Shown here: positions 1-38,545 of the stretch, one piece after another | Layout: each line of letters begins with the position of its first letter | Position numbering within the stretch: position 1 is the first letter of the stretch | Virus record (IMG/VR): IMGVR_UViG_3300017733_000014 | Span: 1-38,545 of that record | Direction: 5' to 3' (one strand) | DNA length: 38,545 bases | Origin: a virus | Notes under the pieces: model-generated | Told to the model about the DNA's origin: nothing | The model's input: the letters and a program-made list of their open reading frames with translations, nothing else | Database searches by the model: none | Translations under genes and position numbers: made by a program

Positions 1-792
1 ACTATTGGTAGATGGGAAAATCAATTTGAATTTTTATTTGAAGCAGAATATAAAAGACAACAAGGTGAAACATATTTTGATCAACACCATTTTATCAGAT
101 ATGTAGCTGATGATGGTTGTGGTCTTAAGAATTGCTGGAACCATTGGATTGCAAAAGTAGAATATTTAAAAGATGGGTTTGCTGATATTGAATATTTTGA
201 AGCTTCAGAAAGATATAGATATAATGTAAATGGTAACCTTTCCTTTAACATTGGAATTGCACAAAGATTATCTGAACCATATGGATATGATCCATTAGAG
301 GAATGGAAATTATCAAATGGTAATCTACATTATACATTCTTAGCATTAGAAGAAGGGTATACAGTAGAATTTGATGGAGAGGGCGGAGTAGAATACTTTG
401 ACCCATCAGGTAATTCAGTTGCTTCGAGTTCAGAAGTTTGGGAGGCAGTTGTTGTTCCGACAGCATTAGCAGATTATTCAGAAAAGAAAAGAGATGCATT
501 AGATCATGTTATTCAACATTCATGGGTAATAGGATTTGATTATTATAAGTATACTAAAAAAAGTTGGTTACATGCATGGGGCAATTTAATGCCATTACAT
601 TATAGTGATAGCAAAAATGAATTTAGTTATTATAACTATAACGGAGGTCAATGGAAAGATTATTCATTTGGTCTTATATATGGACATTGGTTTAATAAAA
701 ACATTGGAGTATTTGTAGAAGGAAAATATAATAAGTATTGGAATAGAGAATGGCATGGTTTCAGCGCCGGAATTAATTATAGAGTATTTTAG
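1..792 (+). CDS. Outer-membrane beta-barrel protein, 3' part (5' end outside window)
   Basis: Frame 1 is open from the first base to the TAG at 790-792, giving 263 residues with no start, so the gene begins before the window. An internal ATG at 589 would give only 67 residues and is not the true start because the frame continues upstream. The sequence alternates aromatic/hydrophobic and polar residues in short strands, is rich in Tyr, Trp and Asn, has no long hydrophobic helix, and ends in an aromatic residue (R-V-F), as outer-membrane barrels recognised by BAM do. A barrel role in the host outer membrane or as a secreted virion-associated protein is inference. It is followed after 10 bases by a membrane/coiled-coil gene and then by a secreted thioredoxin-fold gene, so the left edge looks like an envelope-directed cluster. 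Confidence 0.65.
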   Translation, partial: TIGRWENQFEFLFEAEYKRQQGETYFDQHHFIRYVADDGCGLKNCWNHWIAKVEYLKDGFADIEYFEASERYRYNVNGNLSFNIGIAQRLSEPYGYDPLEEWKLSNGNLHYTFLALEEGYTVEFDGEGGVEYFDPSGNSVASSSEVWEAVVVPTALADYSEKKRDALDHVIQHSWVIGFDYYKYTKKSWLHAWGNLMPLHYSDSKNEFSYYNYNGGQWKDYSFGLIYGHWFNKNIGVFVEGKYNKYWNREWHGFSAGINYRVF

Positions 793-802
793 GAGAAGAT
801 AA

Positions 803-1087
803 ATGGGAAAAGAATTAAATGAAGATACAAGTTTTAATATTAGTATTAAAACACTAGCAGGTATAGCTGTGCTAATCTTTACAATTGTAGGTATGTGGTT
901 TGCTCTTCAAGCTGATATAGAAGAAGCAAGACAATTACCGGAACCACCTCCTGCAGAAATTACTCGTATGGAGTTTGATATGAAAGATCAATTAGTTCGT
1001 CAAACAATTATGACGACTCAAGAAGATGTGAAGGAACTCAAAGAGTCGATTAAACGTCTAGAAGAAAAAATAGACAAACTTAGATAA
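803..1087 (+). CDS. Small membrane-anchored coiled-coil protein
   Basis: 94 residues preceded by an AGGAGA ribosome site at 791-796. Residues about 15-35 form one hydrophobic helix (L-A-G-I-A-V-L-I-F-T-I-V-G-M), followed by a Pro-rich stretch (L-P-E-P-P-P-A) and a charged C-terminal coiled coil with heptads of Leu, Ile and Val (about 65-94). The shape resembles an inner-membrane spanin subunit or a membrane tether, but there is no overlapping lipoprotein partner, so I do not call it a spanin. It lies between the barrel protein and a secreted thioredoxin-fold protein, which fits an envelope role. Confidence 0.6.
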   Translation: MGKELNEDTSFNISIKTLAGIAVLIFTIVGMWFALQADIEEARQLPEPPPAEITRMEFDMKDQLVRQTIMTTQEDVKELKESIKRLEEKIDKLR

Positions 1088-1097
1088 GGGATAGGTT

Positions 1098-1448
1098 ATG
1101 AAAAAATTATTGATTATATTGTTAGTTGTTTTAGTATCAATTAGTGCATATGGACAATCACCTTGCAAAGATGATGGCATATGTGTAGTACAGTTTAATG
1201 CAGGATTTAATGAAGCTAATAAAGTTCCATGGGTCGGGAAGTTAAATGAATGTAGTACTAAATTTATAGACATTCAAAAAGATACAAAGGCAGCAGGAAA
1301 ATATAAAATAGTAGTTGTACCAACAATTGTAATATATAAGGATGGTGAAGAGGTTGCAAGATTTCAAGCAAATATTATGATGCAAATGGAAGCAAAACAA
1401 AAAGAAATTCAAAGCAAAATAGATGAAATAATAATGGAAGATTTTTAA
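1098..1448 (+). CDS. Secreted thioredoxin-fold protein lacking the CxxC centre
   Basis: 116 residues. An N-terminal signal peptide is clear: M-K-K, a run of Leu/Ile/Val to about residue 16, then S-A-Y-G-Q as a likely cleavage region. The body follows the thioredoxin order: a beta strand V-V-Q-F-N-A, then a helix, a strand F-I-D-I-Q, the cis-proline signature V-V-V-P-T-I-V-I-Y-K-D-G-E-E-V (about 75-88) and a C-terminal helix. The usual W-C-x-x-C is replaced by a segment around A-G-F-N-E-A, and the Cys residues (C-K-D-D-G-I-C near the mature N terminus) are not in the active-site position. It therefore probably does not act as a classical oxidoreductase; a periplasmic binding or inhibitory role is only inference. 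Confidence 0.6.
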   Translation: MKKLLIILLVVLVSISAYGQSPCKDDGICVVQFNAGFNEANKVPWVGKLNECSTKFIDIQKDTKAAGKYKIVVVPTIVIYKDGEEVARFQANIMMQMEAKQKEIQSKIDEIIMEDF

Positions 1449-1452
1449 TCCG

Positions 1453-1467
1453 TATATTTATATAAAA
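1453..1467 (+). promoter_or_regulatory. Putative late promoter (TATATTTATATAAAA)
   Basis: TATATTTATATAAAA ends 12 bases before the ATG at 1479. The same box lies before genes at 23144, 23573, 28121, 36530 and 38168. Its core TATTTATA is the reverse complement of the T4 late box TATAAATA, and the window encodes a gp55-like factor. It would drive the packaging-tag operon. Confidence 0.55.
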
Positions 1468-1478
1468 GGGAAATACCA

Positions 1479-1793
1479 ATGAAAATAAAATTAAAAAACT
1501 TGATATCAGAGGCTACTTTAGATGATCTAGTAAAAACTCCAGCTGGTAGCGAAGCCGGCGGCGATGATGGTGCAACTGATGCTGGATCAGAAGATCCAAA
1601 AGATGTGCAAAAATTGACAGATAAATTCATGAATAACCAATCAATAAAATTAGCTATCAAGAGAATTAATATGAAAACAGAAGTTGCACCTGCAATTATT
1701 GCATTTGCAAATCTTCTTAATCAGCAAGTGCCAGGTTCGTTAACATCTGCCAGACGTCAACAAATCATAAAGGCACTTAGAGACTTATCATAA
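1479..1793 (+). CDS. Putative capsid-packaged internal protein (tag MKIKLKNLISEA)
   Basis: 104 residues. The first 12 (M-K-I-K-L-K-N-L-I-S-E-A) match the tag shared by the following genes and end in hydrophobic-x-Glu-Ala, the cleavage pattern of T4-type prohead protease gp21 (Leu/Ile-x-Glu before Ala/Gly/Ser). Next comes a low-complexity acidic Gly/Asp/Ala stretch (about 20-43) and a helical C-terminal domain with Lys and Arg. It is the first gene after the late promoter at 1453. In T4, internal proteins are loaded by such a targeting peptide, which is then removed; that this protein is packaged is inference from the tag. The mature domain is not recognised. Confidence 0.6.
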   Translation: MKIKLKNLISEATLDDLVKTPAGSEAGGDDGATDAGSEDPKDVQKLTDKFMNNQSIKLAIKRINMKTEVAPAIIAFANLLNQQVPGSLTSARRQQIIKALRDLS

Positions 1794-1805
1794 AGGAGAA
1801 TTGAA

Positions 1806-2420
1806 ATGAATAAATTTGTAAGTACAAATGGTAGATTCAATCATGGAAGATGGTTGAAAGAGTTTAAAGGAGGTAATATAACTGAAGGAACTAAGGCATA
1901 TGAACTAGGAGATATGTGGTCAAATGATTTTGATTATATTGGTATGTTGAAATATGGTGCAGAAAGAGGTTTCTATGAATTAGGATTAGATGCTTTACAA
2001 AAATTATTCAATTCATTTGAAGATGTTAACTACCATAGAGAATCACAAGACTTAGGTAATGCAATTGATTGGATGGAAGATCCAGGTAAAGATGCAAATC
2101 AAGCAGGAGAAAGGATAGAAGATTTTCTAGCTAGATTTAGAAAGAAATGTGCATCTACATTAGATGTGATGGGAGTTAAATGGCAACCAAATCCATCAAT
2201 AGAAAGAAGCATGAGAGAAGCTATTAATGAAGTTGATTATTCAACAATGAGACTTAAATCTAACATTGACCAGAAATGGGATAGTACAGATACAATGCTA
2301 GATGATATGAGACAATTCATTGGAGCATCGGTTGCAGCAAGTGGACCTGATATGGGTAAAGAGTTAGCATCTGCATTAAAATTGTTAATGAACTTTGCCG
2401 AAGGCGAGTCTAGAGGATAG
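1806..2420 (+). CDS. Uncharacterised protein, possibly virion-associated
   Basis: 204 residues with an AAAGGAG site at 1793-1799. The N-terminal region contains F-K-G-G-N-I-T-E-G, which has the I-x-E-G form of a prohead-protease site at about residue 26, although the start lacks the M-I-K-L-K tag. The rest is acidic and helical, with several Met-Asp-Asp repeats and many aromatic residues. It lies between two tagged genes in the same operon with 2-12 base gaps, so a late, head-related role is plausible. I do not recognise the family. Confidence 0.5.
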   Translation: MNKFVSTNGRFNHGRWLKEFKGGNITEGTKAYELGDMWSNDFDYIGMLKYGAERGFYELGLDALQKLFNSFEDVNYHRESQDLGNAIDWMEDPGKDANQAGERIEDFLARFRKKCASTLDVMGVKWQPNPSIERSMREAINEVDYSTMRLKSNIDQKWDSTDTMLDDMRQFIGASVAASGPDMGKELASALKLLMNFAEGESRG

Positions 2421-2422
2421 AT

Positions 2423-2647
2423 ATGAGTATGTTCAATATATTTAAAAACGATAATGAATGGAATGAAAAGAATGTAGTAGGATTTATTGCATTCGTAGTA
2501 ATGGTACTATTTGCCTTGTTAGACTTATTTACAGGGTATTTGGGAAAGGATTTAGTAATCAATGAAACAATATATGACTCATTCACACTTGTAGTGTTAG
2601 GATGCTTCGGTATTGCCGGATTAGAAAAATTTGCAGGGAAGAAATAA
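2423..2647 (+). CDS. Two-helix membrane protein, holin-like in shape
   Basis: 74 residues. The N terminus is charged (F-K-N-D-N-E-W-N-E-K-N) and is followed by two hydrophobic helices at about 18-40 (V-V-G-F-I-A-F-V-V-M-V-L-F-A-L-L) and 50-68 (F-T-L-V-V-L-G-C-F-G-I-A-G-L), ending in K-K. The size and topology fit a class II holin, and a TAATG overlap couples it to the next gene. It is not beside the lytic transglycosylase (6286), so holin is only one option. Confidence 0.5.
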   Translation: MSMFNIFKNDNEWNEKNVVGFIAFVVMVLFALLDLFTGYLGKDLVINETIYDSFTLVVLGCFGIAGLEKFAGKK

Positions 2648-3273
2648 TGAAACTAAAGTCACTATTCAAAGAAGAATTAAATTTATCAAGTGTTAAAACA
2701 CAATTATTAGCACTTAGTAAAAAATATCCAGGTGAAGGTAAATTAACTGAAGCTTTCAAGAAAGGTGATAAAGTAAAATATCTAGGACATCCAGCTGTTA
2801 TAACACATGTTGAAGATAAAATGGGTAAAACTTATTATAGTGTATCATATAATAAAGGCACAGGTAAGACTAAAGCACGTATGATATTATCAACTGATGG
2901 ATCTATTACTGAAGCTTCCGAAACAACAATACATATAAACAAAACTTTAGGATTAGAAATAGTTGAATCCGCAAAACCTGTAGTGTTTCAGGAAGCAGAA
3001 TATCAAGGAAAGAAAGTGAAGTTAGGTAAAGTTAAGAGAGGTGGGTCTAGGAAGTTCTATGTATATGTTAACAATCCAAAGACAGGAAATGTTAAAAAGG
3101 TTTCATTTGGAGATAATACAGGTTTAAGTATTAAAACAAAAGATCCAAAGAAAAGAAAATCTTTCAAAGCAAGACACAAATGCGATCAAAAGAAAGATAG
3201 AACATCTGCAGGATATTGGTCATGTAGAATGTGGTCAGGACCAGATGCAGTTAAAAATATGTTGAAAAAATGA
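2647..3273 (+). CDS. Putative packaged protein with several prohead-protease-like sites and an SH3/KOW-like segment
   Basis: 208 residues. ATG 2647 overlaps the upstream stop (TAATG); an in-frame ATG at 2602 inside the upstream gene is rejected. The start M-K-L-K-S-L-F-K-E-E-L is a variant of the neighbouring tag. Three more hydrophobic-x-Glu-Ala sites occur: L-T-E-A (33-36), I-T-E-A (87-90) and F-Q-E-A (114-117), as expected of a core protein processed into pieces. Residues 38-82 (G-D-K-V-K-Y-L-G-H-P-A) look like a small KOW/SH3 barrel. A basic Cys-containing tail (170-198, A-R-H-K-C-D-Q-K-K-D then G-Y-W-S-C-R-M-W) resembles a motif I recall from marine T4-like phage virion proteins. Function in the head is inference. 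Confidence 0.55.
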   Translation: MKLKSLFKEELNLSSVKTQLLALSKKYPGEGKLTEAFKKGDKVKYLGHPAVITHVEDKMGKTYYSVSYNKGTGKTKARMILSTDGSITEASETTIHINKTLGLEIVESAKPVVFQEAEYQGKKVKLGKVKRGGSRKFYVYVNNPKTGNVKKVSFGDNTGLSIKTKDPKKRKSFKARHKCDQKKDRTSAGYWSCRMWSGPDAVKNMLKK

Positions 3274-3299
3274 TAAAACTAAAAGACATATTATTCGAA
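3270..3299 (+). repeat. Tag-coding repeat, copy 1
   Basis: About 30 bases beginning ATGATAAAACTAAAAGACAT code the tag M-I-K-L-K-D-I-L-F-E. It is about 25/30 identical to the copy at 3806. Similarity to the other copies stops where the bodies begin. Confidence 0.7.
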
Positions 3300-3809
3300 G
3301 TTAAAAAACTTGAAACAAAGATATTTGATCAAGGTGCATTACAAGACTCAATGAAACAAATAAGAAAGCTGGTTGGTATTGAAGAAGCAGATGAAAAATT
3401 TCCATCTAATAAAAAAGTTACATATGAAGAATTCAGATTTGCAAATGGCACAGGAGGATTCTCTTTCAGATGGACACATGGAGTAAAATGGGGTGGACGT
3501 TTATCATTATCTATTAAGGGAGATGGTTCACATGAAATAGAAACTCTTTCTAGGTATGGAGATAAAGAGTTTAGCCAAACAGTTAAGAATCAAAATTATC
3601 TAAGAGACCTCAAAACATGGAGAGATCTAACTAACTTGAATCAGCAGACAATTATTAGTAGTGCTATGGCATCAATCAAAAAGTTTGAAAGACAAGCAGA
3701 ACAAGCTTTTGAAAAGGATAGAGATGCTCAAGCAGCTTATTATGGAGCAAAAGCTGATACAGGAAGGATAGGATATGGCTTATCATCACAACCAAGGAGA
3801 AGACAATGA
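3270..3809 (+). CDS. Putative packaged protein (tag MIKLKDILFEV)
   Basis: 179 residues. The start overlaps the previous stop in ATGATAAAA. The first 10 residues match the tag family, but position 11 is Val rather than Ala/Gly/Ser, so cleavage there may be weak or absent. The body holds a strand-rich part with F-R-F-A-N-G-T-G-G-F-S-F-R-W (about 56-69), then helices, and ends in a basic P-R-R-R-Q. No family recognised. The gene belongs to a run of four starts that are almost identical at DNA level. Confidence 0.55.
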   Translation: MIKLKDILFEVKKLETKIFDQGALQDSMKQIRKLVGIEEADEKFPSNKKVTYEEFRFANGTGGFSFRWTHGVKWGGRLSLSIKGDGSHEIETLSRYGDKEFSQTVKNQNYLRDLKTWRDLTNLNQQTIISSAMASIKKFERQAEQAFEKDRDAQAAYYGAKADTGRIGYGLSSQPRRRQ

Positions 3810-3835
3810 TAAAACTAAAAAATATATTAAATGAA
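3806..3835 (+). repeat. Tag-coding repeat, copy 2
   Basis: Begins ATGATAAAACTAAAAAATAT and codes M-I-K-L-K-N-I-L-N-E. It is 28/30 identical to the copy at 4114. Its first bases ATGA include the stop codon of the upstream gene. Confidence 0.75.
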
Positions 3836-4117
3836 GCAAAAGGTAAATACATGATAGGCCTTAAAGTTGTATCTGCAGATAAGGCGTTATCATATATGTA
3901 TTCAAATCCTAGCAAACCTTTAGGCAAAGGCAGTGATGGTGGACCTCCTAAATGGTATATGACAAATTCAGTCCCAGAGACAGATAGAAGAACTAAATGG
4001 GATACAATAGAAGCTGATATGCCAGCATTAGAAAAAAAATATGGCAAAGGAAATGTAGTAGTAGCCGGCAATACAGGTGGTGGTGATCCAGTAGTACAAG
4101 TATATATGAAATCATGA
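3806..4117 (+). CDS. Putative packaged protein (tag MIKLKNILNEA)
   Basis: 103 residues. This has the best form of the tag, M-I-K-L-K-N-I-L-N-E followed by Ala, which matches the T4 gp21 cleavage rule, leaving a mature protein of about 93 residues. The mature part contains a Gly/Pro-rich loop (G-K-G-S-D-G-G-P-P-K-W) and a Gly-rich C-terminal strand region (V-V-V-A-G-N-T-G-G-G-D-P-V-V-Q-V). The start is ATGA-coupled to the gene before and the stop to the gene after. No family recognised; delivery with the DNA into the host is the inferred role. Confidence 0.6.
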   Translation: MIKLKNILNEAKGKYMIGLKVVSADKALSYMYSNPSKPLGKGSDGGPPKWYMTNSVPETDRRTKWDTIEADMPALEKKYGKGNVVVAGNTGGGDPVVQVYMKS

Positions 4118-4143
4118 TAAAATTAAAAAACATATTAAATGAA
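4114..4143 (+). repeat. Tag-coding repeat, copy 3
   Basis: Begins ATGATAAAATTAAAAAACAT, 28/30 identical to copy 2. It carries the upstream stop inside ATGA. Confidence 0.75.
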
Positions 4144-4425
4144 GATATACCAGAATTTTCTACTAAAGCAGAATCAATAGAATATGAAATGGAAAAAATT
4201 CAAAAAGGTGTTAGAATATCAGAAAGAGAGCCTGGTAAATTTAGAGCACGATGGTCATATGTAAGACAACCATTATCATCTGCAGATTGGAGAGCATCAC
4301 TTAAACTAGTTATGGATGCAGGAGGAAAGATTGATAAAGAATGGACTAGGAATGATTATGAAGCAAATTATGAAAGAGAAGAGCCGCCAGAATGGGTTCC
4401 TTCAATATACTTCTCATTAAGGTAA
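4114..4425 (+). CDS. Putative packaged protein (tag MIKLKNILNED)
   Basis: 103 residues. The first 10 are identical to the previous gene, then the sequences share nothing. Residue 11 is Asp, so cleavage by a gp21-like enzyme would be off-consensus. The mature part is charged, with many Trp and Arg residues (F-R-A-R-W-S-Y-V-R-Q, D-W-R-A-S-L-K), suggesting a small mixed alpha/beta fold. Coupled by ATGA to the upstream gene. No family recognised. Confidence 0.58.
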   Translation: MIKLKNILNEDIPEFSTKAESIEYEMEKIQKGVRISEREPGKFRARWSYVRQPLSSADWRASLKLVMDAGGKIDKEWTRNDYEANYEREEPPEWVPSIYFSLR

Positions 4426-4428
4426 GAT

Positions 4429-4458
4429 ATGATAAAACTAAAAAACATATTAACAGAA
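4429..4458 (+). repeat. Tag-coding repeat, copy 4
   Basis: Begins ATGATAAAACTAAAAAACAT, 27/30 identical to copy 3. Here the upstream gene stops a few bases earlier, so there is no overlap. Confidence 0.75.
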
Positions 4459-4917
4459 TCACCAGAAGACCAAATCAAACAATGTCCTACTGCAACACAG
4501 AAGCTTAAAGTAAACACTGCAAATAGAGATAGAGCAATTCAAGCCGATTTCATTAAGTATGGACCTCTCAACGTTGAACAGCCAGGTGACTATTGGAAAG
4601 AGATAGCAAAGAAATGGAATACAACAGAAGAAGCAGCAATGAAATCCAAATGTATGTCATGTACAGCTTTTGATGTATCGCCAAGAATGTTAGAATGTAT
4701 ACCAGGAGAAACATCTGAGCCAGTTAGAGATGAATTTGGTATATTAGGTTATTGTTGGATGCATCATTTCAAATGTCATTCTGCAAGATCATGCAACACA
4801 TGGGCAGCTGGAGGTCCTATCAAAGAAGATGAAAAGTCATTCGAATGGCAAAAAAGAAATCTTAAATTAGCATTAGACCCAGATCCAATTGATCCAACAA
4901 TGTATAAAGATGAGTAA
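4429..4917 (+). CDS. Putative packaged Cys/His-rich protein (tag MIKLKNILTES)
   Basis: 162 residues. The tag ends I-L-T-E before Ser, which fits the gp21 rule. The middle holds a dense set of Cys and His: C-M-S-C-T-A-F-D (about 75-82), M-L-E-C, G-Y-C-W-M-H-H-F-K-C-H-S-A-R-S-C-N-T-W (about 108-126). This looks like a metal-binding or disulfide module; I recall similar Cys-rich proteins in marine T4-like phages but assign no function. It runs directly into the DUF5872-like gene. Confidence 0.55.
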   Translation: MIKLKNILTESPEDQIKQCPTATQKLKVNTANRDRAIQADFIKYGPLNVEQPGDYWKEIAKKWNTTEEAAMKSKCMSCTAFDVSPRMLECIPGETSEPVRDEFGILGYCWMHHFKCHSARSCNTWAAGGPIKEDEKSFEWQKRNLKLALDPDPIDPTMYKDE

Positions 4918-4918
4918 T

Positions 4919-5515
4919 ATGTTAAATCTTAAAGATATATTAGAAGGTACAAGATGTTGGAAAGGATATGAAAAGAAAGGCACTAAAAAGCTTTTTGGTA
5001 AAACAGTTCCTAATTGTGTTAAGAAGGAAAGCAAATTACCAGATGATGATATTGCAGAAGATTTAAGAAAATGGGTAAAACAAAAGTGGGTTGATATATC
5101 TAGAAAAAAGAAAGGCGGCGGACATCCTGCATGTGGAGCTTCAGCAGGTAAGAAATCTAGAAAAGGTGGTAAGAGAGCTTATCCAAAATGTGTTCCTGCT
5201 AGTAAGGCAGCCGGCATGAGTAAGAAAGATAAATCATCAGCTACCAGAAGAAAAAGAGCAGTATACAAAAATAAAGCTAAAGGTGGCAAGCCGCCTAAAA
5301 AAGCAAAAAATGTTTCAACAAAAGCAGAATCTATATTAAGAGAAAAATTCATTCAGCGTTTAGAACAAATGAATGAAAAGGCAAAACGAGATAAATGTTA
5401 CTACAAAGTTAAATCTCGATATGATGTTTGGCCATCTGCATATGGATCATTATCATTATCCAAATGTAGAAAAGTTGGCGCTGCCAATTGGGGCAACAAA
5501 TCTAAAAAGAAATAA
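4919..5515 (+). CDS. Highly basic DUF5872-like protein, putative packaged DNA-binding protein
   Basis: 198 residues. ATG 4919 starts right after the upstream stop (4915-4917), giving M-L-N-L-K-D-I-L-E-G, a tag variant with the permitted I-L-E before Gly. Three modules follow: a Cys module (10-35, G-T-R-C-W-K-G-Y to V-P-N-C-V-K-K); a DUF5872-like module (about 45-125) with W-V-D-I-S-R-K-K-K-G-G-G and R-A-Y-P-K-C-V-P; and a C-terminal module (159-186, C-Y-Y-K-V-K-S-R-Y then W-P-S-A-Y). These modules recur in marine phage and giant-virus proteins. Lys and Arg make up roughly a third of the chain, so DNA condensation in the head is a reasonable inference. It is the last gene of the late operon. 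Confidence 0.6.
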   Translation: MLNLKDILEGTRCWKGYEKKGTKKLFGKTVPNCVKKESKLPDDDIAEDLRKWVKQKWVDISRKKKGGGHPACGASAGKKSRKGGKRAYPKCVPASKAAGMSKKDKSSATRRKRAVYKNKAKGGKPPKKAKNVSTKAESILREKFIQRLEQMNEKAKRDKCYYKVKSRYDVWPSAYGSLSLSKCRKVGAANWGNKSKKK

Positions 5516-5526
5516 CCATTCAAATA

Positions 5527-5558
5527 TTTGCCTAATTGAATTATTTTTCTTATATTTA
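5527..5558 (+). promoter_or_regulatory. Bacteroidota-type promoter TTTG-N20-TATATTTA
   Basis: TTTG at 5527-5530, a 20-base spacer, then TATATTTATA at 5551-5560. It matches the Bacteroidota primary-sigma pattern (TTTG, 19-21 bases, TAnnTTTG-like) and seven other copies in this window. It lies 28 bases before the ATG at 5588. Confidence 0.75.
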
Positions 5559-5587
5559 TATTATAAATGATAGGAGTTAAGAACAAT

Positions 5588-5785
5588 ATGGAGAATTATT
5601 TGGATCTCACAATAGAAGAGGTGTATGATGTCATTACTGAAATCAATGTATGGCCGCCATCCTTTTCTGAGCCAAAAAAAATCAAGTTCTTGAATTCCAT
5701 GATTAAATATTTTATTGAGAAGGAAGAATATGAAAAATGTCAACAACTCCAAAACATCATCAATGAACTGGAAGATAATCAGTAG
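5588..5785 (+). CDS. Small acidic helical protein
   Basis: 65 residues from ATG 5588 (M-E-N-Y-L-D-L-T). An in-frame ATG at 5567 lies only a few bases past the promoter's -7 box, so 5588 is preferred; other genes with this promoter start 20-28 bases after the box. The protein is helical and charged and ends I-I-N-E-L-E-D-N. It is the first gene of the early-type unit that leads to the ClpS-like gene. No family recognised. Confidence 0.5.
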   Translation: MENYLDLTIEEVYDVITEINVWPPSFSEPKKIKFLNSMIKYFIEKEEYEKCQQLQNIINELEDNQ

Positions 5786-5969
5786 AAAAATTGATGTAGC
5801 AGAAATTGGTCATAATGATACTCAAGATATATTTTTAGTATACGTTAATGACGGAATAAAAAATATCGAAGCAAGACAAGCATTTGGTCTTGCAGATAGA
5901 ACAAAAGTTACAAAAGAATTTATCAATAGATATAGTGAATATATTGATAAAATAGAACATGAAGATTAG
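5763..5969 (+). CDS. Small hypothetical protein
   Basis: 68 residues from ATG 5763 (M-N-W-K-I-I-S-R-K-I-D-V), overlapping the upstream gene by 23 bases. Longer in-frame starts at 5715 and 5730 would bury more of the upstream gene. The pattern is strand-strand-helix, with I-F-L-V-Y-V-N-D-G-I-K and a charged C-terminal helix. No family recognised. Confidence 0.45.
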   Translation: MNWKIISRKIDVAEIGHNDTQDIFLVYVNDGIKNIEARQAFGLADRTKVTKEFINRYSEYIDKIEHED

Positions 5970-5993
5970 TTATGTGGACAACAACAACAACAT

Positions 5994-6284
5994 ATGGAGA
6001 CATCAGGATCGAGTACACCATTACGTCGAAAGCGTAGGAAACGATTAGAACTTTACTTATTAGATGATAACTATAATACATTTAATTACGTAATAGAAAT
6101 TCTATCAGCATACCTACCATTATGTAATTCATTGCAGGCAGAACAAATGGCAATCATTACAAATGGAACTGGCCAATGTCGTATATATTCAGGGTTTGCT
6201 CCTGAGATATATACTTTATATGCATATCTACAAAAAAATGGATTAGATGTTCAAATAAGAGAATATAAACCAAAATCAAAATAA
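5994..6284 (+). CDS. ClpS-like adaptor protein
   Basis: 96 residues. After a basic N-terminal tail (R-R-K-R-R-K-R, 11-17) the chain follows ClpS: a strand and degron-pocket loop L-Y-L-L-D-D-N-Y-N-T-F (20-30), helix N-Y-V-I-E-I-L (31-37), Q-A-E-Q-M-A-I-I (48-55), a turn G-T-G-Q-C (58-62), S-G (66-67) and L-Q-K-N-G-L-D-V-Q-I (79-88). This resembles the Bacteroidota ClpS form (NDDVNTF..FVIE, QAEQ, GKC, SG). ClpS hands N-degron proteins to ClpA/ClpC-ClpP. Two pocket positions differ: the second conserved Asp appears as N26, and the conserved His after helix 2 appears as N57. The substrate range may therefore be changed, or the adaptor may block host ClpS. The phage also encodes ClpP (34059). Confidence 0.72.
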   Translation: METSGSSTPLRRKRRKRLELYLLDDNYNTFNYVIEILSAYLPLCNSLQAEQMAIITNGTGQCRIYSGFAPEIYTLYAYLQKNGLDVQIREYKPKSK

Positions 6285-6285
6285 T

Positions 6286-6858
6286 ATGAAAAAAGAAAAA
6301 ACTTATACATATAATGAAGTAGGCTTTGTTTTAATGTTTATTAGTGTAGTGATGTTATTTTTAGCATCTACATGGAATATGGAAAATCAAATAGATGATC
6401 TTAAATTAGAACTTCAAGAAACTACAGATAGTTTAACAATGAAAATTGATAGTTTAATATTAGAAATAGATACATTAGAATGGAAAACTCAAATATGGGA
6501 TTTTAATATATCAAATAATACAACTCATTTATTATCTGCATTGATGATGGTAGAGAGTAGTAACAATGATTCTGCCTACAATGCAAGAGAAGATGCAGTC
6601 GGTTGTTTACAGATAAGAAAATGTATGGTTGATGATGTAAATAGAATATTAAGAAGACAAGGAAAACTAAAAAGATTTTCCTATGATGATAGATGGGCAA
6701 GGAATAGATCTATTGCAATATTTGAGATCTATTGTAAGCATTACGGATTGACCACAGCTGAAGAAATAGCGAGATGTTGGAACGGAGGACCGAGAGGGAT
6801 GCAAAATAATGTTACAGCAAATTATTGGAAAAAAGTCCAAAATCATTTGGATAGTTGA
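6286..6858 (+). CDS. Membrane-anchored lytic transglycosylase (SLT family), candidate endolysin
   Basis: 190 residues. One N-terminal membrane helix (about 12-30, V-G-F-V-L-M-F-I-S-V-V-M-L-F-L-A) is followed by a coiled-coil stalk (35-68) and an SLT-type domain. The catalytic Glu is E90 in A-L-M-M-V-E-S-S-N-N; next come the substrate motif A-V-G-C-L-Q-I (104-110) and W-N-G-G, the equivalent of the usual Y-N-G-G. The enzyme should cleave peptidoglycan between MurNAc and GlcNAc. The anchor suggests either a signal-arrest-release type endolysin or a tethered wall-remodelling enzyme. It starts two bases after the ClpS-like gene stops. Confidence 0.72.
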   Translation: MKKEKTYTYNEVGFVLMFISVVMLFLASTWNMENQIDDLKLELQETTDSLTMKIDSLILEIDTLEWKTQIWDFNISNNTTHLLSALMMVESSNNDSAYNAREDAVGCLQIRKCMVDDVNRILRRQGKLKRFSYDDRWARNRSIAIFEIYCKHYGLTTAEEIARCWNGGPRGMQNNVTANYWKKVQNHLDS

Positions 6859-6881
6859 AATAAATTTATTATATTGAGAAT

Positions 6882-7229
6882 ATGAAAACAAATGTTATAG
6901 CAAAGTTAGAAGTAGAAGGGTTACATAACTGGCCTGATGCTCAAAAAGTATTTCCTGAAGTAGGATTTTTATCAAGTATGCATAGACATAAATGGTATAT
7001 TACTGCAAAGAAACAAGTTAACCATGATGATAGAGATGTTGAATTTATCATGTTCAAGAGAGATATTGAAGAATGGTTAGGACATGAATATTATAATTTA
7101 GCATCCAGGACTCATGAGTTTGGAGCTAAGTCATGTGAAATGTTAGCAAAAGAAATTATGCAAGAATTTGGGTGTTGTTATGTTTCAGTATTTGAGGATA
7201 ATGAAAATGGAGCGGAAGTTTATGTTTAA
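6882..7229 (+). CDS. PTPS/QueD-fold-like protein
   Basis: 115 residues. The order of short motifs follows 6-pyruvoyl-tetrahydropterin synthase / QueD: M-H-R-H-K-W-Y-I (equivalent of H-G-H-x-Y), then V-E-F-I-M-F-K-R-D-I (equivalent of the M-V-x-D-F-x-x-L-K strand-helix), K-S-C-E-M-L-A-K-E-I (equivalent of P-T-x-E-N-x-A) and V-F-E-D-N-E-N-G-A-E-V-Y (equivalent of V-x-E-T...A-x-Y). The first zinc His of QueD is not obvious, so the reaction is uncertain. I see no other queuosine or folate genes in the window. The AT-rich sequence before it (6857-6881) resembles the second promoter class. Confidence 0.5.
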   Translation: MKTNVIAKLEVEGLHNWPDAQKVFPEVGFLSSMHRHKWYITAKKQVNHDDRDVEFIMFKRDIEEWLGHEYYNLASRTHEFGAKSCEMLAKEIMQEFGCCYVSVFEDNENGAEVYV

Positions 7230-7317
7230 AAAATTAAAATATATATTCGTAAAAGGGCTATTTCGAATGTATAGAATGGATAAGTTAGCCTATGAAATTA
7301 AAAAGAAGAAAAAATGA
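7222..7317 (+). CDS. Tiny basic peptide gene
   Basis: 31 residues (M-F-K-K-L-K-Y-I-F-V-K-G to a Lys-rich end). It overlaps the upstream gene by eight bases and the next gene by ATGA (ATG 7314, TGA 7315-7317). It fills the gap exactly and keeps the tight coupling of this genome. A basic amphipathic helix is likely; function unknown. Longer in-frame starts at 7201 and 7207 exist. Confidence 0.4.
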   Translation: MFKKLKYIFVKGLFRMYRMDKLAYEIKKKKK

Positions 7318-7826
7318 AAAAAGTATTATTAGCAGTACTAGTCTCGCTTGGACTACAAACACAGGCACAACAGATAGCACCATATTTTTGCTGTGATTCA
7401 ATAACATATTGGACAGACCAGTCTCAAGGATTTAACGTAGGACTTGATACATCAAATATAATTCATAATCCAGATTCAATGGATGTATATTGGGCAGTAT
7501 GTACTAATGGTATGTGCTATTCAGGAAACGGTATGTATGCTTTCTTTGGACAAATTATGACAACAGATACAGTTAAAGTTTGTTATGATGTTATACTTTA
7601 TGAAGCAAATACAATGGAAACATGTACTAGGTGTGATAGTTTAATATTTGACCAAAATACCTTTTCATGGGTATTATTTAGTATGGGTAATACAACATCT
7701 ATAAATGAACTAACATTTAATAGAGTTAACGATGGTAAAATTTATGACTTACTAGGTAGAGAATTAACAAAAGCACCTATAGGCAAGTTATATATTAGAA
7801 ATGGACAATTATATATTGCTAAGTAG
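7314..7826 (+). CDS. Secreted protein with type IX secretion sorting tail
   Basis: 170 residues. The signal peptide is clear (M-K-K-V-L-L-A-V-L-V-S-L-G-L-Q-T-Q-A-Q, cut near residue 19). The mature part has many Cys (C-C-D-S, C-T-N-G-M-C-Y, T-C-T-R-C) and strand-rich spacing. The last 30 residues contain K-I-Y-D-L-L-G-R-E-L, then G-K-L-Y-I and a final Lys, the pattern of Bacteroidota Por/T9SS type A sorting domains. In that system the tail directs export through the outer membrane and surface attachment or release. A phage gene with this tail implies use of the host T9SS during infection, or recent capture of a host gene. Confidence 0.65.
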   Translation: MKKVLLAVLVSLGLQTQAQQIAPYFCCDSITYWTDQSQGFNVGLDTSNIIHNPDSMDVYWAVCTNGMCYSGNGMYAFFGQIMTTDTVKVCYDVILYEANTMETCTRCDSLIFDQNTFSWVLFSMGNTTSINELTFNRVNDGKIYDLLGRELTKAPIGKLYIRNGQLYIAK

Positions 7827-7838
7827 TATATTTATTAA
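7827..7838 (+). promoter_or_regulatory. Late-type box upstream of the tmRNA gene
   Basis: TATATTTATTAA resembles the late box (YATATTTATATWAAA) and overlaps the region just after the upstream stop at 7826. It would place the tmRNA under phage late control; a transcript starting here would begin close to the acceptor piece. Confidence 0.35.
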
Positions 7839-8060
7839 TGATCGTTAGTAGTTATATTAGCTGCTTGTATGGACGAGGGTTCGATACCCTCCACCTCCAC
7901 TAAAACAATTACAATATGGGGGTGACTGGATTTGACAGCAAGATAAGGGTATAATGAAGATCACGCATTAACTGGCGAACAAGTTGAAATGGCGATGGCT
8001 GCTTAATTAAGCACCCTAGCAAACGGAGGAAGTCCGTAGAAACTTCGGAGGTGGGGGAAT
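7838..8060 (+). ncRNA. ssrA: Circularly permuted (two-piece) tmRNA
   Basis: The 3' half precedes the 5' half. Acceptor piece: T-stem GAGGG 7875-7879, T-loop TTCGATA 7880-7886, CCCTC 7887-7891, acceptor strand CACCTCC 7892-7898, discriminator A 7899; CCA is not encoded. After an 18-base intervening segment comes the coding piece: acceptor strand GGGGGTG 7918-7924, which pairs over 7 bp with 7892-7898 and keeps the G3-U70 wobble of alanine tRNA and tmRNA, then the tmRNA-specific CTGGATTTGAC at 7926-7936. GCAAG 7938-7942 pairs with CTTGT 7864-7868 and TATAA 7950-7954 with TTATA 7852-7856, forming the long H2 helix. A tag frame GCA 7965 to TAA 8004-8006 reads ALTGEQVEMAMAA. Its stop lies in hairpin TGCTTAATTAAGCA (7999-8012). 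A pseudoknot follows: 8023-8027 with 8033-8037 and loop GAAG 8029-8032 with CTTC 8043-8046. The resume codon and outer ends are approximate. Confidence 0.9.
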
Positions 8061-8078
8061 TATTAAAAAGGAAGAGTT

Positions 8079-8378
8079 ATGACGAAAAAAGATCATGTAG
8101 CAAATATTATGGATAAATGGTATAAAGCTATGCAAAAAGAAAATGTTGGAGTTCAGCCAAAAGCATCTACAATTTTAGGGACAATTTTAGCTGATTACAA
8201 AATTGAACTAAAATCAGATGTACGAGATATTTGGGCTGAAGCAATGACAATAAGAGGAGGAGAGTTTCCAGCTTGGTATGCAAGTTTATCTAAATTAGAA
8301 AAACTTCAATATGAGGAAGGCAGGAAAAGAGCTTCTGAAATGCATGACCCTAGAGAAAGAACATTATTAAAAGGGTAA
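8079..8378 (+). CDS. Hypothetical helical protein
   Basis: 99 residues with a GGAAGAG site at 8070-8076, directly downstream of the tmRNA. The protein is basic at the N terminus and helical, with W-Y-K-A-M, I-W-A-E-A-M and P-A-W-Y-A-S-L-S segments, ending D-P-R-E-R-T-L-L-K-G. No family recognised. It may be on the same transcript as the tmRNA. Confidence 0.5.
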   Translation: MTKKDHVANIMDKWYKAMQKENVGVQPKASTILGTILADYKIELKSDVRDIWAEAMTIRGGEFPAWYASLSKLEKLQYEEGRKRASEMHDPRERTLLKG

Positions 8379-8379
8379 C

Positions 8380-8901
8380 ATGCCATTTAAACCTGGAGAA
8401 GGACGACCTGCATTTAACATATCAGAATCAGAAATACGATATGCAATAGAAAATACCAAGTCATGTGCAGCAGCTGCTCGATTTTTAAAAGTGTCTTATG
8501 AATCATTTCGTAAATATGCTAAGTTATATAAAGATCAAGAAACAGGTAAGACATTATTTGAATCACATAAGAATAAAGCAGGCAAAGGAATACCTAGAGC
8601 ATTCAAACCTAGGTTACGTGGTAAGTATGGATTGTTAGATATATTAGAAGGTAAGTATCCAGAGTATCCACATAACAGATTAAAACATAGATTGATCCAA
8701 AATGCTCAGATAGAAGAAGAGTGTTGTTCATGTGGTTATTGTGAAAGAAGAGTATCAGATTATTCAGTCCCTTTATTATTAGATTGGATAGATGGAGATA
8801 GAACAAACCATAAACGAGAGAATTTAAGGTTGTTATGTTACAATTGTTATTATATGGAAGTAGGAAATCCTTTGGGTGGAAGAATGAAGAATAACTATTG
8901 A
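8380..8901 (+). CDS. HNH endonuclease-like protein
   Basis: 173 residues. An N-terminal helix-turn-helix-like region (A-A-A-R-F-L-K-V-S-Y-E-S-F-R-K-Y, about 31-46) precedes a zinc-type HNH module: C-S-C-G-Y-C near 114-119, L-D-W-I-D-G-D-R-T-N-H (about 133-143), E-N-L-R-L-L-C-Y-N-C (about 146-155). The layout fits free-standing phage HNH nucleases, which often act as homing enzymes. It lies one gene downstream of the tmRNA, which could be relevant to mobility of that locus. Confidence 0.6.
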   Translation: MPFKPGEGRPAFNISESEIRYAIENTKSCAAAARFLKVSYESFRKYAKLYKDQETGKTLFESHKNKAGKGIPRAFKPRLRGKYGLLDILEGKYPEYPHNRLKHRLIQNAQIEEECCSCGYCERRVSDYSVPLLLDWIDGDRTNHKRENLRLLCYNCYYMEVGNPLGGRMKNNY

Positions 8902-8919
8902 TGACCTATATTTATCTAT

Positions 8920-9141
8920 ATGGATGCAAAGCAACGAGTAGATAAACTACTCGATAAAAAGCGGAATATAGAACAAGAAATTGAACATATCCAATCAAAT
9001 TGCAAGCATATCAATAAAGTTATAAAACAAGTTCAAATTAATAATAGTTTTAATCTTAGATGGACTTGTGAAGATTGTAATGCCATACTCGGCTATCCAA
9101 CTCAATTCGATTTAGATAAACTTTCTGAAAAAAAGCATTAA
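8920..9141 (+). CDS. Small zinc-ribbon-like protein
   Basis: 73 residues. An N-terminal coiled coil (V-D-K-L-L-D-K-K-R-N-I-E-Q-E-I) leads to a Cys/His set C-K-H near 29-31 and W-T-C-E-D-C-N-A-I-L-G-Y (about 49-60), a plausible zinc site. A partial late-like box (CTATATTTATCTATATG) ends at the ATG. Function unknown. Confidence 0.5.
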   Translation: MDAKQRVDKLLDKKRNIEQEIEHIQSNCKHINKVIKQVQINNSFNLRWTCEDCNAILGYPTQFDLDKLSEKKH

Positions 9142-9146
9142 AAAGA

Positions 9147-9178
9147 TTTGCCTAATACAAAAATATTTCTTATCTTTA
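9147..9178 (+). promoter_or_regulatory. Bacteroidota-type promoter TTTG-N20-TATCTTTA
   Basis: TTTG 9147-9150, 20-base spacer, TATCTTTATA 9171-9180. The ATG of the DksA-like gene follows 20 bases later (9200). Confidence 0.78.
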
Positions 9179-9199
9179 TATTATAAATAAAAAGAGAAT

Positions 9200-9673
9200 A
9201 TGAATTGTTGTAAATGTTACAAACCTATCCCAGAACTAAGATTAAAAGCCTTGCCAAATACTAAAGAATGTATTGAATGTTCTTCAGAAGAACGTAATAT
9301 GGTAAGAGCAGTTATTACTGGTAAAACTACATATTCAGAAATAGAAGTTATCAAGAACAAAAAGACCAAAGAATATCTAAATGGTTTGATAGGTAAAGGA
9401 AGGAGAGGCTTTGGTTCTATGTTACATAGAAGTTCAGGATCTGATTCAAGTCCTTCAAGAGTTAAAATAGGTACAGGTTCTAGTCGTATATTAAGAATGC
9501 CTACCAAAGAAGATTTTGATCGAATTGGTAAACAAGTAATGTTTTATTATGACTTAGAAATGCCAGATAAGGCTAATAATATACTGCAAGAAGCATTAGA
9601 TAATGAACATATAACAGGTATACAATATAGACAATTGAAAGAAATAGTTAAACATTTTGATAAAAAAGCATGA
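9200..9673 (+). CDS. DksA/TraR-type zinc finger protein
   Basis: 157 residues. The N terminus is a DksA/TraR-type C4 finger: C-C-K-C-Y-K-P-I-P, then R-L-K-A-L-P-N-T-K-E-C-I-E-C. The P-I-P-x-x-R-L-x-A-L-P-x-T pattern is characteristic. DksA and TraR bind the RNA polymerase secondary channel, but this protein lacks their long N-terminal coiled coil, and the rest (residues 30-157) is unrelated: a Gly/Ser-rich linker (R-R-G-F-G-S-M-L-H-R-S-S-G) and a C-terminal helical repeat (about 105-155). It has its own host-type promoter, so early action on host transcription is possible, but that is inference. Confidence 0.62.
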   Translation: MNCCKCYKPIPELRLKALPNTKECIECSSEERNMVRAVITGKTTYSEIEVIKNKKTKEYLNGLIGKGRRGFGSMLHRSSGSDSSPSRVKIGTGSSRILRMPTKEDFDRIGKQVMFYYDLEMPDKANNILQEALDNEHITGIQYRQLKEIVKHFDKKA

Positions 9674-9679
9674 AAAAGA

Positions 9680-9711
9680 TTTGCCTAATTGAAATATATT
9701 TCTTATCTTTA
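9680..9711 (+). promoter_or_regulatory. Bacteroidota-type promoter TTTG-N20-TATCTTTA
   Basis: TTTG 9680-9683, 20-base spacer, TATCTTTA 9704-9711. It drives the MoxR-like gene at 9752 with a leader of roughly 35-40 bases, longer than for the other copies. Confidence 0.75.
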
Positions 9712-9751
9712 TATATAAATAAAAAGTAAAAAATAACTAAAAAATCACCAA

Positions 9752-10924
9752 ATGAAGAAAAAATTCGAGTATTTAAGAGTAGTTCAAGAGAATGGAAAAT
9801 ATTGCTTATTTGACTCCTCCGGGAAAAAGCAAAATGAAATCTATGTAAGAGATATTATGTGTGAGAAGGCATTGTTGAATGGACAATGTATTCAATATGA
9901 TATAGAGACAGGTAGATCAATGAGAAAGCCAATGGAAATGTTCAGTGATATGCAACCAAAAGAAGTAGAAGTAGAAGCATCTAATAAGATAGAAGCAGAT
10001 CCAGTATTGAATTTTATTCATAATGAATCAGTAGACCTTCGTCCAAAGACATTGGTAATGCCTGATCTGAAATGGAAGTATTTAGTTCGATCTGCAATGA
10101 GAGGTAAAAATATTATGATGACCGGAGCAGCAGGTTGTGGTAAAACAATGGCCGCTAAGAGATTAGTAGAGGCATTAGATAGACCAGAGTTCTATTTCAA
10201 TTTAGGTGCCACTCAAGATCCAAGAGGGACATTGATTGGTAATACCCATTTTAAGAAAGAAGAAGGTACGACCTTTGCTGAGTCAATGTTTGTGAAAGCA
10301 ATTCAAACTAAAGATGCCATCATATTGTTAGATGAGATATCAAGAGCACATCCAGAAGCTTGGAATATATTAATGACGGTATTAGATCAAGGACAAAGAT
10401 ATTTGAGATTAGATGAACATGAAGATGCTCCAACCATTAAAGTAGCAGAAGGAGTTACATTTGTAGCCACTGCAAATATTGGTAATGAATATACCGCAAC
10501 CAGAGCAATGGATAGAGCATTAGTAGATAGATTCATTATTGTTGAAATGGATACATTGAACAAAGAACAAGAGTCAGGATTGTTGAAAGACCTTCATCCA
10601 GGTATTACGCAAGAGCAAGCAGATAATGTTGCTGAAATTGCTTCAATGACAAGAAAAGAAATAAAAGGAGATGCTCCTAGAATATCAAATGCAATTAGTA
10701 CGAGGATAAGTGTTGAGATTGCAGGATTGATGGAAGATGGATTTACATTAGCTGAATCAGCAGAAGTTTGTATTTATCCTTTCTTTGATGAAGATGGAGG
10801 AGTTGATTCAGAAAGAACATTTATGAAGCAAGTAGTTCAAAAGTATTGTGGTAGTACAGAGAATGAAGATATCTTTAATGCAGAAGGAGTTGATGAAGAT
10901 AAAGAGTATGCAACAACTAACTAA
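9752..10924 (+). CDS. MoxR/CobS-like AAA+ ATPase
   Basis: 390 residues. Walker A is G-A-A-G-C-G-K-T (125-132) and Walker B I-L-L-D-E (191-195), followed by a sensor-1 type A-T-A-N and an arginine-finger region (A-L-V-D-R-F). The N-terminal 90 residues look like a substrate or DNA-binding extension. MoxR-type ATPases work with VWA proteins to remodel or activate targets; in phages they are usually annotated as CobS-like. The matching metallopeptidase-VWA protein lies downstream (11522), separated by a strong hairpin region and a GIY-YIG-like gene. Both flanking genes have their own host-type promoters, which suggests early expression. Confidence 0.8.
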   Translation: MKKKFEYLRVVQENGKYCLFDSSGKKQNEIYVRDIMCEKALLNGQCIQYDIETGRSMRKPMEMFSDMQPKEVEVEASNKIEADPVLNFIHNESVDLRPKTLVMPDLKWKYLVRSAMRGKNIMMTGAAGCGKTMAAKRLVEALDRPEFYFNLGATQDPRGTLIGNTHFKKEEGTTFAESMFVKAIQTKDAIILLDEISRAHPEAWNILMTVLDQGQRYLRLDEHEDAPTIKVAEGVTFVATANIGNEYTATRAMDRALVDRFIIVEMDTLNKEQESGLLKDLHPGITQEQADNVAEIASMTRKEIKGDAPRISNAISTRISVEIAGLMEDGFTLAESAEVCIYPFFDEDGGVDSERTFMKQVVQKYCGSTENEDIFNAEGVDEDKEYATTN

Positions 10925-10946
10925 TTTGGTGATTAGTAAATAGGTT

Positions 10947-10996
10947 GGGAGGGAAAGTAAAAGGCGCCTAGGAGGGCGCGCCCTCCCTTCCTTTTT
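10947..10996 (+). terminator. GC-rich terminator with competing hairpins
   Basis: In an AT-rich context there is a perfect 16-base palindrome GGAGGGCGCGCCCTCC (10971-10986), then CTTCC and five Ts (10992-10996). GGGAGGG at 10947-10953 can also pair with CCCTCCC at 10981-10987, enclosing the palindrome AGGCGCCT (10962-10969). The two folds share the same 3' strand and exclude each other. The simplest reading is an intrinsic terminator after the MoxR-like gene. Confidence 0.7.
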
Positions 10997-11007
10997 AAAA
11001 TTAAATT

Positions 11008-11436
11008 ATGAATGAAAAATATTACATAGACAAAGGATTTGAATTATATGCACATATGATTCCATCAGAGAAATATACTCAAGGTATTGAGATAATGTAT
11101 CCTAGCAATCCTATCAAGTCAGATAATCAGCCAGCCGTGTACATATTAACAAATGATAAAGGCGAGTTGTTAAAGATAGGGGAGACACAAAATTTAACTC
11201 AAAGATTCCATAAAGGTTATAGATGTATATCTAATATAACAAATAACCGTATTAGAGAACATATAAAGAATGTAGAATCTATTTGGGTATATGTATTACC
11301 TATGCCAATTGTAACAGAAAAGATATTGGGGTTCAAATGTGAAACATCTTATGTTAAAGGCTTAGAACATAATTTGTTGAAAGAATATAAAGGAAAGTAT
11401 GAAAAAGTGCCACCATTAAATGCAATGATTTCATGA
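11008..11436 (+). CDS. GIY-YIG-like nuclease domain protein
   Basis: 142 residues. The central part has the GIY-YIG layout: A-V-Y-I-L-T-N (strand 1), L-L-K-I-G-E-T-Q-N-L-T-Q-R-F (strand 2 with the K-I-G element and the Arg-containing helix), and a later E in G-L-E-H-N-L-L (putative catalytic Glu). The first motif is V-Y-I and the second K-I-G, as in the T5orf172-like branch. It lies between the two parts of the MoxR/VWA pair just after a terminator, as expected for an inserted homing-type gene, but it could be an ordinary phage nuclease. Confidence 0.55.
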   Translation: MNEKYYIDKGFELYAHMIPSEKYTQGIEIMYPSNPIKSDNQPAVYILTNDKGELLKIGETQNLTQRFHKGYRCISNITNNRIREHIKNVESIWVYVLPMPIVTEKILGFKCETSYVKGLEHNLLKEYKGKYEKVPPLNAMIS

Positions 11437-11465
11437 AACATTTTTGTAAAAAAGCATTAAAAAGA

Positions 11466-11497
11466 TTTGCCTATTACAGAAATATTTCTTATCTTTA
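11466..11497 (+). promoter_or_regulatory. Bacteroidota-type promoter TTTG-N20-TATCTTTA
   Basis: TTTG 11466-11469, spacer 11470-11489, TATCTTTATA 11490-11499. The ATG follows 23 bases later (11522). Confidence 0.78.
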
Positions 11498-11521
11498 TAT
11501 TATAAATAAAAAAGAAAAAAT

Positions 11522-13609
11522 ATGAAAAAATCCGTAGGTTCAAGTTCAAGTTTTTGGTTAGATAATGATTTCTTTGATGATGATTATGATGTATTTGGAG
11601 AAGAATTAGAGACAAAGCCGAAGGGTAAAGACCCAATCAAATTAGCAGGTTATAGAAGAGCAATAGGAAACTTTGTTAGAATTGTTACAGGTGAATCTAT
11701 TCCAGTAAGATTTAATACTAGTGGTGATAGTTATACCGATGGTAAGACAGTTACCATTTCAGCCTCATTGAAGGATAAAGATTTTGATCCAGCCGTTGGA
11801 TTAGCATTACATGAAGGATCGCATATTAAATTGACCGACTTCAGTACATTAAGAGACCTTGAAGATTGGGTTAAGAATTATGATTCATATATGATATCAT
11901 TAGCTGAGAAGCATGGTGCAAAAGATAGTTCATTAGATAATTTTGATAGATGGTGGTCATCAGAATATGTATTGCCTAAGTTAAGTAATCTTATCAATAT
12001 TATAGAAGATAGAAGAATTGATGCTTGGGTATATAAAAATGCACCAGGATACAAAGGATATTATCAAGCATTGTATGAAAAATATTTTAATGCAAAGATT
12101 ATTGATAAAGGTCTTAAGAGTGATGAATATACAGATCCAAATTGGGATTCATTCTTATTTAGAATTTGCAATCTTACTAATCCAAATCGTAGATTAGATG
12201 TCTTAGGAATGAAAGAAATTTGGAATTTGATTGATCTTAAAAATATTGCAAGATTAAAGAACACCAATGAAGTTAGAGATTTAGCATTTAAGGTATTTCA
12301 ATTTTGTGAAGATCAGATTCCATCATTAGAATTGGATAAGAAAGATGATTGTGATAACAATTATGAAAATGGAGAAGGACAATCTAATGAATGTAATGGT
12401 GAAGGTAATGGTGAACCAAATACACCAGAAGGAGATGCTCCTGCTGATGATGGTTCAAAGGCTGAAGGTGGAGATGTTAAGATAGGAGATGGAGGAAATT
12501 TAGGAGGCAATCAAAAGCCAATTGGAGAAGATGAATTAAGTGATAGACAAAAAGATCAACTTAAGAAAGCAATTAAGAAGCAAAATGATTTCCAAGACCA
12601 GAAAACAAAGAAGACAAATATAAGTAAAAAGGTTCAGAAACAAATGGTAGCTATGGAGAATAGTGGAATCACTTATAAAGATGTTGAATATGACTCAGAG
12701 ACATATATGGGTAAAATAAAAAAGAAAGCAGAAGTTCTTGTAATAAATAATTTTACAAAAGATTTGATTAACAATGTTGATTGTGGAATGTGGGATATGC
12801 CGTTATATGAATGGAGAATTAGTAGTCGTCAAGGTTGGGTATCAGAAGGAATAAGAAGAGGAGTTGTTCTTGGTAAGAAATTGAAAGTGAGAGCAGAAGA
12901 AAGAAGTACTAAGTTCAATAGATTAAGATCTGGTAAGATAGATAAAAGAATGATTGCTAATGCTGGATATGGAGCAGAAGGAATATTTGAAAAGATTGAA
13001 TCATTTGCTTACAATCCAGGTATCATTCATATATCAATTGACAATAGTGGTTCAATGAGTGGTATGAGATTCCAAAATGCAGTTACAACCGCAGTAGCAG
13101 TTGCAAAGGCTTGTGATATGATTGAGAATATGGAATGTGTTATTAGTTTTAGAGCCGGTAGTTATTTCATTAATGAAAGAGATCATAAAGCAGTTATGTT
13201 GATTGCATATGATTCAAGAAAGCATGGAATGAGTCAAATTAAAACAATGATGCCATATGTATGTGTTAGTGGATCAACTCCAGAGGGTCTTTGTTTTGAT
13301 GCAATCATGAAACAAATTATAGATTCAAGTAGAGGTAAAGATTCTTATTTTGTTAATATGAGTGATGGAGCTCCTTATTATGATGGATATTGTGGAGAGG
13401 CAGCTTGGGCACATACGAGAGAGCAAGTTAAGAAAATGAAAAGAGAAGGCATCAAAGTTATATCTTATTTCATTACAGGATCATATAGTTACAGTGGAGA
13501 AAATGATGCATTCAAGGTAATGTATGGTAAAGAAGCACAATTTATTGATGTTAATAAGATCAATAATGTAGCAAAGTCAATGAATAATAAATTTTTAGAA
13601 ATAGTTTAA
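11522..13609 (+). CDS. Metallopeptidase-like plus VWA protein (CobT-like partner of MoxR)
   Basis: 695 residues. Residues 95-101 hold L-A-L-H-E-G-S-H, an HExxH zinc motif (H97, E98, H101), with a possible third ligand E163 in N-I-I-E-D-R-R-I-D. This matches the putative metallopeptidase domain often fused to VWA domains. An acidic low-complexity linker rich in Gly, Asn and Asp (about 275-345) follows. The C-terminal VWA domain has a full MIDAS D-N-S-G-S (508-512) with later S-G-S-T-P and S-D-G-A elements. With the MoxR-like ATPase it should form a chaperone/protease-type pair; phage copies are often called CobT by similarity to cobaltochelatase, but no cobalamin role is implied. It has its own host-type promoter. 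Confidence 0.78.
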   Translation: MKKSVGSSSSFWLDNDFFDDDYDVFGEELETKPKGKDPIKLAGYRRAIGNFVRIVTGESIPVRFNTSGDSYTDGKTVTISASLKDKDFDPAVGLALHEGSHIKLTDFSTLRDLEDWVKNYDSYMISLAEKHGAKDSSLDNFDRWWSSEYVLPKLSNLINIIEDRRIDAWVYKNAPGYKGYYQALYEKYFNAKIIDKGLKSDEYTDPNWDSFLFRICNLTNPNRRLDVLGMKEIWNLIDLKNIARLKNTNEVRDLAFKVFQFCEDQIPSLELDKKDDCDNNYENGEGQSNECNGEGNGEPNTPEGDAPADDGSKAEGGDVKIGDGGNLGGNQKPIGEDELSDRQKDQLKKAIKKQNDFQDQKTKKTNISKKVQKQMVAMENSGITYKDVEYDSETYMGKIKKKAEVLVINNFTKDLINNVDCGMWDMPLYEWRISSRQGWVSEGIRRGVVLGKKLKVRAEERSTKFNRLRSGKIDKRMIANAGYGAEGIFEKIESFAYNPGIIHISIDNSGSMSGMRFQNAVTTAVAVAKACDMIENMECVISFRAGSYFINERDHKAVMLIAYDSRKHGMSQIKTMMPYVCVSGSTPEGLCFDAIMKQIIDSSRGKDSYFVNMSDGAPYYDGYCGEAAWAHTREQVKKMKREGIKVISYFITGSYSYSGENDAFKVMYGKEAQFIDVNKINNVAKSMNNKFLEIV

Positions 13610-13620
13610 AGAGAATAAGT

Positions 13621-13770
13621 ATGGAACCAAATGTACAACATGTAGTATTTTTATATGAATCTTTGAAACAACAACTTATACGAGTTGAATCAAAGATGGA
13701 TAAATTGGATAAAAAATTGGACAAATTAATGCCAAAAACAATAGAAGAAAAACCAAATAAACAAAAATAA
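13621..13770 (+). CDS. Short coiled-coil protein
   Basis: 49 residues starting 11 bases after the VWA gene. The middle is a clear heptad coil (M-D-K-L-D-K-K-L-D-K-L). Probably a small oligomerising protein; function unknown. It is shorter than usual gene-calling limits. Confidence 0.5.
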   Translation: MEPNVQHVVFLYESLKQQLIRVESKMDKLDKKLDKLMPKTIEEKPNKQK

Positions 13771-13774
13771 TTTT

Positions 13775-14113
13775 ATGAAACATTTTAGATTAACAGTTCA
13801 TCTTGCAAACCAACCTAAGGTTGATACAAGAGCACCAAGAGTAACAACAAAGAAAGGACCACAAAAGAGTGCAGTGGATATGGCTAGAGAAGAAGCTAAA
13901 CGAAATAAATCTTCTAATGGAAGTAATTCACAAGAGAGTTCGAAGGGTCGTTATAAGGTATTCAATACGATATCATCATATCATAAGTCCAAAGAAGATT
14001 GTATGAAACAGTTATCAGATATAAAGACTAGATATGAGATAGCAGTTGGAATGGATCATAACAAGCCATCAACATATGGAAAAGAATTGTATCATATAAG
14101 TTTTGTTAACTAA
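13775..14113 (+). CDS. Hypothetical basic protein
   Basis: 112 residues. A Lys/Ser-rich disordered middle (about 24-60) separates an N-terminal strand (M-K-H-F-R-L-T-V-H-L) from a C-terminal alpha/beta segment (Y-K-V-F-N-T-I-S-S-Y to Y-H-I-S-F-V-N). Coupled to the next gene by TAATG. No family recognised. Confidence 0.5.
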   Translation: MKHFRLTVHLANQPKVDTRAPRVTTKKGPQKSAVDMAREEAKRNKSSNGSNSQESSKGRYKVFNTISSYHKSKEDCMKQLSDIKTRYEIAVGMDHNKPSTYGKELYHISFVN

Positions 14114-14244
14114 TGTTAGAGTTCTTAAAACATGCAACAGGGTTATGTGGAGAGCCGCATCCAAGTTTATTAACATTGTTAATGGGCACTCCGGTGGTAG
14201 GATATGTATTATACAGAATAAAAAATTATGGCAAAGAAGAGTAA
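14113..14244 (+). CDS. Small membrane protein
   Basis: 43 residues, start overlapping the upstream stop (TAATG at 14111-14115) and end overlapping the next gene by 17 bases. The sequence contains H-A-T-G-L-C-G-E-P-H-P-S and then a hydrophobic segment (L-L-T-L-L-M-G-T-P-V-V-G-Y-V-L). I recall similar short G-L-C-G-E peptides in flavobacterial phages. Function unknown. Confidence 0.5.
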   Translation: MLEFLKHATGLCGEPHPSLLTLLMGTPVVGYVLYRIKNYGKEE

Positions 14245-14611
14245 ATATACTAGACGGAGAGCAATTGATTGTAAATTAGTTGCGAGAAGTAAATCGAATC
14301 CAGGTTATTGCAAATATATGATTACTATAGCAGAATTAGATGGAACGATTCATAAACAACCAGCTTATGGTAGAGATATGCAAGGTGCTTTATCTAGGTT
14401 GATGAATACAGAAAGAACAGTGAAGGTAGAAAAAAAATTAGAAAACAATACTGGATTGATATTCATTGCATGGTTGATACTAACGGGTACGCCGGCAGCA
14501 ATATGGGGTGCCGAACATACACCATGGATGTTAGTATGGACAATAGGAACTATTCTAGGTCTAATGCTGGTAGCAGGAATGTGGTACAATTATATTAAAA
14601 AGGGAGAATAA
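14228..14611 (+). CDS. Two-helix membrane protein with basic cytoplasmic domain
   Basis: 127 residues. A basic N-terminal domain (K-K-S-K-Y-T-R-R-R-A) of about 75 residues is followed by two membrane helices at about 77-93 and 101-120, ending K-K-G-E. No family recognised; it is part of a run of small membrane proteins. Confidence 0.5.
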   Translation: MAKKSKYTRRRAIDCKLVARSKSNPGYCKYMITIAELDGTIHKQPAYGRDMQGALSRLMNTERTVKVEKKLENNTGLIFIAWLILTGTPAAIWGAEHTPWMLVWTIGTILGLMLVAGMWYNYIKKGE

Positions 14612-14612
14612 T

Positions 14613-14855
14613 ATGGATAGATATAGGATAGTAAAAGAAGAAAATCATTTAACAAATACAATAAGATTTATTATTGAAAAACAAAAGAAATGGTTATGGA
14701 TGGAATCTTGGACAAGAGAATTAGGATTAGATGTAACTCAAAATGGTCCAGTTGGTGCACATACATATGACGGAGCACTTTGGAAGATGAATCAGATTAA
14801 AATCAATAAAGGTCAGATGATACGAACTGCAGTTGTAGTTAAAAGTATACAATAG
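14613..14855 (+). CDS. Hypothetical protein
   Basis: 80 residues, starting two bases after the upstream stop. Mixed strand/helix with a Trp-rich stretch (K-K-W-L-W-M-E-S-W) and the segment Y-D-G-A-L-W-K-M. No family recognised. Confidence 0.45.
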   Translation: MDRYRIVKEENHLTNTIRFIIEKQKKWLWMESWTRELGLDVTQNGPVGAHTYDGALWKMNQIKINKGQMIRTAVVVKSIQ

Positions 14856-14861
14856 ATTAGG

Positions 14862-14893
14862 ATATTTGAAAATAATTTTATATATTAAGTTAA
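14862..14893 (+). promoter_or_regulatory. Second-class promoter-like element (GATATTTGAAAATAA...TATATT)
   Basis: GATTAGGATATTTGAAAATAA followed by TTTTATATATTAAG lies just before the ATG at 14895. Nearly the same GATTAGGATATTTGAAA occurs at 25938. It differs from the TTTG-N20-TATCTTTA class in its downstream box. Confidence 0.45.
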
Positions 14894-14894
14894 T

Positions 14895-15089
14895 ATGAAA
14901 CCAGTAATACAAATTTGGGTTAAAGAAAAAGCATTAGATACGATTGCAAGGAAACAGTATCCATCAACATGGTGGAGACAACGTCCAAGCGACACAGATG
15001 CTATATGTATAACAGTATCTTCAGATTGGTTTAGGCAGATGAGAGACTATGAAGATGAGTTAAATAAGAATAAAGATTTACCATTTTAA
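14895..15089 (+). CDS. Hypothetical protein
   Basis: 64 residues after a second-class promoter element. Contains Q-Y-P-S-T-W-W-R-Q-R-P-S and ends D-L-P-F. Small alpha/beta protein with no recognised family. Confidence 0.45.
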   Translation: MKPVIQIWVKEKALDTIARKQYPSTWWRQRPSDTDAICITVSSDWFRQMRDYEDELNKNKDLPF

Positions 15090-15101
15090 AAAAAGAAAAT
15101 T

Positions 15102-15314
15102 ATGAGTCAATTAATTATCACTGCTTTAGTAAAGGAAGCAGAAGCAAAAGAAGCTAAGGCAATAGCAAATTTACAAAACTATTTAAGCAATCCAGCAGGT
15201 ATAGGAGAACATCCTGACATTGTTGAAGAGTGTATGAAATTAGTAAAGACTATTGCTGAAGCAAGAGAAGTAGCACAAACAATAAAGAGTCTAATAGATA
15301 AAGATAATAAATAA
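15102..15314 (+). CDS. Small Ala/Glu-rich helical protein
   Basis: 70 residues, almost entirely helical (K-E-A-E-A-K-E-A-K-A-I-A), probably a coiled coil. Function unknown. Confidence 0.45.
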   Translation: MSQLIITALVKEAEAKEAKAIANLQNYLSNPAGIGEHPDIVEECMKLVKTIAEAREVAQTIKSLIDKDNK

Positions 15315-15315
15315 T

Positions 15316-15474
15316 ATGGATTTGTTTTTCTTTATAGTATTATTAGGAGTTGGAGTGGTATTGGGTATGTATATAGCATCTCAGATAAGCGAGCATATCG
15401 ATTCAAGGACTCAGAACAAAAAGTTTATGAGAAATCTTAAGAATTTCGATCAAAAGAAACATGATAGAAAGTAA
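15316..15474 (+). CDS. Short single-pass membrane protein
   Basis: 52 residues. One N-terminal helix (L-F-F-F-I-V-L-L-G-V-G-V-V-L-G-M) and a basic cytoplasmic tail. The stop overlaps the start of the next gene by 14 bases. Its position one base after the upstream stop supports a real gene. Confidence 0.5.
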   Translation: MDLFFFIVLLGVGVVLGMYIASQISEHIDSRTQNKKFMRNLKNFDQKKHDRK

Positions 15475-16081
15475 ACGATTTGAAATGAGAATAGGACCAG
15501 TATATTATAATGATATAGTATACAGGCCAACAATAGAAAGATTTAAAAATTGGTTTGATATTATGTCTACAAGGCCTTGGTTCGATCGATATGATTTTTG
15601 GGTTGAAGGAAGTTTTGCAAACAATTTAACTTTTAAATCTAAATGGCCTACATGGGATGTTGACTGCACACTAACATGTTATGATGAAATATTCTATAAT
15701 GATATAAATCGTATGAATGAAATAAGAGATGTCCTTATTGATATGTCCAATACAGCATTACATGAATGTAACTTTTATATGGATACATACTTTACTAAGT
15801 TTGATAATAATATTGCAACATTAGCATTAGGTGAATCTATTTGGGGAGATGCTCCACCAGAAGACTTTATAGAATGGAAACGCAAACATATATTATCTTA
15901 TGCTGAACAAGTATATAGAAATGGTGTACAAGTATCCAATTGGCCTAAAGGAGAATTGGTAACAAATGGATTATGGAAAAGAGATATCAACTTTCCATCT
16001 CCTAAACAAGTTGTAAGAGAAGTAACTGGTAGAACATATGTGGCTCCTGTTAATCCAAAAGAATATTATGGAACAAGGTAA
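15461..16081 (+). CDS. Nucleotidyltransferase-fold protein
   Basis: 206 residues. The N-terminal part shows the polymerase-beta-like nucleotidyltransferase signature: G-S in W-V-E-G-S-F-A-N-N (about 48-56) and D-V-D in T-W-D-V-D-C-T-L-T (about 65-73), the two metal-binding acids. No substrate-binding domain is recognised. Such folds include tRNA- and protein-modifying enzymes and toxin-like proteins; the target cannot be told from sequence. The 3' end overlaps the next gene by 14 bases. Confidence 0.5.
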   Translation: MIESKRFEMRIGPVYYNDIVYRPTIERFKNWFDIMSTRPWFDRYDFWVEGSFANNLTFKSKWPTWDVDCTLTCYDEIFYNDINRMNEIRDVLIDMSNTALHECNFYMDTYFTKFDNNIATLALGESIWGDAPPEDFIEWKRKHILSYAEQVYRNGVQVSNWPKGELVTNGLWKRDINFPSPKQVVREVTGRTYVAPVNPKEYYGTR

Positions 16082-16439
16082 GAGGAAAGAACAATATGAA
16101 ACAAGTGCAGGAATAGCATTTGGAGGCTGTATAGGTATTATATCAATATTATTATTTTGTATACTAATGGTAATAGGACAAGAAGTATTAGGCCAATCAG
16201 TATATGTTACAAAGTATGCACACCAAGCCGATTTACTAGTATATGTTACGCCATATGCTCACCAAGCTGATAAAAAAGTTTGCAAGGTAAAATATCGCTA
16301 TAAGGCCAATCCAGATAAGAACCATTGGTATTTTTGTGAATATCCATACCAGGCAGATATGAAGATATGTTTTGTAAAGTATAAGTGGATGGCCGATATG
16401 AGGATACATTATGTGAGGAGAGTTTGGGAAACAAGGTAG
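16068..16439 (+). CDS. DUF6150-like short-repeat protein with membrane anchor
   Basis: 123 residues from ATG 16068 (M-E-Q-G-K-R-K-E). One membrane helix (about 14-38) is followed by tandem repeats of about 13-20 residues with the theme V-Y-V-T-K-Y-A-H-Q-A-D: Y-A-H-Q-A-D twice, Y-R-Y-K-A-N, Y-P-Y-Q-A-D, Y-K-W-M-A-D. This is the pattern of Bacteroidota proteins grouped as DUF6150. Each repeat is two short strands. A surface or periplasmic role is inference. Confidence 0.6.
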   Translation: MEQGKRKEQYETSAGIAFGGCIGIISILLFCILMVIGQEVLGQSVYVTKYAHQADLLVYVTPYAHQADKKVCKVKYRYKANPDKNHWYFCEYPYQADMKICFVKYKWMADMRIHYVRRVWETR

Positions 16440-16453
16440 TGCGGAGTGTGGTC

Positions 16454-16471
16454 CGAGCTTCGCTACGCTCG
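16454..16471. other. Short GC-rich hairpin
   Basis: CGAGC (16454-16458) pairs with GCTCG (16467-16471) in the 72-base gap between two genes. No T-run follows, so I do not call it a terminator. Confidence 0.4.
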
Positions 16472-16511
16472 CTTTGAAGAGATCAATTATTAAATAAAAA
16501 ATTATATTATT

Positions 16512-16835
16512 ATGGGTAAAATGAAAGAAATATTTCAGCAAATGCAAGAAGAAGGTTATAAAGGAGATGCAAAAGAGTATCTCAACAATTATGTTAAGAA
16601 CAATTTAGACAAATTGATATTTGAAAGGAATCCAGATTCGGGAGCAATAAGAGCTCGCAAGGTAGGAGATTATGGCAATGAAAAGATCATCAATACAGAT
16701 GCAGTTCAATCGGGTCCTATTGATTTGAGAAAAGAAATTGCAGATGATGTATGGGCAGCCAACAAGAAGTTGGTGGATGGTAAATGGTATGTACCAATAT
16801 CAGATGTATTGAAAATTATCAATGGAGAGATATGA
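16512..16835 (+). CDS. Hypothetical protein
   Basis: 107 residues. Charged helical N-terminal half (E-I-F-Q-Q-M-Q-E-E-G-Y) and a C-terminal part with D-D-V-W-A-A-N-K-K-L and G-K-W-Y-V-P-I. ATGA-coupled to the next gene. No family recognised. Confidence 0.5.
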   Translation: MGKMKEIFQQMQEEGYKGDAKEYLNNYVKNNLDKLIFERNPDSGAIRARKVGDYGNEKIINTDAVQSGPIDLRKEIADDVWAANKKLVDGKWYVPISDVLKIINGEI

Positions 16836-17017
16836 GTATGAATATATGGATTGCAATAAGCATAATAGCAGTGATAGTATGGGCATTGTTGATATGGGAG
16901 ATGTTGAATGCTCCGGTGATGCCAGATGATTACGGAATAGATGATACAGAGATAGATGACAAGTATAAACAAGACATTGGTAAGGATGATGAATGGCATC
17001 CAGACCAAGAAATATAA
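16832..17017 (+). CDS. Single-pass membrane protein with acidic tail
   Basis: 61 residues from ATG 16832, overlapping the upstream stop (ATGA); an in-frame start at 16784 inside the upstream gene is rejected. One N-terminal helix (I-W-I-A-I-S-I-I-A-V-I-V-W-A-L-L-I-W) and an Asp-rich tail. Function unknown. Confidence 0.5.
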   Translation: MSMNIWIAISIIAVIVWALLIWEMLNAPVMPDDYGIDDTEIDDKYKQDIGKDDEWHPDQEI

Positions 17018-17031
17018 ATAAAAGGATGAAC

Positions 17032-17448
17032 ATGAAATTGAAATCGGATAGTATAACAATTGTTGGTATGGTGGTAGTTTGCATATGCATATCAATGTTG
17101 GTGGCAACATATGCAATGCCAGTGGATCAAGAAGGCAAACAATCTACGGCCATAGTACCGGATAGTGCACAAGTATGGATACCAACCAAAGAAGATATAG
17201 AATATCAAGATAGTATGTATCAGATCATAAGGGATACGGAAAAGGCGGTTGATGATATAAGCCAAACAGTGGACAAGATCATAATCAAATTGGATAGAAT
17301 ATATTACAAGAACGGCATGTATGATAGTATAGCTATTACAGATAGCATGCACCTTAAGAGATATAATAAGCATATGGAAGAACTCGGTTATAAGAATGAT
17401 GAGGAGCATATGTGGATAACAGCAGAAGGAGATACTATATATGAGTAA
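17032..17448 (+). CDS. Membrane-anchored helical protein, spanin-like in layout
   Basis: 138 residues from ATG 17032; AAAGG at 17021-17025 gives it normal spacing, while the ATG at 17026 is too close. One membrane helix (about 9-28) is followed by a periplasmic-type helical region with Asp/Ser/Met repeats (D-S-M-Y-Q-I-I-R-D-T-E-K-A-V). The topology would suit an inner-membrane spanin, but no partner is seen. Confidence 0.5.
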   Translation: MKLKSDSITIVGMVVVCICISMLVATYAMPVDQEGKQSTAIVPDSAQVWIPTKEDIEYQDSMYQIIRDTEKAVDDISQTVDKIIIKLDRIYYKNGMYDSIAITDSMHLKRYNKHMEELGYKNDEEHMWITAEGDTIYE

Positions 17449-17587
17449 GATAATAGTATGGATAATAGCAGGCTTATTAGCTTATATAGCAATGCCTATT
17501 ATGATAGTGGTAGCAATAGTAGCCATATGGTATTGGTGCACCGCTTATATAGCTAACAGCGTATTAAAGGATATGCAGGATGAATAG
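17441..17587 (+). CDS. Short hydrophobic membrane peptide
   Basis: 48 residues, overlapping the upstream gene by eight bases. Nearly all of residues 4-38 are hydrophobic (I-I-V-W-I-I-A-G-L-L-A-Y-I-A-M-P and on), with a short D-M-Q-D-E tail. It is the last plus-strand gene before the non-coding region and shorter than usual gene-calling limits. Confidence 0.5.
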   Translation: MSKIIVWIIAGLLAYIAMPIMIVVAIVAIWYWCTAYIANSVLKDMQDE

Positions 17588-18456
17588 ATTGAAGGATATG
17601 CTTATATATGATAAGCTGGTATAGTATATAACATCTGAGATGAAGGTCTAACGACCTTGTATACCTATCAAACCGAACATGTCCCAAAGAGATATAGTCC
17701 CTAATATCAGAACCTTTCATCCTAGGGTCTTTGGTTAATGAAACCGTTTAACGACCTTATACAGAATAATTGTATGCCACTTAAGTAGAGTCGTATATGC
17801 TACTGGCTAAGGGTTTGGTTGATTAGGACAAATTGTATGCTGAGTATATAAATATATGTCGTTCTTCAAAATATTTTGCTATATATTTTTTCACGGTAAC
17901 GTCTTATTGTTCTTGCATGATTGGTTACCTATACCTGCCTTAAGGATCTAGGAATAAAGAACCAAGAACCATGGCCGGCCTAAATAAGTTCATTAGACGT
18001 AGTAAGAACTATTTTTCGTATTTCCTAATTATTTACCAGAAAGTTATAAAAAGTTATTCACCCTCCGGCATTGTACGGAAGCAAAGAGAAGAGAATGCAG
18101 AAGCAAGAGATGATGAGCATACTATATATAGAGAGCAAGCATAGCTATATAGAGAGCATACTATATAAGAGGGAGCAGACCGAAACCAGAACAAGCATAG
18201 CCATACCTAGCCATACCATGGTATACAGGGGCTAATACCACCATAACCACCCATAACCACCATATATCGCCCTAAAACCACCCAATATAGGGGCATATAC
18301 CGGTTATCCTTAACATACCAGGCTGATCTGGTGCTCTGAGGTGCGATATATAGATTTTTATCGTGAACAATGCTTTTTTGCTATAGACCTGGAATCCGGT
18401 GAATAGAGGCTGCGCCTCCATGCTGATAAGCATGCAATAGCAATAACATGAATTGG
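17588..18456. other. Gene-free structured region between converging genes
   Basis: About 870 bases with no credible coding frame, in a genome where gaps are normally under 100 bases. Hairpins: AAGGTC 17643-17648 with GACCTT 17653-17658; AGGGTC 17724-17729 with GACCTT 17753-17758 enclosing GGTT/AACC 17733-17745; ATACA 17759-17763 with TGTAT 17771-17775; GGTAAC 17895-17900 with GTTACC 17924-17929; GAGGC/GCCTC and CATGCT/AGCATG between 18405 and 18434. A purine-rich repeat tract (18100-18180) is followed by a C/A-rich tract (18236-18285). Candidates are a replication origin, a structured non-coding RNA or a decayed gene block; nothing decides between them here. Confidence 0.55.
18115..18167 (+). 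repeat. Direct repeats GAGCATACTATATA and TATAGAGAGCA
   Basis: GAGCATACTATATA occurs at 18115-18128 and 18154-18167. TATAGAGAGCA occurs at 18127-18137 and 18148-18158. They interleave inside the gene-free region. Confidence 0.65.
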
Positions 18457-18831
18457 TTAACGGTTAACTACTTCCTCGATATGTCTGCACTTCCTCCTAA
18501 ACCCATATCCTGGACATGTACATTCCATACTTCCAGAAACATTCATTTGAACTAGGTATTCCTTATTGCCTTTGGAGCTTACCACCTTATATACCTTATT
18601 GCTATCTATATTAGGTAATGGCTCTTTCTTAGGCTTATAAGGATAATAAGCAATGTCCTTTATATTAGGTGTTTCCTCATCTGGCTTAAGCTTATACCAT
18701 CCGGGCATAATATAACGTTCTCCGTTAATTGTGGTTGTAAAAGGAGGTATCAATCCACCATATATAGCATAGCTACGCTTTGGCTTCTTCCAACCGTGCT
18801 GAAAGAATTCATTAACTAGCACTTTGGCCAT
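18457..18831 (-). CDS. SWIM zinc finger protein
   Basis: 124 residues on the minus strand. The C-terminal end has the SWIM pattern C-x-C-xn-C-x-H: M-E-C-T-C-P-G-Y-G-F-R-R-K-C-R-H-I. The upstream part contains Y-L-V-Q-M-N-V, the strand usually before SWIM, and a Lys/Pro-rich N-terminal portion. SWIM domains bind DNA or proteins. It is coupled (stop/start overlap at 18831-18833) to the small gene upstream, and both run against the rest of the window. Confidence 0.65.
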   Translation of the reverse strand: MAKVLVNEFFQHGWKKPKRSYAIYGGLIPPFTTTINGERYIMPGWYKLKPDEETPNIKDIAYYPYKPKKEPLPNIDSNKVYKVVSSKGNKEYLVQMNVSGSMECTCPGYGFRRKCRHIEEVVNR

Positions 18832-19046
18832 TAAAGTATAGGGCTTATTCTACTCATAGTAACCGTAGCCATTATAGGCCAACCATTCTTCCATTTACCG
18901 GTATCTATATGAGCAAACTTTCTTCCTAAGTGCTCACTACCTTCAATCATCATATTAAGTTTCTGGATTTTACCAATTTCGGTGGTTCCGTAGTTTGATG
19001 TATAATACACATCTTGGCCTACCCTTAATTTGTTCTTGTAATTCAT
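18831..19046 (-). CDS. Small protein upstream of the SWIM gene
   Basis: 71 residues from the ATG at 19046 (M-N-Y-K-N-K-L-R-V-G-Q-D-V). The start at 19058 is less likely: from 19046 the distance to the promoter's -7 box (25 bases) matches the other copies. The beginning R-V-G-Q-D-V-Y-Y-T resembles a small SH3/KOW-like barrel. No named family. Confidence 0.5.
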   Translation of the reverse strand: MNYKNKLRVGQDVYYTSNYGTTEIGKIQKLNMMIEGSEHLGRKFAHIDTGKWKNGWPIMATVTMSRISPIL

Positions 19047-19070
19047 GTTATTTATCATTTTTTAATTATA

Positions 19071-19104
19071 TATAAAGATAAGAAAAATATTTCAAATAGG
19101 CAAA
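19071..19104 (-). promoter_or_regulatory. Bacteroidota-type promoter on the minus strand
   Basis: Read on the minus strand, TTTG (19104-19101), a 20-base spacer and TATCTTTATA (19080-19071). The spacer is almost the same as in the plus-strand copies at 21945 and 29788. It drives the two minus-strand genes. Confidence 0.78.
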
Positions 19105-19226
19105 TAATATACAAGCTTTTTTAACCTCACTATCCTATTTCTAAAACCACACTATATCATTTTTTTACCACACCTTTCTAATACCACCTTTTCCTAACCA
19201 TACCCGCCTGTAATCTCCGTCTACTA

Positions 19227-19241
19227 CATATTTATTAAAAA
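19227..19241 (+). promoter_or_regulatory. Late-type box before the gene at 19265
   Basis: CATATTTATTAAAAA resembles the late box and is followed by an AGGAG site (19254-19258). The gene it serves carries a packaging-type N terminus. Confidence 0.45.
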
Positions 19242-19264
19242 GAAAAACCGAATAGGAGATTAAC

Positions 19265-20266
19265 ATGAAAAAGTCAGATATAACAAGAATCATTAAAGAA
19301 GAGGTAATTAATATACTTCGTGATTCTAATATTAATGAAGCATTTGGAGATCCACTTGCTGCTAAACTATCCAAGCTTGGAGGAATGAAATCTACTAGAT
19401 GGCAGAACTTCTGGAGATCATCAGCTAAGACATATGATATAGCATGGGATAAGTTACCAAAAGGAAGTATACGTAAAGTTCAACCAACTTCACCAGATGT
19501 TAAAAAAGGTATGGCATTTTATGTGATCAACCAAGATGTACCTAATCCATTTGCTAGTTCTAGAGGATGGGCATATGATAATAATTTAAGAGGTCCTGCA
19601 GTATTAGCTGTTACAGTTGATAATAAGATTCAGTACTATGGAGCAGATAGAAGAGGAGAAGGAAGAGGTATTGGTCCTAAAATAAGTGGAAGATATTCCA
19701 AACAAGGAGCAGCAGTTGGTAAAGGTTCATATGGAACTTTGATGGTTAAGAAACTTAAACAACTTGCTGATGATGTTTATATATTTGATTTAGAATCTTA
19801 CAGAGGAGGAACATCTGCATTGAAAGCTAAGAGAGCTGAATTGAAGTTAGGTAAAGATACTTTTAAAGATGCTAAGGCTTGGAAGCAAGCAAACCTAAAT
19901 AGATATAGAGATATATTAAATGCAAGAGTAGGTACAAGAGACCAGATAGATGCAATGGTTGCTAAAATAGTTAAAATGTCGAATGAAGTAGTTGCAGATG
20001 CAATGGCATTGCCTAAGTTAGGCCGATATAATGATATAGTAGCAACCGTTAACGGCAATGAAGTAGAATTAAAAAATGTTACAGGTGCAATGACTAAGGC
20101 CTTACGTTATTATGGTGAATATATCCAAATGCAAAATGAAATGGAGAGAGATGGAGATAATTCATATAGTAAAACATATAATGAAGATAGAATGAAATCA
20201 AAGGCAGGTGATATTAAAGCTATATTAAATAAAATGAAGTCCGGTAAATTGGATGGTTGGTATTAA
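19265..20266 (+). CDS. Putative virion protein with helix-E N-terminal tag
   Basis: 333 residues. The N terminus is a long amphipathic helix (I-T-R-I-I-K-E-E-V-I-N-I-L) ending in I-N-E-A (about 23-26), which fits the prohead-protease rule. This longer tag form also appears at 23976 and 38168. The body is basic, with R-W-Q-N-F-W-R-S-S-A-K and G-R-Y-S-K-Q-G-A-A-V-G-K-G-S. No enzyme motif recognised. It has a late-type box and an AGGAG site, and its stop overlaps the start of the next gene. Confidence 0.5.
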   Translation: MKKSDITRIIKEEVINILRDSNINEAFGDPLAAKLSKLGGMKSTRWQNFWRSSAKTYDIAWDKLPKGSIRKVQPTSPDVKKGMAFYVINQDVPNPFASSRGWAYDNNLRGPAVLAVTVDNKIQYYGADRRGEGRGIGPKISGRYSKQGAAVGKGSYGTLMVKKLKQLADDVYIFDLESYRGGTSALKAKRAELKLGKDTFKDAKAWKQANLNRYRDILNARVGTRDQIDAMVAKIVKMSNEVVADAMALPKLGRYNDIVATVNGNEVELKNVTGAMTKALRYYGEYIQMQNEMERDGDNSYSKTYNEDRMKSKAGDIKAILNKMKSGKLDGWY

Positions 20267-21915
20267 TGCCAGCTAAAAGCAAACAACAACAAAAGTTCTT
20301 CGGTGTAGTTAAAGCTATGCAGAAAGGTGATATACCTAAAAAGGGTGAAGCCGGAGAGGTAGCAAAAGATATGAAGAAAAAAGAGGTAGATAAAATGGCA
20401 TCAACAAAACACAAAGGTCTTCCAAAAAAGATCAAAGAGATGATTGGTAAGACGATTGTAAAGGAACTTCAATTAAATGAAGTACAGCCATTTGCAGATA
20501 ATCAATTAAGAAAGAAATGGAGTTATCCATTAGGTAATAAAGATGGATTAGTTTATCTTGCAACCAATGATAAAAGATATCCTACAGAACTTGTTGTATA
20601 TAATATCAAAAGAGATATGTTCCATTTCATGCATAGCCAAATGGGTAAATGGAGCAATCCAACTCAAGAGAATGTTCCGGCTGATAAATTATCTAGTACA
20701 CATTGGGTGCAAGACTATTTTGAAGAATGGAAAGAAGACTTTGATTATGAAAAAGGCTTTAAAGAAAACAAAACAGTATATGGTCTTGAAGATCCTAATG
20801 CAAAGGTAGTAAATGATTTAACAGAAGCAAGTGCAAATGTATTAAGATCTAAGTATGAAAAGGCTATTAAAAAAGAACAAGCACTTTCATCTCTTTTATT
20901 AGTTAATTTAGAAAAATATAAAGCAGCTAAAGCTAAAGGTGATGAAAAGGCAATTGCAAAGCATACAAAGATTGCAGGTGATATAGGAAAAAAGAAAGCA
21001 AAAGCAACTGCTGATGCATCTGCTGCATATGCTGCATATGAAAATAAAATTAGTGGTCTTCATTCTGATGCAGAACTTGAACTTAAAGAAGTAGATGCAA
21101 AAGATAATACAGAGTTTACCGTAACCTTAAAACATCTACTTAAGAAACATGTTTCTAAAGGTGGTGAGATTGATGAAATGCAAATGGTTAATAAGAAGAC
21201 CGGTGAAGATGTTACAAGACATATGATAGCTTATTTGGAAAAGAAAATTACCAAAAAGGAATTTGAAGAGTTAACTGGGTTAAGTAAAGAAAAACTTAAG
21301 GTATCTGAATCAATCAATGAAGCTGATTTTAGACCAGGAGATAGATTTGGTGGACGAGATGGTGATAAGGATTATAAATATAAGAAGTACGCTTCTAAGT
21401 CATTTGAAAGGATAAATGATGCGATGTTCGAATTCAGACATTCAATGGGAATAAAAACATTGACCAACAAGGACATGAAGCTAAAGAAAAAGGTTGAGGC
21501 ATTGCACCAAGCTATATTTGATTTACAGAAAGAAATGAAAAGGGATGGTTTAACAGAAGGTAAATTAAATGAAATGGATATTAATGATCCTATATTAGTT
21601 GCTATTAGAGCTAGAAAGACTGATTTGAAAAAGAAAGCAGCTTTACCAAAAGTTAAAAAAATAAGTACCAAGCAATATTATAAGTTAATGGACATGGAAA
21701 GTGATATTATTGATCAAATGAAAGATGCTGCTAAAGAATATCAAACATTAGATTCTGAGATGAATCAAGATGCAGGCCAGAAAGGTAGTAACTGGACTGA
21801 TGCAGATGCCAATAGATATGGTGGTGATTTAAATAAATTGCAAACAAGAATTGAAAAATTAGCTAAACAAAAAGCTAAGGTTAAAAAAGCTATAATGAAT
21901 TATAGAATAAACTAA
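20266..21915 (+). CDS. DUF3008-like multi-segment protein, putative virion component
   Basis: 549 residues. ATG 20266 overlaps the upstream stop (TAATG); an in-frame TTG at 20257 is rejected. Residues 1-50 match the DUF3008 pattern (P-A-K-S-K-Q-Q-Q-K-F-F then a second half with M-A-S-T-K-H-K-G-L-P). Residues 52-70 form a helix-E segment (I-K-E-M-I-G-K-T-I-V-K-E-L then L-N-E). Further hydrophobic-x-Glu sites occur at L-T-E-A, I-N-E-A and L-T-E-G, so it may be cut into several packaged peptides. The middle is a Lys/Ala-rich coiled coil. Function not known; a head-associated or scaffold-like role is inference. Confidence 0.5.
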   Translation: MPAKSKQQQKFFGVVKAMQKGDIPKKGEAGEVAKDMKKKEVDKMASTKHKGLPKKIKEMIGKTIVKELQLNEVQPFADNQLRKKWSYPLGNKDGLVYLATNDKRYPTELVVYNIKRDMFHFMHSQMGKWSNPTQENVPADKLSSTHWVQDYFEEWKEDFDYEKGFKENKTVYGLEDPNAKVVNDLTEASANVLRSKYEKAIKKEQALSSLLLVNLEKYKAAKAKGDEKAIAKHTKIAGDIGKKKAKATADASAAYAAYENKISGLHSDAELELKEVDAKDNTEFTVTLKHLLKKHVSKGGEIDEMQMVNKKTGEDVTRHMIAYLEKKITKKEFEELTGLSKEKLKVSESINEADFRPGDRFGGRDGDKDYKYKKYASKSFERINDAMFEFRHSMGIKTLTNKDMKLKKKVEALHQAIFDLQKEMKRDGLTEGKLNEMDINDPILVAIRARKTDLKKKAALPKVKKISTKQYYKLMDMESDIIDQMKDAAKEYQTLDSEMNQDAGQKGSNWTDADANRYGGDLNKLQTRIEKLAKQKAKVKKAIMNYRIN

Positions 21916-21944
21916 AACATTTCTTAAACTTTTCTGGTAAAATA

Positions 21945-21976
21945 TTTGCCTATTTGAAAAATATTTCTTATCTTTA
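21945..21976 (+). promoter_or_regulatory. Bacteroidota-type promoter TTTG-N20-TATCTTTA
   Basis: TTTG 21945-21948, spacer 21949-21968, TATCTTTATA 21969-21978. ATG at 22000. The downstream tRNA gene may share this transcript. Confidence 0.78.
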
Positions 21977-21999
21977 TATTAAATAAAAAAGATAGAAAT

Positions 22000-22185
22000 A
22001 TGAAAAAATTCATCAAAAACTTAAAAGTAGTAACCGTTAGTACAATTTGCTTATATTTAGCATATATTACCGGTACAGGAGAAATATTAAATTATATTCC
22101 TTTTGCAGATCCAATGAATGAATTAGCATTCTTTTCATTAACTGCAACGACAGGTATTGGGAGTTTATTTTGTATATCTAAATAA
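22000..22185 (+). CDS. Small membrane protein
   Basis: 61 residues. Two hydrophobic segments (V-V-T-V-S-T-I-C-L-Y-L-A-Y-I and F-F-S-L-T-A-T-T-G-I-G-S-L-F). Starts 22 bases after a host-type promoter; immediately followed by the tRNA. Function unknown. Confidence 0.5.
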   Translation: MKKFIKNLKVVTVSTICLYLAYITGTGEILNYIPFADPMNELAFFSLTATTGIGSLFCISK

Positions 22186-22191
22186 GTAAAT

Positions 22192-22265
22192 GGACGAGTA
22201 GCTCAGTTGGATAGAGCATTAGCCTTCTAAGCTAACGGTCATAGGTTCGAATCCTATCTCGTTCA
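22192..22265 (+). tRNA. tRNA-Arg (anticodon UCU)
   Basis: 74 bases. Acceptor GGACGAG 22192-22198 pairs with CTCGTTC 22258-22264 (one G-U), discriminator A 22265. D-stem GCTC/GAGC, anticodon stem TTAGC/GCTAA with loop CTTCTAA and anticodon TCT at 22226-22228, T-stem ATAGG/CCTAT with loop TTCGAAT. CCA is not encoded. It reads AGA and AGG; AGA is by far the most used Arg codon in the genes of this window. Confidence 0.95.
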
Positions 22266-22280
22266 CAACAAATAAATAAT

Positions 22281-22823
22281 ATGAGTTGTCCATACACTAA
22301 CTTCAAAAATAAAATCTTAGACTATATAGGTATTCTAAGAACTCCGAGAGAGGAGTATGGCGGTATGGCTGCATGTCCATTTGTCGGTCCTGAAATTGAC
22401 AAAGGTAAATTAATGATAGATAAATTTGACCCTAACGAAACTACATTGTTAGAAAAAATAGCAGAGTTCGAATCATCAGAATATGATAGTGCTTTATTTG
22501 CACAAGTAACAGATGAAATCTTATCTGCTGCAGATACTAGAAGTTATCAAGACTTTATAAATAAAACTTTAAGAACTAATGGATATAAACATCTTAAATG
22601 TATTTGTTTTAATCCAAATGATAAAATAGAAGTAGCAGGATTTAATCCTAGAAAAGATGCTCCATACTTTTTAATTAATATTGCAAGTCGAAAAGTGTTA
22701 GCTCGAGCACATAAGAGTTTATTAGGAACTAAATACTTTGATAATTTTAATACTAAGTATTTAGATTATTTAATGATAGAAGAAAAAGAAAATGCCAAGA
22801 AAGAAAAAACTAAAAGTAGGTGA
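22281..22823 (+). CDS. Hypothetical protein with conserved-looking Cys-Pro motifs
   Basis: 180 residues. N-terminal S-C-P-Y-T-N-F and M-A-A-C-P-F-V-G-P (about 28-36), then acidic helices and C-I-C-F-N-P-N-D (about 107-114). The Lys-rich end overlaps the next gene by 32 bases. The Cys-Pro pairs suggest a redox or metal site, but I recognise no family. Confidence 0.45.
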   Translation: MSCPYTNFKNKILDYIGILRTPREEYGGMAACPFVGPEIDKGKLMIDKFDPNETTLLEKIAEFESSEYDSALFAQVTDEILSAADTRSYQDFINKTLRTNGYKHLKCICFNPNDKIEVAGFNPRKDAPYFLINIASRKVLARAHKSLLGTKYFDNFNTKYLDYLMIEEKENAKKEKTKSR

Positions 22824-23115
22824 TATTGTACGTGCATTCTTTTTAGGTTCACCGTATGAATGTGAAGTTATTAAGATTGTAGAAAAAAATAGTTACAAAT
22901 TAAGACAAATCGATGGAACAATTTTACCTGGTGTCAAATGGAAAAAGGATATGGATAAGAAATCTCCATGGTATATAGATGCATATCTTAAAACTAAAGA
23001 TGTTGTAAAGTCCACGGAAGATCAGAATACCATACCAGACACTTTGCCTAAAGATAATCTTAAAAAAGCAATAGAAAAGCAACAAAAATTCGTTAGTGGT
23101 AAGTTGAGTAAGTAA
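22792..23115 (+). CDS. Small KOW/SH3-like basic protein
   Basis: 107 residues. The start P-R-K-K-K-L-K-V-G-D-I-V-R-A-F-F and following strands (Y-E-C-E-V-I-K-I-V, S-Y-K-L-R-Q-I-D-G) look like a KOW/SH3 barrel with a basic tail. Possibly binds nucleic acid; inference. Confidence 0.5.
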   Translation: MPRKKKLKVGDIVRAFFLGSPYECEVIKIVEKNSYKLRQIDGTILPGVKWKKDMDKKSPWYIDAYLKTKDVVKSTEDQNTIPDTLPKDNLKKAIEKQQKFVSGKLSK

Positions 23116-23129
23116 TATTTATAATAAAA
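23114..23129 (+). promoter_or_regulatory. Putative late promoter (AATATTTATAATAAAA)
   Basis: AATATTTATAATAAAA lies 14 bases before the ATG at 23144, with AGAAGGA between. Same family as the box at 1453. Confidence 0.45.
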
Positions 23130-23143
23130 TAGAAGGACCTATT

Positions 23144-23314
23144 ATGAGTAAATGGCAAGAAGACATCTTATATGAAATAACGATGTCAGTTAACAACAAA
23201 GGGTTACAAAAAGAGTTTAATAAACAATTGAATAAGATGAAAACTCAGCCAGAACATAAATGGAAAACTATATCAGAAAAATATGAATATGCATATCGAA
23301 AGATAATTAAATGA
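23144..23314 (+). CDS. Small basic helical protein
   Basis: 56 residues (M-S-K-W-Q-E-D-I-L-Y-E-I), Lys-rich and helical; the stop overlaps the next start (ATGA at 23311-23314). A late-type box precedes it. Function unknown. Confidence 0.5.
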   Translation: MSKWQEDILYEITMSVNNKGLQKEFNKQLNKMKTQPEHKWKTISEKYEYAYRKIIK

Positions 23315-23532
23315 TAAGATTAGAAAATATATCAACCGGCGAAGTATATGAAGGCAAAGAATTAGAGCTCTTTATAGACGATGATACACTTATCGGAGAA
23401 GTTTATATCGATGGAGATCTTATATTTCAAACCTTCGATGTACATAATGAAGAACAACTAGATCGATCATTAAAAACAGAATTCAAATTTCTTAATGAAA
23501 CATATGATATGTTTTCTGATTTTATAGGATAG
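23311..23532 (+). CDS. Small acidic strand-rich protein
   Basis: 73 residues, acidic, with strands I-R-L-E-N-I-S-T-G-E-V-Y and L-I-G-E-V-Y-I-D-G-D-L-I-F. Coupled by ATGA to the upstream gene. No family recognised. Confidence 0.45.
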   Translation: MIRLENISTGEVYEGKELELFIDDDTLIGEVYIDGDLIFQTFDVHNEEQLDRSLKTEFKFLNETYDMFSDFIG

Positions 23533-23534
23533 AG

Positions 23535-23549
23535 CATATTTATATTAAA
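23535..23549 (+). promoter_or_regulatory. Putative late promoter (CATATTTATATTAAA)
   Basis: CATATTTATATTAAA precedes the H1-like gene; an AAAGGAG site lies between box and ATG 23573. Confidence 0.55.
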
Positions 23550-23572
23550 TGAATTTAAAAGGAGAACATGTT

Positions 23573-23758
23573 ATGTCAACAGAACAATTATTTACAAAGA
23601 TGGATACACTTTGGAACGAGTTTAATGATAACCATTCAAAGTTTAATGAGAAGGGAAATAAAGCAGCTGCAACAAGAGCAAGAAAGGCTGTAGGTGAACT
23701 AAAAAAATTAGTAACCGATTATAGAAAAGCATCAGTATTAGAGTCTAAAAGATCATAA
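23573..23758 (+). CDS. Histone H1-like DNA-binding protein
   Basis: 61 residues from ATG 23573, which has AAAGGAG (23559-23565) at a suitable distance; ATG 23549 is rejected because it would lie within the promoter region. The segment E-K-G-N-K-A-A-A-T-R-A-R-K-A-V, then L-K-K-L-V-T-D-Y-R-K, matches the Bacteroidota histone H1-like (Hc1-type) proteins, with two helices joined by the G-N-K-A-A turn. Those proteins bind and compact DNA. A late promoter suggests the phage copy acts at packaging or is carried in the head; this is inference. Confidence 0.68.
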   Translation: MSTEQLFTKMDTLWNEFNDNHSKFNEKGNKAAATRARKAVGELKKLVTDYRKASVLESKRS

Positions 23759-23762
23759 ATAA

Positions 23763-23975
23763 ATGGCACGATTAACAAATGAACAATTACATGATGAGTT
23801 AGTTGCAATCAAGCAAGACGTAAAAGAAATTAAAATACGTTTACTTGATCCAGATGATGGAACAATATCTCGTGTTAATCGTAATACTGATTTTAGAAAA
23901 AAGGCTAATGGTGCACTATGGTCTGTATGGATTGCAGTCCTAGGCATCCTTGGTAAATTAATATTTTGGAATTAA
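23763..23975 (+). CDS. Small C-terminally anchored coiled-coil protein
   Basis: 70 residues. Charged coil (L-H-D-E-L-V-A-I-K-Q-D-V-K-E-I) followed by a hydrophobic C-terminal helix (L-W-S-V-W-I-A-V-L-G-I-L-G-K-L-I-F-W). The layout resembles the haemolysin XhlA-like phage membrane proteins, which take part in lysis; that link is weak. Its stop abuts the next start. Confidence 0.5.
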   Translation: MARLTNEQLHDELVAIKQDVKEIKIRLLDPDDGTISRVNRNTDFRKKANGALWSVWIAVLGILGKLIFWN

Positions 23976-24368
23976 ATGTCAGATTTGAAAAATAAAATAT
24001 ATACAATTATAAAGGAAGAAATTAGATCAGTTCTTTCTGAACGTTCTTATCGTTATGGAGGTTTATTGGACCCGGATAAGTTTGATCCAGTTGATCCAGA
24101 GATTCATATTAGAGGATTTGGCACAATGAGCAGATCATCATTAAGAACAGAAATAGCAACAAGATTAGAAGGAGCACTAAAGACAGCAAAAGATGCATCT
24201 ATAGGTGGTCCTAATTCGTATGATAAATACAAGTCACTCGAAGGAGTTTTAGAGGATAAAGGCGTCCTAATGCTTCAGATTAAAGCTGAGCAAGAAATAG
24301 CCGAACAATTAGAAAGTTTACGTAAGAAGGGAGGCCGAAGAGCCCAACCAATCCCAAAACAATTTTAA
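23976..24368 (+). CDS. Putative virion protein with helix-E N-terminal tag
   Basis: 130 residues. N-terminal helix K-I-Y-T-I-I-K-E-E-I-R-S-V-L-S-E (about 7-22) matches the longer tag form seen at 19265 and 38168; residue 23 is Arg, so cleavage after L-S-E would be off-consensus. Body: F-D-P-V-D-P-E-I-H-I-R-G-F-G, helices and a basic end (K-K-G-G-R-R-A-Q-P). No family recognised. Confidence 0.48.
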   Translation: MSDLKNKIYTIIKEEIRSVLSERSYRYGGLLDPDKFDPVDPEIHIRGFGTMSRSSLRTEIATRLEGALKTAKDASIGGPNSYDKYKSLEGVLEDKGVLMLQIKAEQEIAEQLESLRKKGGRRAQPIPKQF

Positions 24369-24378
24369 AGTTATATTA

Positions 24379-24415
24379 GGTTTTACGAAAAAGTTTTTAT
24401 ATATTATACATAGTA
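24379..24415 (+). promoter_or_regulatory. Second-class promoter-like element (TTTTACGAAAAA...TATATTATAC)
   Basis: GGTTTTACGAAAAAG then TTTTTATATATTATAC. Related elements lie at 31137 (ATTACGAGATAAATTTATTATATT) and 34027 (ATTACGAAAAATATTTTATATATT), each just before an ATG. Here it begins the barrel-protein unit, with a leader of about 100 bases. Confidence 0.5.
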
Positions 24416-24426
24416 TTAATAAAAAA

Positions 24427-24490
24427 AATACGCTATGGGTGTAGCGTATTAATATAGAGGGCTCCTTAAGGTAAAAAGACAATAGTGTCT
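24427..24490 (+). promoter_or_regulatory. Structured 5' leader of the barrel gene
   Basis: Perfect 9-bp hairpin AATACGCTA (24427-24435) / TAGCGTATT (24442-24450) near the expected transcript start, and a second hairpin AGACA (24477-24481) / TGTCT (24486-24490). A 5' stem-loop of this kind stabilises ompA mRNA in E. coli; the same role here is inference. On the opposite strand the first stem is followed by a T-run, so it could also stop antisense transcription. Confidence 0.5.
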
Positions 24491-24516
24491 AATTAAATAA
24501 AAGGAGAAAATTAATT

Positions 24517-24927
24517 ATGAAAAAAATCATTTTAACAATTGCTTTATGTGTTGCAACTATAGTAGCAACTCAAGCACAAACAAAAGGTGACTGGTACGTA
24601 GGTACTGGCGATATAAGTAACGTAGCATGGACAGATTGGGCAGTTAGCCCTACTGTAGGTTACGGAGTAATGGATAACCTAATGGTAGGTTTATCCGTTT
24701 CACAAGCAGATTCAACAGTTGATATGTCGTATGACTTGCATGCAAGATATTTTGTAAAAGGATATTTTGTATATGCTGCAACTAGCGGATTGGATACCGA
24801 GACACTAAGTCTTGGAGTAGGTAGAATGTTTACTATACACAAAGGTGTATATGTAGATCCAAAAATCGTTTATAATACAGAGGCTAAGACGACAAACCTT
24901 ACATTAGGTTTCGGTCTTAAATTCTAA
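24517..24927 (+). CDS. Small outer-membrane beta-barrel protein
   Basis: 136 residues with AAAGGAG (24501-24507). Signal peptide M-K-K-I-I-L-T-I-A-L-C-V-A-T-I-V-A-T-Q-A-Q, then alternating strands (Y-G-V-M-D-N-L-M-V-G-L-S-V, H-A-R-Y-F-V-K-G-Y-F-V-Y-A, L-S-L-G-V-G-R-M-F) and a final L-G-F-G-L-K-F with terminal Phe, as for BAM-inserted barrels. The length suits an 8-strand barrel. It has its own promoter, structured leader and downstream terminator, so it looks like an independently expressed gene, perhaps altering the infected cell surface. Superinfection exclusion is one possible role, not shown. Confidence 0.68.
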   Translation: MKKIILTIALCVATIVATQAQTKGDWYVGTGDISNVAWTDWAVSPTVGYGVMDNLMVGLSVSQADSTVDMSYDLHARYFVKGYFVYAATSGLDTETLSLGVGRMFTIHKGVYVDPKIVYNTEAKTTNLTLGFGLKF

Positions 24928-25009
24928 TAAAAGTAAGCGAGCTCTCTAAACACCCCAATCGGCAATTTTGCCACAAAACGATTATGACAAATAAAAGAGG
25001 AAAATTATT

Positions 25010-25234
25010 ATGGAAAGTATTATTAAATACATTACAGGATTCTTTGGTGGTTTATTAACTATCATGATGGCTGTATTACCAGTAACAATTCTTTGGACTG
25101 TTTTAACAGGTGGTTCAGTATTTGGAATGGATGTAGTAGCTAACTTATCAGCTCTTGTAACTTCACTAGGTAATGGTGGATTTGTAGGATTAGTGGTATT
25201 AGTTATTATCACATCATTCTTTGTTAAGAAGTAA
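25010..25234 (+). CDS. Small two-helix membrane protein
   Basis: 74 residues with AAAGAGGAAA upstream. Two hydrophobic helices (about 8-34 and 47-70) linked by a Gly/Ser-rich turn, ending V-K-K. It shares the unit of the barrel gene, after an intergenic hairpin GGCAA/TTGCC (24960-24971). Holin-like topology, but its pairing with an outer-membrane barrel suggests an envelope role. Confidence 0.55.
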   Translation: MESIIKYITGFFGGLLTIMMAVLPVTILWTVLTGGSVFGMDVVANLSALVTSLGNGGFVGLVVLVIITSFFVKK

Positions 25235-25246
25235 GTTTAGATAATT

Positions 25247-25276
25247 GGAAAGGCGCTTTTTAGTGCCTTTCCTTTT
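25247..25276 (+). terminator. Intrinsic terminator
   Basis: 10-bp stem GGAAAGGCGC (25247-25256) / GTGCCTTTCC (25263-25272) with one G-T pair and loop TTTTTA, followed by TTTT. It ends the barrel-protein unit. Confidence 0.85.
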
Positions 25277-25308
25277 GTTTATTATTTCTGAAAAAAGCTT
25301 CAAAAAGA

Positions 25309-25340
25309 TTTGGTAGCGTGAGATTTTTTTCTTATCTTTA
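25309..25340 (+). promoter_or_regulatory. Bacteroidota-type promoter, divergent spacer
   Basis: TTTG 25309-25312, 20-base spacer with the unusual GTAGCGTGAG, TATCTTTATA 25333-25342; ATG 22 bases later at 25364. Confidence 0.72.
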
Positions 25341-25363
25341 TATTATAAATAAAAAGAAAAAAA

Positions 25364-25927
25364 ATGACAAAAATTAAGAAAAAGCCAGAAGTTAAGTACG
25401 GAATCCAAATTACAAAACCACATTCAAAAGAGATGTATAGCCATAATGATATGGTTGCTAAAGAAATGAAGTTCAATATTAGAGATGCATGGGCTAATGA
25501 AGTTATTAAGTTTAAGGGAGAAGGTGAATGGCCAATCCATGGATATGATCATGATGGGGAAAGTTTTGATACCACTCCTAAGATAGTTGAAATTCAAAAA
25601 GAGGTATGTGCTATAGGTTATGGAAATGGTTATACCGTTAATGAAGTTCAGAAAGACTTCTTACAAGAATTAGAGAATATGGCTAATTGGCAATTGCATG
25701 AAGTATATAGTTATATGTGTTATAAAAATATGGCTCCTAGAACAAGTTTTATGATGTTAGGATTTGAATGGCAGAAATGTGAGTATGGTAATATTCATTA
25801 TGATGGTAGATTTGCATCAAATAGTGAGATGATGTCACCGGTAGCTAGAATGGAAGAACAAACAAAAAACATCCATGTTCAAATAGCAGAAGAAATTGCA
25901 GAGATAAGAAAAGAAAAAAAATATTAA
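25364..25927 (+). CDS. Hypothetical protein
   Basis: 187 residues behind a host-type promoter, so probably early. Mixed alpha/beta with I-H-G-Y-D-H-D-G-E-S-F-D (about 57-68), M-C-Y-K-N-M-A-P-R-T-S-F and a charged C-terminal helix (A-E-E-I-A-E-I-R-K-E-K-K). I do not recognise the family. Confidence 0.5.
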   Translation: MTKIKKKPEVKYGIQITKPHSKEMYSHNDMVAKEMKFNIRDAWANEVIKFKGEGEWPIHGYDHDGESFDTTPKIVEIQKEVCAIGYGNGYTVNEVQKDFLQELENMANWQLHEVYSYMCYKNMAPRTSFMMLGFEWQKCEYGNIHYDGRFASNSEMMSPVARMEEQTKNIHVQIAEEIAEIRKEKKY

Positions 25928-25937
25928 AAAGCTTTCA

Positions 25938-25982
25938 AATGATTAGGATATTTGAAATAAAGTCTTTATATTTATATAAATT
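25938..25982 (+). promoter_or_regulatory. Second-class promoter-like element (GATTAGGATATTTGAAA)
   Basis: GATTAGGATATTTGAAATAA is almost the same as the sequence at 14858-14877. A TTTATATTTATATAAATTAA stretch follows; ATG at 26009. Confidence 0.45.
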
Positions 25983-26008
25983 AAATTAATAAAAAATAAA
26001 AAAAAGTT

Positions 26009-26218
26009 ATGTATTATACATCGAAAGTAAAGGTAGCAACAGATACTCCAAAAGGAGTTAAATGGCAAACAGAAACATATCTAGTAAATGCAGTTTCAGT
26101 CACTCATGCAGAAAAATTAGTTCATGAAGATTTTAAAGAAGGCGGAGTAGAATTTGAAGTTAAGTCTGTATCAGCATCTCAAATTTGTAAAGTAATTGGT
26201 TCAACAAATAAATTATAG
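26009..26218 (+). CDS. DUF4494-like protein
   Basis: 69 residues. The core E-T-Y-L-V-N-A-V-S-V-T-H-A-E-K-L (about 23-38) matches the Bacteroidota DUF4494 signature (T-E-x-Y-L-V-D-A-x-S-F-T-E-A-E), with a preceding strand Y-Y-T-S-K-V-K-V. Function of the family is not known to me. Found in both Bacteroidota and their phages. Confidence 0.6.
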   Translation: MYYTSKVKVATDTPKGVKWQTETYLVNAVSVTHAEKLVHEDFKEGGVEFEVKSVSASQICKVIGSTNKL

Positions 26219-26223
26219 GAGAT

Positions 26224-26625
26224 ATGAAATATGAAGTTAACGATAAGGTTATTATAAATAACGACGGAACAAATGAAGTAGCTGTGATCACTAATCTTAG
26301 ATCAGCTAAAAATGGAGGAGGCTATGATATTAGGTCTGAAAAAGGCTCTGGATTTATTATGGTTCCAGAAGGACGTCCTAGAAATAAATATGCAAAAACA
26401 TATCCATGGGTTGATGTTAATTTAACGGATGCATTGGCGGATAAAATATCTACAAATCTTTTTGCAAAAGAAGGAGTAGGACATACAAGAGCAAATTATT
26501 CTAAAGATATTCCATTATACTTTGACGGAGAGTCAGAGGGAAGTAGTGGAGCAACTGATATGGTTAGACATATGGAGAAGTATAATAATTTTCATTTTCC
26601 ACCACAAGGTCCTAGATCATTTTAA
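26224..26625 (+). CDS. Hypothetical protein with KOW-like N terminus
   Basis: 133 residues. The N terminus (Y-E-V-N-D-K-V-I-I-N-N-D-G) and next strands resemble a small barrel; the C-terminal part contains G-E-S-E-G-S-S-G-A-T-D and F-H-F-P-P-Q-G-P-R-S-F. No family recognised. Confidence 0.48.
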   Translation: MKYEVNDKVIINNDGTNEVAVITNLRSAKNGGGYDIRSEKGSGFIMVPEGRPRNKYAKTYPWVDVNLTDALADKISTNLFAKEGVGHTRANYSKDIPLYFDGESEGSSGATDMVRHMEKYNNFHFPPQGPRSF

Positions 26626-26628
26626 TGT

Positions 26629-26919
26629 ATGAGTATAGATAAGAATAAAAAGAAAGTACTTAAAGCATATCCAAATGCTCATGTAGATTATGACGGAGAT
26701 GGTATTAGAATAATGAATGGAGATATCTTTATAGCAGAAGATTACTTTATGCCTAATACAAAAGATGAAACAAAGGCGTGGGAGTATGCTGCAATTGCAT
26801 GTCGTGTTACTCAAAATTTTAATAGAACACATCCAATGAGAATGGATCTATCAGCAATAGAATCAAAGCTCAATAGAATAAATTTAAGGAGACGTAGATC
26901 ACGAAAGAATGATAAGTAA
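26629..26919 (+). CDS. Hypothetical protein with basic tail
   Basis: 96 residues. Alpha/beta start with V-D-Y-D-G-D-G-I-R-I (about 20-29) and a strongly basic end (N-L-R-R-R-R-S-R-K-N-D-K). Overlaps the methyltransferase gene by 11 bases. No family recognised. Confidence 0.5.
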   Translation: MSIDKNKKKVLKAYPNAHVDYDGDGIRIMNGDIFIAEDYFMPNTKDETKAWEYAAIACRVTQNFNRTHPMRMDLSAIESKLNRINLRRRRSRKNDK

Positions 26920-27601
26920 GATATTAAACTATTTCAAAAAACCTAAAGGCCAGTTATTACAACTAAGTTCATCTGAAATGCAGGAAAAATTAGATGAAGG
27001 CATTATAATGTATGATACTGAAATTGTAGGTTATGCTAATCGTGAGATACAATGGAAAACATATGAAACAATTGCATCTTTAATACCACTAGAAAAAAGT
27101 ATTTTAGACTTTGGATGTGGTAGAGGTGATTTCATAGGTTGGTATAATTCCGATAAAAATACAATTAAATATACCGGAATCGATTTCAATCAAACATTAA
27201 TTGATGCCGGAAATAAATTGTATGATATACCTGGTTCACAATTGATATGTTCCGATTGGAATAAAACAAAGGTGAAAGCAGATTGGTGCATTAACATCAA
27301 TTCGAATAACTATTTATATAAAATACCAGGATTTAAAATAGTTTCAAAGAAGTTTCAAACACCAGAATATTCTTTTTCAAATGCTAAACGTACAATAGAA
27401 AAAATGTATGATTGTGCAAATGAAGGAGTAGTAATCACAATGGCTTCTGAATTAGTAAATGATGATAACTCATGGATAAAATTTAATCCAGGAGATGTAT
27501 TAAATTGGGCACGTAAAAAGTATACCAATGTAGTTATCGATCATACTATTTTTCAGAATTCATTTATTTTAGTAATTTATAAAAACAATCAAAATGGGTA
27601 G
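26909..27601 (+). CDS. SAM-dependent methyltransferase (class I fold)
   Basis: 230 residues. Motif I is S-I-L-D-F-G-C-G-R-G-D-F (about 65-76), followed by Y-T-G-I-D-F-N-Q-T-L-I (motif II acid, about 92-102) and C-S-D-W (motif III). No DPPY/NPPY motif is seen, so a DNA adenine or N4-cytosine methylase is unlikely. Targets such as small molecules, RNA or protein remain open. Overlaps both neighbours by 8-11 bases. Confidence 0.68.
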   Translation: MISKILNYFKKPKGQLLQLSSSEMQEKLDEGIIMYDTEIVGYANREIQWKTYETIASLIPLEKSILDFGCGRGDFIGWYNSDKNTIKYTGIDFNQTLIDAGNKLYDIPGSQLICSDWNKTKVKADWCININSNNYLYKIPGFKIVSKKFQTPEYSFSNAKRTIEKMYDCANEGVVITMASELVNDDNSWIKFNPGDVLNWARKKYTNVVIDHTIFQNSFILVIYKNNQNG

Positions 27602-27860
27602 AGTAAACAATACAGCAATGTATGATCAGAAAAAAGTAAGTAGAAATGGAAAATTGTATGGAACAATTGACTTTGATATTAATGAAACAGTATCTCAAGA
27701 TATGTTCGAAAAAGTTCCAGAAAAACCTATTATAGGAAGATTAGAAATAGGCGGCAAAAGATTTGATGTAACATTCCAAGAATTGGATATGTTAGCTGAA
27801 ACTATAGCTGAAGCTAAGAAAGTTGTTCTCATGAGATACCGCATGGGAATGATGAAATAA
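27594..27860 (+). CDS. Hypothetical protein
   Basis: 88 residues. Strand-rich middle (I-I-G-R-L-E-I-G-G-K-R-F-D-V-T-F) and helical end with M-R-Y-R-M-G-M-M-K. One-base overlap (TAATG) with the next gene. No family recognised. Confidence 0.5.
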   Translation: MGRVNNTAMYDQKKVSRNGKLYGTIDFDINETVSQDMFEKVPEKPIIGRLEIGGKRFDVTFQELDMLAETIAEAKKVVLMRYRMGMMK

Positions 27861-28099
27861 TGGGATTTCATAAACGGTATATTGATGATGAGCAGATAAT
27901 TGATATTTATAGATCTATTGGTTGTCAAGCTGTCATCGACCGTTTTACAAAAGGAGTTGATGCAATAATTATTTCTGGAGAATTGGCAGAACGTGTGCAT
28001 ACGGCATTGAATATATTAAAGGTAGATCGTATACATGGATTCAATCGCATTTCAGAAATAATTTCCGAAGCTTCTTTACAGAAAGGTTTCAAAAATTGA
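27860..28099 (+). CDS. Hypothetical protein
   Basis: 79 residues, helical, with H-K-R-Y-I-D-D-E-Q-I-I-D-I-Y and a C-terminal I-S-E-A segment. Last gene before the late-type box at 28098. No family recognised. Confidence 0.48.
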   Translation: MGFHKRYIDDEQIIDIYRSIGCQAVIDRFTKGVDAIIISGELAERVHTALNILKVDRIHGFNRISEIISEASLQKGFKN

Positions 28100-28112
28100 T
28101 ATTTATATAAAA
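28098..28112 (+). promoter_or_regulatory. Putative late promoter (GATATTTATATAAAA)
   Basis: GATATTTATATAAAAGGGG; AAGGGG serves as ribosome site; ATG at 28121. Nearly identical to the element at 1453. Confidence 0.55.
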
Positions 28113-28120
28113 GGGGTGAT

Positions 28121-28312
28121 ATGAGTAAATTTGGATTATATACAAAAAACACAAGTGAATCAAGTGGACATATTAATATAATTGATATGCCAACTCGTTC
28201 TCAAGCAGAATCATATTTTGCAGGAGTAAAAAATTTATCACTAGAACAATTTAGAAATTTATTTATTGTTCGTGAAGTAAAAAATAACGATAAAAATTTA
28301 TTATTAGGCTAA
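28121..28312 (+). CDS. Small hypothetical protein
   Basis: 63 residues (M-S-K-F-G-L-Y-T-K-N-T), with L-E-Q-F-R-N-L-F-I-V-R-E-V. Under a late-type box; TAATG overlap with the next gene. No family recognised. Confidence 0.48.
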   Translation: MSKFGLYTKNTSESSGHINIIDMPTRSQAESYFAGVKNLSLEQFRNLFIVREVKNNDKNLLLG

Positions 28313-28713
28313 TGAAGTTAAAAGAACTAAATATATGTGAAGACGATTTTGATCTATTCGTTGCATTAAGTGCAAAAGAAAAAATTCAATTTCTTTTTGA
28401 TGCATCACAATTAGGCGTCGAACATGCAGTTCTTAAACAAGTCGATAAATTTGAAGAAAGACTAAATAAAACATCTAAGATTATTGTACAAGATATAATG
28501 GTCGGAATGAGTAGATTATCAATCCTATCTATGGAAGGAGAGGTTCATCTTAACTCAGATAGTCTTAAGGTGATTCGTAAATTTGTTCGTAAATTATGGA
28601 ACGATGGATATATCTTAAGCAATTTAAATTCTAAAAAATCAGAGTTTGAATTTTATAAGTATTACAAAGCATATAAAGTTATTGGAAAGGCTGATCCTTT
28701 TTCAAGTAACTAA
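28312..28713 (+). CDS. Hypothetical helical protein
   Basis: 133 residues, all helical in appearance; starts M-K-L-K-E-L-N-I-C-E-D-D, which is not a convincing packaging tag. C-terminal K-Y-Y-K-A-Y-K-V-I-G. Linked to the late-type unit at 28121. No family recognised. Confidence 0.5.
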   Translation: MKLKELNICEDDFDLFVALSAKEKIQFLFDASQLGVEHAVLKQVDKFEERLNKTSKIIVQDIMVGMSRLSILSMEGEVHLNSDSLKVIRKFVRKLWNDGYILSNLNSKKSEFEFYKYYKAYKVIGKADPFSSN

Positions 28714-28725
28714 TATTTATTAATG
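28712..28725 (+). promoter_or_regulatory. Late-like box upstream of Hsp20
   Basis: AATATTTATTAATG about 75 bases before the Hsp20 ATG. The gap 28726-28799 also holds AAGGAG close to the ATG. Weaker match than the other late boxes. Confidence 0.35.
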
Positions 28726-28799
28726 TAATTGAACTTCACTGCGGGTTGATCGGTTACAAACTATTTTATTAACGTTAAATTATTTAAGGAGATTTAATT

Positions 28800-29213
28800 A
28801 TGACACAATTAACACCATTCGGCACATCGCCATTCGACATCCTATTTAAGGATTTTTTCAAAGCAGACGTAGATTATCAGTTTGCAGATACAACTAAACT
28901 CAATCATCCAGTAGATATATATGAAGCCAAAGATGGGCTAAATATTGATATTGCATGTGTAGGTCTTACAAAAAAAGATATCGATCTCAATATTGAAGGA
29001 GATATACTTCGAGTAGAATACAAAAAAGAAGCTGGCCATAGCGGGGCAGAATATATTCAAAGAAATATTGCTAAACGAGCATTTAACTTTGGATGGAGAA
29101 TTAGCAGAAGATTTGACTTAGGCAAATTGGAAGCTAAATTAGAAAACGGTTTGTTACATCTCTATGCGCCAATAGCAGATGAAGCAAAACCAAAAGCAGT
29201 TACAATCAAGTAA
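28800..29213 (+). CDS. Hsp20-family small heat shock protein
   Basis: 137 residues with AAGGAG at 28786-28791. The alpha-crystallin domain is clear: P-V-D-I-Y-E-A-K-D-G-L-N-I-D-I-A, G-L-T-K-K-D-I-D-L-N-I-E-G-D-I-L-R-V, F-N-F-G-W-R-I-S-R-R-F-D-L (equivalent of the F-x-R-x-F-x-L-P strand) and A-K-L-E-N-G-L-L-H-L. Small Hsps hold unfolding proteins. Phage copies are known from marine T4-like phages, where they are thought to help structural protein folding. It fits the wider protein-quality-control set here. Confidence 0.88.
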   Translation: MTQLTPFGTSPFDILFKDFFKADVDYQFADTTKLNHPVDIYEAKDGLNIDIACVGLTKKDIDLNIEGDILRVEYKKEAGHSGAEYIQRNIAKRAFNFGWRISRRFDLGKLEAKLENGLLHLYAPIADEAKPKAVTIK

Positions 29214-29226
29214 TAGTTATCAAATC

Positions 29227-29436
29227 ATGAAAGCAACTAAATTAAGAAGTATATTAAAAGCTATAAGTTGGAGATTTATAGGAACATTGGATACAATGGC
29301 TCTAGGATGGATCATAACTGGTAGTCCTTTAATGGGTTTGAAAATAGGAGGATTAGAACTAATTACTAAATTTGTTCTTTACTATTTTCATGAAAGAATT
29401 TGGTTACAATCAAAATTTGGAACTAAAGACAAATAA
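29227..29436 (+). CDS. DUF2061-family membrane protein
   Basis: 69 residues from ATG 29227; the in-frame ATG at 29179 lies inside the Hsp20 gene and is rejected. K-A-I-S-W-R-F-I-G-T-L-D-T, then a hydrophobic segment, G-G-L-E-L-I-T-K and Y-Y-F-H-E-R-I-W match DUF2061, a two-helix inner-membrane family common in marine bacteria and phages. Confidence 0.72.
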   Translation: MKATKLRSILKAISWRFIGTLDTMALGWIITGSPLMGLKIGGLELITKFVLYYFHERIWLQSKFGTKDK

Positions 29437-29451
29437 CTAAATCAACTCGCA

Positions 29452-29640
29452 GTGAATCATTACCAATACATAGATTGGAACGGAAATAAATATATTGTTA
29501 AACGTAAATTTAAAGAATCTGTTCTCAAAAAGAATTTCGATCAAGAACTCATGAAACAATGGACAATGTCCGATACCTTACTTCGTAAAGATGGTATATT
29601 ATATTGTTGTGAACTTATTGAAAATGCTTTATATTGCTAA
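29452..29640 (+). CDS. Small hypothetical protein, GTG start
   Basis: 62 residues from GTG 29452 (read as Met: M-N-H-Y-Q-Y-I-D-W-N-G-N-K-Y). The next ATG would leave only about 30 residues. The sequence is mixed and looks coded rather than random, with C-C-E-L-I-E-N near the end. No family recognised. Confidence 0.42.
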   Translation: MNHYQYIDWNGNKYIVKRKFKESVLKKNFDQELMKQWTMSDTLLRKDGILYCCELIENALYC

Positions 29641-29719
29641 CACAAATACAATTATCATCAATGCTACGTATATAGCCGGAGTTATGTCAATTTTATTTTT
29701 CATATTCATATATAAATAG
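29624..29719 (+). CDS. Tiny membrane peptide gene
   Basis: 31 residues, overlapping the upstream gene by 17 bases. The C-terminal two-thirds are hydrophobic (Y-I-A-G-V-M-S-I-L-F-F-I-F-I-Y-K). Plausible because overlapping short membrane genes are frequent here, but it could be chance. Confidence 0.35.
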   Translation: MLYIANTNTIIINATYIAGVMSILFFIFIYK

Positions 29720-29787
29720 CATATTATTTGTTTAAGCATATTAAGAAAAGATTAAATAAAGATTAATTCAACATTTCTGGTAAATTA

Positions 29788-29819
29788 TTTGCCTATTTGA
29801 AATATTTTTCTTATCTTTA
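29788..29819 (+). promoter_or_regulatory. Bacteroidota-type promoter TTTG-N20-TATCTTTA
   Basis: TTTG 29788-29791, spacer 29792-29811, TATCTTTATA 29812-29821; ATG of the ligase 21 bases later (29842). Confidence 0.8.
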
Positions 29820-29841
29820 TATTATAAATAAAAGAAGAAAT

Positions 29842-31137
29842 ATGAAAGAAAACTTAGAAAAACTCCAAGATTTTGTAAATCAAATGAAAAATACCAGTTC
29901 TCTTAATGAGAAAAAGGTTATTATTGGGTCTATTCAGAACGATGAGTTCATTAAAAAGGCTTTAAATTATGCCTTAGACCCATATAAAAAGTATTATTTG
30001 ACCAGTAAAAATTGTAAAAAGAATGCCGATTTATGTGATATGAACCTCATATATGAGAGTATATTTGAATTATTAGATGATTTGAATAATAGAACATATA
30101 CCGGACATGATGCAATTGCAATGGTAAATGGACTTATAGCAACAAATCAAAAATATGAAGATTTAATTTTCTCTATTATAGATAGAAACCTTGAAATAAG
30201 AGCTTCAGAATCAGTCATCAATAAAGTTATTCCAAATTTAATTCCAACCTTTGATGTTGCTTTAGCAAATAAATTTGATCCTAAACGAGTTGATTGGAAT
30301 GATGTATGGTTTGCGTCTAGAAAATTGGATGGTGTAAGATGTATTACAATAGTAGGATTAGATGGAGGAGTCAAATGTTATTCTAGAGTAGGTAATGAGT
30401 TTGAAACATTACAAGTTGTTAAAGATGCTGTTAAAGTATTAGGTCTAAGAGGAATTGTATTCGATGGTGAAATTTGTTTAATGGATGAAAATGGTAACGA
30501 AGATTTTCAAGGTATAATGAAACAAATTAAAAGAAAAAATCATACAATAAAAAATCCTAAATATGTAATGTTTGATTATTTAACATTACAAGAATTTGAT
30601 AATAAAGAAAGTGAAAAGACATTGGCAGGAAGAATATCTAGATTTGCTAAATTAGAAAATATGCTTAACAATAATAATTCATTATCAGTTTTAGATCAAG
30701 TAGTTGTTAGTGACGATGATCATTTTGCTAAGTTAAAAGCAGATGCTGAGAAACAAGGTTATGAAGGAGTTATGTTAAGAAAGAATGTCGGATATGAAGG
30801 TAAGAGATCTCAAAACTTATTAAAGGTAAAGAAGTTTTATGATGCTGAATATGTTGTTGAAAGTATAGATTTTGAAGATCATAGAATTATCAGAGACGGC
30901 AAAGAGGTTACAGTTAGAATGATGGCTCAAGCTTATATTAACCATAAAGGTCATGAAGTAAAAGTAGGTTCCGGATGGAATCAAGAGCAACGATTAAAGT
31001 ACGAAGCTAATCCAGAATTGATTATTGGTAAAACAATTACCGTTCAATACTTTGAAGAAACTAAAAATCAAGAAGGTGGTTTAAGTTTAAGGTTTCCGAC
31101 AATAAAACATGTTTTTGAAAATGGAAGAAATGTTTAG
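29842..31137 (+). CDS. ATP-dependent DNA ligase
   Basis: 431 residues. ATG 29842 is chosen over 29797 because 29797 lies inside the promoter. The nucleotidyltransferase motif I is A-S-R-K-L-D-G-V-R with the AMP-accepting Lys at about 161. Later motifs are F-D-G-E-I-C (III), Y-V-M-F-D-Y-L (IIIa), E-G-V-M-L-R-K (IV) and L-L-K-V-K-K-F (V). The C-terminal part looks like the OB domain. The N-terminal 140 residues resemble the helical domain of T4-type ligases. It seals nicks in phage DNA; the host-type promoter suggests early expression. Confidence 0.88.
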   Translation: MKENLEKLQDFVNQMKNTSSLNEKKVIIGSIQNDEFIKKALNYALDPYKKYYLTSKNCKKNADLCDMNLIYESIFELLDDLNNRTYTGHDAIAMVNGLIATNQKYEDLIFSIIDRNLEIRASESVINKVIPNLIPTFDVALANKFDPKRVDWNDVWFASRKLDGVRCITIVGLDGGVKCYSRVGNEFETLQVVKDAVKVLGLRGIVFDGEICLMDENGNEDFQGIMKQIKRKNHTIKNPKYVMFDYLTLQEFDNKESEKTLAGRISRFAKLENMLNNNNSLSVLDQVVVSDDDHFAKLKADAEKQGYEGVMLRKNVGYEGKRSQNLLKVKKFYDAEYVVESIDFEDHRIIRDGKEVTVRMMAQAYINHKGHEVKVGSGWNQEQRLKYEANPELIIGKTITVQYFEETKNQEGGLSLRFPTIKHVFENGRNV

Positions 31138-31168
31138 GAATTACGAGATAAATTTATTATATTAATAT
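31137..31168 (+). promoter_or_regulatory. Second-class promoter-like element (GGAATTACGAGATAAA)
   Basis: GGAATTACGAGATAAATTTA then TTATATTAATAT directly before ATG 31169. It shares GGAATTACGA with the element before clpP. Confidence 0.5.
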
Positions 31169-32152
31169 ATGAAAGAAAAAGTAAGATTAGGTTATGCATG
31201 TGTTAACATGACATTAACTAACCGACCAAAAAAGGCCGGAGGTAGAGTAACAACATCTAGAACAGCTAGAAAAGCAACTTGGCAAAACGGGTCTGACAAT
31301 CCATCCGATTGGGACTTACATTTATTAGGCGAAAGGACATTACTTAATGCCAATGACCTTTTACATTACCTACAATGGAACAATGACCATAACATTAAAT
31401 TGTTTAGATTAGGCTCTGAATTATTTCCTTGGCATGATCATTATGAACTACATCAATTGCCTCAGTTTAAAGATATATCTACTAAACTAATGGAATGTGG
31501 TGAGTATGCTAGAAAACATGGTATACGAATAACAACTCATCCTGGACCATTTAATGTTCTTGGTTCTCCGAATCCTGAAGTAGTAAGACGTACTTTGATT
31601 AGTTTAGAACGTCATTCAGAAACATTTGATATAATGGGATTTGAACCTTCATTTGAAAATAAAATAAATATCCATGTAGGTGGTTCATATGGAGGAGATT
31701 TTGACGGTACATCAAAACGATGGATTGCTGGTTGGCATAAGTTATCTGATAATTGTAAGAAACGATTGGTATTAGAAAATGATGATAAACCTAGTATGTG
31801 GTCAACTCGAATGATATATGATTACTTTCATAAAGAAATAGGCATTCCAATTACATTCGATTACCATCATCATTCATTCCATCCAGATGAGTTATCAGAA
31901 GAACAAGCATTAAGATTAGCTGCATCTACATGGCCTGAACATGTTAGACAATGTACACATTACTCAGAAAGTAGAGCTAGAGAGTTCCAAGACCCTAAGA
32001 TTAGGGCACAAGCACATTCAGATTATATTGTAGATGAAATTAATACATATGGTCTAGAATTAGATATTGTAATAGAAGCTAAGGCAAAAGAATTGGCACT
32101 TTTAGAGTATCGTAATATTTATGAATATAAAAATAAAAAAGTTTTATTATGA
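31169..32152 (+). CDS. uvsE: UV damage endonuclease (UvsE/UVDE)
   Basis: 327 residues. The N terminus V-R-L-G-Y-A-C-V-N-M-T-L matches UVDE (L-G-Y-x-x-x-N-x-x-L). TIM-barrel motifs follow: L-F-R-L-G-S-E-L-F-P-W (substrate loop), I-T-T-H-P-G-P-F, I-N-I-H-V-G-G, L-V-L-E-N-D-D, I-T-F-D-Y-H-H-H and I-E-A-K-A-K-E. These supply the His, Glu and Asp metal ligands. It nicks DNA 5' to UV photoproducts, which would suit a phage exposed to sunlight. ATGA-coupled to the next small gene. Confidence 0.88.
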   Translation: MKEKVRLGYACVNMTLTNRPKKAGGRVTTSRTARKATWQNGSDNPSDWDLHLLGERTLLNANDLLHYLQWNNDHNIKLFRLGSELFPWHDHYELHQLPQFKDISTKLMECGEYARKHGIRITTHPGPFNVLGSPNPEVVRRTLISLERHSETFDIMGFEPSFENKINIHVGGSYGGDFDGTSKRWIAGWHKLSDNCKKRLVLENDDKPSMWSTRMIYDYFHKEIGIPITFDYHHHSFHPDELSEEQALRLAASTWPEHVRQCTHYSESRAREFQDPKIRAQAHSDYIVDEINTYGLELDIVIEAKAKELALLEYRNIYEYKNKKVLL

Positions 32153-32322
32153 AAGACAAAGACAATGTATTAAAATGGCTCGATGAAGTCGATAATATGG
32201 TGATGATTATGGACCAAGCAGTTAAACGTAAAATGTCAATTGATCCAGCAGAAGCAAGAAGAAGATTTGATCAGATGAGAAAGCGATTAAAAGCTATTCA
32301 GAGCCGAGTATCGGGTAGTTAA
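32149..32322 (+). CDS. Small basic helical protein
   Basis: 57 residues, overlapping uvsE by ATGA and ending one base before the next ATG. Helical and charged (V-L-K-W-L-D-E-V-D-N; A-R-R-R-F-D-Q-M-R-K-R-L). Function unknown. Confidence 0.5.
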   Translation: MKDKDNVLKWLDEVDNMVMIMDQAVKRKMSIDPAEARRRFDQMRKRLKAIQSRVSGS

Positions 32323-32323
32323 A

Positions 32324-33466
32324 ATGAAAAAAAGACTTTTTCCATTTCTGATTGCATTATCTGCACTAGCAGTTTCAGGTTCAGCAGCGTTTTACTCAGT
32401 ATTTGGATTAAGTAAGTTATTTGCAGGAGCAAGTACACAGGTAATTATAATGGCCGGATCATTAGAATTTGCTAAATTAGTAGTTGCATCTCTATTATAT
32501 CAATATTGGGATTCGATTAATAAAGGCTTGCGAGCGTATTTATCTATAGCATGTTTTATTTTGATATTAATTACATCTGGTGGTATATATGGTTTCTTGT
32601 CAGGTGCATATCAAGAGACAGCTACTAAATCTGAATTTTTAGATAAATCATTAGTTGTATTAGAAACCAAACAAAATAGATTCGAAGAAAACAAAACAGA
32701 TTTAACAATTGAAAAAACACAATTGAATTCAACTATTTCTGATCTAAGAAAGTCTTTATCAAACCCCGGTTCTGTATCATATTATGACAAAGAGGCTGAA
32801 CAAGTAATTACAACTACTTCTTCATCAACTAGAAGGGCATTGCAAAAAGAATTAGATAATACAATCAAGGATAGAAATGATATAAACTTAAAGTTAGAAG
32901 CTGTACAAGATTCTATCTTAAGACTTGATACGGATTTATTAAATTTAGAAATGGGTAATGAAGAACAAAGAGAATTAGGTCCATTAAAATATCTAGCAGA
33001 AACAACCGGATATCCAATGGGTCAAGTTGTTAACTGGTTTTTACTTTTAATTATATTTGTATTTGACCCACTTGCAATTGCATTGGTAATAGCTGCCAAT
33101 ATGGCATTTGCTCAAATAAAACCAAAGGTGGTGATGTCTGTACCAAAAGGAATGGAATTTAATAAGCCATATCCAATCAATCGACCTTCAGAAGAAATGA
33201 AACAACGAGTAAAACATAATCAAGAAAAATTAAAAAAGAAGACAGGATTAGATGCTTGGATAGAAGTTTTAGAAGAAGAAGAAGCAGAAGGAAGGATGAA
33301 TATAATCGGCCAAAATGGCAATGATGGATTGCATTATGATCAGGAAGAGATGATAAAAAGAAATGAAAAAATATTATCAACACCTAAGGAAGATATTTAT
33401 CAGGAAAAATCAGAAGACCCAAATAAAGGAAAAATATATAATAAAAGAACAAATAAGTGGGTATAA
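32324..33466 (+). CDS. Membrane protein with central coiled coil
   Basis: 380 residues. N-terminal membrane helices at about 5-30, 38-60 and 70-95 (R-A-Y-L-S-I-A-C-F-I-L-I-L-I-T-S-G-G), then a periplasmic-type coiled coil (about 105-205) and a further membrane helix at about 232-262 (W-F-L-L-L-I-I-F-V-F-D-P-L-A-I-A-L-V-I-A). A charged cytoplasmic tail of about 115 residues follows. This four-helix/coil layout is common in phage membrane proteins of unknown role. Possible roles are immunity or lysis timing; none is shown. Confidence 0.6.
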   Translation: MKKRLFPFLIALSALAVSGSAAFYSVFGLSKLFAGASTQVIIMAGSLEFAKLVVASLLYQYWDSINKGLRAYLSIACFILILITSGGIYGFLSGAYQETATKSEFLDKSLVVLETKQNRFEENKTDLTIEKTQLNSTISDLRKSLSNPGSVSYYDKEAEQVITTTSSSTRRALQKELDNTIKDRNDINLKLEAVQDSILRLDTDLLNLEMGNEEQRELGPLKYLAETTGYPMGQVVNWFLLLIIFVFDPLAIALVIAANMAFAQIKPKVVMSVPKGMEFNKPYPINRPSEEMKQRVKHNQEKLKKKTGLDAWIEVLEEEEAEGRMNIIGQNGNDGLHYDQEEMIKRNEKILSTPKEDIYQEKSEDPNKGKIYNKRTNKWV

Positions 33467-33493
33467 TTTAATAGTGAATTAAAATAATAAGTT

Positions 33494-34021
33494 ATGGCAA
33501 GAAAGAAAAAAGTTACACATAAGTTTAAAACAAAAAAAATTAACGGTACATTACATATGGTATGTAGAAATAGTATTGAAGATACTAATTATTGGGGATG
33601 GCAATTTTTATCAAAACACCCTAGGTGTAATAAATGGTCTGAGGTTAGTCCTAATTCAACTGCAGTATTATGTTACAAATGTGTTAATAAAACAGTAGGT
33701 CCTCCAGAGATGAAAGGTGGATATGTATCCAAAGGTCGACCTAGAGGATGGCAGTTTATGACTGAATTTGTCGATCCACAAGGTAATGTATTTCATAAAG
33801 GTAAAGAACAGCCTAAATTAAAAGGAACATTAGAACCAACCAAACCAAGACTTCCAAAGAAAAAATTATCTAAATTAGAAAAATCTGCGTTACGTGATAA
33901 AATTTTAGAACAGATGCTTATGGTTAGAGGTAATCTTAAGAAGGCAACATTTAAAAAAGATATAAGATCTAATACCGTACAATTACGTAAATTAGAACGT
34001 CAATTGAAAAAGGTAAATTAA
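33494..34021 (+). CDS. Zinc-ribbon-like basic protein
   Basis: 175 residues. Very basic N terminus (A-R-K-K-K-V-T-H-K-F-K) and a Cys set: M-V-C (about 22-24), P-R-C-N-K-W (about 43-48) and L-C-Y-K-C (about 59-63), suitable for a zinc site. Then G-R-P-R-G-W-Q-F-M and G-N-V-F-H-K-G-K-E-Q-P, which I recall from T4-like marine phage hypotheticals, and a C-terminal coiled coil. Nucleic-acid binding is likely but not shown. Confidence 0.55.
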   Translation: MARKKKVTHKFKTKKINGTLHMVCRNSIEDTNYWGWQFLSKHPRCNKWSEVSPNSTAVLCYKCVNKTVGPPEMKGGYVSKGRPRGWQFMTEFVDPQGNVFHKGKEQPKLKGTLEPTKPRLPKKKLSKLEKSALRDKILEQMLMVRGNLKKATFKKDIRSNTVQLRKLERQLKKVN

Positions 34022-34026
34022 ATTTG

Positions 34027-34058
34027 GAATTACGAAAAATATTTTATATATTTAACAT
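34027..34058 (+). promoter_or_regulatory. Second-class promoter-like element (GGAATTACGAAAAATATT)
   Basis: GGAATTACGAAAAATATT then TTATATATTTAACAT directly before the clpP ATG at 34059. Related to the elements at 24379 and 31137. Confidence 0.5.
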
Positions 34059-34667
34059 ATGAGTATATATGAAGAAGAACAGAAGAAAGAACCTTTAAAG
34101 ATAGACACTAAAAATAGTGAACTATATGAAGCGTTAAATAATCAATTAATGACATTAGTTGATTTTAAAGATTCGATAATATTTCTTAACGATGAAATAA
34201 ACCAACATACATTAACAGATTTAATAATCCGTACAAGAAATCTATTACAAAATAGAAAAGATAAAACAGCCCCAATTAATTTAATGATTAATTCGCCTGG
34301 CGGAGATGTACATGAAATGTTTGCTATAATAGATTATATGGAATCATTAGATGTTAAAGTAAATACTATTTGCAGAGGTAAAGCGTTTTCAGCAGCTGCT
34401 GTTATTTTAACATGTGGTACTGGTACAAGAATGATGAGTAAACGATCGACGATGATGTTCCATCAATCATCTAGTTTTCTTGGAGGTAAAATGTCTGATA
34501 TAACAGCATATTTAGATAATGTTAAAAATTTAGAAAAACATGTATATTCTTTATTAGCTGAACGTACAAATAAAGATGCAGAATATTGGAAAGAACATAT
34601 GAGATCAGATATGTTTTTAACAGCAGAAGAAGCAAAACAATTAGGAATAATAGACCAAATAATATAA
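34059..34667 (+). CDS. clpP: ClpP-family serine protease
   Basis: 202 residues, the normal ClpP length. The full triad is present: Ser111 in G-K-A-F-S-A-A-A, His135 in M-M-F-H-Q-S-S, Asp184 in M-R-S-D-M-F-L-T-A-E-E-A. The oxyanion strand is N-S-P-G-G-D-V. It should form the barrel peptidase used with ClpX, ClpA or ClpC. T4-like phages of marine hosts sometimes carry ClpP, and in other phages ClpP acts as a prohead protease. Here two roles are open: maturing the tagged packaged proteins, or degrading host or tmRNA-tagged proteins with a host unfoldase. No phage Clp ATPase is seen in the window. Confidence 0.88.
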   Translation: MSIYEEEQKKEPLKIDTKNSELYEALNNQLMTLVDFKDSIIFLNDEINQHTLTDLIIRTRNLLQNRKDKTAPINLMINSPGGDVHEMFAIIDYMESLDVKVNTICRGKAFSAAAVILTCGTGTRMMSKRSTMMFHQSSSFLGGKMSDITAYLDNVKNLEKHVYSLLAERTNKDAEYWKEHMRSDMFLTAEEAKQLGIIDQII

Positions 34668-34668
34668 T

Positions 34669-35433
34669 ATGAAATTAACAGCAGAACAAATAGTACAGAA
34701 TTATAACGATCTTTTACAAATTATAAAAGACAACTTCGAAGGCGAAAGAAAAGAAAAACTTCTAGCAATGTATACAGATTTAGAAGATAGAATATCTTTA
34801 CAACCAGCTTCTAGTTTTGATCATTATCATAATGCATTTGAAGGTGGATATGTTGATCATGTATTACGAGTAGTTAAATGTGCAAAACAAGTATACAACC
34901 TTTGGAGAGGTATGGGAGCAGATATGTCTGGTTATACCGAAGAAGAATTAATTTTTGTTGCATTGAATCATGATATAGGTAAAATGGGATTTCCAGGAGA
35001 AGGTAATGAAGTATATATTCCTAATGATTCTGAGTGGCATAGAAAGAATCAAGGAAAGATGTATAAGATTAATCCTAACAACCCTTTTAGCCTCGTAAAT
35101 GACCTATCTATATGGTTATTGCAACATTATAACATTAGCATCACTTGGAACGAAATGTTAGGTATAAAATTAACAGATGGGTTATATGATGAAAGTAATA
35201 AACCTTACTTTATGTCAAGAACAGCAGATTCAAAATTGAAAACTAATTTAGGATATGTAATGCATCAAGCAGATGCAATGGCAGCTAGAATTGAATTTGA
35301 AATGTGGTATAAAAATAAACCAGCAGTTGTTGCTCCTGTAAAGAAACAATATCCAAAAAAAGGTTTATCTGACCCATCAACTAAAATTAACGCATCAAAA
35401 ATGTTTGATGACTTATTCGGAGAAAATAAATGA
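34669..35433 (+). CDS. HD-domain phosphohydrolase-like protein
   Basis: 254 residues. HD motifs: His64 in G-G-Y-V-D-H-V-L-R-V, and H101-D102 in A-L-N-H-D-I-G-K-M-G. A later D-A-M-A-A-R-I could supply the last Asp. HD enzymes hydrolyse phosphate esters such as nucleotides or (p)ppGpp; the substrate is not clear. It starts two bases after clpP, so the two are probably co-expressed. Confidence 0.68.
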   Translation: MKLTAEQIVQNYNDLLQIIKDNFEGERKEKLLAMYTDLEDRISLQPASSFDHYHNAFEGGYVDHVLRVVKCAKQVYNLWRGMGADMSGYTEEELIFVALNHDIGKMGFPGEGNEVYIPNDSEWHRKNQGKMYKINPNNPFSLVNDLSIWLLQHYNISITWNEMLGIKLTDGLYDESNKPYFMSRTADSKLKTNLGYVMHQADAMAARIEFEMWYKNKPAVVAPVKKQYPKKGLSDPSTKINASKMFDDLFGENK

Positions 35434-35714
35434 TAACAGCAATAGTAATCTTATCAGTAGCAGTTTTAATTTCAATATTCGTCAATATTAATCAGTTACG
35501 TAAACAAGAAAATTTATCTGATTATATTGAAGAGTTAGAAAAATCTAATACTGAATATTATACATTTTTTAGTACGTTGAAAACACGTATTGGAGAATCT
35601 AATTCTAAACTTAGACAAATTGATAGAGTAGGATCATTTCAAGCAGATGATGAAACAGGTTTTATTTTTAAAGAGTTACAGAATATTATGGATGATCTAA
35701 ATAAGGGATTCTAA
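35430..35714 (+). CDS. Membrane-anchored coiled-coil protein
   Basis: 94 residues. N-terminal membrane helix (I-T-A-I-V-I-L-S-V-A-V-L-I-S-I-F-V) and a coiled coil to the end. ATGA overlap with the HD gene; the next gene starts at the following base. Function unknown. Confidence 0.5.
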   Translation: MITAIVILSVAVLISIFVNINQLRKQENLSDYIEELEKSNTEYYTFFSTLKTRIGESNSKLRQIDRVGSFQADDETGFIFKELQNIMDDLNKGF

Positions 35715-36482
35715 ATGAGTGCAGTAGATGATTTTTATAAATGGCTAGAAGAAGAACTAGCCGAGATTGAAGAAAATGGTCCTAGGAAGCGAAGAGGACG
35801 TAAACCAACTAAAAAACAATACTTCACATATATTAATGAGAAAGCTATTATTGCTTATAATAAAGAAGAAAGTTTTAGTAAAAGAAATAAAGTTTTTAGA
35901 GAACATATATATAAACCTTTCGATAAACTAGTTGAAAATATTTATTATACATTTCGTTTTAGTTATTTTGATGTGCCATATGAAGATATAAAAGCAGAAG
36001 TAGTTGCTTTCCTGACAGAAAAGATAGGTAAATTTACAGAAGGTAAAGGAAAGGCATTTTCATATTTTAGTATTATAGCAAAAAATTATCTTATTATTCA
36101 AAATAATGCTAATTATGCTAAGTTAAAACAACGTGCTTCGACAGATGTATTAGATGAAAGAAGAGATTTAGATGCAGAACAAAGATTATCTGATCATCAA
36201 GAATCGTTAAAAGATTTCACTAATTTATGGGTATCATATTATGATGAAAATTTAAATTCAATATTTTCAAATAAACGTGACATAGTAGTTGCTGATACAA
36301 TTTTAGAATTGTTTAGGATTAGAGAAAATATTGAAAACTTTAATAAGAAAGCACTTTATATCTTAATCAGAGAAAGAACCGGCCTAAAAACTCAAAATAT
36401 TACTAAGGTAGTTAATATTATGAAACGTGATTATGCTAAAATGTATTCAATTTTTAATAAAACCGGTAATCTAATACCTTAA
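35715..36482 (+). CDS. gp55-like late sigma factor
   Basis: 255 residues. The central part follows sigma region 2 in its gp55 form: V-P-Y-E-D-I-K-A-E-V-V-A-F-L-T-E-K-I (helix after the D-I/L-x-x-E core), then F-T-E-G-K-G-K-A-F-S-Y-F-S-I-I-A-K-N-Y-L (the F-D-P-x-K-G-x-x-F-x-Y-F-x-x-I promoter-melting element). The N terminus is acidic then basic (K-R-R-G-R-K-P-T-K-K). It lacks region 4, as gp55 does; gp55 recognises a short late -10 box and works with a sliding-clamp coactivator. T4 gp55 is shorter (185 residues). The late boxes in this window are the likely targets. Confidence 0.66.
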   Translation: MSAVDDFYKWLEEELAEIEENGPRKRRGRKPTKKQYFTYINEKAIIAYNKEESFSKRNKVFREHIYKPFDKLVENIYYTFRFSYFDVPYEDIKAEVVAFLTEKIGKFTEGKGKAFSYFSIIAKNYLIIQNNANYAKLKQRASTDVLDERRDLDAEQRLSDHQESLKDFTNLWVSYYDENLNSIFSNKRDIVVADTILELFRIRENIENFNKKALYILIRERTGLKTQNITKVVNIMKRDYAKMYSIFNKTGNLIP

Positions 36483-36505
36483 TTCTATAATAATATGTTA
36501 GCTTC

Positions 36506-36520
36506 TATATTTATATTAAA
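36506..36520 (+). promoter_or_regulatory. Putative late promoter (TATATTTATATTAAA)
   Basis: TATATTTATATTAAAGG before ATG 36530. It is right after the gp55-like gene and drives the baseplate genes. Confidence 0.58.
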
Positions 36521-36529
36521 GGCTAATAT

Positions 36530-36949
36530 ATGAACTCTGAATTCGAACTTTTCAACGGAACAAATTTTTCTGATCTGATGCGTGATATATATCATAATTC
36601 AAAAAAGAAGGCAAGACAAATCGATGCACTCATCAAAGAACTACAACCATTAATTACTAATGCCGGTGATGCAACTGTAATAGTACCCCTCATTAAAGAT
36701 TATCTAGAAGTATCTGTCAAAAATGATGATGCTTTAGTTAAGTTAGCAGCTGTTGTACAACGATTAGTTTCTGTATCAATGAAAGATGATGATGGAAATG
36801 AATATGGATTGACAGATGAAGAAAGAGCTCGTTTATTAGAAGAAGCTGAAAATGAAATAGATAATATTAAAAAGCAAGAACAGGAGAGTACAGATGATGT
36901 TAGCAGAAGTGATCGACATAAAAAGATCATTCAAGACCCAACAAGATAA
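36530..36949 (+). CDS. Hypothetical helical protein of the baseplate operon
   Basis: 139 residues. Helical, with D-L-M-R-D-I-Y-H-N-S-K-K-K-A-R-Q-I (about 15-31), which resembles the N-terminal helix of small T4-like structural and scaffold proteins, and an acidic C-terminal coil. It overlaps the hub gene by 56 bases and stands first after a late-type box. A structural or assembly role is inferred from context only. Confidence 0.5.
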   Translation: MNSEFELFNGTNFSDLMRDIYHNSKKKARQIDALIKELQPLITNAGDATVIVPLIKDYLEVSVKNDDALVKLAAVVQRLVSVSMKDDDGNEYGLTDEERARLLEEAENEIDNIKKQEQESTDDVSRSDRHKKIIQDPTR

Positions 36950-37895
36950 AGAAGGACGAGACTTACCATTAGGCACTATTGAAGTTAGATTTGGTGGAAT
37001 AGGAGGACCTCGTGAAGAAGTTCTTGCATATCCATTAAATAATGTTACTCAATATCCATTAATAGGTGAACATGTTTTTATTGTAATGGGACCATCATTT
37101 ACAGCTAATCAAGATATACCATCATCTGTATATTATTATGTTTCGGTTGTTAATATTCATGGCAATAAACACCTCAATCCATTACCGGATATGCATAAAC
37201 TTGATAGTGCAGGAAATGATGAAAATTATGGAGCTGGTGCTGGTCCTGTTGCAGAAGAAGATAATGAGTATAAGCCTGGAGAAAATTTTATTGAGTCAGA
37301 TCAAGTAAAAAATCATCAGCCATTTGAAGGTGATGTTATTATTGAAGGCCGTCATGGACATTCAATAAGATTTAGTCAAGGCATTGAAGGAGATACTGAT
37401 CAATACAATGAAAAGCCTTATTGGGAAGGAGCAGCTGGTAGTCCAATTTTATCAATATCAAATGGATTATTAAAACAAGGAGGCGCAAATAAATTTGTAA
37501 TTGAAAATCCAGATGATACAGATTGTTCAATATTTCTTTCTAGTAAAAAAGTTAAACAAAATAAATTAACGTTATCCCAAGGCATAGGTCCTGCAACGCC
37601 AATGGCTAGTTATGATTCTCCACAAGTTACAATAAATTCCGATCGATTAGTTTTTAATTCTAAGACAGATGAGATTATATTAACTGGTGCAGCAGATGTT
37701 ATTATTTCAACGCCAAGTTGGGCTGGAGAGATGAATACTATATTTACAGTATTAGATGAACTTGTAAATGCAGTTGATAGAGTATTTGCTGGATCATCAC
37801 AGTTTCCTACGCCAGCCGGAGGCCCAACACTAATTAATCCGGAAACAGGTAAACTTAAAGAATTAGTAAATACATTAAAACAATTAAAACAATAG
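36894..37895 (+). CDS. Baseplate hub OB-fold protein (gp5-like)
   Basis: 333 residues. The N terminus (L-A-E-V-I-D-I-K-R-S-F, then L-P-L-G-T-I-E-V-R-F-G-G-I-G-G-P, Y-P-L-I-G-E-H-V-F-I-V-M-G) has the OB-fold pattern of gp5/VgrG-type hub proteins. The middle shows G-R-H-G-H-S-I-R-F (about 153-161) and repeated strand motifs that could extend a beta-helix. There is no lysozyme domain, unlike T4 gp5. The start is ATG 36894 or 36897; both lie within the previous gene. Baseplate hub or spike base is the inferred role. Confidence 0.6.
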   Translation: MMLAEVIDIKRSFKTQQDKEGRDLPLGTIEVRFGGIGGPREEVLAYPLNNVTQYPLIGEHVFIVMGPSFTANQDIPSSVYYYVSVVNIHGNKHLNPLPDMHKLDSAGNDENYGAGAGPVAEEDNEYKPGENFIESDQVKNHQPFEGDVIIEGRHGHSIRFSQGIEGDTDQYNEKPYWEGAAGSPILSISNGLLKQGGANKFVIENPDDTDCSIFLSSKKVKQNKLTLSQGIGPATPMASYDSPQVTINSDRLVFNSKTDEIILTGAADVIISTPSWAGEMNTIFTVLDELVNAVDRVFAGSSQFPTPAGGPTLINPETGKLKELVNTLKQLKQ

Positions 37896-37904
37896 GAGAA
37901 TATT

Positions 37905-38135
37905 ATGCCACTATTACAACCAAATTTAGAAACAGCAATAAAGGCAGCTCTAGATAAAGCACAAACCAAAGATAGTCCAGAAGCGGGTAATGCATGTCTA
38001 GCTAGAGAGTTAGCTAAAGCTATTTATATATTTACGTCTGCAGCAACTGTTAATCCGGGACAAGTGACTGCCGGATCTTCTGTATCAGGTGGTCCTACAG
38101 TAGGGGTAACAACTACCCCCGGAACTCTATCATAA
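37905..38135 (+). CDS. Small hypothetical protein of the baseplate operon
   Basis: 76 residues with AGGAG (37895-37899). Helical N-terminal part (N-L-E-T-A-I-K-A-A-L-D-K-A) and a Gly/Thr/Ser/Val-rich tail (V-S-G-G-P-T-V-G-V-T-T-T-P-G). Located after the hub gene, so probably a baseplate component; no PAAR motif is seen. Confidence 0.5.
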   Translation: MPLLQPNLETAIKAALDKAQTKDSPEAGNACLARELAKAIYIFTSAATVNPGQVTAGSSVSGGPTVGVTTTPGTLS

Positions 38136-38136
38136 A

Positions 38137-38151
38137 CATATTTATATAAAA
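38137..38151 (+). promoter_or_regulatory. Putative late promoter (CATATTTATATAAAA)
   Basis: CATATTTATATAAAA followed by AAAGGGA and ATG 38168. A close match to the copies at 1453 and 28098. Confidence 0.58.
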
Positions 38152-38167
38152 ATAAAGGGAATATTAT

Positions 38168-38545
38168 ATGGAATCAAAATCATTTGTAAAATTGCTTCGA
38201 AAGGTTATAAGAGAAGAAGTTCGTGCAGCAGTTCGTACAGAAATAAAATCAGTATTAAATGAAAATACAACAGTTACTAAACATGAATCTGATTTACAAA
38301 AAATTGTAGGCGATACAAAAAAATATAAACCAAAAGCAAAAAAGAAATTTACTAAAAATAGTATGCTAAATGATATACTAAACGAAACAGCAACATCAGC
38401 TGATTTTAGTACAATGAGAGATGGTCCAGCTGTAATGCAACAAGAGTATCCTAGTATGGGTAATTATAAAGCAGAGATGGCAGAATCATTTGGCATGCAA
38501 AGAGAACCTGCTCCATTAGCAACCACCGGCATTAACGGTGAACCA
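38168..38545 (+). CDS. Virion-type protein with helix-E N terminus (3' end outside window)
   Basis: The first 126 residues of an open frame that runs off the window. The N terminus is a long basic amphipathic helix (F-V-K-L-L-R-K-V-I-R-E-E-V-R, then I-K-S-V-L-N-E at about 26-32), the longer tag form also seen at 19265 and 23976. A second segment S-M-L-N-D-I-L-N-E-T-A (about 65-75) repeats the short tag theme. I recall such I-I-K/R-E-E helices at the start of many marine T4-like phage virion proteins. A late-type box precedes it. Confidence 0.5.
   Translation, partial: MESKSFVKLLRKVIREEVRAAVRTEIKSVLNENTTVTKHESDLQKIVGDTKKYKPKAKKKFTKNSMLNDILNETATSADFSTMRDGPAVMQQEYPSMGNYKAEMAESFGMQREPAPLATTGINGEP

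Follow-up and report, generated by a model that had tools for sequence, protein, structure and literature searches.

A shared N-terminal leader on unrelated phage proteins is a probable T4-type capsid targeting sequence on interchangeable cargo

Phage T4 internal head proteins IPI, IPII and IPIII carry an N-terminal capsid targeting sequence (CTS) of about ten residues in front of unrelated bodies. In IPIII, residues 4 and 7 of this tag have been assigned to targeting and residues 8 and 10 to processing, the prohead protease gp21 cleaves after L/I-x-E, and T4-like phages have already been proposed to use such tags for loading a variety of proteins (PMC9026906). The T4 shell protein gp24 has a propeptide of similar length (PMC5694885). 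In the giant phage SPN3US, a prohead protease strips propeptides from inner head proteins and the paralogues gp53 and gp54 are identical over their first 15 residues (PMC5694885), but the propeptides of its ejection proteins are mostly over 100 residues long and lack a short interchangeable tag. In phage P1, the N-terminal signal of DarB is enough to direct a reporter into the capsid and the cargo is related to defence (PMC9024508). This signal comes from a different phage and head-assembly system, and has not been described in front of many bodies. Here we describe a leader that resembles the T4 CTS in its length, in its position before unrelated bodies and in the presence of a gp21-type protease, and that differs from it in its sequence and in the number of its body families, about 100 compared with three in T4. 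Packaging and cleavage, known for the T4 tags, are for this leader predicted from sequence.

The window, that is, the whole stretch analysed, is a 38.5 kb virus record (38,545 nucleotides) and represents a genome fragment. Seven plus-strand genes between 1479 and 5515, all of them real ORFs, start with variants of M-(I)-K-L-K-(D/N)-I-L-x-E (Table 1). A relaxed expression of the leader matched 7 window ORFs, where sequences with shuffled residues gave 0.15 on average and never more than 3; a strict one matched 6, compared with none in 100 shuffles. These counts confirm the claim of an earlier note that neighbouring genes share one N-terminal peptide here. That note had also spoken of a cassette row; seven tagged genes do lie in the row, but two genes without the leader (1806-2420 and 2423-2647) interrupt it. 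Its statement that the bodies share nothing agrees with the body-versus-body comparison within the window, where no tagged body matched another. None of these bodies belonged to a Pfam family, and their PHROG matches were solely to families of unknown function. Judged by sequence, they appear to be analogues of T4 IPI-III and not IP homologues.

Table 1. Genes of the window with the leader (tagged genes 1 to 7) or with a candidate tag of the second type. The slash marks the predicted cleavage position.
Feature	Coordinates (strand)	Protein (aa)	Tag	Remarks
Tagged gene 1	1479..1793 (+)	104	MKIKLKNLISE/A	Tag one residue longer; acidic linker, then body
Tagged gene 2	2647..3273 (+)	208	MKLKSLFKE/E	
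Tagged gene 3	3270..3809 (+)	179	MIKLKDILFE/V	Orphan body; ATGA stop-start overlap with gene 2
Tagged gene 4	3806..4117 (+)	103	MIKLKNILNE/A	Orphan body; ATGA overlap
Tagged gene 5	4114..4425 (+)	103	MIKLKNILNE/D	Orphan body; ATGA overlap
Tagged gene 6	4429..4917 (+)	162	MIKLKNILTE/S	Cysteine-rich body
Tagged gene 7	4919..5515 (+)	198	MLNLKDILE/G	Very basic body, net +42
Candidate second-type tag	19265..20266 (+)	333	IIKEEVINILRD..INE	Membership uncertain
Candidate second-type tag	23976..24368 (+)	130	IIKEEIRSVLSE	
Candidate second-type tag	38168..38545 (+)		LLRKVIREEVRAAVRTEIKSVLNE	Baseplate region; runs off the window

Among the individual proteins, a family search with that of gene 1, also an orphan, gave no match, and no relatives of the gene 3 protein were found in viral contigs. 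The C-terminal module of the gene 2 protein corresponds to phrog_7595 and is shared by numerous other tagged proteins, again at their C-terminal end. Other phages have the body family of gene 6 behind tags of several kinds, and an annotation elsewhere calls it a high-potential iron-sulphur protein adjoining a capsid maturation protease; the structure model of the gene 6 protein (pLDDT 43.6) was too poor for use. In gene 7, an in-frame ATG at 4910 would add MSN to the start. The tags were expected to end with a hydrophobic residue, any residue and Glu before Ala, Ser or Gly. This holds for four of the seven window tags (A, A, S and G) and fails as a strict rule, as one of these three residues follows Glu in 28 of 77 family representatives, compared with a background of about 19%, which is an enrichment with P1' only mildly restricted.

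The leader was sought in viral contigs with a degenerate DNA pattern, using the same codons rearranged as a control. At least 120 stretches matched the pattern and none the control, and bacterial and archaeal genomes totalling 257 Gb yielded only 21 stretches. Among the matches listed whose loci were fetched, 195 leader ORFs fell into 98 unrelated body families, so the same leader does stand before different bodies in related phages, the check that the earlier note had suggested. In an alignment of 83 representatives, conservation was confined to the first ten residues. A logo of 77 representatives displayed hydrophobic residues at 4, 7 and 8, Glu at 10 and the L/I-x-E cleavage motif, positions that were partly fixed beforehand by the search pattern; a whole-genome scan using the first five residues alone placed Glu where expected in 22 of 39 cases. 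The leader occurs widely in aquatic phages, some of them related to a Flavobacterium phage, and since it precedes about a hundred different proteins it can be used for finding proteins that phages may inject. The sequence MIKLKDILxE is in register with the T4 tags MKTYQEFIAE/A of IPII and IPIII, with which it shares the hydrophobic positions 4, 7 and 8 and Glu 10, and with MAKINELLRE/S of gp24, to which it is close residue by residue, although gp24 is a shell protein, unlike the leader cargo. T4 Alt (MELITELFDE) was rejected as a further register match, since its tag shape fits but the review gives a 7-residue propeptide (PMC9026906). Our literature search, which left subscription journals and preprints mostly outside, found neither the leader sequence in print nor the term 'capsid targeting sequence' together with metagenomes.

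The presence of the leader was associated with that of gp21 (Peptidase_S77, PF03420). Among the matches listed, 37 of 85 leader records encoded this protease, compared with 3 of 40 control records chosen by an unrelated pattern (Fisher p = 3e-5), and within the 10-100 kb range the counts were 27 of 75 and 0 of 20 (p = 6e-4). Above 100 kb, all ten leader-bearing records among the matches listed had gp21, but so did three of the five controls, and this comparison is weak taken alone because gp21 is frequent in large controls too. The protease is absent from the 38.5-kb window, a fragment, and is encoded by its close relative G056 (173 kb), which has 27 genes in common with the window in conserved blocks. 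In addition, the window shares ten genes with the cultured Flavobacterium phage immuto, whose own genes include those for a portal, a protease, a scaffold-like protein and a capsid protein, and the window's gene content and order are shared with phages carrying the T4 head module (gp20-21-22-23). A virion proteome of immuto was not found in the literature search. A ClpP-like gene at 34059, labelled 'head maturation protease' in PHROGs, was not counted as a prohead protease because of its Pfam assignment (CLP_protease, E = 9e-41) and its position outside a head cluster. Furthermore, in four large phages with the leader and in relatives, the major capsid protein keeps [LIV]xE at the column where T4 gp23 is cleaved, and several of these proteins start in a tag-like manner (for example L052, MDLKNILNEG). 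The co-occurrence with gp21, the T4 register and cleavage motif and this capsid-protein site all lend support to the T4-type capsid targeting that the earlier note had proposed.

According to these data, it is very probable that the leader is a T4-type capsid targeting sequence on interchangeable cargo, with cleavage of the gp21 type and likely ejection with the DNA. During prohead building the tag would bind the scaffold core, probably as a short amphipathic helix whose hydrophobic residues are at 4, 7 and 8, and whatever follows the tag would be trapped inside the head. The gp21-type serine protease would then cut after the Glu of [L/I]xE, releasing a mature protein that would stay with the DNA and likely be ejected into the host at infection. 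Since only the tag would matter for loading, we propose that any gene with the leader start is a plug-in cargo gene. Core binding, cleavage, presence in the virion, injection and a function in the host are all steps that we infer. The leader system is a much expanded version of T4 capsid targeting, not a new kind of system.

The cargo is varied. Pfam families among the 83 representatives included lysozymes, an M23 peptidase, a cell-wall hydrolase, an ATP-grasp ligase, NUDIX, an exonuclease, a zeta toxin (zeta-type kinase) and a 2'-5' RNA ligase. Tagged lysozymes, M23 peptidase and tape-measure-like matches could work in the tail or the cell wall and not in the host cytoplasm. The relative L115 encodes a 2H phosphoesterase (PF13563, E = 1.3e-7) with a weak match to the anti-CBASS protein Acb1 (E = 2.7e-4, below the curated cut-off); the bodies of the window itself gave no such match. 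Another cargo family has conserved YHFT, YYxS and EYEDR motifs, and its structure model (pLDDT 70) best matched DarT and tRNA 2'-phosphotransferase, which are ADP-ribosyltransferase folds, at a weak E value of 0.009; T4 itself injects an ADP-ribosyltransferase, Alt. Tagged cargo would be injected into the host, and by analogy, and from the one Acb1-like match in L115, some of it may have an anti-defence role. Internal [LIVFM]xE[AGS] sites were not enriched in the bodies (48 compared with 46 expected), so the idea that tagged proteins are polyproteins was dropped.

The position of the tagged genes bears on an alternative that we consider unlikely, namely that the tag sends scaffold or head-structure parts to the prohead for assembly and that few effectors, if any, are injected. 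In several relatives some leader genes adjoin gp21 and lie between the protease and scaffold genes, at a place in the head cluster that is taken in T4 by core genes 67 and 68; across contigs over 40 kb, a leader gene lay within 1.5 kb of gp21 in 3 of 17, compared with 0.76 expected, and most lay elsewhere. The gene 7 body is related to a 'structural protein' of cyanophage T4-GC0119, and T4 IPIII influences head morphogenesis (PMC9026906). An assembly role alone fits poorly with bodies as varied as NUDIX, exonuclease, zeta-type kinase, 2H phosphoesterase, ADP-ribosyltransferase-like, ATP-grasp and lysozyme proteins, or with a cargo that changes in the same slot between relatives. This slot spans 1.1-6.0 kb of the window, to the left of a ClpS-like gene at 5994, and begins with a thioredoxin-like gene in both the window and G056. 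The sets of tagged genes in it differ among the window, G056 and G016, with the gene 6 family present in all three; different tagged genes in one syntenic slot are what interchangeable cargo predicts.

Tags are also exchanged on related bodies. Six sequences of a P-loop kinase family, to which a protein of the cultured Pelagibacter phage HTVC008M belongs, have an alignable tag; the tags differ in length and sequence, yet all end with [L/I]xE before Gly or Ser in the same column. This constant Glu column lends indirect support to the predicted removal of the tag. The tag of gene 7 ends ILE/GTRCWKG and that of its G056 homologue, which starts MIKLKDILLSE, ends ILLSE/GTRCWKG. At 63% identity, the body of gene 6 matches an L018 protein that carries a quite different tag, MDNFNLRKYLAE. 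This second tag, M(D/E)NF(D/N)L(K/R)KYLxE, precedes at least 88 body families in viral contigs, and gp21 was present in 6 of 6 second-tag records over 100 kb tested among the matches listed. Six second-tag proteins have bodies related to MIKLK-tagged bodies. Phage immuto carries the second tag on four genes; several of its genes have the tag MENFDLKKFLVE. Three window genes have candidate tags of the second type (Table 1): the tag style of the first (19265..20266) is also seen beside gp21 in relatives, and the body of the second (23976..24368) has a weak relative in L066 (23% identity) with a MIKLKELINE tag.

The DNA of the leader is itself conserved in part. At codon 7, 105 of 113 leaders (93%) use ATA, compared with 44-49% in matched contexts, and of the 78 leaders with Asp at codon 6, 55 (70%) use GAC, compared with 22-34%; both biases are independent of contig GC. 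ATGA overlaps with the upstream ORF, which the window has at three junctions (3270, 3806 and 4114), were found in 44 of 142 leader genes and 64 of 756 controls. The conservation of codons 6 and 7 exceeds what selection on the peptide alone explains, and reflects either leader DNA shared by recombination or an added function at the RNA or DNA level. These biases and overlaps would suit a leader that is primarily a nucleic-acid signal (a translation-initiation, RNA-binding or recombination site) with the peptide as a by-product, which we judge very improbable in view of three further results: codons 2, 3, 4 and 8 vary synonymously while their residues stay constant (the Ile of codon 2 is encoded by ATA in some leaders and by ATT in others), the x-Glu end is kept behind tags of quite different DNA, and no conserved sequence was found upstream of leader genes beyond A-richness. 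A sequence resembling a T4 late promoter, TATAAATA, was discarded as too common in the AT-rich window for meaning.

The window also carries ClpS, ClpP and a permuted tmRNA, as might suit a tag that marks proteins for proteolysis or quality control by host or phage, for instance in a Clp-dependent way. This explanation has a very slight chance of being right, as gp21 tracks the leader across phages, register and cleavage motif fit T4 head proteins and leaders occur on genes adjoining gp21. Lastly, that the shared N-termini are only functionless products of recent tandem duplication or gene conversion, as adjacent and overlapping genes might suggest, is scarcely credible for a tag conserved across many contigs before 98 unrelated families (among the matches listed) with dissimilar bodies, and with homologous bodies served by two unrelated tags.

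Beyond the leader as a capsid targeting sequence, we lean towards a broader reading in which T4-like phages that infect aquatic bacteria have a general address system for injected proteins, with at least two unrelated, interchangeable tags, each before about 90-100 body families, and with cargo swapped in fixed slots. This would extend the proposal of the T4 review (PMC9026906) in scale and supply it with two independent tags and with concrete candidates. A further use of the tags could be to load phage heads with foreign proteins. The proteins that phages inject have no sequence in common, which is why few of them are known. A short searchable tag turns this into a genome scan, in which the gene behind the tag is a candidate for a head-packaged, injected protein. 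If the broader reading is true, the tags by themselves would point to hundreds of effector families that phages inject, ADP-ribosyltransferases and 2H phosphoesterases among them.

A second N-terminal tag, M(D/E)NF(D/N)L(K/R)KYLxE, was found ahead of at least 88 body families (viral-contig loci L287-L365 and further loci), and this tag family has its own set of phages bearing gp21, the T4-type prohead protease. Several tagged proteins carry a YHxT motif (Table), and one family among them is modelled as a DarT/Tpt1-like ADP-ribosyltransferase.

In the first leader, synonymous sites of codons 5-7 were strongly conserved as AAA-GAC-ATA (viral contigs L004-L123, among the matches listed), which neither codon usage nor peptide selection accounts for. 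Additionally, the DUF3008 module MPAxSKxQQKFxGxV, present at window 20266-21915 and in the gp21 neighbourhoods of loci L124, L138 and L185, heads differing bodies, frequently adjoining gp21, and is possibly a further N-terminus common to head proteins.

Table. Coordinates of tagged YHxT proteins and of putative quality-control genes
Feature	Location	Strand	Support
Tagged protein, YHxT motif	L018:5016-5903		
Tagged protein, YHxT motif	L070:1981-2553		
Tagged protein, YHxT motif	L060:482-904		
Tagged protein, YHxT motif	L062:1187-1528		
Tagged protein, YHxT motif	L099:184-939		
Permuted (two-piece) tmRNA gene	window 7807-8097	+	Rfam RF04321, 67.5 bits
ClpS adaptor, phage-encoded	window 5994-6284		
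ClpP protease, phage-encoded	window 34059-34667		
HSP20 chaperone, phage-encoded	window 28800-29213		

At 9752-10924 and 11522-13609 the window has two neighbouring genes, one for a MoxR/CobS-like AAA ATPase, the other for a CobT/VWA-like protein. Lastly, the tmRNA of the window, whose encoded tag is GEQVEMAMAA (ARAGORN), appears to form, together with ClpS, ClpP and HSP20, a set for protein quality control that the phage carries.

Follow-up and report, generated by a model that had tools for sequence, protein, structure and literature searches.

Does this stretch of viral DNA encode a working transfer-messenger RNA (tmRNA) whose halves lie in reversed order, and if so, where did the gene come from? 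Two-piece tmRNAs are known in alpha- and betaproteobacteria, cyanobacteria, and mitochondria (available text of PMC3985003) and in some phages (available text of PMC9004378). A preliminary description of the window (the whole 38,545-nt stretch that was analyzed) had proposed a phage-borne, circularly permuted tmRNA, and reading of the sequence placed the gene at positions 7838 to 8056. From 5' to 3', P2 strands, the T-arm, and the 3' acceptor strand with A73 are followed after 18 nt by the 5' acceptor strand and CTGGATTTGAC. Then come the remaining P2 strands, the tag frame with its stop, a stop-codon hairpin, and a pseudoknot (Table 1). The window therefore has a tRNA-like domain with alanine identity (G3·U70) and a T-arm, and the T-arm and 3' acceptor strand precede the 5' end in the gene. 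The T-arm and acceptor had been placed at 7875-7899 and the 5' acceptor strand at 7918-7924, pairing over 7 bp with G3·U70 across an 18-nt gap, and all of this held. CCA is not encoded in the window, where CTA lies directly 3' of A73.

Table 1. Parts of the permuted tmRNA gene in the window
Feature	Position	Strand	Basis or remark
Acceptor piece (3' half of mature RNA; P2 strands, T-arm, acceptor, A73)	7838..7899	+	5' end not defined; ARAGORN, RF04321, covariation
P2c 3' strand, pairs with 7959-7963	7839..7843	+	Homologues have CG, AU, or UA at 7842-7960
P2b 3' strand, pairs with 7948-7955	7851..7858	+	Covariation; RNAalifold independently
P2a 3' strand, pairs with 7938-7942	7864..7868	+	Alignment pairing
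T-arm, 5-bp stem, TTCGATA loop	7875..7891	+	Sequence, RF04321, alignment
3' acceptor strand CACCTCC (7892-7898) and discriminator A73 (7899)	7892..7899	+	Sequence, alignment
Intervening sequence, 18 nt, removal expected	7900..7917	+	16-22 nt among 31 sequences
Coding piece	7918..8050	+	3' end not defined, about 8046-8056
5' acceptor strand GGGGGTG, 7 bp with 3' strand, G3·U70 = G7920·U7896	7918..7924	+	Sequence, alignment
D-loop-like ACTGGATTTGACAGC	7925..7939	+	Identical in 2 of 3 Bacteroidales one-piece tmRNAs
CTGGATTTGAC	7926..7936	+	Sequence
10-nt leader, P2 to resume codon, too short for pseudoknot 1	7964..7973	+	Sequence
Frame of the tag GEQVEMAMAA, from resume codon GGC (7974) to stop TAA	7974..8006	+	ARAGORN, family tags
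Stop-codon hairpin, 8000-8004 with 8009-8013	8000..8013	+	92.1% of cells paired (alignment)
H-type pseudoknot: S1 8023-8026/8034-8037, S2 8029-8033/8042-8046	8023..8046	+	Pseudoknot search; found without shuffle control

An ARAGORN search in linear mode called a permuted tmRNA (tmRNA*) at 7807 to 8097. The Rfam tmRNA_permuted model (RF04321), a merger of the alpha, beta, and cyano models according to the available text of PMC11915505, matched the window with 67.5 bits (E, 4.5e-11; cutoff, 47). The same model also matched 5 of 14 control genomes, including E. coli and B. subtilis, with one match above the cutoff, and it gave 47- to 65-bit matches in many Pseudomonadota genomes, taken as listed without inspection. 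Therefore, the RF04321 score alone proves little. RF01850 (betaproteobacterial two-piece) gave a partial window match of 43.8 bits, below its cutoff of 84. RF01849 (alphaproteobacterial; cutoff, 50 bits) had no window row at an E of ≤1, a search in which lower-scoring clan overlaps are hidden behind the 43.8-bit match. RF01851 (cyanobacterial; cutoff, 70 bits) did not list the window and partially matched loci L039 (54 bits) and L023 (48.1 bits).

Folded by itself for minimum energy, the window sequence did not form the tmRNA structure (14 of 200 shuffles folded equally well; z, -1.45). This single-sequence fold is uninformative, and the evidence is comparative. A promoter and terminator scan found three promoter-like sites, compared with 3.5 in shuffles, and no terminator.

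We used a pattern requiring the T-arm before the 5' end and obtained 34 stretches from 2.9 million viral contigs. ARAGORN called a permuted tmRNA in 31 of them (all except L034, L036, and L044). The window was aligned with 26 distinct loci, leaving out L023 and L039 (which have 37-codon tags), L031, L038, L044, and identical copies. All 26 kept the permuted order, not a one-piece order. Together with the ARAGORN call and the above-cutoff RF04321 score, this bears out a permuted, phage-borne tmRNA. When the structure derived from the window was applied to the alignment, 96.5% of 961 pair cells were standard and 11 pairs had two-sided changes. Two-sided cells numbered 70, compared with 20.9 in shuffles, and of 500 shuffles none reached the alignment values in four of the measures and 3 did so in a fifth. 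With partners slid by 1 to 3 columns as a control, standard pairs dropped to 40 to 52%. RNAalifold, given the alignment as its only input, recovered P2, the T-arm, the acceptor, and pseudoknot stem S1.

We also examined P2 without an alignment. For 31 sequences (L031 and L038 included), duplexes of a sequence's own pieces averaged -16.4 kcal/mol, whereas swapped pieces averaged -10.7 (standard deviation, 0.53; 0 of 2,000). For 13 diverse sequences including the window, the values were -17.0 and -12.0 (standard deviation, 0.85; 0 of 5,000). Compensatory changes and these swap tests indicate that the acceptor stem and P2 link the two pieces, as had been proposed from the long helix segments that pair across the junction. 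An ordinary one-piece tmRNA with its 3' half further downstream would be compatible with the RF04321 score alone, but in the whole window ARAGORN found only the permuted tmRNA and a tRNA-Arg at 22192, and covariation shows that P2 and the acceptor stem are formed by strands on either side of the spacer. The one-piece reading is refuted for practical purposes.

The hairpin and pseudoknot proposed to follow the tag frame were also upheld. The hairpin is paired across the alignment (Table 1), and the second pseudoknot stem changes in step among 30 sequences (GAAGC/GCTTC, GAGGT/ACCTC, GAGAC/GTCTC, GGGC/GCCC, and GAAGT/ACTTC; no shuffle control), with another fold preferred by the search in L031, L034, L039, and L042. 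Another search yielded 22 stretches. By eye, L031 and L044 (already known), L062, L072, and L077 are tmRNAs, and the other 17 are not. Some loci (L013, L015, L021, L022, L024, L025, L026, L035, L041, L043, L045, and L046) carry a conserved, apparently structured element just 3' of the tmRNA pseudoknot, consisting of a hairpin like GAGGGT...ACCCTC, then GCGTCTGAGACGTC, and then AGCT...AGCT. It is absent from the window, and no Rfam match to it was found in six scanned loci (L022, L025, L035, L043, L045, and L046).

The tag of the window is GEQVEMAMAA. The preliminary description had given ALTGEQVEMAMAA, in which the frame ending in AMAA was right but which is three residues too long, its first three codons (ALT) being leader rather than frame. 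Among homologues, the length of the stretch before GGC varies by non-multiples of 3, and ARAGORN also gives GEQVEMAMAA. Therefore, the tag starts at the GGC at 7974. A 10-codon tag of the form G-(E/A)-(Q/H/T)-V-E-(M/L)-A-M-A-A is found in 27 of 27 sequences. In all of them the differences at Ala codons 7, 9, and 10 are synonymous, and the stop is TAA in 22, TAG in 4, and TGA in 1. The M-A-A end had been thought unusual and a possible reason for a different protease. However, the alpha-type tags ANNNSAPVAMAA, ANDNVASDLRMAA, and ANDNFAEGELMAA have M-A-A ends too, so this end by itself is no reason to expect another protease. A phage ClpP was considered as the tag's partner and rejected: CLP_protease was found in only 7 of 33 records, and the best PHROG match of the window's copy, a ClpP-like protein at 34059-34667, is a head maturation protease. 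By eye, its catalytic Asp position looks like His.

Two permuted tmRNAs of this family, L023 (8482-8703) and L039 (9937-10159), have a 37-codon tag with the outline GTQIKSVKAG-FA-LAAIRLLATE-AMAA, which ARAGORN misreads. The same tag occurs in L047, a contig of a metagenome-assembled genome (MAG) that does not differ from L023 in the stretch compared. No further 37-codon tags were found in a second scan.

Coding pieces of two-piece tmRNAs typically carry pseudoknots PK1 and PK2 (available text of PMC3985003). PK1 is described as the one pseudoknot that E. coli tagging needs, and a hairpin can substitute for it (available text of PMC3968760). The window lacks this layout of PK1 before and PK2 after the tag, having one pseudoknot, after the stop. 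With only 10 nt between the end of P2 and the resume codon, pseudoknot 1 cannot fit. Measured from GAC, the resume codon lies 37 to 49 nt away in 13 of 13 diverse compact-family sequences (the window included) and 41 to 42 nt away in four more. In alpha-type genes this distance is 62 to 66 nt in 25 of 26 (L111 gives 93; 4 of 30 loci, L086, L090, L108, and L110, did not match the anchors). Other values are 65 nt (one beta-type gene), 60 (Pelagibacter), 58 (phage Mosig), 69 (phage Calle_1), and 76 (three of three Bacteroidales one-piece genes). (The alpha- and beta-type genes are from Pseudomonadota genomes and were typed by tags and scores.)

A hairpin at the resume codon, proposed by RNAalifold, was considered as a replacement for pseudoknot 1 and rejected. 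One pair covaries, in 3 of 27 sequences, and the energies are no better than those of codon shuffles (30 sequences of the family had a mean z of 0.04, with one at P < 0.05; 22 other sequences had a mean z of -0.47, with three at P < 0.05). Alpha-type genes show similar hairpins. From the coordinates we estimate the compact tmRNA at about 200 nt. A tmRNA of this size with no room for pseudoknot 1 offers a test of what trans-translation requires.

Can such an RNA work? Very probably, the window carries a functional permuted ssrA gene, and the RNA uses host SmpB for ordinary trans-translation. The phage lineage appears T4-like, and its hosts are most likely Bacteroidota. A search of 33 records, many of which are fragments, found no phage SmpB in any; the control search gave hits in 10 of 14 genomes. 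It is quite improbable that the gene is a decaying relic or a decoy that titrates SmpB. In favor of that view, there is no room for pseudoknot 1, normally needed in E. coli tagging (available text of PMC3968760), and a phage DS6A tmRNA with little beyond the tRNA-like domain has been reported in connection with tmRNA inhibition (available texts of PMC11915505 and PMC4131195). However, synonymous changes keep the tag frame in 27 of 27 sequences, the stop hairpin and pseudoknot are conserved, and in E. coli, as noted, pseudoknot 1 can be exchanged for a hairpin.

We infer the host, processing, and function of the window tmRNA, the mechanism being drawn from established trans-translation. RNase P would cut the transcript before G7918, and 3' trimming after A7899 would leave two paired RNAs. 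The host would add CCA to the acceptor piece, and host AlaRS would charge the two-piece tmRNA. Host SmpB would then carry it to stalled ribosomes, translation would resume at GGC 7974 and add A-GEQVEMAMAA, and host C-terminal-tag proteases would take the product. The phage might benefit from ribosome turnover during infection, as RNA cleavage makes many nonstop mRNAs, or it might be replacing a host RNA under destruction; both are guesses. Phage tags unlike the host's would make phage-tagged peptides distinguishable in infected cells.

A Bacteroidota host is most likely, because of the tmRNA type and of the hosts known for other phages that share this RNA design. The window itself is a 38.5-kb fragment without a hit to T4-type Gp23. 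Among 11 records, this protein had a strong hit in three relatives and a weak one in the record of L072, and the lineage is apparently T4-like. Counting against a Bacteroidota host, the isolate nearest to the capsid protein of the L025 contig is Microcystis phage Mel-JY01 (51.7%), with Rhodothermus phage RM378 (37.8%) next, and one homologue lies in a Pelagibacter MAG. Mel-JY01 had no tmRNA match over a cutoff, only a 17-nt match. A T9SS sorting domain in an upstream gene was considered as a host marker and dropped, with no Pfam or NCBIfam hit at an E of ≤1 and PF18962 absent. Shine-Dalgarno-like 4-mers precede 21 of 59 chosen open reading frames, compared with 215 of 1,187 among all ATGs, which allows no firm conclusion about the host. 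Four successive window genes share a near-identical N terminus (MIKLKNILNE-like; 3263-3303, 3799-3839, 4107-4147, and 4422-4462; 71 to 80% DNA identity to the first). These N termini resemble T4 capsid-targeting propeptides.

We then followed matches to the T-arm among phage records, which pointed to Maribacter phage Panino, Chryseobacterium phage MA9V-3, and crAss-like phages. ARAGORN called permuted tmRNAs in Panino, MA9V-3, and eight crAss-like phages (cr125_1, cr114_1, cr50_1, cr10_1, cr52_1, cr60_1, cr115_1, and cr272_1), which GenBank labels plain tmRNA. By eye, the permuted order is also present in cr53_1 (L005) and cr113_1 (L112). An ARAGORN tmRNA call was absent for these two and for L116, L117, L120, L121, and L122. 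Five crAss-like genes scored under the RF04321 cutoff (L003, 46.3; L012, 40.0; L113, 37.5; L114, 41.3; and L115, 40.3). New here is the same compact design in Maribacter and Chryseobacterium phages and in at least eight crAss-like phages.

Phage two-piece tmRNAs as such have been published: the available text of PMC9004378 reports them for 53 of 133 unique phage tmRNAs by ARAGORN, 50 of the 53 marine or aquatic, and names SAR11 and OM43 phages. Among the literature matches listed, none described a permuted tmRNA in a Bacteroidota phage. Table S1 of PMC9004378 may include some of these phages. In the Panino paper a single transfer-messenger RNA is mentioned, and the word permuted is absent from the main text (PMC11590407). 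The earlier remark that no described case was known fits the searchable papers, but the genes were already in GenBank as plain tmRNA.

Cellulophaga phages Calle_1 and phi40:1 (L006 and L007) have one-piece tmRNA genes instead. Their frame seems to begin at GGAAACAACACG, which would make the tag about 30 residues long, compared with 22 by ARAGORN. The Calle tmRNA count is given in the available text of PMC8776804. In cr113_1 (L112, 710-1291), the tmRNA intervening sequence holds most of an opposite-strand endonuclease gene, which overlaps the T-arm, and in cr114_1 (L010, 1045-1117), it holds a tRNA-His. RAGATH RNAs, which are of unknown function, occur near crAss-like permuted tmRNAs, from overlap with the tmRNA 5' edge to about 420 nt upstream: RAGATH-9 (L003, 805-973; L010, 521-688; L113, 535-714; L116, 535-714), RAGATH-20 (L112, 363-463; L114, 250-352; L115, 360-461), and RAGATH-22 (L008, 354-520).

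Where did the permuted gene come from? We compared 36 positions of the tRNA-like domain outside the acceptor stem with other tmRNAs, three of them Bacteroidota records and none cyanobacterial (L111 was absent from this comparison). Identical positions numbered 35 of 36 for the one-piece gene of B. finegoldii, 34 for that of P. massiliensis, and 30 for that of P. distasonis. One beta-type gene matched at 28 of 36, 25 alpha-type genes at 0.58 to 0.65, and the Pelagibacter gene at 0.55. The three Bacteroidales genes are from plasmid-labelled records; their neighbors look chromosomal in two, and the third is unannotated there. The domain match of 35 of 36, the Gly resume codon, and the lack of an encoded CCA support a Bacteroidota-type tmRNA, within the bounds of 36 positions and three records. 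The Gly resume codon is not exclusive to this type, since phage Mosig shares it.

In an exact-pattern scan of 84,980 species (spacers of 8 to 38 nt), the only bacterial contig to match belonged to a Pelagibacter MAG. Since this MAG has a different, alpha-type tmRNA of its own as well, the contig is probably a binned phage contig. The exact pattern leaves room for permuted tmRNAs in Bacteroidota bacteria, and the few checked (the three Bacteroidales records) carry the one-piece form. Because the domain is nearest to Bacteroidales one-piece genes, the resume codon is Gly, CCA is not encoded, and the lone bacterial contig is probably phage, a separate permutation in a Bacteroidota phage appears to be the likeliest origin on these 36 positions, three Bacteroidota records, and no cyanobacterial sequence.

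A rival origin is transfer out of a known two-piece lineage, either alphaproteobacterial (SAR11) or another, like the transfer proposed for Melnitz. In its favor are the homologue in the Pelagibacter MAG and the two-piece tmRNAs already known in SAR11 and OM43 phages. Mosig resumes at Gly, Mosig and Pelagibacter have only 58 and 60 nt before the resume codon, and the beta-type domain is not very distant. We nevertheless consider transfer unlikely. The domain is closer to the Bacteroidales genes than to the alpha-type and Pelagibacter genes, the window resumes at Gly as the Bacteroidales genes do, whereas most alpha-type genes and the beta-type gene resume at Ala, its leader is shorter, CCA is not encoded, and the Pelagibacter MAG has a different tmRNA of its own. 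As for the course of a separate permutation, we lean toward a single event in a Bacteroidota-type one-piece gene, with pseudoknot 1 lost. The gene would since have passed into Bacteroidota phages that are not related to one another (T4-like, crAss-like, podophages, and very large phages), its tags drifting freely to up to 37 residues, while the hosts kept the one-piece form. If this is true, phage two-piece and host one-piece tmRNAs are a natural experiment in which both compete for the same SmpB and ribosomes.

Among the closest known systems are the Panino, MA9V-3, and crAss-like permuted tmRNAs. Like the window, they have 40 to 45 nt from GAC to the resume codon in nine measured genes (cr115_1 excepted) and do not encode CCA where printed. 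However, their spacers are longer (39 to 214 nt in six measured), some fall under the RF04321 cutoff, and their tags, such as GNFYVTDYTRIAA and GKVMNVSFAPTVRQFA, are unrelated to that of the window. Mosig (SAR11) and Melnitz (OM43) also carry a phage-borne permuted gene (available text of PMC9004378; Mosig was checked here). The Mosig tag, GEDNFALAA, likewise begins with the Gly resume codon, but the gene matches the alphaproteobacterial model (67.6 bits), encodes CCA, and has the longer 58-nt stretch. The Bacteroidales one-piece tmRNAs share the Gly resume codon and the unencoded CCA with the window, but they have the normal order, a 76-nt stretch before the resume codon, and the tags GETNYALAA, GNENYALAA, and GENNYALAA. 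Alphaproteobacterial two-piece tmRNAs (RF01849) have a permuted gene, a tRNA-like domain, and a tag, as the window does, but they differ from it in the identity of that domain, in resuming at Ala as a rule, and in the 62 to 66 nt that precede the resume codon.
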